Positions 1 to 64,000 of a stretch of DNA of 64,000 nt are shown here, piece by piece. The stretch lies in assembly GCF_003149025.1 (NCBI RefSeq), contig NZ_QGDV01000003.1, forward strand, positions 1 to 64,000. The letters are read 5' to 3'. The number at the start of each line of letters is the position of its first letter. The first letter of the stretch is position 1. Both the position numbers and the translations under genes were made by a program. The DNA comes from Rathayibacter iranicus NCPPB 2253 = VKM Ac-1602 (GTDB taxonomy: Bacteria; Actinomycetota; Actinomycetes; Actinomycetales; Microbacteriaceae). The notes below the pieces were generated by a model. The model worked only from the letters and a program-made list of their open reading frames with translations. It made no database searches and had not been told where the DNA came from.

Positions 1-282
1 TTACGTCGCTCTTCACGCGACGCCCTATCAATAGCCAACAATGTCACTCCTCCCGTAAGGAGACCCACCCCTTACACACACCATTTGACACGCTCCAGAC
101 GAAGCATCGTCAGTACGACCGCGCTGAGCCGGCTCAGTTCCGAAAACTGGAACATGCTTGCCGGAATTTACCAAGAGCGCTTCCGCCCAGCGGGTTTCCT
201 GTGGACAATCACTTCCCGGCTCGTTCATCTTGGACGGGACAGCGCCGTTCACTGACTCACCGCCTCGCACGGGAAAGGGCTT
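1..282. other. Non-coding leader before the first regulator gene
   Basis: No convincing gene is seen here. The stretch ends in GGGCTT directly before an ATG at 283, the same context found before the intact paralogue at 3521. It contains CAGACGAAGCAT at about 101-112, which is also present in the gap before the second copy (about 3332-3343), so the two upstream regions may share ancestry. Any upstream gene lies outside the window. Confidence 0.4.
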
Positions 283-1194
283 ATGTCACCCGAATCAGTC
301 CGCCGAAAATACTCCCTCTAGGGCGAAAGTGCTCGGAGTTGGCTCGCCGAACGGCACTTGTTCGGAGAAGTCGGCGCCGGGTTTCGGCTCGTCTCCGACG
401 AGATTCGTTTCGCGGGTTACCGGGCCGCCCGGCTCTGGCATAGCGAGGGCGAATACTCGATAGCGCGTCGCTCGAGGATGGCGCTGCTGCTCGTGCAGAT
501 CGAGGGAGAGGCGACGGTGCAGGTGCCGCTGTGGGGCGAGGTGCCGAAAGTACTGAAACCCGGCGATCTGGCGGTGCTGCCCGGAGGGACGGCGAGGCCC
601 TTCCGATTCTGCGCGAAGCGCCCGGTTGCCCGATATCAAATTGAGTACGACCTGGCCGGCCTTCCTCCGCAGGCGCGCCTCGAACTCGAACTTGGAATGG
701 TGTTCTCGCAGCCTGCGAAGCAGTATCGCGACGCCGTTGCGGCGACCGCGAATATTGCGCTGAATTCCTCGATGGGGAATGAGGAGACGGGCTTCATCGA
801 CTTTGGAATCGGACTCAGGCATCTGACGACGGCACTTCTTCTGCATGCCCTCGACGCGACTGCCCCCGAACTTCCGGAGGCTGCGGAGCGAGTGCACCGC
901 GCGGCCCTTCGGGTGATCTCGATGCGGGCGACGGATCCCGCTTTCACTGTGGAGTCCCTCGCCGACGCGATCGGCACATCATCCCGCAATCTGCGCCACG
1001 TTTTCGCCCAGGCTGGGTCCTCGGCTAAGGCGGCGCTCACGGCGGAGCGGGTGCGCCGGGCTCGCAACCATGCTGCCCCGCGCGAGTACGGCCAGCGATT
1101 CACCCCGGCCGAGATAGCGCGGCTCTCCGGATTCCGGAACGTGCGGGCTCTTCGGCGTGCACTCGAGAAGGGCGAGGAGGAGTGCGCGTCTTAG
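283..1194 (+). pseudogene. AraC-like transcriptional regulator, copy 1, interrupted by an in-frame TAG at codon 13
   Basis: From ATG 283 the frame reads MSPESVRRKYSL, stop (TAG 319-321), then GESARSWLAERHLFGEV and on without another stop to 1194. The intact paralogue at 3521 reads MSPDSLRRKFSLQGEDAQQWLAERDFFGEF, so the stop sits exactly where that copy has Gln (CAG to TAG). The rest is a normal regulator: an N-terminal AraC-type sensing domain (LVSDEIRFAGYRAARLWHSE onward) and a C-terminal AraC-type HTH region (about the last 100 residues, with FTVESLADAIG and SRNLRHVFAQAGSS). Translation could restart at TTG 358, which would give 278 residues, but no Shine-Dalgarno sequence precedes it. It may be a pseudogene, a shortened protein or a readthrough product. 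It is transcribed towards the convergent surface-protein gene and probably once regulated it; that is inference. Confidence 0.7.
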
Positions 1195-1798
1195 CGGCGT
1201 GACGCCGCGTGTCAGCAGCCCCTTTGAGCCGCCCGAGTGCCTTGTGAAGCACCGAACATCTGCGCCAACTTGCACCAAACATGATTACGCCGCAGATGAA
1301 CGAACGTCACCGCAGCGCGCCGGAGAGACTCATTTTGGAGGGTTATTCCGGCGTCGTGTTGAGTGATATCGGCGCCTAATAGGATGGCAAATTTTTCTAA
1401 TAAGAATTTAGAGCGTTATTCATAGGACTTGATGTTTGCGTTGGTTCCGCCCCCCCTGCGGTTGACAGCGTGTCAGAGGCCGTCGCTCGCAAGCAATTGA
1501 TTTAACGGCGGCGCGGATAATCTTAGGGCCGGGGAGGGTATGGAGATTCCAAGAGGCGTCGTGCGAAATCACGCCTTGTCGAACGGAGGGGTGGGAGGTA
1601 TGGAGGCTTATGTAAAACGGCATCGCGCGCTGAACAAAGGTGCTCCTGACCTAAGTTTTGTGGCGCTCAGGAGGGTTTTGCATAGGCTTTATGATCGCGA
1701 AGAGGGACGTCCGGACGTGCTTTGCGCCCGGACGTCCCCTGATCTTTCGCCGAGTTCCCCTAATTGCTGAAGCTACGGCGAAACACTAGGTTGTATTA
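1195..1798. other. Gene-poor gap with an AT-rich patch
   Basis: This 604-base gap separates two convergent genes. About 1366-1435 is much richer in A and T than the rest of the window (runs such as AATTTTTCTAATAAGAATTT). A 76-codon frame at 1540-1770 on the plus strand follows a GGGAGG-like site, but its end runs through the terminator hairpin and it resembles no family, so it is not called. A clear hairpin lies at 1704-1738. Confidence 0.5.
1704..1738 (-). terminator. Rho-independent-type hairpin downstream of the surface protein gene
   Basis: GGGACGTCCGG (1704-1714) pairs perfectly with CCGGACGTCCC (1728-1738) around a 13-base loop. It lies about 60 bases past the stop of the minus-strand gene ending at 1799. 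No long T run follows, which is common in GC-rich actinobacteria. It could act on either strand. Confidence 0.7.
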
Positions 1799-3301
1799 CT
1801 ATTTGCAAGCGGGTGACTTCTTGTAGGATGCGTAAGTCGTACTGCCGCTCTTGTAAAGTGAAACGAGCTTGCTATCCACAATTACGTCCTTTTCGGTGCC
1901 CTTGACGATGCCGGCGCCACTGTTTCTGATCGTGCCATCGGAACTCTGATAAACGAATGCGCCGGTTGCTCCATCGGAGACGAGCGTCGTTGCGGACTTC
2001 GAGTCCGCGGTCGCGCTTTCGATTGGTCCGGTGGTCGTACCATCGGAGAAGTTATAGCGGTATACCCCATCAGCCTTCTTGTAGTAGACGTAGGTCTTTC
2101 CGGCGTCGGTGGCTAGGGTAACGAGGCCTGCGCCCGTGTCAACTCCCGTGTCGGTACCCTTGACGAGAACACCGGTACTATTGTAAATGCTTCCGTCCGA
2201 GGTCTGGAAGACGAAGGCGCCGCTTCCGGCGTCTGAGATGAGCGAAGTCGCGTCCTTTGAATTCGCGATGGGCCCGGTCGTCGTCTTGGTGGAGAAGTTG
2301 TAGATGTAGACGCCGTCGGACTTCTTGTAGTACAGGGATGTGGTCCCGTCGCTTGTCGCGAGGGACGTGAGACGCTGGTCGGTGGATACGCCGGTTGACG
2401 TTCCTGGCACGAGATCGCCGCCGCTGTTACGGATGCTCCCGTCCGAGCTCTGGTAAACGAAGGCGCTTCCGCCCGCGTTGGAGATCAGCTTTGTTGCGGT
2501 CTTCGAACTCGTATTGGTTGTAGTGTCCGTGATAGGTCCACTCGTCTTCTTGGTGGTGAAGTTGTAGCTATAAACACCGTCGGCTTTTTTGTAGTAGACG
2601 GTGGTTTCACCCCCGCTAACCTGTAGAGTGACGAGGCCGTCCCCGGTGTCAACGCCTGTTTCAGTGCCGGGAACGACTGTGCCGTCGCTACTGTGGATTG
2701 ACCCGTCCGAGTTCTGGAACACGTAACCTCCGCCGGAGGCGGAGGAGATGGTCTTGATCGCGGTTCCCGAGTTAGCCACCGGTCCGGTGGTCGATCCGTC
2801 GGTGAAGTTGTAGAGATAAAGTCCGGTCTCTTTGGAGGGGTCCGCAGATACGGGTGCATTCGTGGTCAGGGCATCCGACTTCGCAGCGAAGTTGCTCTTG
2901 CCGCCGGTTGAGGGGACCTTGATGTCCGGCAGCGTGACAAGCCCATTGGCATCGGTCGTTCCCGTGTAGGTGGTCGAACCATCGGCGAACGTGTAGCCGT
3001 CCTTGAGCGTGACGGTGACGGTCTTGCCCGGGTCGGGAGTGGTGCCGTCGGTGGTGCGCTTGACCTGCACGCCCGTGATGGTGCTGCAAGCAGTTCCGGT
3101 GTAGGACGCCTTCGTGAACGCCAGCGTCGGCGTCTTCGACGCTGCGGCAGCCGGCGTCGCAACCGCAACCGCAACAACGGGGATGGTCCAGGCGGCGCCC
3201 TTGACGATGGTGCGGCGGTGGACGCCGTCCTCGGCGGGGATGGTCCACTCGGTGAGGGGTGACCCGACGTCGCGGAATTTGTCGAAGGAATTCTTTGTCA
3301 T
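1799..3301 (-). CDS. Tat-exported surface protein with an Ig-like domain and four long repeats
   Basis: The product is 500 residues from the ATG at 3301; the frame opens further to 3382 but MTKNSFDKFRD is the better start. Residues 28-55 read HRRTIVKGAAWTIPVVAVAV and on to an AAAAS cleavage-like site, a twin-arginine-type signal. Residues about 57-130 (TPTLAFTKASYTG to LVTLPDIKVP) resemble a bacterial Ig-like or filler domain. Four repeats follow at about 160-240, 241-327, 328-410 and 411-495. Each runs from (D)GxYxYNF through TTGPI, FVxQxSDGSI and TGVDT to YYKK. There is no LPXTG motif or membrane anchor; the end is SPACK. The cyclic pattern suggests a beta-rich, perhaps propeller- or solenoid-like adhesin, but no function can be assigned. 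It is flanked by two paralogous regulators: one convergent, the other divergent and sharing its 220-bp promoter gap. Confidence is high that it is a real secreted protein and low for its role. Confidence 0.85.
   Translation of the reverse strand: MTKNSFDKFRDVGSPLTEWTIPAEDGVHRRTIVKGAAWTIPVVAVAVATPAAAASKTPTLAFTKASYTGTACSTITGVQVKRTTDGTTPDPGKTVTVTLKDGYTFADGSTTYTGTTDANGLVTLPDIKVPSTGGKSNFAAKSDALTTNAPVSADPSKETGLYLYNFTDGSTTGPVANSGTAIKTISSASGGGYVFQNSDGSIHSSDGTVVPGTETGVDTGDGLVTLQVSGGETTVYYKKADGVYSYNFTTKKTSGPITDTTTNTSSKTATKLISNAGGSAFVYQSSDGSIRNSGGDLVPGTSTGVSTDQRLTSLATSDGTTSLYYKKSDGVYIYNFSTKTTTGPIANSKDATSLISDAGSGAFVFQTSDGSIYNSTGVLVKGTDTGVDTGAGLVTLATDAGKTYVYYKKADGVYRYNFSDGTTTGPIESATADSKSATTLVSDGATGAFVYQSSDGTIRNSGAGIVKGTEKDVIVDSKLVSLYKSGSTTYASYKKSPACK
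1817..2824 (-). repeat. Four tandem coding repeats of about 81-87 codons
   Basis: Units lie at about 2824-2582, 2581-2321, 2320-2072 and 2071-1817. The shared core is SDGSI preceded by FVxQ, and each unit ends in YYKKADGVY-like residues that lead into the next. Differences between units are spread out, so the array is not a very recent duplication. Confidence 0.85.
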
Positions 3302-3520
3302 GTGCTCGAACTTTCGTCTGTGATGAGGGGGACAGACGAAGCATTGCCAGGTCAGCGAGGCAAACGAGCCGCTGGGCCGCAAATAGTTCCGCCGGGGCCG
3401 GAACTTGCGATCACGGTAGCCCCTGGGCGATACATACGCAGACGATTATTCTTGGGTACATCGACAATTGACGAGATCCTGTCGATTTACTCGATTTACC
3501 GCTGAGCTCTTGGAGGGCTT

Positions 3521-4429
3521 ATGTCACCCGATTCACTGCGCCGTAAATTCTCTCTGCAAGGCGAAGATGCCCAGCAATGGCTCGCGGAGCGAGACTTCTT
3601 CGGAGAATTCGATACGACTTTCCGACTTGTATCAGACGAGATCAGCTTCGAAGGTTTCGGAGCCGCCCGCGTATGGCACAGCGAAGGGTCATACGAGATC
3701 GCCCGCCGCTCACCCACGGCCCTCTTGATCGTGCAGATCGAGGGCGAATCGACCCTCCAGGTGCCCACGTGGGGCGAGGCGTCGAGGGTCATCAGCCCGG
3801 GTGATGTTGCGGTCCTCCCTGGCGGGGGGGGGGTGGCACCATTCCAATTCGCTGCCACCCGCCCGGTCGCGAGATACCAGATCGAGTTCGATCTCGCCGG
3901 ACTTCCAGCCCAGGCACGCCTCGAACTCGAGTTCGGGATGGTGTTCGCTCAACCCGTGAAGACGTATCGCGACGCCGTCGCGGCCACCGCGAACATTGCC
4001 CTCAATTCCACGATGGCCGACAAGGAGGCGGGGTTCGCCGACTTCGGGTTGGGGCTTCGGCACCTCACGACGGCGCTTCTGCTGCACGCTCTCGACGCCA
4101 CGGCACCGGAGCACTCCGAAGACACCGAAAGTCTGCACCGCGCGGCGCTCAGGGTGATCGCGATGCGGGCGACCGACCCCGATTTCACGGTAGAAGCCCT
4201 CGCGCACGCCATCGGTAGGTCGCCGCGGAATCTGCGCCACATCTTCGCTCAAGCCGGATCCTCTGCAAAGGCCGCGCTCACCGAGGAGCGGGTGAGGCGG
4301 GCCCGCAGCCATTTCGGCACGACGGAGCACGGACAGCGCTTCACCGCACCAGAAATCGCCCAGCTAGCCGGTTTCCGGGATGTGCGGGCACTGCGCCGCG
4401 CCCTCGCAAAGGACGAGGATGGCCAATAA
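3521..4429 (+). CDS. AraC-like transcriptional regulator, copy 2 (intact, contains a ten-G tract)
   Basis: The protein has 302 residues and starts at an ATG preceded by GGAGG at proper spacing. The N-terminal half (about 30-160) matches AraC-type ligand-sensing domains (LVSDEISFEGFGAARVWHSE, LLIVQIEGESTLQVPTWGE). The C-terminal HTH region spans about 205-300 (FTVEALAHAIGRSPRNLRHIFAQAGSS, then FTAPEIAQLAGFRDVRALRRAL). It is a close paralogue of the broken copy at 283-1194, and the two bracket the surface protein. It is divergent from that gene across 3302-3520, so it is the natural candidate regulator. A run of ten G (3824-3833) encodes Gly-Gly-Gly and the first base of Val inside the sensing domain. 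Loss or gain of one G would shift the frame. Copy 1 lacks the run and is one residue shorter there. Confidence 0.85.
   Translation: MSPDSLRRKFSLQGEDAQQWLAERDFFGEFDTTFRLVSDEISFEGFGAARVWHSEGSYEIARRSPTALLIVQIEGESTLQVPTWGEASRVISPGDVAVLPGGGGVAPFQFAATRPVARYQIEFDLAGLPAQARLELEFGMVFAQPVKTYRDAVAATANIALNSTMADKEAGFADFGLGLRHLTTALLLHALDATAPEHSEDTESLHRAALRVIAMRATDPDFTVEALAHAIGRSPRNLRHIFAQAGSSAKAALTEERVRRARSHFGTTEHGQRFTAPEIAQLAGFRDVRALRRALAKDEDGQ
3824..3833 (+). repeat. Homopolymeric G(10) tract inside the regulator gene
   Basis: Ten consecutive G follow GGC within LPGGGGVAPF. Long mononucleotide runs in coding DNA are typical slippage-prone sites. The present length keeps the frame open. The matching place in the paralogue (near 586-598) reads GGAGGGACG with no run. 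Confidence 0.9.
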
Positions 4430-4430
4430 G

Positions 4431-4628
4431 TTACTTCTTCGTCAGCGACGACTCCTTATGCGCGGCCTTCGCATCCGTCTTATCGCTCTGCACGATCCAA
4501 TACGGCTCGTCCTCCGAGGCGTTGAATTTCTGCCCCTCGAAGTGGAAATCTTTCGTCTTCTTCTCGACGAGCTCCCCGCGAGTCTCGCCCTGCGAGGTGT
4601 TCCAGCTGATCTTGTCGCCCTTTTTCAC
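4431..4628 (-). CDS. DUF2945 / hypervirulence-associated Tudor-like small protein
   Basis: This is a 65-residue protein starting with GTG at 4628 and overlapping the upstream gene's stop by four bases (GTGA). MKKGDKISWNTSQGETRG followed by V.KKTKDFHFEGQKFNASEDEPYWIVQSDKT is the usual DUF2945 layout: an SH3/Tudor-like fold in which the KxGD.V.W start and the P.Y.V.S end are conserved. The biochemical role of the family is not known. It is the last gene of the minus-strand glgX operon and ends next to the stop of the convergent regulator at 4429. Confidence 0.8.
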   Translation of the reverse strand: MKKGDKISWNTSQGETRGELVEKKTKDFHFEGQKFNASEDEPYWIVQSDKTDAKAAHKESSLTKK

Positions 4629-5292
4629 GAGGCCTGTCCTTTCTCTCGGTCGCGCACGAGCGCGGGTTTCCCTTCACGCGGCAGCGCAATGGTGGTCGTC
4701 ACATCGACTATCGCCGGAGCAGCGGGAGCCGACGAGAAGCCGAAACGCACGGGAGGCGAAAGCGGCCGCAACGGGCCGAGGTCCGCCTCCGCGAAAGTCG
4801 CCTCGACGCCCTCTATTCGGCGAATTCCCCGCACGCCGTAGTACTCCCGCAGCCCGTGCCCAGCCGAGCCGGCGGTGCGGACGCCGCGCACGAGCAGCGA
4901 GGCGACCGGCGAGATCGCGGTCAGCCACGCGGGATGCTCGGCCACCCGCCCCGGCACCGCCCGCAGCAGGCGCCCAAGCGGAGTGAGCCCACCGAGACGC
5001 AGCCTCACCCCGAGGGGACCGGCCGCAAGAGAGAGACCTCCGGCGATCCTCCGCCATTCCACCGCCGCCACCACGACCTCATCGAAGGCATACGTCGACC
5101 CGATGAAGTCGGCGATCTCACGGGTCGGCGCGATCAGGAGACGGTGGCCATCGCCCGCCTCGATCATCGCGTCGGCGAATGCCCCGAAGGGCGTGCGCTC
5201 CCAGAGTCCGAGCGCGACCCGCGTGCCCGAGGCCGTGCCGAACCCCGCGATGCGCCCGCCGAAGCGGAGTCGGCGCGGGGCTTGGCCAGGCA

Positions 5293-5293
<1 letters not shown>
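4625..5293 (-). CDS. Conserved actinobacterial protein of unknown function
   Basis: The protein has 222 residues and an ATG overlapping the glgX stop (ATGA at 5295-5291). It is soluble, with a well-formed N-terminal region (RRLRFGGRIAGFGTASGTRVALGLWERTPFGAFADAMIEAGDGHRLLIAPTREIADFIGSTY) and no signal peptide or membrane segment. The pattern is familiar from uncharacterised actinobacterial proteins, but I know no function for it. Position suggests co-expression with glycogen debranching enzyme rather than a shared pathway. Confidence 0.7.
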
Positions 5294-7338
<2,045 letters not shown>

Positions 7339-7448
7339 GCGATCATCCTGACCGTGCGACTGCGGCCGCTTCTCGGCCTTGTCCGGCGCGCCTGCTGCCG
7401 CTACGCTCGCGGGCCCTTGTGTCCCGGTCGCGAGGGACCCGACCGTGC

Positions 7449-8411
7449 TCAGCTGAGCGGAGCCGAGTCGTCGGTCGTGAACACGATCTTGCCGATCGTG
7501 CCGTCGGTCCCGGTAGCGCGACGCGAAAGCACGTCGATGACCGCGCCGAGCGGATGCACCGCGCCGGGCTCGGGGCGCAACTCGCCGGAGGACGCCAGCG
7601 AGACCGCGCGTCCGATCCGCTCCGCCGTCGCCGCCACGATGAGGTTGCGCACCCGCGGCCGGTCGCGGCGTACCACGCCGGCGGCCTGAGCGCCGAGCGC
7701 CGGACCACTGGGGACGAGGGTCGCGATCCGGCCGCCCGCGGTCAGGAGGATCGCCGCGTCGTCGACCGCCAGGTGCCCCGAGATATCGACCACCGCGTCG
7801 AAGCGCCCCGCCAACACCCCGAGATCGAGAGCCCGGTAGTCGTGCGGCTCAGCGCCGAGGGCGCGCAGAACATCAGCGGAGGCGGCCGAGCCGGTCGCGG
7901 CGAGAGCGCAGCCCGCGCGCAAAAGCAGCTGAATCGTCAGGTTCCCGATGGCTCCGGAGTCGCCGCCGACGAGGATCCGCTCGCCGGCGCGCACGCGCAG
8001 GGCGTCGACCAGGCCGATCGCGGTGCCCCCGGACATGGCCAGCGTCACCGCCTGCACGAAGTCGAGGCAGTCGGGCAGGGGGACGAGCGAGCGGCTGCGC
8101 ACGATCGACGCGTCGGCGAAGGCGTCACCATCACGGGTCATCCCCACGACGCGATCACCGATGGCGACGGAGTGCGGGCCGGGACCCAGAGCCTCCACGG
8201 TGCCCGCGATATCGAGCCCGAAGCCGTAGGGGCGCGAGCGGCCGACGGCCATGATCCGCGCGGAGCCGGACAGAATCTTCTCGTCGGTCGCGTTGATGCT
8301 CGCCGCGCGAGTGCGCACAAGCACCTCTCCGCGACGCGGCATCGGGACCGGAGCCTCACGCCAGGAGAGCAGGTCGGGCCCGCCGAACCTGTCGTATCCG
8401 AGTCGTCGCAT
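7449..8411 (-). CDS. Zinc-independent medium-chain dehydrogenase/quinone oxidoreductase-like protein
   Basis: The protein has 320 residues from ATG 8411 (MRRLGYDRFGGPDLLSWREAPVP). The N-terminal GroES-like fold (about 1-120) contains EVLVRTRAASINATDEKI. The Rossmann domain follows, with a cofactor loop GERILVGGDSGAIGNLTIQLL near 150-170, a variant of the usual GAAGGVG. No structural-zinc cysteines are seen, fitting the NADP-dependent QOR-like branch. The substrate is unknown. It stands alone between glgX and a small acidic gene transcribed the other way. Confidence 0.85.
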   Translation of the reverse strand: MRRLGYDRFGGPDLLSWREAPVPMPRRGEVLVRTRAASINATDEKILSGSARIMAVGRSRPYGFGLDIAGTVEALGPGPHSVAIGDRVVGMTRDGDAFADASIVRSRSLVPLPDCLDFVQAVTLAMSGGTAIGLVDALRVRAGERILVGGDSGAIGNLTIQLLLRAGCALAATGSAASADVLRALGAEPHDYRALDLGVLAGRFDAVVDISGHLAVDDAAILLTAGGRIATLVPSGPALGAQAAGVVRRDRPRVRNLIVAATAERIGRAVSLASSGELRPEPGAVHPLGAVIDVLSRRATGTDGTIGKIVFTTDDSAPLS

Positions 8412-8543
8412 GTCACTCCCGTCGTCCGTGCCGTTCTGGCGCTCGCCCCCCGAGCCTAGGGCGTGAGGCTCGGAGCAGGACGCTCCCTGCACAGCAGGGG
8501 AAGCCCCCCTCGTGCGCTGATCGCCGGTGCTACCGTGGCGGCC

Positions 8544-8921
8544 ATGAGCGCAGACCAGAGCCCCGAATTCGCAGGCTTCGAGGCCACACCCTCGTCCGAT
8601 GTCGAACAGGCCGACGACGTCCGCTCGGCTGACGCCGAGTCCGAGGAGAACACCAGTGCCGAGGAGAGCCGTGACCCGGATCACGGATACGACCCGATGA
8701 GCGAGAGCGGTTCCGAGAACGCCCCCGAGGACGAGGTCGGCGCTCGCGAGGACGAGGAGGGCCTCCTCCCTCCCGGCAGCACCGCGGACGGAGCCGGCAC
8801 GTCGCTCGGCGCAGTCCCCGCCGAATCCGCCGCCCCCCTGGGCGAAAACGCAAGCGACGGCACCCCACCTCAACTCGCCGACGAGCGCTGGCGCACCAAC
8901 GGCCCCAACCCCCTCGGCTAA
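8544..8921 (+). CDS. Small acidic low-complexity protein
   Basis: The product is 125 residues (MSADQSPEFAGFEATPSSDVEQ), rich in Glu, Asp, Ser and Ala, with no hydrophobic segment. It is probably disordered. The end (ELADERWRTNGPNPLG-like, here LADERWRTNGPNPLG) is more ordered than the middle and could be the conserved part. Third-position GC fits a coding gene. It belongs to a set of small acidic proteins scattered through this window; their function is unknown. Confidence 0.6.
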   Translation: MSADQSPEFAGFEATPSSDVEQADDVRSADAESEENTSAEESRDPDHGYDPMSESGSENAPEDEVGAREDEEGLLPPGSTADGAGTSLGAVPAESAAPLGENASDGTPPQLADERWRTNGPNPLG

Positions 8922-8974
8922 CCCCGCCTCGCCCCGCCTCGTCTCCTCCCCTCCCCTCCTCCTCCCGTCCCCGT

Positions 8975-9172
8975 CCGCGAAATGTCGCGACATCGGCTAA
9001 TCCGGACGAAACACCCCGCCGATTCCTGCGATCTCGTCCGTTCCTCCCGATCTCGTTGCCCGACCTCGGTCGTAGGGGGCGGCGCACCTCGCGAAAGAGC
9101 GCCGGACGGACGAAATACCCGGTTTCGGCGGCCGATCTCGTCCGTTCGAGGGCATCTCGCGACATTTCGCGG
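8975..9172. repeat. Nested palindromic element with 16-bp perfect terminal inverted repeats
   Basis: CCGCGAAATGTCGCGA at 8975-8990 is repeated inverted at 9157-9172. Each arm carries a further pair of CGGACGA and TCGTCCG sites around GATCTCG blocks (about 9003-9040 and 9110-9146). Beyond the ends, pyrimidine-rich DNA on the left (8935-8974) faces purine-rich DNA on the right (9173-9225), extending the symmetry imperfectly. There is no open frame with meaning. It resembles a MITE- or REPIN-like mobile palindrome filling the 400-base gap 8922-9321. Confidence 0.65.
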
Positions 9173-9321
9173 CGGGAGAGAGGGGGAGGAGAGAGGGGGA
9201 GGAGCGGGGGAGCGGAGGGCTCGGCGTCCAGGAAGTACTCCGGTCGCTCGGAGGAGGAGCGGGGTCTGGCACCGTAGCGTTCCGGATGCGCGGCACGACG
9301 GCCGCGCGGACGGGGAGTCCC

Positions 9322-10017
9322 ATGTCGTTGTTCTTGAACCGCACGCGCGAGGTCCTCTGGACCGAGGACGAGCGACGCGCGCTGGCCGAGGCCGTCGCTG
9401 AGGACAGGGCGGCGGCGTGGCGAGGAGTCGGGACGCTCGACCGCACGGTCGTCATCTCCACCGAGGATCCCGGCGTTCGCGGGGGCGCCCGCTGGCCCAC
9501 GGACCATCGTGCGTTCCTTCGCGTCGACCGCGGCTCGTCCGTCGTCATCACGACCGACGGGCTCAGCGACCCGTTCGACAGGCTCGCGCATCCGGGCATC
9601 GGCCTCGGTCTCGAACTCTGTCTCGAGACCTCAGCGGTCCGCGGCGTCCCGACCGCCGAGTTCTGGAAGCACTGGCACTTTCGCCTGCTCTACGAAGCCG
9701 CGCGCCGCGCCACACTCCAGGGCGTCTGCTGCCGCGCCGGACTCGACACCGCCCGCCTCGCCGGGGCCGACGCACCGGCTGCGTGGGCGGACGATCAGGG
9801 AACGGTCGGGGTGCTCTTCGGTCTCCGCAGCCCCGGTCTGCCCGAGCGCCTCGAACTGGCAACCGGAGACGCCGACCTCGTGACCGTCACTCCGCTGCGC
9901 CCGCAGGAGTACGCGTGGGCCGCGGTCGACGCGACCGCGCGGACCGAGATCGCCGCGCGTCTCCGCGCCCTGCCGCACGAGGAACTCGTGCACACCGCGC
10001 GTCCGCTCGTGGTCTAA
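9322..10017 (+). CDS. Suppressor-of-fused (SUFU)-like domain protein
   Basis: The protein has 231 residues from ATG 9322, which follows GGGGAG; a further in-frame ATG exists at 9286. Blocks resembling the bacterial SUFU domain are SSVVITTDGLSDPF, GLGLELCLET and, at the end, ADLVTVTPLRPQEYAWAAVDATART. The family has no firm enzymatic role; some bacterial members act as immunity-like partners in polymorphic toxin loci. No toxin gene is next to this one. The assignment rests on pattern memory and is moderate. Confidence 0.55.
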   Translation: MSLFLNRTREVLWTEDERRALAEAVAEDRAAAWRGVGTLDRTVVISTEDPGVRGGARWPTDHRAFLRVDRGSSVVITTDGLSDPFDRLAHPGIGLGLELCLETSAVRGVPTAEFWKHWHFRLLYEAARRATLQGVCCRAGLDTARLAGADAPAAWADDQGTVGVLFGLRSPGLPERLELATGDADLVTVTPLRPQEYAWAAVDATARTEIAARLRALPHEELVHTARPLVV

Positions 10018-10021
10018 AGCC

Positions 10022-10330
10022 TCAGGCGCTGTCGGCGGGCTCCGACATGACCGTCATCTCGCCCGTGTTGTTGGCGCTTGCCACGAGCTGCTCGATCCAT
10101 GCGCGGTTGAGCGCGGGCCTCTTGCTGCCGTGGAAGCGGTAGTGCAGCGGCGTGGACGGGTGCACCCAGACGGAGCTGCGGCCGTACCCCATCGACTCGG
10201 GTTCGCGCCACGACAGGCTAAACGCCTCGTTGCGCCGCATCTTGGTGAACATGGCGACTTTGAGGTGAGCGAGCAGCCGATCATCGAAATCGATCTCGAG
10301 TGCTTGCGGTCCGTAGATCAGTCGTCCCAT
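10022..10330 (-). CDS. DUF7882-type small protein (Microbacteriaceae family)
   Basis: The protein has 102 residues from ATG 10330: MGRLIYGPQALEIDFDDRLLAHLKV. The pattern xGxLIYG, EIDFDDRxLAHL, RRNEAFSLSW, GRSSVWVHPSxPLxYRF and LNRAWIE is typical of a compact family seen in Microbacteriaceae, sometimes mislabelled ATP-dependent DNA ligase. No catalytic motif is visible. It is convergent with the SUFU-like gene, with stops a few bases apart. Confidence 0.75.
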   Translation of the reverse strand: MGRLIYGPQALEIDFDDRLLAHLKVAMFTKMRRNEAFSLSWREPESMGYGRSSVWVHPSTPLHYRFHGSKRPALNRAWIEQLVASANNTGEMTVMSEPADSA

Positions 10331-10456
10331 TGTCTCCGCCGTGCTGGTCGTGTCGATGCTCAGGAGTTCCGTCGCGCCGTGGGCTCCCTGTGGTTGGGAG
10401 GTGCCACGGAGAGGATACCGATCTGCCCGTCCGCGCGAAGTGGCGGGCACGAAGAA

Positions 10457-10497
10457 CGCCCCGCCGACCGGATCCGGAGATCGTGGTCGACGGGGCG
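10457..10497 (-). terminator. Hairpin terminator of the cold-shock gene
   Basis: CGCCCCGCCGACC (10457-10469) and GGTCGACGGGGCG (10485-10497) pair with one mismatch around a 15-base loop. On the minus strand it follows the csp stop and is succeeded by TTCTTCG. Confidence 0.65.
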
Positions 10498-10511
10498 TCA
10501 GAAGTCAGAGA

Positions 10512-10721
10512 TTACTCGCCGACGCCGCGGATGTTCGCGGCCTGCGGGCCCTTACGGCCCTGCTCGACGTCGTACTCGACTTGCTGGTTCTCGACGAGCT
10601 CGCGGTAGCCCTGCTTCGCGATGGCGGAGAAGTGCGCGAACACGTCGGCGCCTCCGTCGTCGGGAGCGATGAAGCCGAAGCCCTTTTCGGAGTTGAACCA
10701 CTTAACGAGGCCAGTAGGCAT
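10512..10721 (-). CDS. csp: Cold-shock protein (CspA family)
   Basis: The protein has 69 residues and is a single S1-like OB fold that binds single-stranded RNA and DNA. RNP1-like KGFGFIAPD and RNP2-like DVFAHFSAI are both present, after the family start [13 protein letters not shown]. An AAGGAAAAG ribosome site precedes the ATG. The length is normal. The long upstream gap may include a structured cold-shock leader; CCGCACAGATGTGCGG at about 10785-10800 could form a small hairpin in it. Confidence 0.95.
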
Positions 10722-11245
10722 TTCTTTTCCTTATGTGTTAATGACGCCGACCGTGGCCGACGTCGTCAGAGTCCGCACAGATGTGCGGTACCCGCTCGAC
10801 TCGTCTTCTGCGGGTGAAACACGCAGCGGCCGGAGTCGTCCGGGTTGTCTAGAGGCTGAGCACGCGATTCCGGAGGAGGGCGGCTCTGCGGGGGAGAACG
10901 TCCCGTGCGTCGACGGAGTCGGCGGAACGGGGGTCGAACGAGAAACGGCGCGGCTTCCGCGGCGTCCTGTGAAGGGCGGTACCCGCGTGCGAGGCGGGCG
11001 TTCGAACCGTTAGACCGAGGACGATGCGCTCGATCGGTGCGGTTTCTATCAGGGGCTGAGTCTCTTCGTCGTGCGACTTGTCTCTTCGTCGTGCGACTTC
11101 TCAGCCGTGGAATTCGGGCGATTGCCCAGGAGATGTCTTAACTGTACGGGATCACTGCCCTCGAGCGCGACTGTGCACGTCACACGGCGTGCCGCTCCTT
11201 GTGGTCTCGGCCTCGGATCCGCGTTCCGCCCGCCACCAGGGCCAC
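10722..11245. other. 524-base gap upstream of csp
   Basis: No gene is supported. The part next to csp should hold its promoter and leader, but no clear -35/-10 pair stands out. A 20-bp unit is duplicated perfectly at 11060-11099. The rest looks ordinary. Confidence 0.5.
11060..11099. repeat. Perfect 20-bp tandem duplication
   Basis: GTCTCTTCGTCGTGCGACTT occurs at 11060-11079 and again at 11080-11099, followed by CTCAGCC. Confidence 0.95.
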
Positions 11246-12388
11246 TCAGACCGTCTCGGCGCGCTTCTGCCGCGCCGGCTCGGCGGGGGCGTCCGGTCCA
11301 TTCCAAATCGACACGATGCCCCAGACGACTGCCGCGATGGGCACCGCCAGCACGGCTCCGACGATCCCGGCCAGGACCGTGCCGACGGTCAGTGCGATCA
11401 GCACGATCAGCGGATGCAGCTTCAGCGAGCGCGCCATCACGACTGGCTGCAGGAAGTTGCCCTCCAGCTGGTTGACCCCGATCACGACGAGGATGACGAT
11501 CAGCGCCGCGACCGGCCCGTTCGCGACCAGGGCGACGAGGGCGGCAAGGATACCGGCGGCCGTCGCTCCGACAATCGGAATGAACGCCGTGAGGAAGACG
11601 ATGACGGCAAGCGGGATGGCCAGCGGCACCTGAATGATCGCCAGCGCGACTCCGATACCGACCGCGTCGACTGCCGCGATCGTCGCCGTGCCGCGGACAT
11701 AGCCGCCGAGCACCTCGACGCCCTTGTGCCCGACGCGCTGGGCGCGCTCATAGCTCGATCCGGTGAACGGGCGGAGGAGGAACTCCCAGATCTTCGGCCC
11801 GTCCTTCATGAAGAAGAAGAGCACGACGATCATGAGCACGAGGCCGGTGATGAAGTTGGCCGCCGCCGAGACGCCGGCCAGAGCGCCAGTGCCGAACGAG
11901 CTCGAGGTCAGGAATCCGACGACCGACTGCCGAGCATCCTCGATTTGCTGGTCGGAGATCTGGAACGGCAGGTGCTGCACGTAGTCCTGCAGAGACGTGA
12001 TGCCCTCGGAAGCACTGCTCACCAGCTCGTCCCACTGGTTGCGCACGGCGACAGTGATGAGCCAACCGACCGCACCCAGGATCGCGAGCAGCCCGATCAG
12101 AGCGAGCCAGGTCGCGAGGATCGAGGGGACGCCCTTCCGTCGCATCCAGCCGAGGACCGGGTGGATCGCTGACGCGAGGATCAGAGCGATCATCACCGGG
12201 ATAAGCACCAGCGTCAGCTGCGTCATCGCAAAGACGAGTACCGAGGCGAGCAGTAGCACGACGACCACCTGGAGGCAGCGGAGCGCGAACCGGCCGAAGC
12301 CGTCGGTCCACACCGTCTGGCGCTGATCGGGTTGAAGGCGCTGATCGGGTTGAAGGGTCGAGGGGTCGTTGCGGTCGAAGAAGCCCAT
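11246..12388 (-). CDS. AI-2E family transporter (permease), copy 1
   Basis: The protein has 380 residues with about eight membrane segments. The first pair lies near 35-75 (CLQVVVVLLLASVLVF, LVLIPVMIALILASAIHP), then a large soluble loop near 115-165 and the C-terminal bundle with AIIQVPLAIPLAVIVFLTAFIPIVGATAAGI and LEGNFLQPVVMARSLKLHPLIVLIALTVG, which is the family signature. The family exports small solutes or Na+/H+; the substrate here is unknown. Residues about 11-23 contain LQPDQR twice, from an 18-bp duplication at 12321-12356. A second member lies at 31637-32809. Confidence 0.9.
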   Translation of the reverse strand: MGFFDRNDPSTLQPDQRLQPDQRQTVWTDGFGRFALRCLQVVVVLLLASVLVFAMTQLTLVLIPVMIALILASAIHPVLGWMRRKGVPSILATWLALIGLLAILGAVGWLITVAVRNQWDELVSSASEGITSLQDYVQHLPFQISDQQIEDARQSVVGFLTSSSFGTGALAGVSAAANFITGLVLMIVVLFFFMKDGPKIWEFLLRPFTGSSYERAQRVGHKGVEVLGGYVRGTATIAAVDAVGIGVALAIIQVPLAIPLAVIVFLTAFIPIVGATAAGILAALVALVANGPVAALIVILVVIGVNQLEGNFLQPVVMARSLKLHPLIVLIALTVGTVLAGIVGAVLAVPIAAVVWGIVSIWNGPDAPAEPARQKRAETV

Positions 12389-12452
12389 GCAGGGACGGTA
12401 GCGGCTCGCCGGGCTCTCTCGTGCCTCCTTGACACCCGCTACCGCCGACGGC

Positions 12453-12507
12453 GAGGTGCCCGAGAATGCTCCGATTCCAGCCGGCCTGGAGCACGGTCGG
12501 GCACCTC
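12453..12507 (-). terminator. Hairpin downstream of the diacylglycerol-kinase-like gene
   Basis: GAGGTGCCCGA (12453-12463) is perfectly complementary to TCGGGCACCTC (12497-12507). It lies between the minus-strand kinase gene ending at 12523 and the permease gene starting at 12388. Confidence 0.65.
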
Positions 12508-12522
12508 AGCCGGTCGTCGCGA

Positions 12523-13488
12523 TCAGGCCGGGACGCGCACCGTGAGTCCACCCGGCTCGATCCAGGTGTGGAACGCCGACGTCAAGCCGAACGCGTCACC
12601 GTCGAGTTCGATCTCCTGCGCGCGCTCGAGGCGCACCGTGAGGTCTCGGCCCTTCACATAGCGCAGGGCCGAGACTTCCTTGGTCAGGCCCATGAGCTTA
12701 TTCCCCACGACACCGCCGCGGCGCAGGACGCCGTTCTCCCAGACGACCTTGAAGATGATCTGCGCCCAGCCAATGAAGCCGTCCGGCCGCAGCAGGACGA
12801 TGTCGAACTCGCCGTCGTCGACCGCAGCATCCGGCAATAGCAGGATGTTCGCGGGCAGAGCCCCGCAGTTGCCGACGATGATCGTATGCGCGCGCACCCT
12901 CCGGGTCTTCGAGTCGTCCAGGCGGTAGCGGAACTCCAGCTGGTTCTTATCGAGCAGCGCCTTGCGAAGCGCATCGACGTACGCGAGCCAGCCCGCGCGC
13001 TTCTTGAGATCGTCGTCGGTGTTCGCGAGCATCTTCGCGTCGATCCCGAGGCCCGCCATGACGACGTAGGCGTGCCGGTCCCGGCCCTGGGGTGTCTCGA
13101 TGTCGATCATCCCGACGTCGATCGCACGGTCTTTCCCCGAAAAGGCGACGGAGAGCGCGTTGTCGATGTCGTCGAGGGTGAGGTTGAGGTTGCGGGCGAG
13201 CAGGTTGCCTGTGCCGGAGGGCAGCAGGGCGAGCGAAGCCTCGGAGTCGCGCAGCGCCTCCGCGACGACGCGCACTGTGCCGTCCCCACCTGCCGCGATC
13301 ACCATATCGACGCCGGCGGCCAGTGCCTCCTTCGTCTGTCCGGCTCCCGGATCCTCGACGGAAGTCTCGAACCAGAGCGTCTCCTCCCAGCCCGCGGCCT
13401 CCTGCGCGCGAGCGATGGCGGCCTGCACTGTCTCGAGATCGACCTTGACCGGGTTGTAGACGATCGCTGCGCGGCGGTGCTCAGGCAT
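12523..13488 (-). CDS. Diacylglycerol kinase-family lipid kinase (YegS/DgkB type)
   Basis: The protein has 321 residues. It is expected to phosphorylate diacylglycerol or a related lipid at the membrane face. The nucleotide-binding GGDGT is at 67-71 and SGTGNLLARN at 91-100; the C-terminal beta-sandwich includes VVDDGEFDIVLLRP and ELDGDAF. The length is normal. The start overlaps the end of the small acidic frame at 13481-13672 by eight bases, so the two may be co-transcribed. Confidence 0.9.
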   Translation of the reverse strand: MPEHRRAAIVYNPVKVDLETVQAAIARAQEAAGWEETLWFETSVEDPGAGQTKEALAAGVDMVIAAGGDGTVRVVAEALRDSEASLALLPSGTGNLLARNLNLTLDDIDNALSVAFSGKDRAIDVGMIDIETPQGRDRHAYVVMAGLGIDAKMLANTDDDLKKRAGWLAYVDALRKALLDKNQLEFRYRLDDSKTRRVRAHTIIVGNCGALPANILLLPDAAVDDGEFDIVLLRPDGFIGWAQIIFKVVWENGVLRRGGVVGNKLMGLTKEVSALRYVKGRDLTVRLERAQEIELDGDAFGLTSAFHTWIEPGGLTVRVPA

Positions 13489-13672
13489 CGTCCCGGCTCT
13501 CGCCGTTTTCGTCCACCCGGCCGGGACGCACGTCAGCGTCCTCGCGGATGTCGATGCGGGTGTCGCCTGCCGCGGTCGTCGAGACGTCGATGCGCGGGGC
13601 CGCGTCGGCCTCCGTCGCGTGTGGGGCGCTGGTCAGCTGGTCGTGGCGGTCGTCCGCGCTCTGGTCGCTCAT
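13481..13672 (-). CDS. Small acidic protein upstream of the lipid kinase
   Basis: The product is 63 residues (MSDQSADDRHDQLTSAPHATEADAAPRIDV), rich in Asp, Glu and Arg, with no hydrophobic segment. It overlaps the kinase start by eight bases, as coupled genes do. No strong ribosome site is seen before the ATG. It could be a chance frame. Confidence 0.45.
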   Translation of the reverse strand: MSDQSADDRHDQLTSAPHATEADAAPRIDVSTTAAGDTRIDIREDADVRPGRVDENGESRDDA

Positions 13673-13725
13673 GTCTGGACGCTAGCAGCGGGCCGTCCGG
13701 GGTTGCACGGGCTTGCGGCGGCGCA

Positions 13726-13789
13726 CAACGTCAGCTGAGACGCCTCCTCATCCACCATCGTGGATGAGACCTCTTTTCAGCTGACGTTG
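13726..13789. repeat. 64-bp palindromic element with nested stems
   Basis: CAACGTCAGCTGA (13726-13738) is repeated inverted as TCAGCTGACGTTG (13777-13789). Inside it, TCATCCAC (13748-13755) and GTGGATGA (13760-13767) form a second perfect stem around CATC. It sits after the minus-strand DoxX gene and could act as its terminator. The precise double symmetry without a T run also fits a REP-like palindrome. Confidence 0.75.
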
Positions 13790-13799
13790 CGTTGCGCCC

Positions 13800-14162
13800 T
13801 CAGCGCGACCGAGCAGCCTGGAGCCCCCACAGCACGAGCGGGACCTGTAGCGGCAGGCGCAGGAGAGTGATCGCGCGGGCCCGCGGGCGGCGCGCATCCT
13901 TCGCCATCTGCACGTTCCCGGGGAAGACGGCGGCCATCAGCGCAGCGGAGGCGAGCCCACCGACGGCGCGCGTGCGAGGCAGGAGGGTCGCGACGGCACA
14001 GGCCAGTTCCGCCGCTCCGGAGGCGAGGACCCAGCCGCGGGCCGAGCCCGGCATCCCGCGCGGCACAACCGCGTCGAACGTCTGCGGATGCACGAGATGT
14101 ACCACTCCCGAGATCGCCATCGCCGAGACGAGGACGAGCGGGCCGGTGCCGAGCCGGGTCAC
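13800..14162 (-). CDS. DoxX family membrane protein
   Basis: The protein has 120 residues and four predicted membrane segments, starting PLVLVSAMAISGVVHLVHPQTF. VPRGMPGSARGWVLASGAAELACAVATLLPRTR is the DoxX-like core with its conserved Glu. Its ATG overlaps the stop of the upstream hydrolase gene, so it is translationally coupled. Family members are linked to redox or sulfur metabolism in the membrane; the role here is unknown. Confidence 0.8.
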   Translation of the reverse strand: MTRLGTGPLVLVSAMAISGVVHLVHPQTFDAVVPRGMPGSARGWVLASGAAELACAVATLLPRTRAVGGLASAALMAAVFPGNVQMAKDARRPRARAITLLRLPLQVPLVLWGLQAARSR

Positions 14163-15049
14163 TGCTCCTCCGCTCCTCGTTCGAGCGGAGCGACGTGGTC
14201 AAGGATGCGCCGCCACTCCCGCACTAGCGCCAGCCGCCCCGCGCCAGCGACGGTAACCGTGCGTGCGCGGTCGAGCCGCCCGCGGTACCAGCGGCCGTCC
14301 TCCGCGCTTGCGACCGGGTCCGCGTCGCCGTGCACGAGCAGGGTCTCGGCGGTGACCCGGTCCAGATCGTCTGCCCAGGAGCCGTGCCGGAGCGCGGCGA
14401 GGTCGATCGCCGCGCCGCTCGGCCCCTGCCTCCAGCCCTCGCCGAGCATCCGCTCGAGTCGATTGCGCAGGCCGCCGTGGCTCGCGAGGACCGGGTCGTC
14501 CGAGTCGATGCCGAGCGCGTCGAGTCCCGGCTGGGTCTGCGGTAGGGAGGCGCCGATCGCGGCGGCGTCCTCGTCCGGGAGGATCTCGCGCCGCTCCCAC
14601 GCGCCGGTGGAGTGAACGAGGACGCCGGCCTGCGGCGGTGCCGGCGTGCCGACGAGGGCGAGACGGTCGACGAGGTCGGGGTGCCGCGCGGCGAGCGAGA
14701 GGGCGAACACGCCCCCGGACCCCCACCCCACCACGCCGACGCTGCCGAAGCGCGCGCCCTCGACCATGCGGGCCGTCCGCTCGGAGCGACGCAGGTACTC
14801 GGCCAGGTCATCGGCGCGGTCCTCCACCCGATCGTGCGCGGCATCGACCGGGTCGGAGGCGCCGTAACCGGGACGGTCGAGGATCAGCAAGTGCAGCCCC
14901 CAGGGTCCGGTGATTGTCGGGTCGGGGTCGAAGCCGCCCGCTCCCGGAGTCGGGTGGCAGAACACGACCAGACGGTCGGCGACGGGATCCCCCGCCGCCG
15001 AAACTCCGATCCCTCGGCCGGACCGCAGCTCGAAACGGTGGTTCGCCAT
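14159..15049 (-). CDS. Alpha/beta hydrolase
   Basis: The protein has 296 residues from ATG 15049 (MANHRFELRSGRGIGVSAAGDP), preceded by GGGAGG. The oxyanion-hole region is VVFCHPTPGAGG. The nucleophile elbow region is VGVVGWGSGGVFALSLAARHP, in which the usual GxSxG reads GWGSGG; the Ser lies one place further on. The acid Asp lies in LLVHGDADPVAS. The expected C-terminal His is not obvious: the end reads VAGAGRLALVREW, where GGH is usual. It may be a catalytically altered member. Confidence 0.8.
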   Translation of the reverse strand: MANHRFELRSGRGIGVSAAGDPVADRLVVFCHPTPGAGGFDPDPTITGPWGLHLLILDRPGYGASDPVDAAHDRVEDRADDLAEYLRRSERTARMVEGARFGSVGVVGWGSGGVFALSLAARHPDLVDRLALVGTPAPPQAGVLVHSTGAWERREILPDEDAAAIGASLPQTQPGLDALGIDSDDPVLASHGGLRNRLERMLGEGWRQGPSGAAIDLAALRHGSWADDLDRVTAETLLVHGDADPVASAEDGRWYRGRLDRARTVTVAGAGRLALVREWRRILDHVAPLERGAEEQ

Positions 15050-15148
15050 GTCGCCTCCCAGGCACGCCGACCGCCGGCGCATCGTCCCCAGTCAAGCGGA
15101 GCCGAGCGCCCGCGCGCTGGGCCTTGCGCCGGAGGAGACGCACCCGTG

Positions 15149-16384
15149 TCAGTCGTCGGTGGACTGTGCCCGGCGGGAGCCCCTGCTCACAATCGGAGGC
15201 ACCTCAAGGTGGGGCACGGCCCGTTTCATGAAGCGGTCGAAGTCCGGGACGGTGAACGCCGCGTAGCCGTACTCTGGAGTGTAGAGGAGCCCCATATCGA
15301 TCAACTCCGCTCGAGTCGGGCCCAACTGCTGGGACGATCTCTCCAGAAGAGCTGCGACGTCACCCGCCTTCTGCGGCTCCGGGCCGAGTTCCGCCATTGC
15401 GCGCATGTAGGCGGTCTGAAGCTGCGTCGCTCGGTCGAGTCGGACGCGGAAGAACGAGCTGTCGAGCTTGGCCTCGTAGGCGTCCCTGGCGAACTCGACG
15501 TCTTCCTGAGTGATGCGGTTGGCGGTCGCCACGGTCCAGACCTGGTAACCCAGCTCCTGGATGAAGTACGGATATCCGCGCGTGATGGTGACTGCGAGTT
15601 CGACCGCCTCGTCGTCGTATGTCGCTCCTTCCGCGGCTGCAGGCTCGCGGAGCGCTGCGGCCGCCGCGTCGGGATGGAGGGAGCCGATTCGGGGAAACGT
15701 GAACAGCCGCTCTGCGTACGATTTCGCATCGCCGGCCAGCTCGGCGATCTGCGGGAGGCCCGCTCCTACGAAGGTAACGGGGAGGTTCCGCTGCACCGTC
15801 TTGTGAATGGCCTGGATGAGGGCTTCGAGCTGTGATGAGTCGAGGAACTGCACCTCGTCGATGAGCAGCACGATGCCCTCTCCCTGTTCGGCCGCTGCCT
15901 CTCCGACTGCGACCAGGACGTCTGTGAGATCGAGCCCGAGATCTCTGTGATCCGCGAGCCCTTCTGCTGGTGGGACGTCCCAGCCGATGGACCACGCCCC
16001 GTCGGCGCCGACCGAGACCGCGAAGGCGCTCAGCGCCGCCGCAGCATTCCGACCGCGGTCCGACCAGCGGGCTCGCGGTGAAAGCCGCAGCAGCGCGGCC
16101 TTGAGCTGGGAGGCGATCACCTGGCGGAACTGACCTTCGCCGTGCTTCACGGCCTCGAATTCGATGACCTCCCAGTTCTCCTCCTGGGCTATGGACCGGA
16201 AGCTGTTCAGGAGGACCGTCTTCCCCACACCCCGCAGACCGGTGATGATCATGGACTGGTCCGTGCGACCTCGCCTCAGGCGCCTGAGGAGAGTGCGGAA
16301 GGCCTCGGTCTGCTCGTCGCGCCCAATGAGTATCTCCGGCCGAGCGCCGGCGTTCGGCGTGTACGGGTTGTCAACGGCATCCAT
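15149..16384 (-). CDS. Solitary AAA+ ATPase (ORC/Cdc6-like / AAA_16)
   Basis: The protein has 411 residues and is cytoplasmic. Walker A GLRGVGKT is at 49-56 and Walker B IVLLIDEVQF near 170-178. GAGLPQI near 205 fits a sensor-1 strand, and a C-terminal winged-helix-like region follows (ALLERSSQQLGPTRAELIDMGLLYTPEYGYAAFTVPDFDRFM). Such single ATPases are often tied to mobile or defence loci, but no partner gene is adjacent. Repeats of AGTTTAG in its promoter suggest a dedicated regulator or autoregulation. Confidence 0.85.
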   Translation of the reverse strand: MDAVDNPYTPNAGARPEILIGRDEQTEAFRTLLRRLRRGRTDQSMIITGLRGVGKTVLLNSFRSIAQEENWEVIEFEAVKHGEGQFRQVIASQLKAALLRLSPRARWSDRGRNAAAALSAFAVSVGADGAWSIGWDVPPAEGLADHRDLGLDLTDVLVAVGEAAAEQGEGIVLLIDEVQFLDSSQLEALIQAIHKTVQRNLPVTFVGAGLPQIAELAGDAKSYAERLFTFPRIGSLHPDAAAAALREPAAAEGATYDDEAVELAVTITRGYPYFIQELGYQVWTVATANRITQEDVEFARDAYEAKLDSSFFRVRLDRATQLQTAYMRAMAELGPEPQKAGDVAALLERSSQQLGPTRAELIDMGLLYTPEYGYAAFTVPDFDRFMKRAVPHLEVPPIVSRGSRRAQSTDD

Positions 16385-16391
16385 GACGGCG

Positions 16392-16433
16392 AGTTTAGGG
16401 AGTTTAGAGTGGTTTATCCAGATCTCCTAAACT
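16392..16433. promoter_or_regulatory. Cluster of AGTTTAG motifs at the AAA+ ATPase promoter
   Basis: AGTTTAGGG (16392-16400) and AGTTTAGAG (16401-16409) lie side by side, and CCTAAACT (16426-16433) lies inverted 16 bases on, just upstream of the minus-strand ATG at 16384. The arrangement looks like operator sites. The remainder of the 378-base gap up to 16762 shows no gene; it must contain the rnj promoter. Confidence 0.45.
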
Positions 16434-16762
16434 GCACTAAAGTCAAAAAACCGCGGTCGAGCCGGCCGCTGACGTCGACCCGAGCCGACTGAGTAGAGGC
16501 CGCACCCGGCACCGGATCCCGCCCTTGGACGTGCAACGCTGCGAACGCTGGCATGCTGTACAAGATGGTCGGTGCGCTCAGGTGCGCCGCACGGACGGCT
16601 CCTTCCGCATGACAGCGGCGAGCTGACCCCGTCCCGTACACCTCCAACCGCTCCCGACAGCGCGCGACAGCGCCGGAGCGACACATCACCGCGGCCCGTC
16701 CGGGCGCGCGGTCGGACCGGCGCCGTGCGCACGAGTCCCGCCACTCCCTCCGGAAAGCACAC

Positions 16763-18469
16763 ATGAGAAACAGCAGAACCGCGAAGCCTGCCCGCCACCA
16801 CCTTGAGCTCCCCAGGCCCAAGCCCCTCGAGAAAGGCGCCCTGCGGATCACGCCGCTCGGAGGCCTCGGCGAAATCGGCCGCAACATGACTGTCTTCGAG
16901 CACAAGGGCAAGCTGCTCATCGTCGACTGCGGCGTGCTGTTCCCCGAGGAGAACCAGCCCGGGATCGACGTGATCCTGCCCGACTTCGCCGCGATCCGCT
17001 CGCGCCTGAAGGACATCGAGGCGATCGTTCTGACGCACGGCCACGAGGACCACATTGGCGGCGTCCCGTACCTGCTCAAAGAGCGCGGCGACATACCGAT
17101 CATCGCGTCGACCTTCACGCTCGCGCTGATCACCGCGAAACTCACGGAACACCGCATCACTCCGCGCACCCGCCCCGTCAAGGAGGGCGACCGCGTCGAC
17201 GCGGGCGTCTTCGACCTCGAGTTCCTTGCCGTGAACCACTCCATCCCGGACGGACTCGCCGTCGCAATCCGCACCGAGGCCGGTCTCGTCCTGCATACCG
17301 GCGACTTCAAGATGGACCAGTTCCCGCTCGACGGGCGCACCACCGACCTCCCCGGCTTCGCCCGCCTCGGTGACGAGGGCGTCGACCTCTTCCTGGTCGA
17401 CTCCACCAATGCCGACGTCCCCGGCTTCGCGATCTCGGAGGGCGATCTCGCTCCCGCGATCGACCAGGTGTTCCGCACCGCGCCGCGCCGCATCGTCGTG
17501 TCGAGCTTCGCCAGCCACGTGCACCGCATCCAGCAGGTTCTCGACGCCGCGCAGCGCCACGGCCGCAAGGTCGCCTTCGTCGGCCGCTCGATGGTCCGCA
17601 ACATGGGGATCGCCGCCGAGCTGGGCTACCTCAAGATCCCGGCCGGCCTCGTCGTCGACATGAAGGTGCTCGAGAAGCTCCCCGCAACCGAGATCGTGAT
17701 GATCTGTACCGGATCCCAGGGCGAGCCGATGGCTGCGCTCTCGCGCATGGCTAACAAGGACCACATCATCGACATCGGCCCGGGCGACACCGTTCTGCTT
17801 GCCAGCTCGCTCATCCCCGGCAATGAGAACGCGATCTACCGAATCATCAACGCGTTCACCCGATGGGGTGCGACCGTCGTGCACAAGGGCAACGCCAAGG
17901 TGCACGTCTCGGGTCACGCCAGCGCGGGCGAACTCGCCTACTGCTACAACATCCTCCGTCCGACCGCTGTCCTGCCGGTGCACGGCGAGTGGCGCCACCT
18001 GACGGCGAACGCGGCCATCGCGACCCGCACCGGGATCGACGAGAAAGACGTCTTCGTGATTGAGGACGGCGTCTCGCTCGACCTGGTTAAGGGCCGTACT
18101 CGAATCAGCGGCCGGATCGAGGCCGACCACATCCTGGTCGACGGCACCACCATGGGTGTCGCGACCGAGGACGCCATGCTCGATCGTCGCGTCCTGGCCG
18201 AGGAGGGGGCGATCACCGTCCTCGCCATCGTCGATGTCGACCGCGGCACGCTCGGAGAGTCGGTCGAGTTCTTCACCCGGGGCTTCGTAGAGGAGCCGGG
18301 TTGGAAGGCTAACGCCAGCAAGGCGATCGACGAGGCGGTGTTGCAGGCCGCGGGCTCGCCCACCGACCGCGACGCGATGGAGAAGCTGATTACCCGGACA
18401 CTCGGCCGCTGGCTGACCCGCCGCCACCGCCGCAACCCAGTCATCACGACCATCGTGGTCGAGGAGTAA
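16763..18469 (+). CDS. rnj: Ribonuclease J
   Basis: The protein has 568 residues and is a metallo-beta-lactamase-fold endo/5'-exoribonuclease in RNA decay and rRNA maturation. The metal-binding HGHEDH lies near residue 93-98, with ITPLGGLGEIGRNM at the start, HTGDFKMD, and DSTNAD in the beta-CASP part. Further on are GSQGEPMAAL and HVSGHASAGEL. It is full length. In many relatives dapA precedes rnj; here an unrelated divergent ATPase gene does. The ATG at 16763 follows a weak GGAAAG site. Confidence 0.95.
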   Translation: MRNSRTAKPARHHLELPRPKPLEKGALRITPLGGLGEIGRNMTVFEHKGKLLIVDCGVLFPEENQPGIDVILPDFAAIRSRLKDIEAIVLTHGHEDHIGGVPYLLKERGDIPIIASTFTLALITAKLTEHRITPRTRPVKEGDRVDAGVFDLEFLAVNHSIPDGLAVAIRTEAGLVLHTGDFKMDQFPLDGRTTDLPGFARLGDEGVDLFLVDSTNADVPGFAISEGDLAPAIDQVFRTAPRRIVVSSFASHVHRIQQVLDAAQRHGRKVAFVGRSMVRNMGIAAELGYLKIPAGLVVDMKVLEKLPATEIVMICTGSQGEPMAALSRMANKDHIIDIGPGDTVLLASSLIPGNENAIYRIINAFTRWGATVVHKGNAKVHVSGHASAGELAYCYNILRPTAVLPVHGEWRHLTANAAIATRTGIDEKDVFVIEDGVSLDLVKGRTRISGRIEADHILVDGTTMGVATEDAMLDRRVLAEEGAITVLAIVDVDRGTLGESVEFFTRGFVEEPGWKANASKAIDEAVLQAAGSPTDRDAMEKLITRTLGRWLTRRHRRNPVITTIVVEE

Positions 18470-18565
18470 GCGCCCGCGTCCACTGCGCCACGCGACGCCC
18501 AACGCAACGGTTGGGTGGTAGCGTGGCGCACAGATCCTTTTTCCGGGATCGAAGGGCGGAGTGAC

Positions 18566-18967
18566 ATGGCATCCATCCAAGCGGAGCAGCAGACACGGCG
18601 GCCTCCCGCGGTGACGATGGCGCACAGGAGTGACGAGTCCGCCATCGAGTCCGCCTTGCAGGTGCGGGTGGCGCTCCTCATCGAATCCCTCGGAAGCGGA
18701 GCGGAGGTCGCGAGGCTTCTCGACGTCAACCGCAGCCAGCCGTCGCAGTGGCGTCGCGGAAACGAGCAGCCAGGGCCCCGGACGAGTCAACTGCTGCTCG
18801 ACCTCGACTACGTCGTCGCCAAGGCTCGGCAGGCCTGGTCAGGGCGCGCCGCTGTCGACTGGCTGACCGGCGCCAACGCTGTCCTCGATGGTGCTCGGCC
18901 CATCGATGTCCTGAGGAGGTCCGGCAGCACCGAGGTCATCCGGGCCCTCGACGTCGCCATGGCCTAG
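18566..18967 (+). CDS. Xre/MbcA/ParS-type antitoxin
   Basis: The protein has 133 residues from ATG 18566, preceded by GGGCGGAG. An Xre-like HTH occupies the middle (VALLIESLGSGAEVARLLDVNRSQPSQWRRGNEQPGPRTSQLLLDLDYVV). A DUF2384-like toxin-binding part follows (AWSGRAAVDWLTGANAVLDGARPIDVLRRSGSTEVIRALDV). This is the classic arrangement of antitoxins paired with RES toxins. The toxin gene starts two bases after its stop, so the pair is co-translated and probably autoregulated. Confidence 0.88.
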   Translation: MASIQAEQQTRRPPAVTMAHRSDESAIESALQVRVALLIESLGSGAEVARLLDVNRSQPSQWRRGNEQPGPRTSQLLLDLDYVVAKARQAWSGRAAVDWLTGANAVLDGARPIDVLRRSGSTEVIRALDVAMA

Positions 18968-18969
18968 GC

Positions 18970-19545
18970 GTGCTGGTCTACCGGGTTTTCCCCTACGATC
19001 CGGCGGCGAGGCTCGGCGAATCGGGGCACCCCGACTTCGTGTATCAGCCCGCTCAGGGAGCCTCGAGGCTCGATAATCCTGCGTCGTACACGACGCGGTA
19101 TTTCGGCCACACACCGGAGGTAGCCGTGGGCGAGTCCTTCGGCGACCTGGCTACTTGGTCGGACGACATGTTCGAGACTCCCTGGCTCCCGCTCGGTCGC
19201 CGGGTCCTCGGGGTCTTCGAGATTTCCGACGAGACTCCGCTTCTCGAACTGGACGACGCCGCGAATCTCGTGGAGCGCGCGCTCCGGCCCACCCAGGTCG
19301 TCACGAGGGTGCGAGCGGTGAGTCAGGCGTGGGCGCTGAGCATCTTCCGGGAGGAGCGCCACGGTGCCAGGCGCTGGGCGGGAGTCCGATGGTGGTCCTA
19401 CCAGCGCCCGCACTGGACAGTCTTCGGGCTCTGGAACGTCGAGGACGGAGCCGTGCAGCACCGGCTCGTCGAGGCGCAGACCCTCTCGCGGACGCATCCC
19501 GCTGTCGTCTCGGCCCAGGCCTCCCTAGGAAAGACCTGGCACTGA
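18970..19545 (+). CDS. RES domain toxin (NAD+-degrading type)
   Basis: The protein has 191 residues from GTG 18970 (VLVYRVFPYDPAARLGES). The family hydrolyses or phosphorolyses NAD+ in the cytoplasm and arrests growth. Visible features are the YRVF start, NPASYTTRYFGHTPEVAVGESFGDL, then DDAANLVERALRPTQVVTRVRAVSQAWALSIFRE and a late WWSYQRPHWTVFGLW segment that fits the RES core. It sits directly behind its antitoxin, with a two-base gap. It looks intact. Confidence 0.85.
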   Translation: MLVYRVFPYDPAARLGESGHPDFVYQPAQGASRLDNPASYTTRYFGHTPEVAVGESFGDLATWSDDMFETPWLPLGRRVLGVFEISDETPLLELDDAANLVERALRPTQVVTRVRAVSQAWALSIFREERHGARRWAGVRWWSYQRPHWTVFGLWNVEDGAVQHRLVEAQTLSRTHPAVVSAQASLGKTWH

Positions 19546-19654
19546 GCGGCGCCCTGTCACGCCCGCCTCCGCCTCCGCTACCCCCCTGCGCCGTCGGGCG
19601 GGGCGGAGCAGAGTGGAGAAGGTCGGCAGAGCGTCGACGCGAAAGGAGAGCGCT

Positions 19655-19807
19655 ATGAGCACCGACCGCACCACAGGCGACGACACCGAGAAAGACGACA
19701 CCGAGAAGACCGAGGACCTCCCCGACGGCTCCGGAACCGACACGTCGTCCGGCGGAGGCGACACCGACACCGTGTCCGGCGGCGAGCCGGAGGAGCCCAC
19801 GAAGTAG
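19655..19807 (+). CDS. Very small acidic protein
   Basis: The product is 50 residues (MSTDRTTGDDTEKDDTEKTEDLPDG) ending EEPTK. It is preceded by a strong AAAGGAGAG site seven bases before the ATG, which is the main argument that it is real. It is disordered and of unknown function. DDTEKDDTEK is a short internal repeat. Confidence 0.6.
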   Translation: MSTDRTTGDDTEKDDTEKTEDLPDGSGTDTSSGGGDTDTVSGGEPEEPTK

Positions 19808-19892
19808 GGGACCTTGCGGCGGGAGGAGCGGGGAGGGCGGAGCGGATAGCACTGGCCCACCCCGGCGCTCACCGCCCGCTTCCTCCGCTCGC

Positions 19893-20150
19893 TTAGGCCA
19901 AAGGGCCGTCGGTCTCGCTCGAGTGGCGGGTGACCTGCTCGCCGCTGGCCGGATCGACGGCCGAGCGGGTGGTCGACACGGCCTGGCGGCGCCGCGTCAA
20001 CAGGACCAGCCCGAGGATCAGGCCGACCGCGCCTGCCGCCATCAGGATGTAGCCGACCAGCTTCAGGTCGATACCGGACACCTGCACGTCGACGGCGAAG
20101 GCGAGGACCGCGCCGATGACGAGGAGGAAGATCCCTGCTCCGATGCTCAT
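19893..20150 (-). CDS. DUF6458-type small membrane protein
   Basis: The protein has 85 residues from ATG 20150, with GGAGTATGAA upstream. Two membrane helices (GAGIFLLVIGAVLAFAV and LVGYILMAAGAVGLILGLVLL) flank DVQVSGIDLKL, the typical layout of this actinobacterial family. A hydrophilic tail (RRRQAVSTTRSAVDPASGEQ) follows. The function is unknown. Confidence 0.75.
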   Translation of the reverse strand: MSIGAGIFLLVIGAVLAFAVDVQVSGIDLKLVGYILMAAGAVGLILGLVLLTRRRQAVSTTRSAVDPASGEQVTRHSSETDGPLA

Positions 20151-20349
20151 TTCATACTCCTTCTGCATGTCGCCGATGCGCACGCTGGGGCGCGCAGAAA
20201 CGTCGGCGATCGCTCCACGGTAAGCCGGGAGATGCGGGGCGACCCAGGCCTTTCTCCGGAGGGCGTCGGGGTGTAGGAGCCGCTCGCACGGCCCGCCGAC
20301 GACTGGGCTCGTGACAACTGGGCTTGCGACAGGGGAATGCGGCGAGCGA

Positions 20350-20748
20350 TCAGCGGTCGGTCACCCGCAGCATCACGCGGGTGCGGTCGCCACGGCTGAC
20401 GAGGCGCTCGATCAGCATGAAGACTCGGTACTCGAGCCGATACTTGCTGAGGAACACCAGGCCAAGCCGCTCGACCTCCGCCGTGTCCGCATCGATCGTG
20501 GCATCCGCCTCCAGCACTGCGGCACGGTCGGCCACTCGACCGCGCCGGTCGCAGGGGACCAGCGTCACCCGCGGGTCGTTGCGAAGGCGCTTCACCTTCC
20601 CGCTGTGGCGGGGAGTGGTCACGATCAGCTCGTCCCCGTCCCTGGCGATCCACACCGGTGTCGACACTCCGACGCCGTTCTTGCGGAAAGTCGTGAGCGA
20701 GACGAAGGACGCGTCGCTGAGAGCGGCGAGGGCGGGGGAGAGGGGCAT
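20350..20748 (-). CDS. PPOX-class F420-dependent oxidoreductase-like protein
   Basis: The protein has 132 residues with a split beta-barrel, FMN/F420-binding fold. The start SDASFVSLTTFRKNGVGVSTPVWIARDGDELIVTT and the core SGKVKRLRNDPRVTLVPCDRRG are family-typical. The cofactor is likely the deazaflavin F420, as in related actinobacterial proteins, but this cannot be proved from sequence. It is a single gene, divergent from the nuclease at 20826. Confidence 0.85.
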   Translation of the reverse strand: MPLSPALAALSDASFVSLTTFRKNGVGVSTPVWIARDGDELIVTTPRHSGKVKRLRNDPRVTLVPCDRRGRVADRAAVLEADATIDADTAEVERLGLVFLSKYRLEYRVFMLIERLVSRGDRTRVMLRVTDR

Positions 20749-20825
20749 CTTCGAAGACTAGAGCCGCCGGGAACCCCCACCGCAAGCCTCCAAAGGATTC
20801 CAATTCGCCCCCGTAGGCTCGCAGG

Positions 20826-21656
20826 ATGACCGCCCCGACGCCTCTGATCGGCCACACCGAGGCGCCCGACCTGCACGTGATGACCTACAACATTCGCCGG
20901 CGGATGCCGCGTCTCACCTCCCGCGCCGTCGACCGGTGGGAGCGTCGCCGGCCCCTCGTTCAGCGCCTCCTTGAGCAGGAGCGACCCTCGATCCTGGCCG
21001 TGCAGGAGGCGCTTCCCGACCAGTCCACGGCCGTGCACGACGCGCTCGGCTCCTCCTTTGAGGCGATGGGCTTTGGCCGCGACGCCGACCGCGGTGGTGA
21101 GCGCGTGATGCTCTTCGTCGATCGAAGCCGCTTCGCCGTGCGGGACTGCAATCAGATCGCGCTCTCTGAGACGCCCGACATCGCAGGCTCGCGTAGCTGG
21201 GGCAACCGGATCCCCCGCACCGCGGTGATCGCCGAGCTCACCGACCACGCGACGAATCGCGAACTCACCGTGGTCAGCACCCACTTCGATCACATCTCCC
21301 AGCGCTCCCGGCTGAGCTCCGCCGAGCTGGTGGCCGCGCGGGTGCTCGAGTTCGGGCGTCCAGCGATTGTGATGGGTGACACCAACACCGATGTCGACAC
21401 CGCTCCTTACCGGGCGCTGCTCGACGGGGGCCGGCTCGTCGACTCCTGGGACGTCGCCGAGCAGCACCTGACCCCGGCGTGGGGCACCTTCTCGAACTAC
21501 CGGGCGCCCGCATCGGGGCGGCGGATCGACTGGCTGGTCGTCAGCGCCGGCGCTGTCGATGTCCTCTCGGCGGGGATCAACGCGGTCCGCTACGACGGTG
21601 CGGCACCCTCCGACCACGAGCCGGTCCAGGCCGTGCTGCGCTTCACGAAGCCGTGA
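20826..21656 (+). CDS. Endonuclease/exonuclease/phosphatase family protein
   Basis: The protein has 276 residues and one EEP domain. Metal and catalytic motifs are VMTYNIRRR, VQEALPDQ (Glu), STHFDH, MGDTNTDVD and SDHEPVQAVL (the catalytic Asp-His). There is no signal peptide, so it is cytoplasmic. It could act on DNA, on phospholipids or as a phosphatase; EEP proteins cannot be separated by these motifs alone. The next gene starts within its stop codon. Confidence 0.85.
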   Translation: MTAPTPLIGHTEAPDLHVMTYNIRRRMPRLTSRAVDRWERRRPLVQRLLEQERPSILAVQEALPDQSTAVHDALGSSFEAMGFGRDADRGGERVMLFVDRSRFAVRDCNQIALSETPDIAGSRSWGNRIPRTAVIAELTDHATNRELTVVSTHFDHISQRSRLSSAELVAARVLEFGRPAIVMGDTNTDVDTAPYRALLDGGRLVDSWDVAEQHLTPAWGTFSNYRAPASGRRIDWLVVSAGAVDVLSAGINAVRYDGAAPSDHEPVQAVLRFTKP

Positions 21657-22249
21657 GCGGCTCCGTCCTCGTCGCGACCTTCCTCCAGCCCCCGCGCACC
21701 CGTGGCGAGTGGCTGGCCGACGCCGTCCGCGGAGTCGGAGCGGCGAGCATTGTGGCCGCCGCGATCGGCTGGGGCCTTGTCGACGTCGCCGTCCTGGCGC
21801 TCGCGGCGATCGGCCTCGTCGTGCCGCGATTCCTCGGTATTCGGCCGGCGCTCGACGCGGCGTTCGGTGTGGCGCTGCTCGTCGCCTCCTGGAGCAGCGT
21901 GCTCGGGCTTTACGAAGCATGGGTCGGCTGGGATCTGGTGGTGCACTGCGTGCTGAACGGGCTGGCCGCGGCGGTCGCCTACATCGTGGCCGCCCGGGCC
22001 GGAGTCGTACCGACGGTGTCCGGCGCGCGCGGACCACTCGCTCCCGCAGTCGTGCTCTGCGCATGCTTCGGCACCACCGCAGGCGTGCTGTGGGAGTGGG
22101 GCGAATGGGCAGGCCACCGCTTCATTGACTCCTCGATCTTCATTGGCTACGAGGACACGCTGGGCGACCTCGCTGCCGGCACCGTGGGGTCTCTCCTCGC
22201 CGGTCTCCTCCTGCGCTTCTGGTCTGCGAAGTCCCGCCTCGCCTCCTGA
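21653..22249 (+). CDS. DUF2238-like integral membrane protein
   Basis: The protein has 198 residues from GTG 21653, overlapping the previous stop (GTGA). It has about five to six membrane helices. WDLVVHCVLNGLAAAVAYIV, GVLWEWGEWAGHRF and GYEDTLGDLAAGTVGSLLAGLLLRFW fit the YjdF/DUF2238 plan (conserved D..H, WE..E, D...D..G). The function is unknown. Confidence 0.65.
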   Translation: MSGSVLVATFLQPPRTRGEWLADAVRGVGAASIVAAAIGWGLVDVAVLALAAIGLVVPRFLGIRPALDAAFGVALLVASWSSVLGLYEAWVGWDLVVHCVLNGLAAAVAYIVAARAGVVPTVSGARGPLAPAVVLCACFGTTAGVLWEWGEWAGHRFIDSSIFIGYEDTLGDLAAGTVGSLLAGLLLRFWSAKSRLAS

Positions 22250-22301
22250 CCTCGCGCGCGTCTCTCGCGCGTCGCCGATGGCGCGGCGTAGCGTGTGGCC
22301 C

Positions 22302-22994
22302 ATGTGCGGCCGCTTTGCGATGGACTCCACGACCGATGAGTTGATCCGCGAGTTCGTCGCGGCGGGCGGGAGAGCGCAGGACTGGGCGCCCGACTTCAGC
22401 ATCGCGCCCACCGACTCCGCCCCGATCGTGCGCGAGCGGATGCGCGACGGCGAGCCGGAGCGTGAGATCGAGGTGGCCTCCTGGGGCTTCACCCCGTCAT
22501 GGTCGAAGGGGAAGGGAGCGTCGCCGATCAACGCCCGTCTCGAGACCGTGGCCTCGAACGGTCTGTTCCGCGGCGCCTTCGCCAAGCAGCGCGCGATCGT
22601 TCCGATGCGCGGCTACTACGAGTGGGAGGCCCGCGCGGACGGCAAGCAGCCGTGGTTTGTGCACGGCGAGCAGCCGATCCTCGCTGCCGCCGGCCTGTAC
22701 GCCGCACGCAGGGAGGGTGACGAGCGGCGCATCTCGTTCGCGATCATCACCCGCGAGGCTCGCGACTCCTCCGGCGAGGTGCACGACCGGATGCCGGTGT
22801 TCCTCACGCCCGATATCCGAGATGACTGGCTGAGCCCTGAGCCGCTCGCGTCGGCCCAGGAGTTGCTCGCGACGCTGGATCGCGTGTCTGTCGCCATCGC
22901 GGCGACCATCACGGCATATCCGGTGGACCGCCGGGTCAACGACTCCCGCACCGTCGAGAAGCGGGACCCCCGCGTGTTGGAGCGAATCGGCTGA
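22302..22994 (+). CDS. SOS response-associated peptidase (SRAP, YedK/HMCES type)
   Basis: The protein has 230 residues from ATG 22302. It shields abasic sites in single-stranded DNA by forming a thiazolidine crosslink through Cys2. The start MCGRFAM supplies that Cys; SPINARLET (Asn), GYYEWE (Glu) and GEVHDRMPV (His) complete the active site. The length and order are normal. Confidence 0.93.
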   Translation: MCGRFAMDSTTDELIREFVAAGGRAQDWAPDFSIAPTDSAPIVRERMRDGEPEREIEVASWGFTPSWSKGKGASPINARLETVASNGLFRGAFAKQRAIVPMRGYYEWEARADGKQPWFVHGEQPILAAAGLYAARREGDERRISFAIITREARDSSGEVHDRMPVFLTPDIRDDWLSPEPLASAQELLATLDRVSVAIAATITAYPVDRRVNDSRTVEKRDPRVLERIG

Positions 22995-23137
22995 CGCCGG
23001 AGCGACCCCGCGGACGAAGCGGTGCTCAGCCCCCGATTCGGCGATGGGGAGGCGGCGTCCGGCGCCAGAATCGATGCCGTGCGGAGCCCTCGACCTATCC
23101 TCAGCGGAAGATAACGCTGGAGAGGGGGACACGAGTG

Positions 23138-24967
23138 ATGCACGCTGTGTCGGTTGTGGTGTTCGATGCCGAGATCGCCGAGAAGCTGTGCGCTCAGTTG
23201 CGGCAGGCTGCGGACGTGCTCGAGGGTCAGTTCGCGTCGAGAAGCGCGATGGTCGAGCAGGCGATGATCGACTTCTCGGGCATGTACTCGCGGATGTTTC
23301 ACGACAATTTCCGGGACGAGGTGAGCGATCGGCACCGGCTCATCGGTGAGCTCCGCGAGTTCGCAGCGCAAGTCACCCTCATCGCGGGTCAGGCGGAGTC
23401 CGAGAATCGGCGTCGACGCGAACTCGCCGAGTGGCAGGAGCGCGAGGATCAGCGACAGCGCGACTCCGCTGACCCTGTCCTCGCGCTGGCGCAGAGCCTG
23501 GATCAGTTCGTCGACCTGCGTCCGAGTACGGAGCCGATCATTCCGAAGCCGATCATGGTCAGTTTCGCCCCTCGGCCTCGGTACCGGTACTGCGGCGGTT
23601 CGCCGACCCGCGAGCGAAGCTCGGCCGACCCTGAGCGTCTCCGCATCTTCGCAGGGAGGGTCCGAACGCTCGTCGACGAGGCAGTCGGCCCGCTCGTCCT
23701 GCTGCGCTCGTTCTGGCGCTACTTCGTCGAGGACTGCTGGTGGGCGCGGATCGAGTACGCCGAGGTCCTGCCCGGCTTCGAGTCCTTTCTTGCCGCGCTC
23801 GTCGAGGATGCGAGCTGGGCCGAGCGGATCGCCACCGCGTTCGAGCAGGCGGGCGGTGCAGGGCTCACCAACACTGCGCTCGATGCTCGGGCTTCCTCCC
23901 AGGCGCCGCCCGGTGTGCTGCGGCTGCTCGAGCCGGGCCTCGGTCCTGCCGAGGTGGCGGCGGAGTGGTCCCCGATGGATCTCGCGCTGGAGGATATCGC
24001 CGCGCTGCCCCTGCCCACGCGCTTGGGTCTGGCGGGCCTCAACGGACTGCCGGCCGCCGTCCGAGATGCCGCCTCCCGTTCGCTGCTCGCCGATGCCATC
24101 GCGGATCCGGCGCGGATGCGGACCTCAATGGGACTGACGTCGCCCGGGGGGCCTTCGCTGGAGGAGTTCGAGCACCAGGTGAGCTCGTTGGCGGCGGGAC
24201 TGGCGTCGGCGGATGCCCGAGCACGGCGGAGAGGCACGGTTGCGCAGTTGGTGGGGTTCGGGTCGGATGACGGCATGCTGACGGCGGCCGTCTCGATCGG
24301 CGACCTCGACACCGCATCGACGGTGCTCGTCAACGTGCCTGGCGCGGGAACGACGCTCGACGGAATCGGAGGGAACCTGGACGCGGCGAACGACCTGCGG
24401 TCGGCGACGATGAAGGAAGTCGGCGGACCCACCGCCGTCGTCGCCTGGCTCGGCTACCGGGCCCCGTCTTTCCCGGAGGTGCCGGGGATAGACCGGGCAA
24501 CCTCCGGCGCTGAGCGCTTCGCCACCTTCCTCGACGGACTGTACGACTCGCGGCGCGATGCCCCGCCTGATCGGGTGACGGTCATCGCCCACTCCTACGG
24601 GTCGACCCTCGTCGCCCTTGCGGTGCAGCTTACCGAGCATCGGATCGACGACTTCGTCGCTTACGGCTCCCCGGGTTTCCAGACGGGGACGGAGGTGGCG
24701 GACCTGAACGTCGATGAGGTGCACGCCACCGAAGTCACGGCGGATAACACAGCCATCGTGGGTCGCTTGTTGTCGGCTCCCAATCGAACGGATCCGCGGG
24801 AACTCTCGGGCGTGCACGTGTTCTCCTCCGAGGAAGGCCCTGGCACGCGCGCCGTGACGACACACGACATGACTCCCGATCAATCGGGTGGGGTCGTCGG
24901 CTATCTGTCGCCCGACTCCACAACGATGGCGTCCATCGCCCGCATCGCGGTCGGAGGTGAGCCGTGA
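23138..24967 (+). CDS. DUF1023-type alpha/beta hydrolase with a long helical N-terminal region
   Basis: The protein has 609 residues from ATG 23138; GAGAGGGGGA lies eight bases upstream. Residues about 1-110 are helical and WXG100-like in size. The C-terminal DUF1023 domain (about 390-560) has VLVNVPGAGTTLDG, VAWLGYRAPSFPEVPGI, VIAHSYGSTL with the nucleophile Ser, and DFVAYGSPGF. In this family the hydrolase is often carried by secreted or WXG-associated proteins. No signal peptide is present. Two tandem lipoprotein genes follow with a four-base overlap, so the three form an operon and may act together at the cell surface; that is inference. Confidence 0.8.
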   Translation: MHAVSVVVFDAEIAEKLCAQLRQAADVLEGQFASRSAMVEQAMIDFSGMYSRMFHDNFRDEVSDRHRLIGELREFAAQVTLIAGQAESENRRRRELAEWQEREDQRQRDSADPVLALAQSLDQFVDLRPSTEPIIPKPIMVSFAPRPRYRYCGGSPTRERSSADPERLRIFAGRVRTLVDEAVGPLVLLRSFWRYFVEDCWWARIEYAEVLPGFESFLAALVEDASWAERIATAFEQAGGAGLTNTALDARASSQAPPGVLRLLEPGLGPAEVAAEWSPMDLALEDIAALPLPTRLGLAGLNGLPAAVRDAASRSLLADAIADPARMRTSMGLTSPGGPSLEEFEHQVSSLAAGLASADARARRRGTVAQLVGFGSDDGMLTAAVSIGDLDTASTVLVNVPGAGTTLDGIGGNLDAANDLRSATMKEVGGPTAVVAWLGYRAPSFPEVPGIDRATSGAERFATFLDGLYDSRRDAPPDRVTVIAHSYGSTLVALAVQLTEHRIDDFVAYGSPGFQTGTEVADLNVDEVHATEVTADNTAIVGRLLSAPNRTDPRELSGVHVFSSEEGPGTRAVTTHDMTPDQSGGVVGYLSPDSTTMASIARIAVGGEP

Positions 24968-25668
24968 CGGAGTGGGGACGACGATGGCGGGTTATGGGGC
25001 TCGCGGTGCTGGTGTTGGTGATGAGTGTCGGGTGCGGCGCGGGAGAGGAGCGGAACGTGAGAGATGCGGCGGGTCTGACGCGGGAAGAGGTCGCGGTGTT
25101 GAGTCAGGAGCAGGAGTTCGCTCTCGTGGCGAAGCGTTATGCGCATGTGGAGGAGTTGCTGCGGGAGGCGCAGTTGCAGATCAGCGACGGGGAGTGGACC
25201 TGGATCGACGTCGACTGGCTTCCGCACGGCGGTGGCTCGGGCGGAGTCGGCGGGCCGCTCCCGGGGTCGAACAGTGGGAACACTTATTACCTTGAGGCTG
25301 GTCGGTATCAAGATGTGCCGGGCGGTTCGGGCGACGAGGCGGGTTTAGAGCCGATGCGCCGGTATTTTGAGGAAAAGGGCTGGCAGTATTACGTCCGGGA
25401 AATGTCGGGGACTCACGACATTTGGGGCATCACCGGTGATGGTTATCGGGTGGCGTGGGCGGTGCGTGATATCGGCCGTTATTCACTCGAGGTGTATAGC
25501 GAGTTGTTTTGGTCGAATGATTCGACCGAACTGACGATCGCGATTGGCGGCCGGGATACGACGAACACGCCGGTCACGTCGCGGCCGGGTGTTTTCATCC
25601 CGTTCCCGAAGTGGGAGGACCCGTTTACTCGCCCGCCGATCATGCGCGAACCGCCTGCGCGGTCATAG
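24964..25668 (+). CDS. Lipoprotein, tandem copy 1 (possibly LppA-like)
   Basis: The protein has 234 residues from GTG 24964. The lipobox is MSVGC with the lipidated Cys near 24, after RRWRVMGLAVLVLV. The mature part is soluble: GAGEERNVRDAAGLTREEV, a helix ending AQLQISDGEWTWI, then EPMRRYFEEKGWQYYVREM and VYSELFWSNDSTELTIAIGG. It is nearly identical over long stretches to the next gene. The plan (lipobox, helix, GEW.W, RYFE) recalls actinobacterial LppA-type lipoproteins, but I am not sure. It has more T and A in third positions (GAT, TAT, GGT, TTG) than the neighbours, suggesting a different history. Confidence 0.75.
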   Translation: MTEWGRRWRVMGLAVLVLVMSVGCGAGEERNVRDAAGLTREEVAVLSQEQEFALVAKRYAHVEELLREAQLQISDGEWTWIDVDWLPHGGGSGGVGGPLPGSNSGNTYYLEAGRYQDVPGGSGDEAGLEPMRRYFEEKGWQYYVREMSGTHDIWGITGDGYRVAWAVRDIGRYSLEVYSELFWSNDSTELTIAIGGRDTTNTPVTSRPGVFIPFPKWEDPFTRPPIMREPPARS

Positions 25669-25670
25669 GA

Positions 25671-26384
25671 GTGGAGGGGGCGAAGGGAGCGCGGCGTTGG
25701 CCGTGGCGGATGATCGTGCTCGCGTTAGTGGTGCTGCTGGTGAGCGGGTGCGGCGCGGGAGAGGAGCGGAACGTGAGGGATGCGGCAGGTCTAACCCGGG
25801 AAGAGGTCGCGGGGTTGAGTCAGGAGCAGGAGTTCGCTCTCGCGGCGGAGCGTTATGCGCATGTGGAGGAGTTGCTGCGGGATGCGCAGTTGCAGATCAG
25901 CGACGGAGAGTGGACCTGGATCGGAGGTGACCGAGTGCCTTATGGGGGCGGCGCGGGCGGCGTCGGCGGGCCGCTGGCGGGATCCAACCACACGAATAGC
26001 TATTACCTTATGGCGAGCCGTCTTCAGGTTGTGCCGGGTGGGTCGGGTGATGAGGCGGGTTTGGAGCCGATGCGCCGGTATTTCGAGGAGAAGGGCTGGA
26101 AGTATTATATCCGGGCTATGTCGGGGTCTCACGATATTTGGGGCATGACGGGTGATGGTTATCGGGTGGCGTGGGCGGTGCGTGATAATGGCCGTTATTC
26201 GCTCGATGTGTATAGCGAGTTGTTTTGGTCGAATGATTCTACCGAGTTGATAATTGCGATTGGCGGCCGGGATGCGACGGATACGCCGTTCACGTCTCGT
26301 CCCGGCAGGTTCGTTCCGTTCCCGAAGTGGGAGGACCCGTTCACTCGTCCGCCGATTATGCGCGAACCATCCGCCACTCCGTAG
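25671..26384 (+). CDS. Lipoprotein, tandem copy 2
   Basis: The protein has 237 residues from GTG 25671, two bases after the stop of copy 1; an ATG at 25710 is an alternative. The lipobox is LVSGC. Identity with copy 1 is very high from GAGEERNVRDAAGLTREEV to MREP. Differences cluster at DVDWLPHGGG versus GGDRVPYGGG, at SGNTYYLEAGRYQDV versus HTNSYYLMASRLQVV, and in the signal peptide. This suggests a recent duplication or gene conversion with local diversification. Confidence 0.75.
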   Translation: MEGAKGARRWPWRMIVLALVVLLVSGCGAGEERNVRDAAGLTREEVAGLSQEQEFALAAERYAHVEELLRDAQLQISDGEWTWIGGDRVPYGGGAGGVGGPLAGSNHTNSYYLMASRLQVVPGGSGDEAGLEPMRRYFEEKGWKYYIRAMSGSHDIWGMTGDGYRVAWAVRDNGRYSLDVYSELFWSNDSTELIIAIGGRDATDTPFTSRPGRFVPFPKWEDPFTRPPIMREPSATP

Positions 26385-26424
26385 CAGGAGGAGCGGAGCC
26401 GCGGCCCCTCCCCTCCCCGGCGCT

Positions 26425-26736
26425 CTACTTCGTGCCGGCGTGGCCCGGGAACGGCTTGCCGTTCAGCGAGACCTCATCGGGGTCGACCTCGACGGTCCCC
26501 ACGTCGTCCGGGCCACCGGTGCCGGGCACGGCGGTGACGTGTGCCGAGCCGGAGACGTCTGTGCGGCTCGCGGCCGGGTCTTCGTCCTGCTTCGCCTCGG
26601 TCTCGCGCTCACTACCGGGAGACTCGGCCATGTCCTTCTCGATCGTCTCGCTTTCGGAGGAGGTGGCCGGCGCTGCCCCGTCCGGCGCGCCGATCGTCGA
26701 GCCCTGGTCGTTGTGTTCCGTACGGTTCTGATCCAT
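26425..26736 (-). CDS. Small acidic hydrophilic protein
   Basis: The product is 103 residues from ATG 26736 (MDQNRTEHNDQGSTIGAPDG); a start at 26751 (MRGDDMDQ) is possible. It is rich in Glu, Asp, Ser and Thr. The end VDPDEVSLNGKPFPGHAGTK is the most conserved-looking part. There is no signal or membrane segment. It is convergent with the lipoprotein operon and divergent from the kinase. The function is unknown. Confidence 0.6.
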   Translation of the reverse strand: MDQNRTEHNDQGSTIGAPDGAAPATSSESETIEKDMAESPGSERETEAKQDEDPAASRTDVSGSAHVTAVPGTGGPDDVGTVEVDPDEVSLNGKPFPGHAGTK

Positions 26737-26910
26737 GTCGTCGCCTCTCATCGTGACCTTCGACGCTACGTCCGGACGCAGCGGCAAGCACCGGCTTGAC
26801 AGCTCTGCTCCCGTGCTTCGGATGGCGTCAAGGGAGGACGTACTACCCTGGGAGAACGGTCGCACCGGGGGGGCGCGGCACACGCCGCAGCACCCGCGCG
26901 AGGAGGATCC

Positions 26911-28176
26911 GTGGCATCCCACCGGACAGGCGAGACCCCTGTCGTCGGCATGACGATCGGCAGGCGGTACACGGTCGAGGCGCTCATCGGGCGCGGAGGA
27001 ATGGCGACGGTGTACCGCGCCCGCGACGAGATCCTGGGCCGACCGGTCGCGCTGAAGATGTTTGCGTCGGATATCGACGATGCGCAGGACCTGCAGCGCA
27101 AGGCCTCCGAAATCCGCTTGCTGGCGGCTCTGAATCATCCGGCGCTGGTCACTCTCTACGACGCGCACGACGGCGGGGACGACACCAACGGTCAGGCATA
27201 CATGGTGATGGAGCTCGCTGAGGGCCCCAGCCTCTCCGAACGCCTCGCCTCCGGGCCCGTCGCCCCGAACGACGTCGCCTCGATGGCCGCCGATCTCGGT
27301 GAGGCTCTGCATACGGTCCACGCGGCCGGAGTCGTGCATCGCGATGTCAAGCCGTCGAACGTCCTCCTCGTGCCGAGTCCGCTGACGAGCCGCGAGTTCC
27401 GGCCCAAACTCGCCGACTTCGGTATTGCGTCGCTCATCGACGCGACACGGATCACGGCCCCCGGCACGCTGATCGGCACCGCTGCCTACCTCAGTCCTGA
27501 GCAGGCCCACGGCGAGCCGCTCACGGCCGCGAGCGACGTCTACTCGCTCGGGCTCGTGCTCCTGGAGTCGCTCACTGGTCGTCGCTCGTTCACCGGCTCG
27601 GCCATCGAGGTCACACTCGCGCGGCTGCTGCGCGACCCCGAGGTATCGGAGTCGCTCGGGAGCGGCTGGTCCTCTCTCCTGGGTGCGATGACTCGACGTG
27701 AGCCCGGTGGGCGGCCGAGCGCACTCCAAGTCTCGGAGTCGGCGCGTCGCCTGATCGACCCTCGACGGGACGTTCCGCCGACGGCGATCGTCGTGCCGGA
27801 CGTGCCTTCGTCGGCGACGCGGCTTCTCCCGGTCCACGAGTCGACGGACTACCCCGCCACCGAGGTCATGGAGCCGACGGTCGCGGGGCCGGAGTCGTTC
27901 GCGCCGACGCGTCGCTCCGAAAAGACGGGCCACCCCACCACAGATGTTCTGGCTCCGTCGGAGCGGGGTGCTTCGGCGCCTCGCACGGGACCGGCTCCCG
28001 CGAGGTCGCGTCGCTCCGGGCCGAACCCGTGGCTGCTCGTCCTGGTCCTCGTGCTGGTCGCGGTCGCGGTCGGGCTCGCGGTCATCCTGTTCGACAGCCC
28101 GCAGTCGCCGCTGCCCGCGGTCGACGGCGACCTCGGCGAACATCTCCGCCAGCTGCGCGAGAGCATCCGCTCGTGA
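26911..28176 (+). CDS. Membrane-anchored Ser/Thr protein kinase (PknB-like catalytic domain)
   Basis: The protein has 421 residues from GTG 26911, preceded by AGGAGG. The catalytic domain spans about 15-270: GRGGMATVYRA at 28-37, ALKMF with Lys49, VVHRDVKPSN near 145, ADFGIAS near 170 and GTAAYLSPEQAHG. A Pro/Ser/Thr-rich linker follows, then one membrane helix (WLLVLVLVLVAVAVGLAVILF, about 374-394) and an external tail of about 27 residues with no PASTA repeats. The next gene, a lipoprotein, starts inside its stop codon. Confidence 0.92.
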   Translation: MASHRTGETPVVGMTIGRRYTVEALIGRGGMATVYRARDEILGRPVALKMFASDIDDAQDLQRKASEIRLLAALNHPALVTLYDAHDGGDDTNGQAYMVMELAEGPSLSERLASGPVAPNDVASMAADLGEALHTVHAAGVVHRDVKPSNVLLVPSPLTSREFRPKLADFGIASLIDATRITAPGTLIGTAAYLSPEQAHGEPLTAASDVYSLGLVLLESLTGRRSFTGSAIEVTLARLLRDPEVSESLGSGWSSLLGAMTRREPGGRPSALQVSESARRLIDPRRDVPPTAIVVPDVPSSATRLLPVHESTDYPATEVMEPTVAGPESFAPTRRSEKTGHPTTDVLAPSERGASAPRTGPAPARSRRSGPNPWLLVLVLVLVAVAVGLAVILFDSPQSPLPAVDGDLGEHLRQLRESIRS

Positions 28177-28826
28177 AGCGTCTTCAACTGCGCGCGTCCG
28201 GCGCTGTTCTCGCCACGATCCTCCTTCTGAGCGGATGCTCCGCTTCGGCTCCGGGGATCGACAACGAGACAGCGCAGACCCTGGATGCTGCCGTGATCGC
28301 TGTGGCCGAGAAAGCGTCGACCAGCGATTATCGGGGGGCGGTCACCGCTCTCGATGCTCTGCAGGTCGCCCTCGACTCCGCTCTCGCCGGCGGGTCGGTG
28401 ACGGCCGAGCGTGCGAGGACCGTGCAGGCGCGCGTCGATGTCGTCCGCGCAGACCTCGAGGCCCTGATCACCGGCGCCGCAGAGACGACTCCGCCCGCGA
28501 CTCCGAGTAGCGAGCCCGCGCCGGAGGAGACGACTCCGGTCGAGGAGGAACCGGAGGAGGCTCCCGCGCCCGCCGAGACCGAGGACGATCCCGCCCCCTC
28601 ACCCGAGCAGTCGGAGCCCGCCGAGACTCCGGCCGAGCCGGAGCAGCCCGCGCAACCCACGGAGGAGCCGACCGGAATGGGAACTCCCGGAACCGGTAAT
28701 ACGGGCAACGGGAACAACGGCAATGGCGCTCCTGGAAACAGCGGTAACGCGCCCGGAAACAGCGGTAACTCCCCGGGAAACAGCGGTCAATCCCCCGGCA
28801 ACTCAGGAGGCTCCGCGGGCCGCTGA
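28173..28826 (+). CDS. Lipoprotein with Pro/Glu-rich stalk and PGNSGN repeats
   Basis: The protein has 217 residues from GTG 28173 (GTGA overlap with the kinase). The lipobox LLLSGC has Cys22. A helical part (about 25-110) is followed by a Pro/Glu-rich stalk (TPPATPSSEPAPEETTPVEE and on). The Gly/Asn/Ser tail contains PGNSGN-type hexapeptides four to five times. It looks like a surface-exposed sensor or anchor on an extended stalk. The tight coupling to the kinase suggests they signal together, but no such partnership is proven. Confidence 0.75.
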   Translation: MKRLQLRASGAVLATILLLSGCSASAPGIDNETAQTLDAAVIAVAEKASTSDYRGAVTALDALQVALDSALAGGSVTAERARTVQARVDVVRADLEALITGAAETTPPATPSSEPAPEETTPVEEEPEEAPAPAETEDDPAPSPEQSEPAETPAEPEQPAQPTEEPTGMGTPGTGNTGNGNNGNGAPGNSGNAPGNSGNSPGNSGQSPGNSGGSAGR

Positions 28827-28888
28827 CGCCCAGATGTTCGGCGAAGCCGCCCGCGCTTGCTGAGGCGCGGTGCCCCGCCGGCTCCCGG

Positions 28889-29140
28889 TCACTCGTCGCG
28901 GTCGGTGTACTCGCCCTCGCCCTCGGAGCCGGTGCCTGCCGCGCCCGTGTCGACGTAGCTGCCCTTCTGGGAGCTGTCCTCCTTATTGGTGGACGTGTTG
29001 ATATAGCTGCCCTCTTCTTCTTCGGACGTGTGCGAGACGCCGTCGGTCGAGGTGTACCCGCCCTCCGTCTCCTCGGCGTCAGTGCCCTCAGCGAGGTGCC
29101 GCCCCCGCTCGCTCTCGTGGTTCTCGTTCTCGTGGGCCAT
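28889..29140 (-). CDS. Small acidic protein with repeated GxY(x)xT motifs
   Basis: The product is 83 residues (MAHENENHESERGRHLAEGT) with a GAGGAGG site upstream. GGYTSTDG, GSYINTST, GSYVDTGA and GEYTDRDE form four spaced repeats. It is strongly acidic and has no membrane segment. The function is unknown; the repeats suggest a short disordered scaffold. Confidence 0.65.
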   Translation of the reverse strand: MAHENENHESERGRHLAEGTDAEETEGGYTSTDGVSHTSEEEEGSYINTSTNKEDSSQKGSYVDTGAAGTGSEGEGEYTDRDE

Positions 29141-29296
29141 AGCGGCCTCCTCGCCTCATCGCGGTCGTGCGCGGTCGGATCGGCCGCGCTCGGTCTGACA
29201 CTTCTGCATCGTGGCTGGGCGTGCAAGGTATTGCGCCTGCACATCCGTGCCGCGCAACTCCTAGCCGCACTCGAGGCGTGCGTTTAGCCTCCGAGC

Positions 29297-30772
29297 ATGA
29301 GCAGACCCCCTCGCACCCGCTGGATCGCGATTGGCCAGCTCGGACCGGTCTTCGACGACGGCGGGCCGATGCTCCTCGTCGAGGCCCGCTCCGCGTTCGG
29401 GAGACGGCCCATGCACCGCGCGAAGGCGCAGCTACTCCTCTCGGCTCTGCGTCATCGCGCCCGGGAGCTGGGAGATCGCGCCGAGTACGTCCAGGCCGAC
29501 ACCTTCGCCGAGGCGCTGTCAGGCCGTGACGATCTGGAGGTCATTGACCCGCCGACCCGGGGTGGCCGCCGGCTTGCGCGTCGAGTCGGGATGAGCATCC
29601 TGCCCAGCCGTGGCTTCCTCACCGCGGAGGAGGACTTCCGCGAGTGGGCGTTGGCCCGCTCCGGGAAGCGCCTGCTGCTCGAGGACTTCTACCGCTGGGG
29701 CCGCGAGCGCACAGGCGTGCTCATGCGCGGCGACCAGCCGGAGGGTGGGCGCTGGAACTTTGACCAGGACAACCGCGAGCCGCCGCCCAAGGGAGCCTCC
29801 CGCCTGGGTCTGCCCGAACCATGGTGGCCCGAGGAGGACGACATTGACAAGGAGGTGCGTGCCGACCTCGCCCGCTGGGAGGCGGAGGGTGCGATCCGTC
29901 TGCTCGGCGCCGACGGGCCTCGCCGGTTCGCGGCGACCGCTGCAGAGGCGGAGGAAGCGCTCGCCGACTTCGTCTCCTCGCGCCTGGCTGACTTCGGGAC
30001 GTATGAGGACGCGATGCTCTCGGGCGACTGGACCATGGCCCACTCCCTCCTGAGCGCGCCGATGAACCTCGGCCTGCTCGACCCGCGCGCGGTCATCGCC
30101 GCCGCCGAGGCGGAGTATGCGGCGGGAGGCGCGCCGATCGCCGCGACGGAGGGGTTCATCCGCCAGATCCTCGGCTGGCGCGACTACGTCTGGAACCTTT
30201 TTTGGTACCTCGGACCCGAGTATCGGACGCGCAGTCGTGCGCTGGGCGCCTCCGCCCCACTGCCCACTGAATTGCTCTCGCTCGATCCGACTGGCATCGA
30301 GGCGAACTGTCTGCGCGAGACGCTCGACGACGTCCGCCGGCATGGCTGGGCGCACCACATCCAGCGTCTGATGGTGCTGGGAAATTGGGGCTTGCAGCGC
30401 GGCTGGGATCCCGCCGAACTCAACGATTGGTTCGTCGATGTCTTCGTTGACGGAACGGAGTGGGTGATGCCGGCGAACGTCATCGGGATGTCGCAGCACG
30501 CGGACGGCGGCGTCGTCGCGACCAAGCCCTACGCGTCCGGCGGCGCGTATATCAACCGCATGTCCGACTACTGCGGCGGCTGCCGGTTTGATCCCAAGGT
30601 GCGCCTCGGTGAGAACGCCTGCCCGGTTACCGCGGGGTACTGGGCGTTCCTCGACCGCGTTGAGCCGGTCCTCGCCGGCAACCATCGGATGGCGCAGCCC
30701 CTCGCAGGCCTGCGCCGCCTCGCCGACCGCGCCGCCGTTGTTGACCAGGAGCGCCGCCGCGACTCCTTCTGA
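29297..30772 (+). CDS. phrB: Fe-S bacterial cryptochrome/(6-4) photolyase
   Basis: The protein has 491 residues. It repairs (6-4) photoproducts in DNA using light, with FAD and a [4Fe-4S] cluster. Four candidate cluster cysteines are visible: EANCLRE, both in YCGGCRF, and ENACPVT. GFIRQILGWRDYVWNLFW and TEWVMPANVIGMSQHADGG are typical of the FAD domain in this branch. The length is normal. It stands alone and is convergent with the methyltransferase gene that ends four bases after it. Light protection fits with the carotenoid genes elsewhere in the window. Confidence 0.9.
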   Translation: MSRPPRTRWIAIGQLGPVFDDGGPMLLVEARSAFGRRPMHRAKAQLLLSALRHRARELGDRAEYVQADTFAEALSGRDDLEVIDPPTRGGRRLARRVGMSILPSRGFLTAEEDFREWALARSGKRLLLEDFYRWGRERTGVLMRGDQPEGGRWNFDQDNREPPPKGASRLGLPEPWWPEEDDIDKEVRADLARWEAEGAIRLLGADGPRRFAATAAEAEEALADFVSSRLADFGTYEDAMLSGDWTMAHSLLSAPMNLGLLDPRAVIAAAEAEYAAGGAPIAATEGFIRQILGWRDYVWNLFWYLGPEYRTRSRALGASAPLPTELLSLDPTGIEANCLRETLDDVRRHGWAHHIQRLMVLGNWGLQRGWDPAELNDWFVDVFVDGTEWVMPANVIGMSQHADGGVVATKPYASGGAYINRMSDYCGGCRFDPKVRLGENACPVTAGYWAFLDRVEPVLAGNHRMAQPLAGLRRLADRAAVVDQERRRDSF

Positions 30773-30776
30773 CCCT

Positions 30777-31640
30777 CTACTCCTCTCGCACGAATCGCGA
30801 GACTGTCACCGCCACGGTGACCGTCGTCGTTCCCGTCACCCCGGCCAGCGCCGTGTCGAGCGCTACCGGATCCACGTGGTGCGCGCTCGGGCCCATGAGT
30901 ACCTCTGCGCGCAGCTCGGCCGCGGTCATCGCGACCGTGTGGTCGATCTCGTCCCGTCCGACGGCGGAGAGCCCGGACAGTTGCTCGTCAAGCCGTTCTG
31001 CCTTGCCCGGGTCGATGCCGAGCATCCCGAACCGCTCGCGGATCTCGTGCAGATGCCGTTCGCGCGGGGTGACCACCACCGCGACTGCGCCCAGCCGCAG
31101 TATCCGCCGCATCTCCGGGGCGTTGCGCGGGGCGAAGACCGTGAGCAGCGCGTCGGCGCAGGAGTCACGGAGCGGGAGCGGCTGCCAGAGGTCGGCGGTG
31201 GCGACGGCTGCGCGGGAATGGGATCGGGCCGCGCGGCGGGCGGCAGACGCTGAGAGGTCCAGCCCCAACCCGTCAGCGTCCGGGCGCGCATCGAGCACTG
31301 CCGCGAGGTACGCGCCCGTGCCGCACCCCAGATCGACGACGAGCCTGGCGTCGTGGGGGACTGCCGCGGCCACCGCCTCCTGGATCGCCCGGTAGTGCCC
31401 CGACCCGAGCAGCTCCGCGCGCGCCTGCACCATGGCGGAGGTGTCTCCCGAGGTCGCGTGCCGGCCGCGCAGGAGGGAGACGTAGCCCTGGCGGGCGAGG
31501 TCGGCAGTGTGCCCGAGAGCGCAGCGGAGGGACGCGGGTTGCGGCAGCGAGTCGGGTGTCAGTGCCCCGCCGCAGACCGGGCAGGCGAGCGCGGGCAGCA
31601 CCGTCGAGCCCGGCCGCGAGCCAGGATCGAATGCGCTCAT
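30777..31640 (-). CDS. RlmA-like 23S rRNA (guanine) methyltransferase
   Basis: The protein has 287 residues from ATG 31640. An N-terminal zinc-binding CPVCGG (near 19-24), with C..GH further on (LRCALGHTADLARQGYVSLL), is the RlmA hallmark. The SAM-binding motif VVDLGCGTGAYLAAVLD follows, then FAPRNAPEMRRILRLG. RlmA-type enzymes methylate a G in 23S rRNA, in some hosts giving tylosin or lincosamide-related effects; the exact site here is unknown. Its start overlaps the stop of the upstream permease. Its ribosome site lies inside a GGGCAC repeat. Confidence 0.85.
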   Translation of the reverse strand: MSAFDPGSRPGSTVLPALACPVCGGALTPDSLPQPASLRCALGHTADLARQGYVSLLRGRHATSGDTSAMVQARAELLGSGHYRAIQEAVAAAVPHDARLVVDLGCGTGAYLAAVLDARPDADGLGLDLSASAARRAARSHSRAAVATADLWQPLPLRDSCADALLTVFAPRNAPEMRRILRLGAVAVVVTPRERHLHEIRERFGMLGIDPGKAERLDEQLSGLSAVGRDEIDHTVAMTAAELRAEVLMGPSAHHVDPVALDTALAGVTGTTTVTVAVTVSRFVREE

Positions 31641-32809
31641 CCCGTGCCCGTGCCCGTGCCCGTGCCCGTGCCCGCGGAGCGCATCGCGGTGATCGCCGCG
31701 TTGAGCGTCGCAATCGTCGGCACGGCGAACAGTGCACCGGCCAGTCCCGCGATCTCGAGTCCGGTCGCGACGCCGAGCACAACGGCGAGCGGATGCACCT
31801 TGACCACCGTCCCGAGGATGAGCGGCTGTAGCACGTGGCCTTCGAGCAGGTGGACGACGATCACGACGCCCACCATCACGAGTGCGGCGACCGGTCCGCT
31901 GAAGAGCAGGGCCACGAGCGCGGCGAGCGCTCCGGTGACGATCGCACCGAGGATGGGGACGAAGGAGCCGAGAAACACCACGATCGCGATCGGCACGACC
32001 AGCGGTAGCTGCAGGGCGAGCGCTCCGATCCCGATGCCGACCGCGTTGATGCCGGCGACCCCCAGCTGAGCGAGCACGAAGTGACTGAGTGTCTGCCAGC
32101 CGGCCGCACCTGCGCGTTCCAGCGCCGGTCGCGCGCGCCGCGGCAGCAGGCGGAGAATCCATTGCCAGATCCGTCGCCCGTCGAGCAGCAGGAAGATCAG
32201 CGAGAAGAGGGTGAGCAGTGTTCCGGCGACGACCTCGGCCACTTGGGAGCCGACGGCGAGCGCGCCGGAGGCGATGGTCGACGCCTGCGTGTCGGCCCAG
32301 GTGATCGCGTGCTGGGCCCAGTCGCCGAGCTGCACGTTCGAGAAGGAGAGCGGCGGGCCCTGCAGCCACTTCTCGACACTCTCGACAGCGTCGAGCGCCC
32401 GCTGACCGATCCCACTGAACCCGGAGCGCGACTGCACGATCACGAGGCCGACGAGCCCGGCGAGGGCGAGGAGCATCGCGAGGAGCGAGACGAGGACCGC
32501 GACGCCGCGGGGGAGGCGCAGGCGCTCGAGCCGGTCACGGAGCGGGGCGAGCAGGGCCGTCAGGAGCAGCGCGACGAGCACGGGCACGACGACGACGGGG
32601 AGCAGCGACACGAGCCGCACGAGGAGGTAGAGGACGGCGGCTACGGCGAGGAAGCGCCACGACCAGGCGGCGGCGATGCGCATCCCGGGGGCGACATCGC
32701 CGGCAGCGTCACGGGCACGGTCGGTCGGGGGTGCCGCGGGGACGGCCTCGACAGCAGGAGCGGTCGCCTCGGTGCGGCGTCGCCCCTCGCGCGCCCGGCG
32801 TTCGTGCAT
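31637..32809 (-). CDS. AI-2E family transporter (permease), copy 2
   Basis: The protein has 390 residues with about eight membrane helices and the family signature (LPLVVPIAIVVFLGSFVPILGAIVTG and LLEGHVLQPLILGTVVKVHPLAVVLGVATG). It has a hydrophilic N-terminus of about 45 residues. The last eleven residues are GTGTGTGTGTG, encoded by a hexanucleotide repeat, and the gene overlaps the methyltransferase start by four bases. It is related to copy 1 at 11246 but clearly divergent. Confidence 0.9.
   Translation of the reverse strand: MHERRAREGRRRTEATAPAVEAVPAAPPTDRARDAAGDVAPGMRIAAAWSWRFLAVAAVLYLLVRLVSLLPVVVVPVLVALLLTALLAPLRDRLERLRLPRGVAVLVSLLAMLLALAGLVGLVIVQSRSGFSGIGQRALDAVESVEKWLQGPPLSFSNVQLGDWAQHAITWADTQASTIASGALAVGSQVAEVVAGTLLTLFSLIFLLLDGRRIWQWILRLLPRRARPALERAGAAGWQTLSHFVLAQLGVAGINAVGIGIGALALQLPLVVPIAIVVFLGSFVPILGAIVTGALAALVALLFSGPVAALVMVGVVIVVHLLEGHVLQPLILGTVVKVHPLAVVLGVATGLEIAGLAGALFAVPTIATLNAAITAMRSAGTGTGTGTGTG
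31641..31674. repeat. CCCGTG hexanucleotide microsatellite at a stop/start junction
   Basis: Five full CCCGTG units and a partial one lie immediately before the minus-strand ATG of the methyltransferase gene. On that strand the array reads GGGCAC repeats. It therefore encodes Gly-Thr in the permease tail and also provides the GGG-rich leader next to the next start codon. Confidence 0.95.
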
Positions 32810-33056
32810 ATCCCCTCCGATCCTCTCGCAGTGTACGGCGAGGAGGACTCAGCCGCCGGTGGCTCAGGGTGGTCGTCGAGTGCCGTTCCTGACGGAGCTG
32901 ACCGCGGCGGCGTTCATGGGCGCGCCGAAGGGAGGCACGTCGCCGCTCGCAGCACGCCGTTCGCGCCTCCGCCACCCCGTTCTCCGCCCAGGGAGCAGGC
33001 AGGCTCCCGCAGGCGGTATGGTCCTGCGGGATAGAAGCCGACCGAGAGGACATCGA

Positions 33057-34088
33057 ATGCTGGAGGTTGTTCTCGCGGTAGCCGCGTGGTGTGCAGGAGC
33101 GGTGCTCGTGGTGAGCGGTGCGCTTAAGCTCGGCCGGGTCGCGTCCTTTCGGGCGAGCCTTGCCGCACTGAGGGTGCCGCGTGTTCTGCAGCATCGCGGC
33201 TGGTTCGCCTCCGCCTTTCCCTTTATCGAGATCGCGCTCGGGGCGGCGGTCGTCCTGGCGCCGGCCCCGCTGCACCGAGTAGCACTCGCTCCGGTGGCGT
33301 TGCTCGACGTCGTCTTCCTCGTGGTCGCGATCCGAGCCGCCCGGGCCCCTGAGCCGGTCGATTGCGAGTGCTTTGGTGGGCTCGGGTCGACGCGAATGAC
33401 CGGTCGCACCGTTGCGCGCAACGCTGCCCTGCTGGCGCTTGCTCTGGCCGGCCTCGCCGGTGCCACCGCGCCGTCCGCCCTGCTCGCCGAATCGGGAGGG
33501 GGCCTGGCCGCGACCGTTGCCTCAGGCCTGGCGGCAGCCCTCGCCGCGGTCGCACTGGTGCTGGTGCGTGACCGTCGTGCGGCGGCGGAGCGGGCCGGTA
33601 CCGCCTCCCATAGCTCGGCCAACGCTGACGCCTCTGCCGACGCCGACCGGCTCGAACTCGCCACGGCCACGGGCGAGCGCCTGTCGTTGGAGGAACTCTC
33701 GCGCCCCACTACTCACCTCGTCTTCTTCTCACCGTCCTGCACGTCGTGCCACCACCTGGTCGACCGCTTCCGCTGGTGGCCGAACGGGTTGCGCGAGGGG
33801 GAGGAGCTGATGCCCGTGTTCATCGGGACTCGCGAGGAGTTCGCCGCGTACGACGTCTTCGCTCCCCTCCTCGACCATGCGCTCTACGATCCCACCGGTC
33901 GCGTCGCCGGCGTCCTCGGCCGCTCAGGAACTCCGGGTCACGTCCTCCTCGACGAGAACCATCCCTTCGGCGACGGCTGGACCTCCGGGGCGATGGACAT
34001 CGAGGCGCGCGTAGTGCGGTCCGACTTCCTCGCTGACATCCAGGCGGGGGTCCTGATGCCGGTGCACGCTCCGACGCCCGCGGAGTGA
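33057..34088 (+). CDS. MauE/DoxX-like membrane protein fused to a thioredoxin-like domain
   Basis: The protein has 343 residues from ATG 33057, with GAGAGGA upstream. The N-terminal half has four to five helices in MauE order (VLVVSGALKLGRVASFRASLAALRVPRVLQ, AFPFIEIALGAAVVL, then VDCECFGGLGS with two Cys). The C-terminal half (about 200-335) is thioredoxin-like with HLVFFSPSCTSCHHLVDRF, a CTSC redox pair, and GTPGHVLLD near the end (cis-Pro region). It would pass electrons across or at the membrane to make or isomerise disulfides. In methylamine loci MauE and MauD are separate; here they are joined. Confidence 0.8.
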   Translation: MLEVVLAVAAWCAGAVLVVSGALKLGRVASFRASLAALRVPRVLQHRGWFASAFPFIEIALGAAVVLAPAPLHRVALAPVALLDVVFLVVAIRAARAPEPVDCECFGGLGSTRMTGRTVARNAALLALALAGLAGATAPSALLAESGGGLAATVASGLAAALAAVALVLVRDRRAAAERAGTASHSSANADASADADRLELATATGERLSLEELSRPTTHLVFFSPSCTSCHHLVDRFRWWPNGLREGEELMPVFIGTREEFAAYDVFAPLLDHALYDPTGRVAGVLGRSGTPGHVLLDENHPFGDGWTSGAMDIEARVVRSDFLADIQAGVLMPVHAPTPAE

Positions 34089-34119
34089 CGCCGGACAGTC
34101 GAACTGCCAGGCTGAGCGA

Positions 34120-35790
34120 GTGACAGCACTCCTCGTCGTGATCGTGACCGCGCTGGTGGCGGTCGCAGCTGCGGCCGTGCTCGGCCCGCGCCTCGGCATC
34201 GCGTCACCGCTCGTGCTCGTGGTGATGGGAGTGGGCGCGAGTTTCCTGCCGATGCTGCCGCCGGTGGTGATTGAGCCGGAATGGGTGCTGCAGGGGATTC
34301 TGCCTCCGCTGCTCTACTCCAGCGCAGTGTCGATGCCGGCGATGAATTTTCGCCGCGAATTCGGTGCGATCGGCGGCCTCTCGGTGCTGCTGGTGGTCGG
34401 CACCTCTCTCGTTCTCGGGCTCTTCTTCCTCGTGGCAGTCCCGGATCTCGGTTTCGCGTGGGGTGTCGCGTTAGGCGCCATCGTCAGCCCTACGGACGCC
34501 GTGGCCACCTCGATCGTGAAGGGCACCGCCGTCTCGCGGCGGGTCGTCGCGATGCTAGACGGTGAGAGCCTGCTGAATGACGCGACCGCGCTGGTGCTTC
34601 TGCGTACGGCGATCGTCGCGGCGGCCGCGGGCTTCTCGTTCTGGGGAGCGGTCGGCTCCTTCGCCTATTCCGTGACTCTCGCCCTGGCGCTCGGCATCGC
34701 GGTGGGGGCGCTTGACCTCGCCGTGCGCCGCCGCATCGCCGACCCGACGGTCACCACCGTTCTCTCCTTCACGGTTCCGTTCCTCGCCGCCGTGCCCGCC
34801 GAGCTGCTTGGCGCGTCCGGTCTCGTCGCCGCGGTCGTCGCGGGTGTCGTGACCGGTGTTCGCGCGCCGCGGGAGCTCTCGCCGCGCAACCGGCTCTCTG
34901 ACTCTCAGAACTGGCGAACCGTCGAACTTGTCCTCGAGGGTGTCGTGTTCCTGGCGATGGGGCTCCAGATGCGCTCGATCGTCACGAGCGTCGAGGAAGA
35001 CCACGCCGGAGTGTGGCCCGCCGTTCTCGTGGCCGCCGGGGCGCTGCTGCTCACACTGCTGGTGCGCGCGGCGTATGTCGGCCCCCTGTTGGCGGTGCTG
35101 GCGAGTCGAGGTCGTCTGCGCGAGCGGATGCGACCGCGGGTCGAGGGGCTGAACGAGCAGATGACCACGCCGGAGGGGCGTCGCGACAGTCTGGAGTCGC
35201 TGGGTCGCCGTCGCCGTCGGCCGTCCGCGCGGGATCTTGACCGCTTCTCGGTTCGGCTGAGGCGGATGCTCGCCGATATGGAATATTTCGTGCGCGAACC
35301 GCTCGGCTGGCGTGACGGCACCGCGGTGGTCTGGGCGGGCATGCGCGGTGCCGTCACGGTCGCCGCAGCGCAGACCCTGCCCGAGGACACTCCTCAGCGC
35401 TCGGTACTCGTGCTGATCGCGTTCGCGGTCGCCGCCCTCTCGCTCCTGATCCAGGGTGGCACGATTGGACCCCTGCTGCGCCTGCTCGCACCGCAGGTCG
35501 ACGGGGAAGCTCGAGCGACGGAGTCGGCAGCCGAGCGCGAGCGGATCTACGGGCTGCTGCGGACAAGCGCTGAGGCCGTGGCGGCTCCCATCCCGGTTCC
35601 GGAGGACCGCAGTCGAGCCGCGTTCGAGGCTGCGCGGACTCACCGGCTTGCGGTGATCGCGGCGCAGCGCTCGGCGCTGCTCGACGCGCGGGACGACGGT
35701 ACTTTCGACGCCGACGTGCTCGCGTCGGTCCTGGCTGCGCTGGACGCGACGGAGATCGAGATCGACCTGCGTGCCCAGGCCGCGGGCTGA
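34120..35790 (+). CDS. Na+/H+ antiporter (CPA1, NhaP-type)
   Basis: The protein has 556 residues from GTG 34120 and about twelve membrane helices. The ion-binding region reads GAIVSPTDAVATSIVKG and then MLDGESLLNDATALVLLRTA, with conserved Asp residues typical of CPA1. WAGMRGAVTVAAAQTLP is also family-specific. A cytoplasmic C-terminal tail of about 120 residues follows. It exchanges Na+ (perhaps K+) for H+ in pH and salt balance. The short gap after the MauE fusion gene suggests possible co-transcription. Confidence 0.92.
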   Translation: MTALLVVIVTALVAVAAAAVLGPRLGIASPLVLVVMGVGASFLPMLPPVVIEPEWVLQGILPPLLYSSAVSMPAMNFRREFGAIGGLSVLLVVGTSLVLGLFFLVAVPDLGFAWGVALGAIVSPTDAVATSIVKGTAVSRRVVAMLDGESLLNDATALVLLRTAIVAAAAGFSFWGAVGSFAYSVTLALALGIAVGALDLAVRRRIADPTVTTVLSFTVPFLAAVPAELLGASGLVAAVVAGVVTGVRAPRELSPRNRLSDSQNWRTVELVLEGVVFLAMGLQMRSIVTSVEEDHAGVWPAVLVAAGALLLTLLVRAAYVGPLLAVLASRGRLRERMRPRVEGLNEQMTTPEGRRDSLESLGRRRRRPSARDLDRFSVRLRRMLADMEYFVREPLGWRDGTAVVWAGMRGAVTVAAAQTLPEDTPQRSVLVLIAFAVAALSLLIQGGTIGPLLRLLAPQVDGEARATESAAERERIYGLLRTSAEAVAAPIPVPEDRSRAAFEAARTHRLAVIAAQRSALLDARDDGTFDADVLASVLAALDATEIEIDLRAQAAG

Positions 35791-35862
35791 GTTCAACGCC
35801 GCTGCGGATCGGACGGCTCCGGGTCGGCGACGAGGTCGTGGGGAGCGGCGAGCCCGGTCGGA

Positions 35863-37134
35863 TCAGTCGTGCAGTGCCCAGGCGTGCGGTGCGATCTGCA
35901 CTCCGCCGACGGTGACCGTCTCCTCGCCCAGGTTCAGTGCGAGCCTGGCCGTCTGCCCCTCGTTGCCCTCGGCGAGGAGCAGTACCGCGGTGTTCGTGAG
36001 GTCGACTGTGCGGATGCGGGCGCTGACAAGCCACGGATGCCGACGACGGAAGGCGATCACCTCCTGGTGAGTGCGGTACGCCGCGCCGCGCGGCCACTCG
36101 GCCGGGTCGGCGGGAAACGGAGGCCTGATGGCGTCGTCGCCGCCGATCCGCTCCTCCTTCACACCGCGCAGCCCGCGCTCGTCACCGGAGTAGATGCTCG
36201 GGACCCCGCCGACGAAGCCGAGGATCGCGGTGGCATGGCCGTGGTGGCGCTCGTCGCTGATCGCGCTGGCGAGGCGGGTGACGTCGTGGTTGCCGACGAA
36301 GGTGAGGGGCGGGAACTCTGCGACGAAGCCATCATGGCGCTCGAGCGACCACGCGAGTTCGAACAGGTTCGCCTCCTGGATCGAATTGCGCACCGCCTTC
36401 CACAGCTCGTACTGCGTGACGGAGTCGAGGCCGGACTCGCGCACGTAGCCCGCGTAGTCGCCGTGGATGACTTCGCCGACGAACCACGCTTCGGGGAAGC
36501 GGTCGCGCACCGGTTCGATCGCCGCTCTCCAAGCCTCGGGTGGCACCGCGTATGCGGCGTCGAGGCGCCAGCCGTCGATCCCGCGCTCGAGCCAGTGGAG
36601 GAGGACCGAGGAAACGTACTCCGCTACCTCGGTACGACCGTTGTCGAGTTCGACGAGAGCGTCGTGGCCCTCGAAGACGTCGACGTGGAGTCCGTCGACC
36701 ACCTGCGAGCGGTCGCTCCGGGAAAAGCGTGCCAGCTCCGCAGACCCCTCGCCAGCCTCGACTGCCGCTCGCCACCAGGGGTGCTCGCGGCCCACATGGT
36801 TGAAGACGCCGTCGAGGAGCACACGGATACCGCGCTCCCGGCAGGCCGCCACAAGTTTGTCGAAGTCGCTGTCGTCGCCAAGGCGGGGGTCGATCCGGAA
36901 GTGGTCGATCGTGTCGTAGCCGTGGGTGCTGGAGGCGAACACTGGTCCGAGCAGCAGACCGTTGCAGCCCAGCGCCAGCAGATCGTCGAGCCAGGGAAGC
37001 AGGGCCTGGAGCCGATGCCGCGGCTCCTCGTCCGCCGTCGGCCCGGTCTCGGCCGCCGTCGGGGCTCCGGTAAATCCGAGCGGATAGACGTGCCACCAGA
37101 TCGCCGTCGAGATCCAACCGTCCGTCTGCGCCAT
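35863..37134 (-). CDS. GH13 alpha-amylase-family glycoside hydrolase
   Basis: The protein has 423 residues with no signal peptide, so it is intracellular. GH13 motifs are GVFNHVG near 110, GWRLDAAYAV near 190 with the nucleophile Asp, FVGEVIHGDY near 220 with the acid/base Glu, and FVGNHDVTR near 280. The start WWHVYPLGFTGAP is typical of a short actinobacterial subgroup. The substrate is probably an alpha-1,4 glucan or a maltooligosaccharide; this is not resolved. A six-unit 15-bp array lies 50 bases upstream of its ATG. Confidence 0.9.
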   Translation of the reverse strand: MAQTDGWISTAIWWHVYPLGFTGAPTAAETGPTADEEPRHRLQALLPWLDDLLALGCNGLLLGPVFASSTHGYDTIDHFRIDPRLGDDSDFDKLVAACRERGIRVLLDGVFNHVGREHPWWRAAVEAGEGSAELARFSRSDRSQVVDGLHVDVFEGHDALVELDNGRTEVAEYVSSVLLHWLERGIDGWRLDAAYAVPPEAWRAAIEPVRDRFPEAWFVGEVIHGDYAGYVRESGLDSVTQYELWKAVRNSIQEANLFELAWSLERHDGFVAEFPPLTFVGNHDVTRLASAISDERHHGHATAILGFVGGVPSIYSGDERGLRGVKEERIGGDDAIRPPFPADPAEWPRGAAYRTHQEVIAFRRRHPWLVSARIRTVDLTNTAVLLLAEGNEGQTARLALNLGEETVTVGGVQIAPHAWALHD

Positions 37135-37184
37135 CGTCGTCGCCCTTCCGGCGCGCTCGAGCGCGCGCCGTCCGCCACTGTAGC

Positions 37185-37274
37185 GAGGACGCCCGCACCG
37201 TGGACGCCCGCACTGGGGAGTCCCGCACTGGGGAGTCCCGCACTGAGTAAGGCCGCACCGTGGACGCCCGGCTC
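37185..37274. repeat. Six tandem 15-bp units upstream of the GH13 gene
   Basis: Units start at 37185, 37200, 37215, 37230, 37245 and 37260: GAGGACGCCCGCACC, GTGGACGCCCGCACT, GGGGAGTCCCGCACT (twice, identical), GAGTAAGGCCGCACC and GTGGACGCCCGGCTC. The array lies between the ends of two minus-strand genes, in the likely promoter or leader of the GH13 gene. It is in phase with codons (15 = 3 x 5) but no gene is supported across it. Confidence 0.9.
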
Positions 37275-37290
37275 GCAGCGTGCGTGCCGC

Positions 37291-37659
37291 TTACGGTCCC
37301 GGCCGCAGCGCGGCGAGCCACCCCAGCAGTGCGAAGCCCGCCCCGACCGCCGCCGGCGCGGTGATCGAGCACACGAGCAGTGCGAGCGCTGCACACGCGA
37401 GACCGGCTGCGGCCGGCCGCCGTTCGCCTCGGCACGGCAGTGCCCTGGCCGCTGCTGCTCCGGCGACCACGGCCACGGCGATTGCGGGCACCGACCAGAG
37501 CGGGTGCACCGACGAGGCCAACGCGAGCACCCCCCATGCCAGGGCCACCAACCCCGGCTCGCGGAAGCGCCCGTGCGGAGTGCGCCGCCGAGTGCGCCAG
37601 GGGGAGGGACGCGTGGCCCGGGTGTGCCCGGGAGAGAGGGGAAGGATGCTGATCGCCAT
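37291..37659 (-). CDS. Small membrane protein of unknown function
   Basis: The product is 122 residues from ATG 37659 (MAISILPLSPGHTRATRPSPWRT); the frame extends to 37683. Four hydrophobic stretches are seen (GLVALAWGVLALASSV, WSVPAIAVAVVAGAAAA, AAAGLACAALALLVC, AAVGAGFALLGWLAAL) after a basic start, giving positive-inside topology. No family is recognised. Confidence 0.55.
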   Translation of the reverse strand: MAISILPLSPGHTRATRPSPWRTRRRTPHGRFREPGLVALAWGVLALASSVHPLWSVPAIAVAVVAGAAAARALPCRGERRPAAAGLACAALALLVCSITAPAAVGAGFALLGWLAALRPGP

Positions 37660-37936
37660 GCGCCGATCCTGCCGAGTGAGCACGCCGCAGGGAGGCTCTG
37701 CCGGTCAATCGGTGGAGAGAAGAGGACCCGCTCTGCCTGTGGAGGAGCCGTGAGAGCGTCGAAGAGGGGTAGATCGCCGTCATTCCGGGCCTACTGAGGC
37801 CGGAATCGCGAGGATTCGGGGATCGGGCTGGTAGGTTACCGACGGTCCGACTGGCTGAGGGCATCCGTCCCCGGCCGAGGACGATCCACCACAACCAGCT
37901 GTTCTCAACAGCGCGAACGTCCTGGGAGGACACTCC

Positions 37937-38224
37937 ATGGCTGACAAGTCGCTCAACCGCACCGAGCTCGTCGCGAAGATCGCCGCCGACTCCGGTCAGA
38001 GCCAGGCCGCCGTCAACGGCGTCCTCGACTCGCTCTTCGCCACCCTCGCCGACTCCGTCTCCAACGACGTGAAGGTCACCGTCCCCGGCTGGATTGCCGT
38101 CGAGCGCACCTCCCGCGCCGCGCGCACCGGTCGCAACCCGCAGACGGGCGAGACCATCGAGATCGCCGCCGGTCACTCGGTCAAGGTCTCGGCCGGCACC
38201 AAGCTCAAGGCCGCCGCCAAGTAG
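37937..38224 (+). CDS. hup: HU-family nucleoid protein
   Basis: The protein has 95 residues with GGGAGG upstream. It binds and bends DNA as a dimer. KSLNRTELVAKIAADSGQSQAAVNGVLDS is the dimerisation half; RTSRAARTGRNPQTGETIEIAAGHSVKVSAGTKLKAA is the DNA-binding arm and end. It has no long Lys/Ala tail, unlike mycobacterial HupB. Confidence 0.95.
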   Translation: MADKSLNRTELVAKIAADSGQSQAAVNGVLDSLFATLADSVSNDVKVTVPGWIAVERTSRAARTGRNPQTGETIEIAAGHSVKVSAGTKLKAAAK

Positions 38225-38238
38225 TCACGATCTCCGGC

Positions 38239-38265
38239 ACGGCCCCGACATATCGTCGGGGCCGT
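38239..38265 (+). terminator. Terminator of the HU gene
   Basis: ACGGCCCCGAC (38239-38249) and GTCGGGGCCGT (38255-38265) form a perfect 11-bp stem with a 5-base loop, 15 bases after the stop codon. Confidence 0.85.
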
Positions 38266-38314
38266 CGTCGTGGCCGGACGGCTGGTGACCCGCCGTGGAA
38301 CGTAGGCTGGGGGA

Positions 38315-40402
38315 GTGAATCGAACCGTCCGGATCGTCGGCCCCGCGCTCGCGCTTGTCGCAGCGTCGCTCGTCGCACTCCTCGCGGCGCTGGCTTTCGG
38401 TGGGGGTGCCGCCCCCCAACTGCTCAGCGATCCGGGCCCGGTGGTTCGTTACGGTCTTCCGATCGCGAAGCTCGCGGTCAATCTCGGTGCGGCCGGCATG
38501 ATCGGCTCGCTCGTGCTGACACTCTTCGCGCTCAGCCCCCGCGCGCTCAGTCCTCGAATCGGGAACCCCGAGAACACCCGCGCTCTCACCGTCACCTCCG
38601 CTGGTGGCGTCTCTCGCTCCGCGACGAGCCGCACCGCCATCGCCCCCGCGTCGGAGCCTCGCACCGAGTTCTCGATTGCCCTCGACGTCGCCGCGGCGAG
38701 TGCCGCCTTTTTCGCCGCCGCAAGCGCTGTCACGGGTTTCTTCACCTTCCTCAGCGTGACGCAGACTCCCTTCAGCCTCGACCGTGATTTCGGCACCAAG
38801 CTCAGCTACTTCGTCGGCAGCATTCCGGTTGGCCAGGCGTGGCTCATCACGACCCTGCTGGCTGCGGTCACGACGGTCCTCTGCTTTGCCGTCCGCAACC
38901 AGACGGCGCTCGTCTTCGTCACCGCCCTCTCTCTGCTCGCTCTGCTGCCTATGGCGCAGCAGGGCCATGCGGCCGGAGCCAGCGGGCACGACGCGGCGGT
39001 GACCGCACTCGGTCTGCACCTTATCTTCGCGGCGGTCTGGCTCGGTGGCCTCATCACGGTTGTCGCCCTGCGGCCGATGCTGAGCGGTTCGCGCCTCCTG
39101 CCCGTGATCGAGCGCTACTCCAGCCTGGCGCTCGTTAGCTTCGTTGTCGTTGCGGCCTCCGGCTACATCAGCGCCGAACTGCGGTTGGCGACTTTCGACA
39201 ACCTGCTCACCGGCTACGGGATCCTCGTGCTGGTCAAGGTGGCGGCGCTGATCGCGCTCGGCCTCTTCGGTGTCGTGCAGCGGCGCTTCCTGATCGCGCG
39301 GATGCGCTCCGCGGGAGGATCGGGCGGCCGCAGCTTCTGGTGGCTGGTCGGCGCCGAAATCGCCTTCATGGGTATCGCTTCCGGAGTCGCCGCGGCCCTC
39401 GCACGCACGGCGACTCCCGTCGATCAGATCGCCGCCAGCCAGCTCGCCGACCCCACCCCGGCGCAGCTGCTCACTGGTGAGCCGCTGCCGCCGCCCGCCA
39501 GCGCCATGAACTTCGTGACTCTCTGGAACGTCGACCTCGTCTGGCTCCTGGTCTGCTCGTTCGGGATTGCCTTTTACGTCGGCGGAGTGGTCCGCTTGCA
39601 TCGTCGCGGCGATAACTGGCCTCTGCACCGCACGATCCTCTGGATCGCCGGGATGCTTCTGCTCGCGTACATCACCAACGGTGGCGTGAACGCCTACGAG
39701 AAGTACCTGTTCAGCGCGCACATGGTCGCGCACATGGTCCTCACGATGGCGGTGCCGCTGCTGCTCGTCCCCGCCGCACCGGTCACGTTGATCGCGCGTG
39801 CGGCGGTCCGGCGTACCGACGGCTCCCGTGGTGCCCGCGAGTGGGTGCTGCTCGCCGTGCATTCCCGCTTCGCCACCGCGATCTCGCATCCGATCGTCGC
39901 GGCCCTGCTCTTCGTCGGCTCCCTCTGGGGCTTCTACTATTCACCGCTGTTCCGCTGGGCGACGACCGACCACATCGGCCACGAGTGGATGATCGTGCAC
40001 TTCCTCATCACGGGCTACCTCTTCGTCAGCGTTCTCATTGGGGTAGACCCCAGCGTGCACAGGGTCCCCTACGCGATGCGACTGCTGCTGCTGCTGGGCA
40101 CGATGGCGTTCCATGCCTTCTTCGGCCTCGCACTGATGACGGGCGAGGGCCTTCTGCTCGCCGACTGGTATGGAGCGATGGGCTGGGGCACGTCCGCCCT
40201 CGCCGACCAGCAGGCGGCTGGCGGTATCGCGTGGAGCATCGGCGAGATACCGACCCTCGCGCTGGCGATCATCGTCGCGATGATGTGGAGCCGCTCCGAC
40301 GCCCGCGAGACCAAGCGCCGCGATCGCCAGGCCGACCGCACGAATGAGGCCGAGCTGACGGCCTACAACGACCGACTTGCCGCGCTCGGCAGACGCGGCT
40401 GA
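38315..40402 (+). CDS. CopD-CtaG fusion: copper resistance D domain plus cytochrome c oxidase assembly domain
   Basis: The protein has 695 residues from GTG 38315 and is a polytopic membrane protein. The N-terminal half is CopD-like (helices with LAVNLGAAGMIGSLVLTLFAL, GHAAGASGHDAAVTALGLHLIFAAVWLGGLITV). The C-terminal half is CtaG/caa3-type (NWPLHRTILWIAGMLLLAYITNG, FSAHMVAHMVLTMAVPLLLVPAAP, MIVHFLITGYLF). His and Met residues in the helices could carry copper for Cu(A)/Cu(B) insertion into oxidase. The fused form is common in actinobacteria. Confidence 0.92.
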   Translation: MNRTVRIVGPALALVAASLVALLAALAFGGGAAPQLLSDPGPVVRYGLPIAKLAVNLGAAGMIGSLVLTLFALSPRALSPRIGNPENTRALTVTSAGGVSRSATSRTAIAPASEPRTEFSIALDVAAASAAFFAAASAVTGFFTFLSVTQTPFSLDRDFGTKLSYFVGSIPVGQAWLITTLLAAVTTVLCFAVRNQTALVFVTALSLLALLPMAQQGHAAGASGHDAAVTALGLHLIFAAVWLGGLITVVALRPMLSGSRLLPVIERYSSLALVSFVVVAASGYISAELRLATFDNLLTGYGILVLVKVAALIALGLFGVVQRRFLIARMRSAGGSGGRSFWWLVGAEIAFMGIASGVAAALARTATPVDQIAASQLADPTPAQLLTGEPLPPPASAMNFVTLWNVDLVWLLVCSFGIAFYVGGVVRLHRRGDNWPLHRTILWIAGMLLLAYITNGGVNAYEKYLFSAHMVAHMVLTMAVPLLLVPAAPVTLIARAAVRRTDGSRGAREWVLLAVHSRFATAISHPIVAALLFVGSLWGFYYSPLFRWATTDHIGHEWMIVHFLITGYLFVSVLIGVDPSVHRVPYAMRLLLLLGTMAFHAFFGLALMTGEGLLLADWYGAMGWGTSALADQQAAGGIAWSIGEIPTLALAIIVAMMWSRSDARETKRRDRQADRTNEAELTAYNDRLAALGRRG

Positions 40403-40474
40403 CGCGGGTCCCTCCGTGACGTCGACCCGGCGGGAGGCCGCGAACGGCCGAGGACGCGCGGGTACAGTAGACCG

Positions 40475-41776
40475 GTGACCGAGCCGACCCTCTCCGACGA
40501 GCAGCAGCGGGTGTTCGACCTCATCGAGAACACGCGCGAGCACCTGTTCGTCACCGGTCGTGCGGGCACCGGCAAGTCCACCCTCCTCAACCACCTGAGC
40601 TGGAACACCGAGAAGCAGATCGTCATCTGCGCGCCCACCGGCGTCGCGGCGCTCAACGTCGGCGGGCAGACCATCCACTCGCTGTTTCGCTTGCCGATCG
40701 GGGTCATCGCCGACTCCGATCTCGATCAGCCGCCGGAGTTGCGCAAGCTTCTGAACACCATCGACACGCTGGTGATCGACGAGATCTCGATGGTCAATGC
40801 CGATCTCCTCGACGGGATCGACCGCAGTCTGCGTCAGGCGCGGCAGCGGCGTTCCGAGCCGTTCGGAGGCGTCCAGGTCGTCCTTTTCGGCGACCCGTTC
40901 CAGCTCGCGCCCGTTCCCGGCGACCCGGAGGAGCGAGCCTACTTCGCCGACCGCTACCGCTCGCTGTGGTTCTTCGACGCGCTGGTCTGGCAGGACGCGC
41001 CGTTGCGCATCGTGGAGCTTGGCACGATCCACCGGCAGAGCGACGAGCGCTTCAAGTGGATGCTCAACGCGGTCCGATTCGGCATGGTGACGAAGGACAT
41101 CGCCGACGTCCTTAACGCGGCTGGTGCCCGCACTCCGCCTGCCGACGACGCCATCACTCTCGCCACCCGTAACGACGCCGTCAACCGGATCAACCAGACG
41201 GCGCTCGCCCGCCTCACGGGTCCTCTCAAGACGGCCTCTGCCGAGATCAGCGGCGACTTCGGTGGCCGCGCCTACCCGGCGGATCAGAAGCTCGAGCTCA
41301 AGATCGGCGCGCACGTGATGTTCCTGCGCAACGACTCCGATCAACGCTGGGTGAACGGCACGATCGGTCGGGTGACGAAGGTCGCCGGCACGGTCTGGGT
41401 CGAGGTAGACGGCGAGGTGCACGAGGTGGCGCCGGCCACCTGGGAGCGCTACCGCTACTCCTACTCCGCGGCCACGAAAAAGCTGACCCGCGAGATCGTT
41501 GCGGAGTTCGCGCAGTTCCCGCTTCGCCTCGCCTGGGCGGTCACGATCCACAAGTCGCAGGGTAAGACGTACGATTCGGCGGTGGTCGACCTCGGCCAGC
41601 GCGCGTTCGCGCCGGGCCAGACGTATGTCGCGCTCAGCCGAATCACGAGCCTCGAGGGCCTCTATCTCACCCGTCCACTGCGCCCGAGCGACATCATCGT
41701 CGACAAGGATGTCCTGCGCTTCATGTCGGAGCGGCGCGCTGAACCGGCAGGTGTCGCGGGGGCGGCGGGAGCCTGA
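40475..41776 (+). CDS. Pif1/RecD-like ATP-dependent DNA helicase (SF1)
   Basis: The protein has 433 residues from GTG 40475. Walker A GRAGTGKST near 29-37; CAPTGVAALNVGGQTIHSLFRL follows; Walker B TLVIDEISMVNADLLD; VVLFGDPFQLAPVPG; and late motifs AWAVTIHKSQGKTYD and YVALSRITSLEGLYL. This is the full set for a short Pif1-type 5'-3' helicase in DNA repair or replication. No accessory domain is present. Confidence 0.92.
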   Translation: MTEPTLSDEQQRVFDLIENTREHLFVTGRAGTGKSTLLNHLSWNTEKQIVICAPTGVAALNVGGQTIHSLFRLPIGVIADSDLDQPPELRKLLNTIDTLVIDEISMVNADLLDGIDRSLRQARQRRSEPFGGVQVVLFGDPFQLAPVPGDPEERAYFADRYRSLWFFDALVWQDAPLRIVELGTIHRQSDERFKWMLNAVRFGMVTKDIADVLNAAGARTPPADDAITLATRNDAVNRINQTALARLTGPLKTASAEISGDFGGRAYPADQKLELKIGAHVMFLRNDSDQRWVNGTIGRVTKVAGTVWVEVDGEVHEVAPATWERYRYSYSAATKKLTREIVAEFAQFPLRLAWAVTIHKSQGKTYDSAVVDLGQRAFAPGQTYVALSRITSLEGLYLTRPLRPSDIIVDKDVLRFMSERRAEPAGVAGAAGA

Positions 41777-41789
41777 TCCGGCGGGCGGA

Positions 41790-42437
41790 TTATGCGGCCG
41801 CGCGGGTGCGAGCGAGGTCGCGGAAGAGTTCCGTCGTGAGGCGGTAGGCCTCTGCGACCTCGGCGATCACGCGCTCCCGCTCGGCCTCGTCCCAGCCGGC
41901 GCGATCGAGCTGTTCACGGTAGGTCGCCCGGAATGCGGAGGGAGCGGCAATCTCGCCGTAGAGGAAGAAGCCGACTCCGTTGGTCTCGAAGCCGAAACGG
42001 CGCTGCAGCAGGGCGCGCACGATGGCACAACCGGAGAGGTCGCCGAGATAGCGCGTGTAGTGGTGCGCGACGAAGCCGCCGCTCCAGCCGGCCGCGACCG
42101 TGCGAATGCGCTCGACGTACGCCCGGGTCGAGGGGAGCGGGCTGATTCGCGAGCGCCAGTCCTCGCCGACCAAGAAGCGCAGGTCCTCCGCAATCGCCGG
42201 GAGCCGGGTCAGCTTGGCCGAGAGGAACGGGGCGGCGACCGGATCGCCTGCCATATCCTCGGCGACGGCCTCCAGCGCCTCGTAAACGAAGTAGTGCTGC
42301 GAGATCAGCGCGATGTAGTCGTCGCGGCTGCCGGAGCCGGTCATCAGCGATGTCATGAAGGCAGCACCCTCATCGTCGGCACCAGACTGCCCGATGCGCT
42401 GGCGCAGGGCCTCGGAGAACGGGATCACGTTCGACAC
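41790..42437 (-). CDS. Heme oxygenase-like protein lacking the usual proximal histidine
   Basis: The protein has 215 residues from GTG 42437. The fold-defining parts are DDYIALISQHYFVYEALEAVAEDM and AHHYTRYLGDLSG. In known bacterial members the start reads roughly LRxxTxxxHxxAExxxFM, with His as axial heme ligand. Here it is ALRQRIGQSGADDEGAAFM, placing Gly19 at that position. The distal GDLSGGQ is also altered (GDLSGCAIV). An IdeR-type iron box lies 20 bases upstream, fitting iron-repressed heme use. It may be a divergent heme oxygenase or a non-catalytic heme-binding relative. Confidence 0.8.
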   Translation of the reverse strand: MSNVIPFSEALRQRIGQSGADDEGAAFMTSLMTGSGSRDDYIALISQHYFVYEALEAVAEDMAGDPVAAPFLSAKLTRLPAIAEDLRFLVGEDWRSRISPLPSTRAYVERIRTVAAGWSGGFVAHHYTRYLGDLSGCAIVRALLQRRFGFETNGVGFFLYGEIAAPSAFRATYREQLDRAGWDEAERERVIAEVAEAYRLTTELFRDLARTRAAA

Positions 42438-42456
42438 GGCGGCCTCCCTCCACGAC

Positions 42457-42476
42457 TTAGGTTGGCCTTACCTTAG
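42457..42476 (-). promoter_or_regulatory. DtxR/IdeR-type iron box
   Basis: TTAGGTTGGCCTTACCTTAG reads like the 19-bp DtxR/IdeR consensus (TTAGGTTAGSCTAACCTAA) with a few changes and an approximate palindrome. It lies just upstream of the heme oxygenase-like gene, which should be repressed by iron-bound regulator. Confidence 0.75.
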
Positions 42477-42504
42477 CCGAGCGGAGCCGCAGTGACCAGG
42501 GGTG

Positions 42505-42996
42505 TCAGTGGTGATGTCCACCGTCAACGACCGAGGTCATCATCCCGCCCATCTCGCCTGAGCCGCCCGAGGAGGCAGCGAGTGCCGGAGTCGCGAGCGC
42601 CGAGACGGTGAGGGCGCCCGCGAGCATTCCAAGAACCACGCGGGACGGTGAGATGGGGCGCTCCTGACCGGGCGAGGAGCGCAGTGACACGGCGACCACG
42701 GCGGCGGCGATCAGTTGCAACACCGCCGCGCTGAGCGCGGGCAGCGGCTCCCGGAGGATCCCGGCTGCGAGGGCCGCCGCGAGGGCAGCGAGAGAGGCGG
42801 CCGCCACGACGAGTGCCGTCCGCGGCAGGAGGAGGCGTCCGCGGGCCAACACCAGCACAGACCAGAGCAACTCAGCTATTCCAAGAGCGCCGAGGACCGG
42901 CGCTGAGGGCGCGACGCCCCCCGCGGCGAGCGAAAGGTGGACGAGTCCGGCGCCCAGTCCGGCGAAGGCAGCGTTGCAGCGGGCCACGGTGGTCAT
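42505..42996 (-). CDS. Multi-pass membrane protein with a His-rich end
   Basis: The protein has 163 residues from ATG 42996 (MTTVARCNAAFAGLGAGLVHLSLAAGG). Four hydrophobic segments in the first 110 residues, then a loop and another hydrophobic stretch, then SSGGSGEMGGMMTSVVDGGHHH. The Met- and His-rich end could bind copper or another metal, but this is a guess. No family is recognised. Confidence 0.6.
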   Translation of the reverse strand: MTTVARCNAAFAGLGAGLVHLSLAAGGVAPSAPVLGALGIAELLWSVLVLARGRLLLPRTALVVAAASLAALAAALAAGILREPLPALSAAVLQLIAAAVVAVSLRSSPGQERPISPSRVVLGMLAGALTVSALATPALAASSGGSGEMGGMMTSVVDGGHHH

Positions 42997-43078
42997 GGCA
43001 TCTCCGATCCCTGAATTGCGGAGAAAAGAAGGAGGCCCCGGATCGACACACCGCATCGTGTCGTCCGAGGCCGTCTAG

Positions 43079-43118
43079 TCCGTCCGCCGCGGAAAACGGC
43101 GGGTCCGCGGCGGACGGA
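43079..43118. terminator. Strong hairpin between two membrane protein genes
   Basis: TCCGTCCGCCGCGGA (43079-43093) is perfectly complementary to TCCGCGGCGGACGGA (43104-43118), a 15-bp stem with a 10-base loop. It lies 31 bases after the minus-strand DUF4383 gene and would end its transcript. Confidence 0.75.
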
Positions 43119-43148
43119 GTCTCAAGGGGCGGCAGGAGCCGCCCGGGG

Positions 43149-43565
43149 TCAGGCGGTCGCGGCGGTGCGCGTCCTCGCCGACTTCTCGGTGCCGAGTCCG
43201 ACTCCCAGCAGCACCAGCGCACTAGCCAGGTGGAGGAAGTGATCGGCGGTGTTCAACGCGAGCACATTCACCGCCGTATCGACCAGGAAGAACCCGACGA
43301 TACCCAGCGCCAAATAGACCGCTCCGATGGTGATGTTCACCGTCTTCGCCGCAGATACTGTCGACAGACCTGCAATCAGCAGGGCCCCGCCGATAAGCAA
43401 GTGCGCGATGTTATGCAGTGGATTCACCTCGAAGATGCCGAGCAGAAGCCCGCCCTGCGTCGCGAGGAATTGCACGCCTCCGGTCACGACGAAGCCGAGA
43501 AGGCCAACGACGACGTAGACGGCTCCGAAGAGAGTCGCCAGCAGTCGATTGGGGGATCTGCGCAT
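43149..43565 (-). CDS. DUF4383 membrane protein
   Basis: The protein has 138 residues with four membrane helices. NRLLATLFGAVYVVVGLLGFVVTG, VNPLHNIAHLLIGGALLIAG and the closing LNTADHFLHLASALVLLGVGL are diagnostic of the family (paired N..H..H and D..LH motifs). The function is unknown. The adjacent hairpin separates it from the next minus-strand gene. Confidence 0.85.
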   Translation of the reverse strand: MRRSPNRLLATLFGAVYVVVGLLGFVVTGGVQFLATQGGLLLGIFEVNPLHNIAHLLIGGALLIAGLSTVSAAKTVNITIGAVYLALGIVGFFLVDTAVNVLALNTADHFLHLASALVLLGVGLGTEKSARTRTAATA

Positions 43566-43760
43566 GGTCTCTTACCTCCTTCGAGCAGCGCCTCTGCGCT
43601 GTACTCCCTCTCTTCGTAACCCTGCTCTCGTCGGTTTGGAAACGGGGTGGACGTCGCCGGTCATGGTCCTGCTCCGACACCGTCTCCTTCCGTGTCGAGG
43701 TGTGGCCTCCCCGTGCTGAGTCGCAGCCGCGCCGCTGAGCGCTCGGCCTACTCTGGTGCC

Positions 43761-44279
43761 ATGCCGATCACTCCCGACACCAAAGACTGGACGTGGGTGC
43801 TCGAGCGCCCCTGCCTCGACTGCGGCTTCGACGCCGCCCTCGTCGACCCGGCCGAGGTTCCGGCTCTCATCCGTGAGAACGCCGCCGCGTGGCCCTCTGT
43901 CCTCGAGCGCGACGATGCGGCGGGGCGCCCCGATGACGAGACCTGGTCGCCTCTGGAGTACGCGGCGCATGTGCGCGACGTCCACCGCCTCTACCGCACC
44001 CGGGTCGAGCTGATGCTCGACGGCGACGATCCGCTGTACCCCAACTGGGACCAGGACGTCACCGCTGTGGAGGAGCGCTATGACCGGCAGGATCCGCCCA
44101 CCGTCGGCCGAGAGTTGGTGGAGGCCGCCGACCGCGTCGCCTCCGTGTTCGAGGGCGTCTCCGGAGCGGCATGGCAGCGTCCTGGTCGCCGCAGCGACGG
44201 CGCCTCCTTCACTGTCGACACCATTGCGCGGTACTACCTCCACGACGTGCAGCACCACCTCCACGACGTGCAGGGCTGA
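43761..44279 (+). CDS. DinB-like (mycothiol-dependent superfamily) protein
   Basis: The protein has 172 residues from ATG 43761. A four-helix DinB fold with WSPLEYAAHVRDVHRLYRTRVELML, a middle Glu/Asp region and IARYYLHDVQHHL at the end supplies three metal-binding His positions. Its partner thiol and substrate are unknown. The last residues repeat (LHDVQHHLHDVQG) because of a 21-bp duplication at 44236-44273 at the 3' end. Confidence 0.82.
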   Translation: MPITPDTKDWTWVLERPCLDCGFDAALVDPAEVPALIRENAAAWPSVLERDDAAGRPDDETWSPLEYAAHVRDVHRLYRTRVELMLDGDDPLYPNWDQDVTAVEERYDRQDPPTVGRELVEAADRVASVFEGVSGAAWQRPGRRSDGASFTVDTIARYYLHDVQHHLHDVQG

Positions 44280-44283
44280 GCGC

Positions 44284-44934
44284 TCAGGTGTCGATGAGCT
44301 GCGGATTCAGGAATGAGAGCGTCCGCGCATAGGCGAGCGCGGCGGAGGAGGGGCTGACCGCCGCGCGCAGGTTGCCGTTCGCGAAGTGGCGCTCGGTATC
44401 CGGGTAGGTGTGCGCCGTCACGGGCGTGCCCGACTCCTTCAGCCGACCGACAAACGACTCCGGATCCTCCCCTCCCGGCCACTCGTCGCGCTGCGCGTAG
44501 TGCAGGAGCGTCGGACAGGGCACCAACACGTGCTCCTCGGCGCCGAGGGCCGCGTAGTAGGCGACGACCGCGTCGACGAGGCCCGTCCCTGCGGCGAGCA
44601 GCCCGAGCCGGCCACCGAAGCCGAAGCCGACGATCGCTCTGCGCGGCGCCCCGGCGGCGACTCCGATCCGCACGGCCTCGATGACGGAGGCGAGCGTGCG
44701 GTCCTGCGCAGCCATCGCTGCGAGATCGCGGGCATCCTCCGGAGCGAGGGTCGCCCACCCGTCGTAGAGGTCGGGAACGAGCACGTGGTACCCGTGTTTC
44801 GAGACCGCCTCGGCGAACGGCTCGAGCCACGGCAGGCGCCCGAAGACATCGTGCAGAACGACCACCACGGGGCGGCCGGGCGTACCGTACTCGAGGGCGA
44901 CGCCCGGCGACGGGATTGGGACGAGCTCACTCAC
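44284..44934 (-). CDS. Dienelactone hydrolase-family alpha/beta hydrolase
   Basis: The protein has 216 residues from GTG 44934; GGAGG is only one base away, so the start is uncertain. VVVVLHDVFGRLPWLEPFAEAV and YHVLVPDLYDGWA are typical. The nucleophile elbow reads AIVGFGFGGRLGLLAA, where DLH proteins have GxCxGG; here the nucleophile position is Phe, so the catalytic Cys/Ser appears to be lost. YAQRDEWPG and DTERHFANGN (His) complete the layout. The substrate is unknown and activity is doubtful. Confidence 0.78.
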   Translation of the reverse strand: MSELVPIPSPGVALEYGTPGRPVVVVLHDVFGRLPWLEPFAEAVSKHGYHVLVPDLYDGWATLAPEDARDLAAMAAQDRTLASVIEAVRIGVAAGAPRRAIVGFGFGGRLGLLAAGTGLVDAVVAYYAALGAEEHVLVPCPTLLHYAQRDEWPGGEDPESFVGRLKESGTPVTAHTYPDTERHFANGNLRAAVSPSSAALAYARTLSFLNPQLIDT

Positions 44935-45404
44935 GCCTCCACCCTGCCGTGCGCGGGCGCGAATCCAGTGCGGTTCCGAGGATCGGCCCGGCGTGTCGCG
45001 CTGGAACGGAGTCAGGTGCCGCACGTTGCCAGCCTCAGTGCCGACCGGCGTCTTCGCTCTTTGTGTTCCTGCAATCGCGCCCCTGGTCGACGGGTTCGGA
45101 GCGGCTCCCGATCGAATCCGAGATCTGAGGATGGCGCCGCATAGCGGGTAGCGTGCCGTGCACGTCTGGTTGAACCTTGAGGGCTCGGCGAAGGTCGAGG
45201 TGCAGGGGCGAACGCGGCCCGGGCCACCCGCGTGGACGACGAGTACCTCCACTCCGTCGCTACGGCAGCGCCCGACGAGCTCGAGTACCTTGCGGCCGGT
45301 GTCGTCGGCCCGCGGAGTCGTCGGCCCGCGGAATCGCATCGACAAGCTCGTCGGACGCCTCCGCTCCTGGCCTGACGCGACCGACCGCACGGCCGCAGTC
45401 GCGA
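44935..45404. other. 470-base gap, possibly with a decayed deazaflavin-nitroreductase remnant
   Basis: No intact gene is seen. From about 45159 one plus frame reads HVWLNLEGSAKVEVQG, similar to the VWWLNLxAxPxAxVxxG strand of F420/deazaflavin nitroreductases (DUF385). Another frame continues ARATRVDDEYLHSVATAAPDELEYLAA to about 45300. This would fit a frameshifted remnant. GTCGTCGGCCCGCGGA is repeated directly within about 45299-45330. Confidence 0.3.
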
Positions 45405-46376
45405 TTAGGGGAGGACGACGACCTTGCCCCGGATTCCGCTGTTCGCGGCTTCGGCGTGCAGCGCGGGCAGCTCGGCCAGTGGAATCCGGCGATCGACCTG
45501 GACAGTGAGCGCGCCGTCGTCCACCAGGGACACCAGCGCGGTCAGGCGTTCGCGGTCGGCGCGGACGAACACGGTCGCCGCCCGCACTCCGCGGTTTTCG
45601 TCGCCGGGGGTCGTCATGAAGGCGGTCGTGCTGACGACGGCGCCGCCGTCGCGGACGGCCGCCACGGCGTCGGCGAACTGCCCGGGCTCGATCGGTGCGA
45701 GGTTCAGGAGTACGTCGACCTGCCCGTCGAGGGCACCGAGCACGTCCGTGACGGTGTGGTCGATGATCCGGTCCGCACCGGCTGCGCGCACCGCGTCGAT
45801 GCTGCGCGGGCTCGCGGTCGCAATGACATGCACGCCGGCGCGCTTCGCGAGCTGGATGGCGTACGAGCCGACCACTCCGCCCGCGCCGACGATGAGGACG
45901 TGCTGCCCCGCCTGGAGTTGGCCGTCGTCGAAGAGGGCCTGCCAGGCGGTGAGAGCTACCGAGGGCAGGGCGGCCGCATCGACGAGCGGGATGCTCGTGG
46001 GGGCGGCGACGACGGCCTCGGCGGGTGCGACGACATACTCGGCCGCGCCGCCATCATGCTCCATTGGCAGGAAGGCGACCACGGCGTCGCCGACCGCCGC
46101 GCTGTCGACGCCCTCGCCGATCGCGTCGACGGTGCCGGAGACGTCGTAGCCGGGAATATGGGGGAGCTCGATGGGGATCGGCAGGAACCCGCCCCGCATG
46201 CCGGCGTCCGCCGCGTTGAATGCCGAGGCTGCAACTCGGAGTCGCACCTGTCCCGGCCCGGGGATGGGCTGTTCGATGTCGCTGAAGCGCAGGACCTCTG
46301 GCCCGCCTGTCCTCTCGAACCGCACGGCCTTCATCAGGCCGGTTCCTGGGTCATGTGCGCTCGTCATGTCGCTCAT
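45405..46376 (-). CDS. NADP-dependent zinc-independent MDR oxidoreductase (quinone oxidoreductase-like)
   Basis: The protein has 323 residues from ATG 46376, with AAGGGAC upstream. The GroES domain has VRLRVAASAFNAADAGMRGG and GYDVSGTVDAIGEGVDSAAVGDAV. The cofactor loop is VLIVGAGGVVGSYAIQLAKRAG near 160. No zinc-binding Cys is present. It is divergent from a MarR regulator across 91 bases that contain two matching palindromes, so it is very likely the regulator's target. It may detoxify a reactive carbonyl or quinone. Confidence 0.9.
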   Translation of the reverse strand: MSDMTSAHDPGTGLMKAVRFERTGGPEVLRFSDIEQPIPGPGQVRLRVAASAFNAADAGMRGGFLPIPIELPHIPGYDVSGTVDAIGEGVDSAAVGDAVVAFLPMEHDGGAAEYVVAPAEAVVAAPTSIPLVDAAALPSVALTAWQALFDDGQLQAGQHVLIVGAGGVVGSYAIQLAKRAGVHVIATASPRSIDAVRAAGADRIIDHTVTDVLGALDGQVDVLLNLAPIEPGQFADAVAAVRDGGAVVSTTAFMTTPGDENRGVRAATVFVRADRERLTALVSLVDDGALTVQVDRRIPLAELPALHAEAANSGIRGKVVVLP

Positions 46377-46396
46377 GGTCGTGTCCCTTCTCGTTT

Positions 46397-46449
46397 GCTT
46401 CCAATTCGAAGCACCTGTGGCGACCATAGCACTGCTTCGATTTCGAAGC
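46397..46449. promoter_or_regulatory. Two operator palindromes between a MarR gene and its divergent target
   Basis: GCTTCCAATTCGAAGC (46397-46412, one mismatched pair) and GCTTCGATTTCGAAGC (46434-46449) share the half-site GCTTCGA. They are 37 bases apart centre to centre and lie between the two divergent start codons. They are the probable binding sites of the MarR-family product at 46468. Confidence 0.85.
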
Positions 46450-46467
46450 AATAGGTACGATGGGCAG

Positions 46468-46962
46468 ATGACCGAGACCCCTCCGGCGCTCACGCCGACG
46501 CAACTCAGCGCCTACCTCGCGTTCACTGAAGTGGGCAGCCTCCTGCGACCTGCGGTCGAGAGGCAGCTCCGTGACGCCGGCCAACTGAGCTACGTCCAGT
46601 TCCAGCTCCTCGCGCGCCTCGGCGACGCTCCCGACGGGCACCTACGGATGACCGACCTTGCCGACAGCGTCGTCTACAGCCGCAGCGGCCTGACCTATCA
46701 GGCGCAGCTGCTCGAGCAGCGCGGACTTATTACGCGCTCGCCGGGGCCGGATGACGAGCGCAGCACCGTCGCCGCGATGACGGCGGCCGGACGCGAGGTG
46801 CTGACTACCGTGTTCCCGGGACACATTGCCACCGTGCACGGACTGCTATTCGCACCGCTCACCGCCGGTGATGCCGCCGATCTCGCGCGGATCCTCGGCC
46901 GCGTCGGCGAGCATCTTCGGGCGGGTCCGCCCCGGTCGGCGAATCGGCGTCGCGCGGGCTGA
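46468..46962 (+). CDS. MarR-family transcriptional regulator
   Basis: The protein has 164 residues from ATG 46468. A winged HTH lies in the middle (SYVQFQLLARLGDAPDGHLRMTDLADSVVYSRSGLTYQAQLLEQRGLITRSPGPDDERSTVAAMTAAGREVL), with dimerisation helices at both ends. The family usually represses a divergent gene and is released by a small ligand or oxidation. No Cys is present, so a ligand is more likely. Confidence 0.9.
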   Translation: MTETPPALTPTQLSAYLAFTEVGSLLRPAVERQLRDAGQLSYVQFQLLARLGDAPDGHLRMTDLADSVVYSRSGLTYQAQLLEQRGLITRSPGPDDERSTVAAMTAAGREVLTTVFPGHIATVHGLLFAPLTAGDAADLARILGRVGEHLRAGPPRSANRRRAG

Positions 46963-46973
46963 CGCGGCGCCGT

Positions 46974-47585
46974 TCAGCCGCCGACGTGCGACCCGAAGCC
47001 CGCCTTGCCTGTGCCGCCGAAGCCCCCCGAGAGCGTCGCGCGCGAGCCGACGGTCGACCCCGCCGGCGCCTTCTGCACGACGTCCGGCTGCGTTGATCCG
47101 CGGGCCGCGAAGCCGCCGGACGGGACAGTCGCCCAATTCGACGCGCGGGTCGAGTTCCAGCGTGACGACGGGAAGATGATGGGGCCGAGCCAGAGGCCGC
47201 CGCTGTAGTGGCCGCGGTATTCATCGGTCGATTCGCAGATCTGCTCCGGATCATCACCTACCGGCTCGCCCTCGGCCTGAAGCTTCGCAATCTGTTCCCG
47301 AACATCCGCGAGACAGTCCTCCCGGCTCGAGTAGACGGGGCGCTCGGCGTTCTCGGGGATGACGTAGTCCTCCCCGTCCGCCCCCGTCGTGACCACGCCG
47401 TCCGTCTGCGGGTTCCCGGCCGCGAGCGCGACGGCCAGCCCGATCGCCCCGACCGCGACCGCGCCGCCGATCAGTAGTCCCCGTCGCCGTGCCGCGATCC
47501 CGCTGATGCCGACTCTGCCCGACCGGCGCCGGTCGGGCGAAGTGGCAGCGGTCTCGTCGGCAGCCGTGTGCTCGGGCTCGGTCAT
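46974..47585 (-). CDS. YgiB-like (DUF1190) membrane-anchored protein
   Basis: The protein has 203 residues. One N-terminal membrane helix (GLLIGGAVAVGAIGLAVALAAG, about 36-57) is followed by an external part with AERPVYSSREDCLADVREQ, ICESTDEYRGHYSGGLWLGPII and a Gly/Ser end GGFGGTGKAGFGSHVGG. This matches the YgiB layout and gene order, and its start overlaps the YgiC-like gene's stop by four bases. The function of the pair is unknown; they are thought to act at the cell envelope. Confidence 0.78.
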   Translation of the reverse strand: MTEPEHTAADETAATSPDRRRSGRVGISGIAARRRGLLIGGAVAVGAIGLAVALAAGNPQTDGVVTTGADGEDYVIPENAERPVYSSREDCLADVREQIAKLQAEGEPVGDDPEQICESTDEYRGHYSGGLWLGPIIFPSSRWNSTRASNWATVPSGGFAARGSTQPDVVQKAPAGSTVGSRATLSGGFGGTGKAGFGSHVGG

Positions 47586-48868
47586 TGCCTCTCCTCATTC
47601 TGCGGACGGTCGCCGCGGACCTCCTGCGCTCGGTGGTGCTCGGGTCGGCCGAACACGGGCGACCCGTCCGCGTTCTCGGGGCGCCCGCCCTCGATGAAGT
47701 GGGGGACGAATTCGGCAAGGTCGCCCGTGATCGGCCCGCTCGTCTCGCGCACGTCGATCCCGGCCGGAGTCTCGCCGACGATCCAACTGCCGATCACGAC
47801 CGTCTTCCCGTCGACTCGAGCGAGTTCCGCGCGGGCCTGATGGACGAAGCCCTCCTCGCCGTAGCCGCCGCCGTTCTGGGCGACGACGGTGCCGTCGGCG
47901 TCGAGGACCGTAACGTTCGCCCCCTCCCTGCCCAGGCGCGGCTTGCGCACGTGCGCCCGACCGACGAGCGGATGAGCGGAGGCGGGAAGCAGATTCGGGT
48001 GCCCGGGGAACATCTCCCACAGCACCACGAGCAATTGCTTGTTACTGAGCAGCAGCTTCCACGCAGGCTCCACCCATCGCGTGCGCTCACGCCGGTCCAG
48101 CAGGAGCCCGCCGAACTGCTCGCCGAGCATCCACTCCCACGGGTACAGCTTGAAGATGCGCCGGATCGGCTCGCCGTCGGCATCAACAAAGCCGACGCCG
48201 TCCAGTTCGTATCGGATGTCCTCCACGAAGATGAGCTTGGGGTCGAAGCCCGCCTGGGCGGCCGTCTCGGCCATGTAGGCCACCGTGTCTGCGTCCTCGA
48301 CAATGAGTTGGCCGTCTCCCGAGTCATGCAGCGACGCGAGGTGCAGCCGGGCGCCCTCATTAAGCTGCCAGCGCTCGAGCCGCAGGTGGCGCCACTGTTC
48401 AACGAGCCGCTCGTGCAGGCTGTTGAACTGGTCGGCGTCCGGCCCGCGGGTCTCGATGAGCCACTGCCACTGGGCGGCGGCCGTCTCGACCAGGGAGGTC
48501 GGGGTGTCGGCGTTGAATTCGAGCAGCGTGACCGTGTGGTCATTGTCGTAGGCGAGGTCGAAGCGTCCGTAGACAGTCGGGTCGTCCTCGTCCCAGGAGG
48601 TTCTGACCAGATCGTGGAAGCGCCCGGGGATGCCAAATTCGGCGAAGCGTCCCGTCCGCACGATGTGCTCGCACGCCTCCATGCAGAGGTCGAAAAGCTC
48701 CTGCGTGACGCGCTCGAACATCGTGATCTCGTCGCCGGTGAAGCCGTAGGCCGCCGACTCATTCCAGTAGGGCCGATCACCCTCGGACGGGAGGTCGTAG
48801 AAGCTGAAGCCGACCTCATCGCAGCGCGCTCGCCAGTTTGGTCGCGGGGTCAAGCTATATCTGCGCAT
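47582..48868 (-). CDS. Glutathionylspermidine synthase-like amide ligase (YgiC/YjfC type)
   Basis: The protein has 428 residues with an ATP-grasp ligase fold. LLEFNADTPTSLVETAAAQWQW, IFKLYPWEWMLGEQFGGLLLD, EPAWKLLLSNKQLLVVLWEMFPGHPNLLPA and VRKPRLGREGANVTVLD are family signatures. It lacks the N-terminal amidase part of E. coli Gss. The real substrate of stand-alone YgiC-type ligases is not known; glutathione is not the major thiol in actinobacteria. Confidence 0.88.
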   Translation of the reverse strand: MRRYSLTPRPNWRARCDEVGFSFYDLPSEGDRPYWNESAAYGFTGDEITMFERVTQELFDLCMEACEHIVRTGRFAEFGIPGRFHDLVRTSWDEDDPTVYGRFDLAYDNDHTVTLLEFNADTPTSLVETAAAQWQWLIETRGPDADQFNSLHERLVEQWRHLRLERWQLNEGARLHLASLHDSGDGQLIVEDADTVAYMAETAAQAGFDPKLIFVEDIRYELDGVGFVDADGEPIRRIFKLYPWEWMLGEQFGGLLLDRRERTRWVEPAWKLLLSNKQLLVVLWEMFPGHPNLLPASAHPLVGRAHVRKPRLGREGANVTVLDADGTVVAQNGGGYGEEGFVHQARAELARVDGKTVVIGSWIVGETPAGIDVRETSGPITGDLAEFVPHFIEGGRPENADGSPVFGRPEHHRAQEVRGDRPQNEERQ

Positions 48869-48950
48869 GGTGTCGCGTCAGTCTACGGCGGGGGCTCTCG
48901 ACAAGCAGGTCTCTCAGTATGAGCTGAGAACAGTATGAGCTGAGAAGTAG

Positions 48951-49024
48951 TGGAGCGAGTGACGGGAATCGAACCCGCGCCATCTGCTTGGGAAGCAGAA
49001 GTTCTACCATTGAACTACACTCGC
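48951..49024 (-). tRNA. tRNA-Gly (anticodon CCC)
   Basis: On the minus strand a complete 74-base cloverleaf is seen: acceptor stem GCGAGTG/CACTCGC, D arm GTTCAATGGTAGAAC, anticodon stem TCTGC/GCAGA with loop TTCCCAA (CCC at positions 34-36), and T arm with GGTTCGATTCC. CCA is encoded. A 16-bp tandem duplication lies next to its 3' end (48915-48946). Confidence 0.95.
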
Positions 49025-49094
49025 GCGGCGCCGCAGTGGCGCACTACGACATCGTAGCAAGGCTCGCGACGGCCTCACGCCCTAGGATCGCCTG

Positions 49095-49679
49095 GTGCTG
49101 CTCTCCGATCGCGACATCAAGCTCGAACTCGCCGCCGGCCGCGTCGGGCTGGCCCCGCACGATGCGTCGATGATCCAGCCGTCGTCCGTCGATGTGCGCC
49201 TCGATCGTTTTTTCCGGTTGTTCGACAACCACCGCTATCCCTACATCGACCCTGCGAAGGATCAGCCAGAGCTGACTCACCTGGTCGAGACTCCGGCAGG
49301 CGAGCCGTTCATCCTGCACCCTGGCGAGTTCGTGCTCGGCTCGACCTACGAGGAGGTGTCGCTGCCGGATGACATTGCGGCGCGTCTCGAGGGCAAGAGT
49401 TCGCTCGGGAGGCTCGGCCTGCTCACCCACTCCACGGCAGGGTTCATCGATCCGGGCTTTACCGGCCATGTCACGCTCGAACTGAGCAACGTCGCGACGC
49501 TCCCGATCACCCTCTGGCCCGGAATGAAGATCGGCCAGCTGTGCTTTTTCCGCCTCAGCTCTCCGGCCGAGAAGCCCTACGGATCGGCCGAGTACAGCTC
49601 GCGCTACCAGGGCCAGCGTGGTCCGACCGCCTCCCGCTCGTCCCTCAACTTCCATCGCACGGACGTCTACACCGACTGA
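49095..49679 (+). CDS. dcd: dCTP deaminase
   Basis: The protein has 194 residues from GTG 49095. It converts dCTP to dUTP (or to dUMP in the bifunctional forms) to feed dTMP synthesis. [19 protein letters not shown] at the start, then [53 protein letters not shown] with the catalytic Glu, and [12 protein letters not shown] at the end. It is full length. Mono- versus bifunctional activity cannot be told from sequence alone. Confidence 0.95.
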
Positions 49680-49743
49680 CTTCCCTCCACCCCGAGGGAG
49701 GCCTACCGAAGAGGCATCCCGCGAGCGGGGGTACCAGCCTGCG

Positions 49744-50295
49744 TCAGGCCAGCAAGCGAGGGAGTTGCAGTACCAGCCACGGGGAGAAGGCCCACGGGGT
49801 GACGCGCACGGCGGCCAGCGTCGCTGCAGGGTCGACCCACTCGTAGTCCATGACCTCGTCGGCCCGCGGCGAGAGAGCGTCGCGGCTTGCAAGGGTCGCG
49901 GTGTAGACGGGGCAGATCTCGTTCTCCACGATCCCGGAGGCGTCAACCGCCCGGTAGCGGAAGTCGGGCAGCGCTACTTCCAGGCCGCCCAGACGGGCCC
50001 CTAGCTCCTGCTCGGCGCGGCGCACCACAGCCTCCTCAATCCGCTCGCCCGGAGCGGGATGGCCGCAAAACGAGTTGGTCCACACGCCCGGCCAGGTGCG
50101 TTTCCCGAGCGCTCGCCGCGTCACGAGGAGCGCCCCATCGGGGGAGAAAACGTGGCAGGAGAACGCGAGATGCAGGGGAGTGGCCCTGTCGTGGACGGTC
50201 GCTTTATCAGCGACTCCGACGGCGATTCCCGTCTCATCGAGGAGGACCACCTCCTCAATCTGGTTCGTCTGCATGGCGATGCCTGGCGAAGTCAT
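49744..50295 (-). CDS. idi: Isopentenyl-diphosphate delta-isomerase (type 1, Nudix fold)
   Basis: The protein has 183 residues from ATG 50295; ATG 50274 is an alternative. It interconverts IPP and DMAPP and so primes carotenoid synthesis. Visible features are LLDETGIAVGVADKATVHDRATPLHLAFSCHVF, TWPGVWTNSFCGHPAPGE with the catalytic Cys, RRAEQELGARL, and YRAVDASGIVENEICPVYTA with the catalytic Glu region. It is divergent from crtE, 74 bases away, so the two share a control region. Confidence 0.93.
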   Translation of the reverse strand: MTSPGIAMQTNQIEEVVLLDETGIAVGVADKATVHDRATPLHLAFSCHVFSPDGALLVTRRALGKRTWPGVWTNSFCGHPAPGERIEEAVVRRAEQELGARLGGLEVALPDFRYRAVDASGIVENEICPVYTATLASRDALSPRADEVMDYEWVDPAATLAAVRVTPWAFSPWLVLQLPRLLA

Positions 50296-50369
50296 ACCTG
50301 CAAGTGAAGCACGCCGCAACACTTCAGTCGGCTTATCGTTCCCGAAGTCGCTTTGTTAGCCTTCTCCCC

Positions 50370-51440
50370 GTGGATACGTGCGACCCCGTGGTTCTGTCCC
50401 GGCTGAGGCAGTCGCACGTCGACGCTGTTCTGGACCGTTTCTTTTCACTAGCGAGGTCTCGGGCGGTCCGTCTCGGACCCCGCTACCTCACGCTCTGGCA
50501 GACCCTCGAGGCGAACACTCGCGGCGGCAAGCGCTTCCGGCCGCTGATGGTGATCTCGGCGTACGAGGCCCACGGCGGTCAGGATCCGGAGGCAGCCGCT
50601 CACCTCGGCGCGGCTTTCGAACTGCTGCACACCGCGCTGATCGTGCACGACGATGTGATCGACCGCGACTTTGTTCGTCGTGGTAGCCCCAACGTCTCCG
50701 GCAGCTACCGCGACGAGGCCACGACGGTCGGCCTCTCGATCCCGATCGCGGAGCACCGTGGCACGTCGGTCGCCGTGATCGCTGGCGACCTCGCGCTGAC
50801 CGGTGCGCACCGCCTCGTGGAGGGGGTCGGAGCGTCGGACGCCGTCCGCGCGCGGCTGCTCACCCTGCTCGATGAGGCGGTCTTCGCCTCCGCCGCGGGG
50901 GAGCTAGCCGATGTCGACTTCTCACTCATGCCCGGTATGCCGTCGGTCGACGAGGTCCTCGAAATGGAGCGACTGAAGACCGCGGTCTATTCGTTCGAGG
51001 CGCCGCTGCAGGCCGGGGCGATCCTCGCCGGGGCTCCTGATTCGGCGGTGGAGGCGCTCGGCGAGTTCGGGCGTTACATCGGCATCGCCTACCAGATCGT
51101 CGATGACCTGCTCGGCGTCTTCGGCTCGGAGGGGCAGACCGGCAAGACCACGCTTGGCGATCTGCGGGAGGGCAAGCGCACGGTGCTCATCGCACACGCA
51201 GCCGGGACCGGCTGCTGGATCGAGATCGAGAAGCTCATCGGGGACGAGCATCTCGCCCCGGAGACAGCCGAGCGGGTGCGTCGGATCCTCGAGGAGTGCG
51301 GGGCCCGCAGCTACGCCGAGGGACTCGCCGCCGAGTTCGCCGCCCGCGCCTGGGCCGCGCTCGAGACTCCGGCGGTAACGGAGGCCTTCCGCAACGAGGT
51401 CCGTCCGCTCGTCGCGAGCGTTGTCGGGCGTACCCGATGA
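50370..51440 (+). CDS. crtE: Geranylgeranyl diphosphate synthase CrtE (polyprenyl synthase)
   Basis: The protein has 356 residues from GTG 50370. It condenses IPP with allylic diphosphates to GGPP. The first Asp-rich motif is LIVHDDVIDRD (DDxxD-like) near 90-100, after GGKRFRPLMVISAYEAHGG. The second is YQIVDDLLGVFG. GKTTLGDLREGKRTVL supplies Lys/Arg for diphosphate binding. It starts the crt operon; crtBI begins 71 bases after its stop. Confidence 0.93.
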   Translation: MDTCDPVVLSRLRQSHVDAVLDRFFSLARSRAVRLGPRYLTLWQTLEANTRGGKRFRPLMVISAYEAHGGQDPEAAAHLGAAFELLHTALIVHDDVIDRDFVRRGSPNVSGSYRDEATTVGLSIPIAEHRGTSVAVIAGDLALTGAHRLVEGVGASDAVRARLLTLLDEAVFASAAGELADVDFSLMPGMPSVDEVLEMERLKTAVYSFEAPLQAGAILAGAPDSAVEALGEFGRYIGIAYQIVDDLLGVFGSEGQTGKTTLGDLREGKRTVLIAHAAGTGCWIEIEKLIGDEHLAPETAERVRRILEECGARSYAEGLAAEFAARAWAALETPAVTEAFRNEVRPLVASVVGRTR

Positions 51441-51510
51441 GCGCGGTGTGCCTCGCGCAGTCGGCCGCTACGATGCGGTCGGCCCGCTCTTACCCCCGTA
51501 CGGTGGCACG

Positions 51511-54060
51511 ATGAGCCGCCAAAGTGACCTGTACGATCGCGTTGCGCACGAGTCGTCGGCGCAGGTCATCCGCCGCTACTCCACCTCGTTTGGGCTGGCT
51601 ACTCGGCTGCTCGACGTGGGTGTCCGCGAGCGCATCGAGGATATCTATGCTCTGGTCCGCGTCGCCGACGAGATCGTTGACGGGGTGGCCGAGGAGGCAC
51701 GCCTCGACCGGGCGGCCGTCGAAGACTCGCTCGACGCCTTCGACGCCGACACCGAGCGTGCACTGGCCACCGGCTACAGCTCGAACCTGGTGATTCACGC
51801 GTTCGCGCGCACGGCCCGCGCGACAGGCTTCGGCACGGAGCTGACGCGCCCCTTCTTCGCGTCGATGCGCGCCGACCTGCGCGAGACGGAGCACACGCCC
51901 GAGTCGTTCCAGGCTTACGTGTACGGTTCGGCCGAGGTCGTCGGTCTGATGTGCCTGCACGTCTTCCTCGCCGCACCCGACGCGGGGTTCGTCTCGGCCG
52001 CCACTCGCGAGCGCCTGGTCGCTGGTGCCCGCCGCTTGGGCGCCGCGTTCCAAAAAGTCAACTTTCTCCGCGACCTCGCCGCCGACGTCGATGGTCTCGG
52101 TCGGAGCTACTTCCCTGGAGTCGACCCACGCGCCTTCTCGGAGCGTGACAAGGCCGCCCTGCTTGCCGACCTCGACGCCGATCTCGAGGCGGCCGGCACC
52201 ATCGTTCCCGAGCTGCCGCGTTCGAGCCGCCGGGCAGTGCTGCTGGCCCACTCTCTCTTCGCCGCTCTCGCCGACCGGATCCGCGCGACTCCCGCCGATG
52301 AACTCCTCCGCGCCCGCGTGAGCGTGCCGACGGCGACGAAGGCGGCGCTCGCCGCGAAGGCGGCCGTCTCGACCCTCGGCCCGCGTCTCGGCCCCGGCCC
52401 CGTTCGGGCCACCCGGTCGACGGCCGGGCCGCACCGCGCAGTCGTCATCGGTGGCGGGATTGGCGGCCTCGCCTCCGCCGCACTGCTCGCCCGCGACGGC
52501 TGGGACGTGACGCTACTCGAGGCTCGCGAGGTCGTCGGCGGACGTGCCGGTTTCTGGGAGCACGAGGGCTTCCGCTTCGACACCGGTCCCTCCTGGTATC
52601 TGATGCCGGAGGTCTTCGACCACTTCTTTCGCCTCATGGGCACCAGCGCCGAAGAACGCCTCAACCTGGTCACCCTCGATCCTGGTTACCGCGTCTATAG
52701 CGAGGGCGTCGAGGAGCCGATCGACGTGCTCGCCGACCTGGAGTCGAACCTCGCCCTCTTCGAGAGCATCGAGCCGGGTGCGGGCGAGCGGATGCGTGTC
52801 TACCTCGATTCGGCGCGTGACACCTACGAGACGGCGAAGCGCCGCTTCCTGTACACCAGCTTCTCGTCGTTCCTGCCCCTGTTGCGCCGCGACGTGCTCA
52901 GCCGCACGGCGACACTTGGCAGGCTGCTGCTGACTCCGCTGGATACTTTTGCCGCGACGGCCGTGACCGACAACCGGCTGCGCCAGATCCTCGGCTACCC
53001 CGCTGTTTTCCTGGGTTCCTCGCCCTACACCGCGCCGAGCATGTACCACCTGATGAGCCACCTCGATCTGGCCGACGGCGTTCTCTATCCGATGGGCGGA
53101 TTCACCACGCTGATCGGGGCGGTCGCCGACGTTGCCGAGGAGGCCGGGGTATGCATCCGCACATCGTCGCGCGCCACGCGCATCCTTACCACCCGAGCCC
53201 CGCGAGGTGCGCGGCGGGGCGCCGAGGTCGTCGGAGTCGAGTTCGACGGGCCGGAGGGGACGGAACGTGTGCCTGCTGACCTGGTCGTCAACGCCTCCGA
53301 CCTCTTCACCACCGAGCAGTCGCTGCTCCCGGACGAACTGCGCACCTTCCCGCCCGCCTATTGGGAGAAGCGAGAGTCGGGCCCTAGCGCCGTCCTGGTT
53401 CTTCTTGGCGTCCGCGGTGAGTTGCCGCAGCTCGAGCACCACACGCTGCTGTTCACCCGCGACTGGCGCGACAACTTCGCCAAGATCTTTGGCGAGAATC
53501 CGAGCGTCCCCGATCCCGCATCGATCTACGTCTGCCGTCCAAGCGCTACCGATCCGAGCGTTGCTCCGGAGGGACACGAGAACCTGTTCGTGCTCGTCCC
53601 GATCCCGGCCGACACCTCGATCGGGCACGGCGGAGTGGACGGCGCCGGCGATGAGCGCGTCGAGGCCATCGCCGACGCCGTGATCGAGCAGATCGCGACG
53701 TGGACGGGAGCGAGAGACCTCGCCGAGCGGATCGTCGTGCGCCGCACGATCGGTCCAGCCGACTTCGAGAAGGATCTTGGCGCGTGGCGCGGGACGATGC
53801 TCGGCCCCTCGCACGTCCTGTCGCAGAGCGCGTTCTTCCGTGCGGGAAATGTCAGCAAGCACGTCGACGGGCTGCTCTTCGCGGGCAGCTCGACGATCCC
53901 GGGCATCGGCCTGCCGATGTGCGTCATCAGCGCCGAAGTCATGCTCAAGCGGGTGCGCGGTGACGTCTCCACCGAGCCTCTCCCGGTGCGTGCGGCGCCG
54001 ACCGCTCCGGTGGCGCCGAGCGTCTCGCTCCCGCCCGCCTCCATGCCCCCGGCGGAGTAG
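51511..54060 (+). CDS. crtBI: Bifunctional phytoene synthase-phytoene desaturase fusion (CrtB-CrtI)
   Basis: The protein has 849 residues from ATG 51511 in one unbroken frame. Residues 1-290 are phytoene synthase: STSFGLATRLL, first Asp-rich motif VADEIVD (D53, D57), YVYGSAEVVGLMCLHVF, and second Asp-rich motif NFLRDLAADVDGLG (D188, D192) to RARVSVPTATKAALAAKA. A linker of about 18 residues (PRLGPGPVRATRSTAGPH) leads into phytoene desaturase: the FAD-binding VVIGGGIGGLASAALLARDG at 311-330, GGRAGFWEHEGFRFDTGPSWYLMPEVF, and FAGSSTIPGIGLPMCVISAEV near the end, followed by a Pro/Ala tail. It would carry out GGPP to phytoene to lycopene. In the bacterial loci I know these are two proteins. No internal stop or good internal start is seen at the junction. 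Confidence 0.92.
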   Translation: MSRQSDLYDRVAHESSAQVIRRYSTSFGLATRLLDVGVRERIEDIYALVRVADEIVDGVAEEARLDRAAVEDSLDAFDADTERALATGYSSNLVIHAFARTARATGFGTELTRPFFASMRADLRETEHTPESFQAYVYGSAEVVGLMCLHVFLAAPDAGFVSAATRERLVAGARRLGAAFQKVNFLRDLAADVDGLGRSYFPGVDPRAFSERDKAALLADLDADLEAAGTIVPELPRSSRRAVLLAHSLFAALADRIRATPADELLRARVSVPTATKAALAAKAAVSTLGPRLGPGPVRATRSTAGPHRAVVIGGGIGGLASAALLARDGWDVTLLEAREVVGGRAGFWEHEGFRFDTGPSWYLMPEVFDHFFRLMGTSAEERLNLVTLDPGYRVYSEGVEEPIDVLADLESNLALFESIEPGAGERMRVYLDSARDTYETAKRRFLYTSFSSFLPLLRRDVLSRTATLGRLLLTPLDTFAATAVTDNRLRQILGYPAVFLGSSPYTAPSMYHLMSHLDLADGVLYPMGGFTTLIGAVADVAEEAGVCIRTSSRATRILTTRAPRGARRGAEVVGVEFDGPEGTERVPADLVVNASDLFTTEQSLLPDELRTFPPAYWEKRESGPSAVLVLLGVRGELPQLEHHTLLFTRDWRDNFAKIFGENPSVPDPASIYVCRPSATDPSVAPEGHENLFVLVPIPADTSIGHGGVDGAGDERVEAIADAVIEQIATWTGARDLAERIVVRRTIGPADFEKDLGAWRGTMLGPSHVLSQSAFFRAGNVSKHVDGLLFAGSSTIPGIGLPMCVISAEVMLKRVRGDVSTEPLPVRAAPTAPVAPSVSLPPASMPPAE

Positions 54061-54062
54061 GC

Positions 54063-54392
54063 GTGGGCGTCCTCTACCTGCTCGCCCTTGCCGTCTCGAT
54101 CACCGGGATGGTCGTGCTCGACCGGCGCTTCCGGCTGTTCTTCTGGGCCGACGCCCGACGGGCCGCAATTGTCCTGCCGGCCGGGGTGGCGTTCTTCCTG
54201 GTCTGGGACCTCGTCGGGATCGGCCTCGGCGTCTTCTTTCGCGGCGAGACCTCCTATATGACGGGCATTCTGCTCGCGCCGGAGTTGCCGGTCGAGGAGG
54301 TCCTCTTCCTCACCCTGCTCTGCTACCTGACGATGGACGTGCACGGCTTCCTCGCGCGGCAGACAACCCGGCGGACGGGGGCGCGGGCGTGA
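54063..54392 (+). CDS. crtYe: Lycopene cyclase subunit CrtYe (C50-type heterodimer)
   Basis: The protein has 109 residues from GTG 54063, two bases after the crtBI stop. Three membrane helices; the ligand region LLAPELPVEEVLFLTLLCYLTMD carries the PxEE motif of heterodimeric cyclases. It works with CrtYf to cyclise flavuxanthin-like C50 intermediates at the membrane. The next gene starts inside its stop. Confidence 0.9.
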   Translation: MGVLYLLALAVSITGMVVLDRRFRLFFWADARRAAIVLPAGVAFFLVWDLVGIGLGVFFRGETSYMTGILLAPELPVEEVLFLTLLCYLTMDVHGFLARQTTRRTGARA

Positions 54393-54697
54393 CCTACCTC
54401 CTCCTTAACACTGTGTTTCTCGCGGTGGTGCTCGTGCTTCTCCTCGTCGCGGTGCGCCGCCGTCTCCTCCGACCCGCGGCACTGCTCGGTACGCTCGCGG
54501 TGGTGCTGGTGATGACAGCGATCTTCGACAACCTGATGATCGGGGTCGGCCTCTTAGTCGCCTACGACGACGACCTCATCTCGGGCATCCGGATCGGCGT
54601 CGCCCCCATCGAGGACTTCGCCTACGCGATCGCCGCCGCCGCCGCCCTTCCCGCGCTCTGGGTGCTCCTGCCCGCGCGTCGACGGAGCGAGCCGTGA
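54389..54697 (+). CDS. crtYf: Lycopene cyclase subunit CrtYf (C50-type heterodimer)
   Basis: The protein has 102 residues from GTG 54389 (GTGA overlap). Three helices, with FDNLMIGVGLLVAYDDDLISGIRIGVAPIEDFAYAIAAA, the matching PIEDF motif. Whether the ring formed is beta, gamma or epsilon cannot be read from sequence. Confidence 0.9.
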   Translation: MTYLLLNTVFLAVVLVLLLVAVRRRLLRPAALLGTLAVVLVMTAIFDNLMIGVGLLVAYDDDLISGIRIGVAPIEDFAYAIAAAAALPALWVLLPARRRSEP

Positions 54698-55557
54698 ACC
54701 GGCTGCGCGCGCTGTTCGTCTCGAGTCGCCCGCTGAGCTGGGTCAACACCGCCTACCCCTTCGCGGCGACGTACCTGCTGACCACCCGCGAGGTCGACGT
54801 CGCCTTCGTACTCGGCACCCTCTATTTCCTCATCCCCTACAACCTTGCGATGTACGGGATCAATGACGTCTTCGACTACGAGTCGGATTTGCGGAATCCG
54901 CGCAAGGGTGGGGTCGAGGGGGCCGTGCTCGACCGGAGCGAGCACCGCGCCACCCTGGTCGCGGCGGTAGCGACGAACGTCCCTTTCCTGATTGCGCTGG
55001 CGCTGCTGGGCTCGCCGGTGTCGTGGCTGGTGCTCACGATCAGCGTGTTCGCCGTGATCGCCTACAGCGCTCCTGGTCTGCGCTTCAAGGAGCGGCCGTT
55101 CGTCGACTCGCTGACCTCGGCGACCCACTTCGTCAGCCCCGCCGTCTATGGAATCGCCCTCGCTGACACTGTGGTCACCGGCCCGCTGGTGGCTCTGCTC
55201 GTCGCCTTTTTTCTCTGGGGGATCGCGAGCCACGCCTTCGGGGCGGTGCAGGACATCGTGGCCGACCGGGCGGGCGGTATCGGCTCGATCGCGACGGTGA
55301 TCGGAGCGAAGGCGACCACGCGTTTCGCCATCGTGGCCTACTCGGCGAGCGGAGTGCTCCTGCTGCTGTTGCCCTGGCCGGGGACGCTCGCGGCGCTCTT
55401 GGCCGTGCCGTACGCGGTGAGTATCTGGCCCTACCGCTCGCTCGGCGATGCCGAAGCGGAGCGCGCCAATGCGGGCTGGAAGCGCTTCCTGGTGCTGAAC
55501 TTCCTGACCGGGTTCTTGGTCACGCTGCTGCTGATCGTCTTCTGGCTCGCGACCTGA
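54694..55557 (+). CDS. crtEb: Lycopene elongase CrtEb (UbiA prenyltransferase)
   Basis: The protein has 287 residues from GTG 54694 (GTGA overlap) and about eight helices. It adds two C5 units to lycopene to give C50 skeletons. The Asp-rich motifs are NLAMYGINDVFDYESDLRNPRKGG and GAVQDIVADRAGGIGSIATVIG; YSAPGLRFKERPFVDSLTSATHF lies between. It closes the operon. Together the locus predicts a C50 pigment of the decaprenoxanthin / sarcinaxanthin / C.p.450 kind. Confidence 0.93.
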   Translation: MNRLRALFVSSRPLSWVNTAYPFAATYLLTTREVDVAFVLGTLYFLIPYNLAMYGINDVFDYESDLRNPRKGGVEGAVLDRSEHRATLVAAVATNVPFLIALALLGSPVSWLVLTISVFAVIAYSAPGLRFKERPFVDSLTSATHFVSPAVYGIALADTVVTGPLVALLVAFFLWGIASHAFGAVQDIVADRAGGIGSIATVIGAKATTRFAIVAYSASGVLLLLLPWPGTLAALLAVPYAVSIWPYRSLGDAEAERANAGWKRFLVLNFLTGFLVTLLLIVFWLAT

Positions 55558-55591
55558 GCGCGTGGTCGTGCTCTCGATCAGTGGCCCAGGC

Positions 55592-55627
55592 TTCTAGAAC
55601 AACTCGTGCTTCTAGAACAACTCGTGC
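55592..55627. repeat. 18-bp tandem duplication spanning the stop codon
   Basis: TTCTAGAACAACTCGTGC occurs at 55592-55609 and 55610-55627. Each copy carries the CTA that reads TAG on the minus strand, so the gene has a second stop right after the first. Confidence 0.95.
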
Positions 55628-55998
55628 GGCGCGACGATTAACACCGCGACGAACGCGAGACCGATAAGCAGGCCGGCCGCCAGGAGGACTAGTCCGGTGC
55701 GCCGGGTCATGCGCTTGACGCGGGAGGCGCGCGATTCGGTGCGTTTCTTGCGAATGCGGATCGACGCGGGTCGCGCCGATTGGTCCGCGCCGGACGTGGC
55801 GTCCGCCTCGGCCTGTCCGCTCGCCTCGGTGGGTCGATCCGCGCCGTCCGGCGAAGCTGCGCCTGCCGCCGCCGTTGCAGCAGGTGACTTCGGCCATTCG
55901 GATGCCGGGCTGACAACTGGCCGTTCGGTCGCCGGTGCTGCCTCTTGCGTGTGCTGTTCGGGCTCAGAGAGCCGTTGGTCTGCGGGACGTGTCGACAT
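55612..55998 (-). CDS. Small single-pass membrane protein
   Basis: The protein has 128 residues; AAGGAGG precedes the ATG. A long Ala/Glu/Pro-rich cytoplasmic part (about 1-78) and basic stretch SIRIRKKRTESRASRVKRMTRRTG lead to one helix (LVLLAAGLLIGLAFVAVLIVA) ending PHELF. The stop region is duplicated (18-bp repeat at 55592-55627). No family is recognised. Confidence 0.65.
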   Translation of the reverse strand: MSTRPADQRLSEPEQHTQEAAPATERPVVSPASEWPKSPAATAAAGAASPDGADRPTEASGQAEADATSGADQSARPASIRIRKKRTESRASRVKRMTRRTGLVLLAAGLLIGLAFVAVLIVAPHELF

Positions 55999-56175
55999 TT
56001 CCGGCCTCCTTCACGCCGCGACTGCGCGGCGAGGCCACTTTAGGAGGTGAGGTGAGCCTGTCGTGGCTCTGGCGCGGGACGGGTGCTCGACGGCGGGCTG
56101 CGCACCGCACGAGCGTGTTGAACGCGGCTTCGCCCCAGTCCCGTTGCACGGCTGGAAGCACCCCGGCTGGGGCGT

Positions 56176-57087
56176 TCACAGCAGAGATTCTGATGCGGAT
56201 CGTGCGCCGCTGGGGGCGGCACTCTCACGGCTTGCGTCGATCACGACCTGCAGTCGCGCGCCCGAGCGATGGTGGACGGCGAGGAACGCCGGCAGCGTGA
56301 GACGGGGCTGGATCGCCGCGATGGAAATGCCCTCGTAGACGTGCTCGGCTTCGTACGCAGCGAACACCGGTGTCCACATCGGAGTGGGATGCGCCACCAG
56401 CTCCGCGAACGTTGCCTCGATGGTGCTGAAGCGCATTCCCACCTCCACGCGAAGGCCGAGAGCAGCGAGCCCGCCGGAGAGGACATCGTGGAGGGCAGGA
56501 TTCACGTCTTGCGAGACGAGAGCGGCGGGGGAGCGGGCGAGGTCGGCGAGCTGCACCGTCTCCTGCGCCGCGAGGGGATGATGCTCCGGGAGCGCGGCGA
56601 CGAGTTCGTCGTCCCAGACGTGGTGCGCAATCAGCGAGCCGCGGACGCGCCCGCGAATGAACGCGGCGTCGAGATCACCGGCTTCGAGGAGGGCGGACCG
56701 CTCGCGGGGCGGCACGGAGACGGTCCGGACGGAGAGACCGGCATGTGCCAGCCGGCGCAGGATGAAGGCGAGCCTGCGCCCCATGCCAAGACCGATGCCG
56801 AGCCGGAGGACGCGACCTGGATGCTCGTGGGCGCGTGCTCTCTCGATGAAGCATTCGGCGTCGTGGAGGAGGGACCGACCGAGAGACACAAGTTGGCTCC
56901 CGGCCGAGGTAAGGGCAATCGCGCGATGGCTGCGGTCGAAGAGTTCAACGCCGATCAGCCGCTCGAGTTTTTTGACCTGCTCGCTGACAACCGACGGGGG
57001 AAGTCGTAGATGTGCGGCGGCGCGACCGAAGTGCAGTTCATCGGCGACGGTCACGAAGATCCTGACCTGGCGCAGTTCCAGCGGCAT
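56176..57087 (-). CDS. LysR-family transcriptional regulator
   Basis: The protein has 303 residues. The HTH is MPLELRQVRIFVTVADELHFGRAAAHLRLPPSVVSEQVKKLERLIGVELFDRSHRAIALTSAG (1-63). The effector domain follows (VLRLGIGLGMGRRLAFILRRL and DLDAAFIRG). It is divergent from the dinucleotide-binding oxidoreductase at 57248 across 160 bases, the classic LTTR-target layout. The inducer is unknown. Confidence 0.92.
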   Translation of the reverse strand: MPLELRQVRIFVTVADELHFGRAAAHLRLPPSVVSEQVKKLERLIGVELFDRSHRAIALTSAGSQLVSLGRSLLHDAECFIERARAHEHPGRVLRLGIGLGMGRRLAFILRRLAHAGLSVRTVSVPPRERSALLEAGDLDAAFIRGRVRGSLIAHHVWDDELVAALPEHHPLAAQETVQLADLARSPAALVSQDVNPALHDVLSGGLAALGLRVEVGMRFSTIEATFAELVAHPTPMWTPVFAAYEAEHVYEGISIAAIQPRLTLPAFLAVHHRSGARLQVVIDASRESAAPSGARSASESLL

Positions 57088-57247
57088 CGCGCACCTCTTT
57101 TTCTGATCGTTGAGCGCAAACCGTCCATCGAGCGCAGACCGTTCGGCTGCGACGTTAGCTCACTTCGCGAACTCGGTCTCGTTCGCGGCGCGATGCGCCT
57201 CCACGATGGTGACAGTCCACCGACCCACGAGAACGGAAGTTAGATCT

Positions 57248-57838
57248 ATGAGTGTTGTAGCGATCATCGGAGACGGGAACGTCGGGGGTGCCCTCGCTGG
57301 CGCGGCGCGTCGAAGCGGTCACGATGTCCACCACGTCACGCGGAAGACGGAGCAGGCGGCGGCGGCGGGCACGCTGGCGGGCGCGGACCTGGTGGTTCTC
57401 GCCCTGCCCTATGAGGCTGCCCTCGAGATCGCGCCGGACCAGGTAGCGGCCCTCGCGGGGAAGATCGTCCTCGACGCCACCAATCCTCTTTCCCCGGACT
57501 TCAGCCGGCTTACGGTCGGCTTCAGCACGTCCGGCGGCGAGCAGATCGCGGCCCACCTTGGTCGGTCGAAGATCGTCAAAGCGCTGAATGCGGTGCTCGC
57601 TCCGAACCACGACCCCGCTGCCTTCGAGGCCGGCTCGCTCTTCGTGCCGGTGGCCGGAGACGATGACGAGGCCAAGTCCACGGCGATGCGCTTCCTCGTT
57701 TCCCTCGGGTTTGATGCGGTCGACGTTGGGCCGCTTGAGACCGCCCGCTATATCGAGCCGTTCACTGAGCTCCTGGTCCAGCTCGCATACTTCAAGGGCG
57801 AGGGGACCGCGATCGGCGTCTCCCTGCTTCGGGCCTGA
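57248..57838 (+). CDS. NADP/F420 dinucleotide-binding reductase-like protein
   Basis: The protein has 196 residues from ATG 57248. The Rossmann start MSVVAIIGDGNVGGALAGAARRSGHDVHHVTR and DLVVLALPYEAALEI, IVLDATNPLS, KIVKALNAV fit the F420H2:NADP oxidoreductase (Fno)-like / pyrroline-5-carboxylate reductase-like family. It is probably controlled by the divergent LysR. The true substrate is not known. Confidence 0.85.
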   Translation: MSVVAIIGDGNVGGALAGAARRSGHDVHHVTRKTEQAAAAGTLAGADLVVLALPYEAALEIAPDQVAALAGKIVLDATNPLSPDFSRLTVGFSTSGGEQIAAHLGRSKIVKALNAVLAPNHDPAAFEAGSLFVPVAGDDDEAKSTAMRFLVSLGFDAVDVGPLETARYIEPFTELLVQLAYFKGEGTAIGVSLLRA

Positions 57839-57862
57839 TAGCGGCGGCGACGAGCTACCGCG

Positions 57863-58999
57863 ATGAACGCAGTCGATGACCAACCGGTCTCGCCGAGCAT
57901 CGGCACCACGTCGGATGCCGAAGTCCCGCCCCGCGTGGCGCGGCTTCCCTCGCTCACTGCTGCGCGTTTCCCTGCCGCACTAGCGGTGTTCGTCTTCCAC
58001 GCGGCGCTTCCTCAGGCAGCCTTCCTGGCCGGTTCGCCGCAGGTCGCGAGCGCTCTCTGGCGGATTTCGGAGCACCTCGGGGCGGCCGCGGTGTCCTTCT
58101 TCTTCGTTCTCAGCGGTTTCGTGATCACCTGGTCGGCGCGGCCCGGCGATCGAGCTGTGGACTTTTGGAGACGGCGCTTCGTCAAAATCCTCCCCGTCTA
58201 CTGGGCCTGCGGGCTTATTGCGGTCCTGGTAACCCCGAGTGCGGCCCACCTCCTGCCCGGATTCCTCGTCATGGCACAGGCGTGGTCGACCGATCCCGCG
58301 GTCTACTTCGGCCTCGACGCGCCAGGCTGGTCGCTCTGCGCCGAGGCGCTCTTCTACGCGCTCTTCCCGCTCGCGATGCGAGCTCGCCTCGCGTCAGCTT
58401 CTCGCCGATTAGTCATCGTCATCGTGGCTCTGGCGCTGCTCGTCATTATCAGCACGGTGCTCCTCGCGCAGGTGCTGCCGGTCGGCGAGCCGATGGCGCA
58501 CGACACGTCGCTGCGCAGCGTCCAGTACTGGACGCTGTACGTGTTCCCGGTGCTGAGGCTGCCGGAGTTCGTCCTGGGAGTGTGCGCGGCGGTGGCTGTG
58601 CGTGACGGCTGGTTTCGGCCCGGTTCTCCCGCTCTTCCCGCGATGGCACTCGTTCTCGCGTACGTCGTCGCGCTGTTCCTCCCGTCGCTCTGGTCACAGA
58701 AAGCGGTCGTCGTTCTCCCCTGTGCGTGGTTGATCGCTGCGTGGGCCACCCGCGACGCGTATGGCCCACGCATGACGGGATCGGAGTGGTCACGGCGCCT
58801 CGGAGAGTGGTCCTTCGCCTTCTACCTTGTCCACCAGCCCATGCTTGTCCTCTTCGCCCGCGCTAGCCGTTCCTCCGCCGTGGTCGAGTTGCTCCTCCTC
58901 TTTGCCGCCGCCCTCGCGTCGGTGGTGGCCGCTGCCGCCCTTCACTATGGGCTCGAGAGGCCGCTGATGCGGCGCTGGGGCTCACGGCAGCCAACCTGA
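57863..58999 (+). CDS. Acyltransferase 3 (OafA/YrhL-type) membrane protein
   Basis: The protein has 378 residues and about ten membrane helices. LPSLTAARFPAALAVFVFHAALP with the catalytic-type R..A...V...H, FFFVLSGFVITWSA, FWRRRFVKILPVYW and LGEWSFAFYLVHQPML are the family motifs. Such enzymes move acetyl or other acyl groups onto exported sugars or lipids, including carotenoid glucosides in some actinobacteria. Its target here is unknown. Confidence 0.88.
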   Translation: MNAVDDQPVSPSIGTTSDAEVPPRVARLPSLTAARFPAALAVFVFHAALPQAAFLAGSPQVASALWRISEHLGAAAVSFFFVLSGFVITWSARPGDRAVDFWRRRFVKILPVYWACGLIAVLVTPSAAHLLPGFLVMAQAWSTDPAVYFGLDAPGWSLCAEALFYALFPLAMRARLASASRRLVIVIVALALLVIISTVLLAQVLPVGEPMAHDTSLRSVQYWTLYVFPVLRLPEFVLGVCAAVAVRDGWFRPGSPALPAMALVLAYVVALFLPSLWSQKAVVVLPCAWLIAAWATRDAYGPRMTGSEWSRRLGEWSFAFYLVHQPMLVLFARASRSSAVVELLLLFAAALASVVAAAALHYGLERPLMRRWGSRQPT

Positions 59000-59095
59000 T
59001 CTTCCCTCTTGCCCCCGGGTGCGCCCTACACCCGGAATCCACCTCTACCCAGGGTCCTCCCTACACCCAGGACCCGCCCTCACTCAGAAGGAACC

Positions 59096-60223
59096 ATGAA
59101 TCCGACTCTCCCCCTTGCCCGTCCCGCCCTCGATCGCCGACACCCCGCCGCCGTCCCCACCGGCCTGATGCAGGTCGTCGAACTCACCGGCCCTGGCGAT
59201 CTCCGCGCGGCCACTCGCCCGATCCCCTCGACTCCGGCCGACGGCGTTCTCCTGCGCACGCGTGCCGTCTCCGTCTGCTCCACCGACGTCTCCTTCTTCG
59301 AGGGGCATCTTTATCCCGATGCCTACCCTGTCGTGCTCGGCCACGAGTACGTCGGGGAGGTCGTCGATGTGGGGCCGGAGATCGCGAAGACAGAGACCGT
59401 GTCGATCGGAGATCGCGTCGTCTACTGGGGCCAGACCGACTTCGACGGGCTCGCCGAGTACCGGAGCTTGCGTCCCGTATTCGCTGGCGAACACAAGACC
59501 GACCAGTTCGCTGCCGAACGCTCCTTCGTCGACGATCGGCGTGCGGCAGCGGTCGTGGTCCCCTCCACACTGCCGGATATCGGCGCCTCGCTCATCGAGC
59601 CGACGACAGGGGCGCTCCGCTCGATTCTCGCGAACCCGCCGGTGATCGGCGACCGCGTCCTGATCCTGGGAGCAGGGCCGATCGGCATCATCGCCGGGAG
59701 CATCCTCCGGAAGATGTTTGCCGTCAGCGAGGTTGTGGTCCTCGACACGAACCTCGCGAGGAACGCGCACGCGGCGGTGATCTTCGCCGATCGGGCGATC
59801 ACGCCCGCCGAACTCGCCGACATCCGCGCCGACCACTTTGATTACGTCTTCGACACCCTTCCGACCATCCGCATCGACGACGACGAGGTCGACCCTCGGC
59901 GTCAGGCCATGAGGCGCCTGCGACCGCAGGGACGCTATGTCCTCTACGGTGCGTCGCAGGAGATGCAGAAGTTCGATACCTGGCTCCTGCTGGCCAAGGG
60001 CATCAGGATTGTCTCGGCACCGTTCGACGTTCGCGTCTTCCCCATGCACCGCAGCGCCGCCGTCATCAGGGCAGCACTTGGGGCGATCACCTCCGGAGTG
60101 GTCGACATCGACTCGCTCGTCACTCGCGTCCACCCGTTCGCAGACGTCGAGGGGATGCGCGCGATCTTCGCCGACTACCGCACCACGACCGATCTGAAGA
60201 TCGTCATCGACTTCTCCGGGTGA
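59096..60223 (+). CDS. Medium-chain alcohol dehydrogenase-like (threonine/sorbitol dehydrogenase type)
   Basis: The protein has 375 residues from ATG 59096, with AGAAGGA upstream. VCSTDVSFFEGHLYPDAYPVVLGHEYVGEVVDVG contains the catalytic zinc Cys and the GHE motif. The cofactor loop is RVLILGAGPIGIIAGSILRKMF. The four structural-zinc cysteines are absent, so this is a one-zinc form. The substrate is unknown, possibly a polyol or sugar. Confidence 0.87.
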   Translation: MNPTLPLARPALDRRHPAAVPTGLMQVVELTGPGDLRAATRPIPSTPADGVLLRTRAVSVCSTDVSFFEGHLYPDAYPVVLGHEYVGEVVDVGPEIAKTETVSIGDRVVYWGQTDFDGLAEYRSLRPVFAGEHKTDQFAAERSFVDDRRAAAVVVPSTLPDIGASLIEPTTGALRSILANPPVIGDRVLILGAGPIGIIAGSILRKMFAVSEVVVLDTNLARNAHAAVIFADRAITPAELADIRADHFDYVFDTLPTIRIDDDEVDPRRQAMRRLRPQGRYVLYGASQEMQKFDTWLLLAKGIRIVSAPFDVRVFPMHRSAAVIRAALGAITSGVVDIDSLVTRVHPFADVEGMRAIFADYRTTTDLKIVIDFSG

Positions 60224-60663
60224 CACCGCGCTAAAAAGCCCACCTCGCCGTCGGCGTCTCGCTGTTGACGAGACGTCTGGAATGCGTGGGCTGAGGAGAG
60301 TGGGGCCTTGGGCCCCTCTCCTGCGCGCAGTGGAGGCGCGGGGGAACGAAGACAGGGGAGGTGGTCAATGAGGATGCTCGCGCTGTCGAGCAGATCCATG
60401 TTGACCCGAACTCGAGGAGGATCGTGGTCTCGGCCGAGAACGTCGGTGAGACCGACGAGACGGCGGTGCCACGTCCTCTTCCCGTTCTCGGTCGACACCG
60501 AGCGCCTCTCCTGCCACGTTCTCCCTCAACTACCTCGAGCAGGTGCGGTGATCTCACCGGCCACCTCGCCCACCCTCCGGCTCAGGGCACCCGCCGCAGA
60601 ATGACTGCGCAAGGACGAGTCGGAGGAGCGACAAGATGCGCTCTGGAGCGACCCGAGCAAGAA
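60224..60663. other. 440-base gap before the heat-shock promoter
   Basis: No gene can be supported. Open frames on both strands (about 60175-60557 minus, 60361-60678 plus) show no family pattern. GGAGAGTGGGGCC and GGCCCCTCTCC around 60295-60321 can form a hairpin that may end the dehydrogenase transcript. Confidence 0.45.
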
Positions 60664-60746
60664 CTTGAGCCGAGATGACTCAACTCTGCGGCAATCGACT
60701 TGACGTGACGGCCATGATGACTAAACTTGAGCGTGCGGGACTCAAC
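60664..60746 (+). promoter_or_regulatory. dnaK promoter with two HAIR (HspR) boxes
   Basis: CTTGAGC-N7-ACTCAAC occurs at 60664-60684 and again at 60726-60746, matching the HspR-associated inverted repeat CTTGAGT-N7-ACTCAAG at 12 of 14 positions each. Between them TTGACG (60700-60705) and TAAACT (60722-60727), 16 bases apart, form a promoter. The second box overlaps the -10 region, so bound HspR would block it. Confidence 0.9.
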
Positions 60747-60831
60747 CCCCGCAGAGGTTTCGATTCACCAGTCAGTCAATCGACCGGCTAGCCGCCTGCG
60801 CGGCGGTCGATCGCGAAGGAGAGCAACGCAT

Positions 60832-62694
60832 ATGTCCCGTGCCGTAGGCATCGACCTGGGAACCACCAACTCGGTCGTGGCCGTCCTCGAGGGTGGCGAG
60901 CCCACCGTCATCGCGAACGCCGAGGGCTTCCGCACCACTCCGTCTGTCGTTGCGTTCGCCAAGGATGGGGAGGTGCTTGTCGGCGAGACCGCGAAGCGCC
61001 AGGCCGTCACCAACGTCGACCGCACCATCGCCTCCGTCAAGCGCCACATGGGCACGGACTGGACATTCGGCGTGGAGGATAAGAAGTACACCCCGCAGGA
61101 GATCTCGGCCCGCATCCTGGGCAAGCTCAAGCGTGATGCTGAGCAGTACCTGGGCGACACGGTGACCGACGCGGTCATCACCGTTCCTGCGTACTTCAAC
61201 GACGCCGAGCGCCAGGCCACGAAAGACGCCGGCGAGATCGCTGGCCTGAACGTCCTGCGCATCATCAACGAGCCGACCGCCGCCGCCCTCGCCTACGGGC
61301 TCGACAAGGGCAAGGAGGACGAACTCATCCTCGTCTTCGACCTCGGCGGCGGAACGTTCGACGTCTCCCTCCTCGAGGTGGGCAAGGACGACGACTTCTC
61401 CACCATCCAGGTCCGCGCGACCTCCGGCGACAACCGCCTCGGCGGTGACGACTGGGACCAGCGCGTCGTCGACCACCTGGTCAAGCGCTTCAAGGACTCG
61501 ACCGGCGTCGACGTCTCCAAGGACAAGATCGCCCGCCAGCGTCTCAAGGAGGCCGCGGAGCAGGCGAAGAAGGAGCTCTCCTCGAGCACCTCGACCAGCA
61601 TCCAGCTGCCCTACCTCTCGCTCACCGAGAACGGTCCCGCAAACCTCGACGAGACGCTGACGCGCGCGAAGTTCGAGGAGCTCACCAGCGACCTGATCGA
61701 GCGCACCCGCAAGCCGTTCACCGACGTCATCGCCGAGGCAGGCGTGAAGGTTGACGACATCGCGCACGTCGTGCTCGTTGGCGGGTCCACCCGGATGCCG
61801 GCCGTGGCCGAGCTGGTGAAGAAGCTCACCGGCGGCAAGGAGCCCAACAAAGGCGTCAACCCGGACGAGGTGGTCGCTGTCGGTGCCGCACTACAGGCAG
61901 GTGTCCTCAAGGGCGAGCGCAAGGACGTCCTCCTGATCGACGTGACCCCGCTCTCGCTGGGCATCGAGACCAAGGGTGGGATCATGACCAAGCTCATTGA
62001 GCGCAACACCGCGATCCCGACCAAGCGCTCCGAGACCTTCACCACCGCCGACGACAACCAGCCGTCCGTCGCGATCCAGGTCTTCCAGGGCGAGCGCGAG
62101 TTCACCCGCGACAACAAGAACCTGGGCACCTTCGAGCTGACCGGCATCGCGCCGGCCCCGCGCGGCATTCCGCAGGTCGAGGTCACGTTCGACATCGATG
62201 CCAACGGCATCGTGCACGTGTCGGCGAAGGACAAGGGCACCGGCAAGGAGCAGTCGATGACGATCACCGGCGGTTCGTCGCTGCCCAAGGACGACATCGA
62301 CCGCATGGTCCGAGAAGCCGAGGAGCATGCCGCCGAGGACAAGGCACGCCGCGAGGCCGCCGAGATCCGCAATAACGCCGAGACCCTCGCGTACTCGGTC
62401 GACAAGCTGATCAAGGACAACGAGGACAAGCTGCCCGAGGACGTCAAGTCCGAGGTGCAGGGCGACGTCGACGCGCTGAAGACTGCGCTAGCAGGCGACG
62501 ACGACGCAGCCGTCAAGACGGCGTTCGACGCGCTCAACGCCTCGCAGACCAAGATCGGCCAGGCGATTTACTCGCAGGACCAGGGTGCGCAGGGCACTCC
62601 TGCCGACGCTCCGGCCGGCGGGGAAAAGAAGAGCGATGAGGACATCGTCGACGCCGAGGTCATCGACGAGGACGAGCCGAAGGGCACCAAGTAG
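60832..62694 (+). CDS. dnaK: Chaperone DnaK (Hsp70)
   Basis: The protein has 620 residues from ATG 60832 (AAGGAG upstream). [22 protein letters not shown] is the Hsp70 signature start; [15 protein letters not shown] and [20 protein letters not shown] are the two further signatures. The substrate domain follows, and the end is [18 protein letters not shown]. It is the first gene of a dnaK-grpE-dnaJ operon, controlled by HspR. Confidence 0.98.
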
Positions 62695-62696
62695 TC

Positions 62697-63305
62697 ATGG
62701 CAGCCGAGAATGAGCCCCAGGACGTCCCCGAGGAGCAGCCGGCAGCCGGCGGCGACGAGGCGGGGGCCGAAGCGGCGCAGGATGCCCAGGATCAGGAGGG
62801 CCTCATTGAGGCTGAGGGGCCTGACGTCGAGACCACCCTCTCGGACGCCGATCTCTCGTTTCTCTCGGGTCAGTCCAGTGCCGAGGCCCTCGCAGCCGAG
62901 CACCTCGCCGACCTCCAGCGAGTTACGGCCGAGTACGCGAACTACCGCAAGCGCACCGAATCGAACCGTCAGGTCGACAAGGAGCGGGCCATCGGCGACG
63001 CCGTGAAGGTCATCCTCCCTGTGCTCGACGATCTCGACCGCGCCGAGAAGCACGGTGACCTCGCCGAAGGCGGGCCCTTCGTGGCCATCGCGCACAAGCT
63101 GCGCGGGGGAGTCGAGAAGCTGGGCCTGGTTAAGACGGGCGCGGTCGGCGACCTGTTCGACCCGAACATCCACGAGGCGATCTTCCAGCAGCCCACCCCC
63201 GGCGCCGAGACCTCCACGGTCGCGGACGTCGTCGAGTCTGGGTACTACCTCGGAGGCTCGCTGCTGCGGGCCGCCAAGGTGGTCGTCGCAGTCCCCGCCG
63301 ACTAA
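62697..63305 (+). CDS. grpE: Nucleotide exchange factor GrpE
   Basis: The protein has 202 residues, with its ATG two bases after the dnaK stop. An acidic disordered start (to about 60) precedes the long helix (AEHLADLQRVTAEYANYRKRTESNRQVDKERA) and the beta-wing end (GAVGDLFDPNIHEAIFQQPTPG and VVESGYYLGGSLLRAAKVVVA). It releases ADP from DnaK. Confidence 0.97.
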   Translation: MAAENEPQDVPEEQPAAGGDEAGAEAAQDAQDQEGLIEAEGPDVETTLSDADLSFLSGQSSAEALAAEHLADLQRVTAEYANYRKRTESNRQVDKERAIGDAVKVILPVLDDLDRAEKHGDLAEGGPFVAIAHKLRGGVEKLGLVKTGAVGDLFDPNIHEAIFQQPTPGAETSTVADVVESGYYLGGSLLRAAKVVVAVPAD

Positions 63306-63323
63306 CCCGCTACCAGCACCACT

Positions 63324-63380
63324 GCGGAGGACCCCGCCCCGCTCGGCAACACGCCGCCGGGCCGAGGCGCGGTCCTCCGC
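63324..63380 (+). other. Hairpin between grpE and dnaJ
   Basis: GCGGAGGACC (63324-63333) pairs with GGTCCTCCGC (63371-63380), and GCTCGGC / GCCGAGG-like segments extend the stem inward. It lies inside the operon, 19 bases after the grpE stop, and may lower dnaJ expression or stabilise the dnaK-grpE message. Confidence 0.7.
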
Positions 63381-63404
63381 CGCATTTGACACAGGAAGAG
63401 GCAC

Positions 63405-64000
63405 ATGGCCAGCCAGGATTGGTTCGACAAGGACTTCTACCAGGTCCTCGGCGTATCCAAGGACGTCTCCGCGGCGGACCTCAAGAAGGTCTACCGCAAG
63501 CTTGCCCGCCAGTTCCACCCCGACTCGAACCCGGGAGATGCGAAGGCCGAGGCGCGATTCAAGGAGATCAGCGAGGCGTACACCGTCCTCTCGGACGCCG
63601 ACCAGCGCAAGGAATACGACCAGATCCGTGCAATGGGCGGCGGCGCTCGCTTTACTGCCGGTGGCCAGGCCGGAGGTTTCGACGACGTCTTCGGGGGAAT
63701 GTTCGGCCAGGGCGGGCGTACCTCCTACAGCACCCAGCAGGGCCCGCCACCCGGCTTCGAGGACATTCTCGGCGGGGTGTTCGGTGGCGGCTCCCGGTTC
63801 GGCCAGCCCAGCGGTGGTTACCGCGGCTTCGGCGGTCCGCAGAAGGGCGCCGACGTCACCGCCAGCACCACCATCGACTTCCGCACGGCGACCCGGGGTG
63901 ACACCGTGCAGCTGCAGACCGGTGACGGACGAACTCTCTCGGTGCGTATCCCGGCCGGAGTAGCCGACGACCAGAAGATCCGCGTTCGCGGCAAGGGCCG
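63405..64000 (+). CDS. dnaJ: DnaJ-family co-chaperone (partial; runs off the window)
   Basis: The first 198 residues are visible, from ATG 63405 (GGAAGAGG upstream). The J domain (about 8-75) has [11 protein letters not shown] with the HPD motif. A Gly/Phe-rich region follows ([16 protein letters not shown] to GFGGPQKG). The substrate domain then begins directly: [46 protein letters not shown]. No CxxCxGxG zinc motif lies between the first two strands, where DnaJ1 proteins have it. It therefore looks like a type II (CbpA-like) J protein. hspR may follow beyond the window. Confidence 0.93.

What the first reader, a model, noticed from the sequence alone, without database searches (positions are those of the whole stretch)
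51511..54060. Phytoene synthase and phytoene desaturase joined in one 849-codon gene
A complete CrtB (both Asp-rich motifs and its usual C-terminal RVSVP...KA helix) runs through an 18-residue Pro/Arg-rich linker into a complete CrtI (FAD fold through the PGIGxPM end). In the C50 clusters I know, crtB and crtI are separate, often overlapping genes. A fusion would deliver phytoene straight to the desaturase. There is no stop, frameshift or convincing internal start near 52378-52440.
Basis: partly seen in the sequence, partly recalled or inferred. Interest (0 to 1): 0.72.

Follow-up and report, generated by a model that had tools for sequence, protein, structure and literature searches.

The report
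Fused phytoene synthase and desaturase gene
Two neighbouring enzymes that make the red pigment lycopene are encoded here as one protein; the fusion is real and present in every genome of its genus that could be tested, but fusions of this kind have been reported before.

Summary
Window 51511-54060 (+) is one open frame of 849 codons: a complete phytoene synthase (CrtB), a short Ala/Pro/Arg-rich linker, a complete phytoene desaturase (CrtI). It lies in a C50-type carotenoid cluster. It is no sequencing slip: 13 of 15 genomes of the genus carry it in one frame; in the other two the contigs end inside the linker. The window has no start codon near the start of the CrtI part, so a separate CrtI is unlikely. 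Separate relatives mostly overlap by 4 bases (107 of 118 loci).

It is not unprecedented: a crtBI gene was named in Rathayibacter toxicus in 2017 (probably the same genus), and a reversed CrtIB in Verrucomicrobiota in 2023. Not found in my paper searches: crtB-crtI fusion also in Kocuria, in another genus of the order and in Clavibacter, with one origin for all rejected (window genus and Clavibacter may share one). In Clavibacter 16 of 18 genomes are in frame, yet all 18 keep the same ribosome site plus ATGA start, so linker length decides fused or separate. Direct hand-over of phytoene is plausible but untested.

The parts
51511..54060 (+). crtBI, 849 codons plus TAG
   Evidence: Open frame and translation; domains
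51511..52344 (+). CrtB domain (residues 1-278); DxxxD at 51667-51681 and 52072-52086
   Evidence: Pfam SQS_PSY 20-274; all four Asp present in the 17 fused and 24 separate CrtB rows aligned
52345..52425 (+). Linker, 27 codons, Ala/Pro/Arg-rich, no start codon in any frame
   Evidence: mean dN/dS 0.28 against 0.11 and 0.16 in the domains
52426..53970 (+). CrtI domain (residues 306-820); GxGxxG at 52450-52467, PGIGLPM at 53899-53919
   Evidence: NCBIfam TIGR02734 crtI_fam 310-828; motifs
53971..54057 (+). Variable Pro/Ala-rich C-terminal tail, 29 residues
   Evidence: 21-46 residues in 11 genomes of the genus, 6 residues in G009 and G012
51499..51513 (+). Conserved stretch ending in the crtBI start codon
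   Evidence: TACGGTGGCACGATG identical in 11 of 13 genomes of the genus, TACGGTG kept in the other two, in a spacer that otherwise varies; found once in the window
50370..51440 (+). crtE, polyprenyl (GGPP) synthase; the GTG start is my choice
   Evidence: Pfam polyprenyl_synt
54063..54392 (+). crtYe-like lycopene cyclase subunit, starts just after the crtBI stop
   Evidence: NCBIfam CarR_dom_SF 55.8 bits, cut-off 39.4; Pfam Lycopene_cyc 17 bits, below its cut-off of 27
54389..54697 (+). crtYf-like lycopene cyclase subunit, 4-base overlap with the gene before
   Evidence: Pfam Lycopene_cyc 39.5 bits, cut-off 27; overlap read
54694..55557 (+). crtEb-like UbiA prenyltransferase (lycopene elongase by inference), 4-base overlap with the gene before
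   Evidence: NCBIfam PRK13105.1 'prenyltransferase' 463.9 bits, cut-off 217; Pfam UbiA
49744..50322 (-). NUDIX protein, probably type I isopentenyl diphosphate isomerase
   Evidence: Pfam NUDIX; the identity as isomerase is inferred from the R. toxicus gene list

Best explanation
The gene encodes one bifunctional enzyme, CrtBI. Its N-terminal half condenses two GGPP (from the crtE product next door) to phytoene; its C-terminal FAD half desaturates phytoene to lycopene; the following genes crtYe, crtYf and crtEb then elongate and cyclise lycopene to a C50 carotenoid. The fusion arose when the usual crtB-crtI stop/start overlap was lost by a change of frame upstream of it, after which the crtI start was erased, so the tether is now obligatory in this genus. 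The likeliest benefit is a fixed 1:1 ratio and close placing of the two enzymes at the membrane. Shown: the gene, its domains and motifs, its conservation, the missing internal start. Inferred: activity, product, path of origin, benefit.
For: Complete domains and motifs. One frame in 13 of 15 genomes of the genus, the other two cut at contig ends in the linker. Both halves under purifying selection: mean dN/dS 0.11 (CrtB) and 0.16 (CrtI) over 55 pairs of 11 genomes. One match only in the window's own genome at E 0.001, the fused gene. No start codon near the junction in the window, no Shine-Dalgarno core in the linker of 13 of 13 genomes. Separate relatives: 107 of 118 loci examined end crtB in ATGA or GTGA. 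Clavibacter shows a possible intermediate state. Cluster of C50 type.
Against: No expression, protein or pigment data. NCBIfam's CrtB equivalogs, and its bifunctional desaturase model CrtID, are hit below their cut-offs, so product and number of desaturations are inferred. No structure could be made, so whether the two active sites face each other is unknown. The order of events (frame change first, loss of the start second) is read from another genus, Clavibacter, and need not have been the path here.
Confidence: 0.86

Rival explanations
1. The fusion is real but neutral: the two halves work independently, and joining them was an accident of overlapping genes that was never reversed. No transfer of phytoene between halves.
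For: The usual 4-base overlap means that a single frame change can join the genes; the Clavibacter linker varies in length (150-198 bases) and 2 of 18 genomes there are unfused; linker dN/dS is higher than that of the domains.
Against: Fused in all 13 testable genomes of the genus; fusion also occurs in three other groups and a single origin for all is rejected; in Clavibacter 9 of 11 distinct linker lengths are multiples of three (related genomes, not a formal test).
Confidence: 0.45
2. The linked halves pass phytoene on directly (channelling) because the synthase exit and the desaturase tunnel are held together at the membrane.
For: Consecutive enzymes of one pathway; fusion found in several lineages; PMC10284914 states, citing another paper, that fusing enzymes of this pathway raised its efficiency (passage; I could not read the cited paper).
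Against: No structure or kinetics; linker length differs between lineages (45-198 bases), which does not suit a precise geometry; phytoene is membrane-soluble (established knowledge, recalled).
Confidence: 0.3
3. The frame is fused but two proteins are made, by internal initiation or by cutting at the linker.
For: In Clavibacter an AGGAG...ATGA start is kept in 18 of 18 genomes, so there CrtI is probably also made alone. In 10 of 13 genomes of the window genus a GTG lies six codons into the CrtI domain.
Against: In the window no start codon of any frame near the junction and no Shine-Dalgarno core in the linker; the six-codon GTG is absent in the window and, by the motif next to it, would cut into the first FAD strand. 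Cutting by a protease was not testable.
Confidence: 0.08
4. Sequencing or assembly error that hides a stop and start.
For: Two genomes of the genus break in the linker, one of them with a frame change in crtI near the contig end, so the stretch may be hard to assemble.
Against: The same frame in 13 genomes of the genus, linker 81 bases in 11 and 45 in 2, all multiples of three.
Confidence: 0.01

Closest known systems
crtBI of Rathayibacter toxicus (AYW78_09710; PMC5552033, passages read)
   Same: Same order of names, crtBI; called bifunctional phytoene synthase/oxidoreductase; same cluster content (crtE, crtBI, crtYe, crtYf, crtEb and an isomerase gene); cluster proposed for the yellow pigment
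   Different: Only named in a gene list in the passages that I read; pigment chemistry undetermined there; I could not compare the sequence, and the genus of the window is inferred
CrtIB of Verrucomicrobiota (Ca. Pelagisphaera, PMC10284914, passages read)
   Same: Natural fusion of the same two enzymes in bacteria
   Different: Named in reverse order (desaturase first), in a retinal/rhodopsin cluster; [quoted passage not shown]
CrtIBY of thraustochytrids (PMC10016063, passages read; PMC5924542, search listing only)
   Same: Phytoene synthase and CrtI desaturase on one chain; said to give beta-carotene from one gene in yeast, and its knockout abolishes pigment (PMC10016063)
   Different: Order I-B-Y, three domains, a eukaryote, makes beta-carotene
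Separate crtB and crtI of Microbacteriaceae and other Actinomycetota
   Same: Same domains, 45-69% identical in the rows aligned
   Different: Two genes, in 107 of 118 loci examined with a 4-base stop/start overlap
Open crtB-crtI frame of Clavibacter
   Same: CrtB runs into CrtI in 16 of 18 genomes
   Different: Longer, length-variable linker and a fully kept internal ribosome site and start for CrtI

Membership tests
Phytoene synthase (CrtB; SQS_PSY) | Full-length SQS_PSY domain above cut-off | tested here: met
   117.7 bits, cut-off 26, profile 1-261 of 263
Phytoene synthase (CrtB; SQS_PSY) | Two Asp-rich motifs | tested here: met
   Asp 53, 57, 188, 192; present in the 17 fused and 24 separate CrtB rows aligned
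Phytoene synthase (CrtB; SQS_PSY) | NCBIfam CrtB equivalog model above cut-off | tested here: not met
   NF045686 51.6 of 550 bits, NF042419 36.4 of 480, NF045921 29.3 of 500; these models seem built for other lineages, so the name rests on domain, motifs and cluster
Phytoene synthase (CrtB; SQS_PSY) | Makes phytoene and not dehydrosqualene or squalene | not testable with these tools
   Inferred from cluster and relatives
Phytoene desaturase (CrtI family) | TIGR02734 crtI_fam above cut-off over its length | tested here: met
   547 bits, cut-off 238.1, profile 1-501 of 504
Phytoene desaturase (CrtI family) | FAD motif and C-terminal PGIG motif | tested here: met
   Residues 314-319 and 797-803; aligns with solved phytoene dehydrogenase 4dgk over residues 311-810
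Phytoene desaturase (CrtI family) | Four desaturations to lycopene | not testable with these tools
   Inferred from the downstream lycopene cyclase and elongase-like genes
Natural CrtB-CrtI fusion (crtBI) | Both complete domains in one frame | tested here: met
Natural CrtB-CrtI fusion (crtBI) | One polypeptide in the cell | not testable with these tools
   Needs proteomics; no start codon near the junction
C50 carotenoid cluster | crtE, crtB, crtI, two cyclase subunits and a UbiA lycopene elongase together | tested here: met
   crtYe passes the NCBIfam domain cut-off but not Pfam's; the elongase role of the UbiA protein is inferred

The most novel reading that the evidence does not exclude
Actinomycetota have joined crtB to crtI several times, in the order B-I in every case found here, by losing the stop of a 4-base overlap; Clavibacter is caught half-way, with linker length modulo three switching between a fused product plus free CrtI and the separate state, while the window's genus has gone all the way to an obligate fusion. 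Repetition would mean that tethering these two steps is selected.
Probability: 0.4. Interest if true: 0.5.

Novelty: new member of a known kind. Interest (0 to 1): 0.34.

Why it matters
A natural, compact GGPP-to-lycopene enzyme would be of use for pigment engineering. The comparison with Clavibacter and with separate relatives gives a natural series (overlap, open frame with kept start, obligate fusion) on which to test how overlapping operon genes become one protein and whether tethering two membrane enzymes brings any gain.

Tried and rejected
Sequencing error: rejected, the frame is shared by 13 genomes. Internal start for CrtI in the window: rejected as far as sequence shows. Reading fusion from search rows alone: given up. 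G080, G023 and G017 gave one long match but have an in-frame stop between crtB and crtI (separate), while many Clavibacter genomes gave a crtI-only or two-part match yet are fused; so only DNA-level frame tests are counted. One origin for all fusions: rejected by the AU test, but window genus plus Clavibacter as one clade is not rejected, and the test of Kocuria plus the g96 fusions was started and not finished. Plasmid searches, run partly in the hope of naming the window's genus, gave nothing decisive. A possible CrtIB fusion in Myxococcales proved to be a gene name, crtIb (passages). Paper searches; in their listings and in the passages read I saw no account of repeated B-I fusion in Actinomycetota. 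They cover only the held open-licence library. The passages of a Clavibacter review that I searched for carotenoid, crt and phytoene say nothing of these genes (PMC12089995).

Full report
What is there. The frame 51511-54060 (+) reads ATG to TAG without a stop, 849 residues, 91.4 kDa. Pfam finds SQS_PSY at 20-274 and Amino_oxidase at 317-808; NCBIfam finds the phytoene desaturase family TIGR02734 at 310-828 with 547 bits against a cut-off of 238.1. Both Asp-rich motifs of CrtB and the FAD and C-terminal motifs of CrtI are present. In alignment A1 (17 fused rows, 24 separate CrtB, 24 separate CrtI, a selection of the loci held) the residues checked are the same in all rows that cover them, but for I/V at 799 and L/V/I at 801; five CrtI rows do not reach the FAD motif. 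The best matches among solved structures are a gamma-carotene desaturase (4rep) and phytoene dehydrogenase (4dgk); the CrtB half finds CrtM (8is6) weakly. Three NCBIfam CrtB equivalogs and the bifunctional desaturase model CrtID are hit below their cut-offs, so 'phytoene synthase' and 'to lycopene' rest on domain, motifs, relatives and cluster.

Surroundings. Upstream is crtE (polyprenyl synthase), downstream two lycopene cyclase subunit genes and a UbiA prenyltransferase; the last three are linked by 4-base overlaps. A NUDIX gene lies upstream on the other strand. This is the make-up of a C50 carotenoid cluster; the product is not determined. In 11 of 13 genomes of the genus the 15 bases that end in the crtBI start codon are identical, and TACGGTG is kept in the other two, while the spacer before them varies; this supports ATG 51511 as the start.

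Is it an error? The genus set has 15 genomes, the window's own included. In 13 the gene is one frame; the TGA flagged in two of them is the gene's own stop just after the CrtI domain. In the other two, G004 and G014, contigs end inside the linker; the frame is open to the contig end on either side, but in G014 the CrtI part changes frame near the contig end. These two count neither way. The linker is 81 bases in 11 genomes and 45 in two. Mean dN/dS over 55 pairs of the 11 like-length genomes is 0.11 for CrtB, 0.28 for the linker and 0.16 for CrtI.

Is CrtI also made alone? In the window there is no start codon in any frame from about 90 bases before the CrtI domain to 15 bases into it; in none of the 13 genomes does the linker hold one of the four Shine-Dalgarno cores searched for. 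In 10 of 13, not in the window, a GTG lies six codons into the CrtI domain, next to the FAD motif. The window's next in-frame start is at residue 333, past the FAD motif. So a separate working CrtI is unlikely in the window; cutting after translation could not be tested.

Relatives. In the family search 338 of 398 genomes, in 73 of 85 genera, match at E 1e-30. By my count I tested the frame on DNA in 41 of these 73 genera: besides the window's genus and the Clavibacter genus, 0 of 51 loci from 39 genera are fused; the other 32 genera were not tested. The order search (396 genomes, E 1e-235) gave two further genomes, both of one genus, g96, both fused. In g96, 31 of 38 genomes match at E 1e-100; of 30 loci tested 3 are fused, 26 separate and 1 is cut by a contig end; one matching genome gave no locus. 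In the class search 37 of 394 genomes, the window included, match at E 1e-190; the 29 other loci given are all separate, 7 gave no locus, and some are genomes already counted above. A phylum search (246 genomes, E 1e-200) found only the window. These strict thresholds miss distant fusions and those with long linkers: one g96 fusion (G474) scored only 2.5e-165.

How separate relatives are built. Of 118 separate loci examined, crtB ends in ATGA in 73, GTGA in 34 and otherwise in 11. In 168 of 183 separate loci (some of them the same place fetched twice) crtI lies in the frame that such an overlap gives.

Clavibacter. Genus g35 is Clavibacter by 93% DNA identity over 5.5 kb to a named record. All 18 of its genomes hold AGGAGAGCGCCATGA at the CrtI start, in a stretch of about 79 bases without any difference among the 18, while the linker before it runs from 150 to 198 bases. 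In 16 genomes its length is a multiple of three and crtB runs into crtI; in 2 (152 and 167 bases) it is not, and crtB stops at the TGA inside that same ATGA. So there linker length alone decides. Nine of the eleven distinct lengths are multiples of three, which hints at selection for the open frame, but the genomes are related and this is no formal test. CrtI is probably also translated alone in Clavibacter (inference).

Origins. On a tree of 71 CrtB+CrtI rows without the linker (quick method; a selection of the loci, 8 of the 26 separate g96 loci among them), the window genus, Clavibacter, Kocuria and the three g96 fusions are each one group (SH-aLRT 100, 100, 100, 99), the g96 fusions sit among separate g96 genes, and at least 6 changes between fused and separate are needed, Clavibacter's own included. 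All fused rows plus the two unfused Clavibacter as one clade is rejected (p-AU 1.2e-36). Window genus plus Clavibacter as one clade is not rejected (p-AU 0.495), so these two may share one origin. The Kocuria plus g96 test did not finish. The tree cannot tell gain from loss.

What is known. PMC5552033 (R. toxicus genomes, 2017; passages read) lists crtEb, crtYf, crtYe, crtBI 'bifunctional phytoene synthase/oxidoreductase', crtE and an isomerase gene as the only candidate cluster for the yellow pigment. Since the window's genus is one of only two with this fusion among the 41 genera of the family tested, and the other is Clavibacter, the window is probably Rathayibacter; that is inference. [quoted passage not shown] its name gives the reverse order. 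PMC10016063 (passages) reports that CrtIBY is the sole carotenoid pathway of a thraustochytrid. So the finding is ordinary in kind. What I did not find in print, by the searches named in Tried and rejected, is the repeated B-I fusion in Actinomycetota and the Clavibacter half-way state.

Verdict. A real crtBI fusion, obligate as far as sequence shows, a new member of a known kind; channelling is unproven; the comparative series around it is the more interesting part.

Noticed in passing
Clavibacter loci L111-L113, L205-L219: Unchanged ribosome site and ATGA start of crtI inside an open crtB-crtI frame with a length-variable linker; 16 of 18 in frame, 2 separate.
   Followed up: yes
L147, L148, L204 (genus g96) and L032, L033 (Kocuria): Further crtB-crtI fusions outside the family, with Ala/Pro-rich (g96) or Arg-rich (Kocuria) linkers and no in-frame ATG near the junction.
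   Followed up: partly
window 53971-54057: Pro/Ala-rich C-terminal tail of CrtBI, variable in length in the genus and only 6 residues in G009 and G012.
   Followed up: partly
L143-L146 (G004, G014): In two fragmented genomes of the genus contigs end inside the crtBI linker, which suggests a stretch that is hard to assemble; a third fragmented genome (G013) reads through it.
   Followed up: partly
window 57110-57838: Protein with a weak match to NADPH-dependent F420 reductase (48.5 bits, cut-off 149.8).
   Followed up: no
window 46974-48868 (-): Glutathionylspermidine synthase-like protein (47582-48868), followed by a 203-aa open frame (46974-47585) without a Pfam match that overlaps its end by 4 bases.
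   Followed up: no
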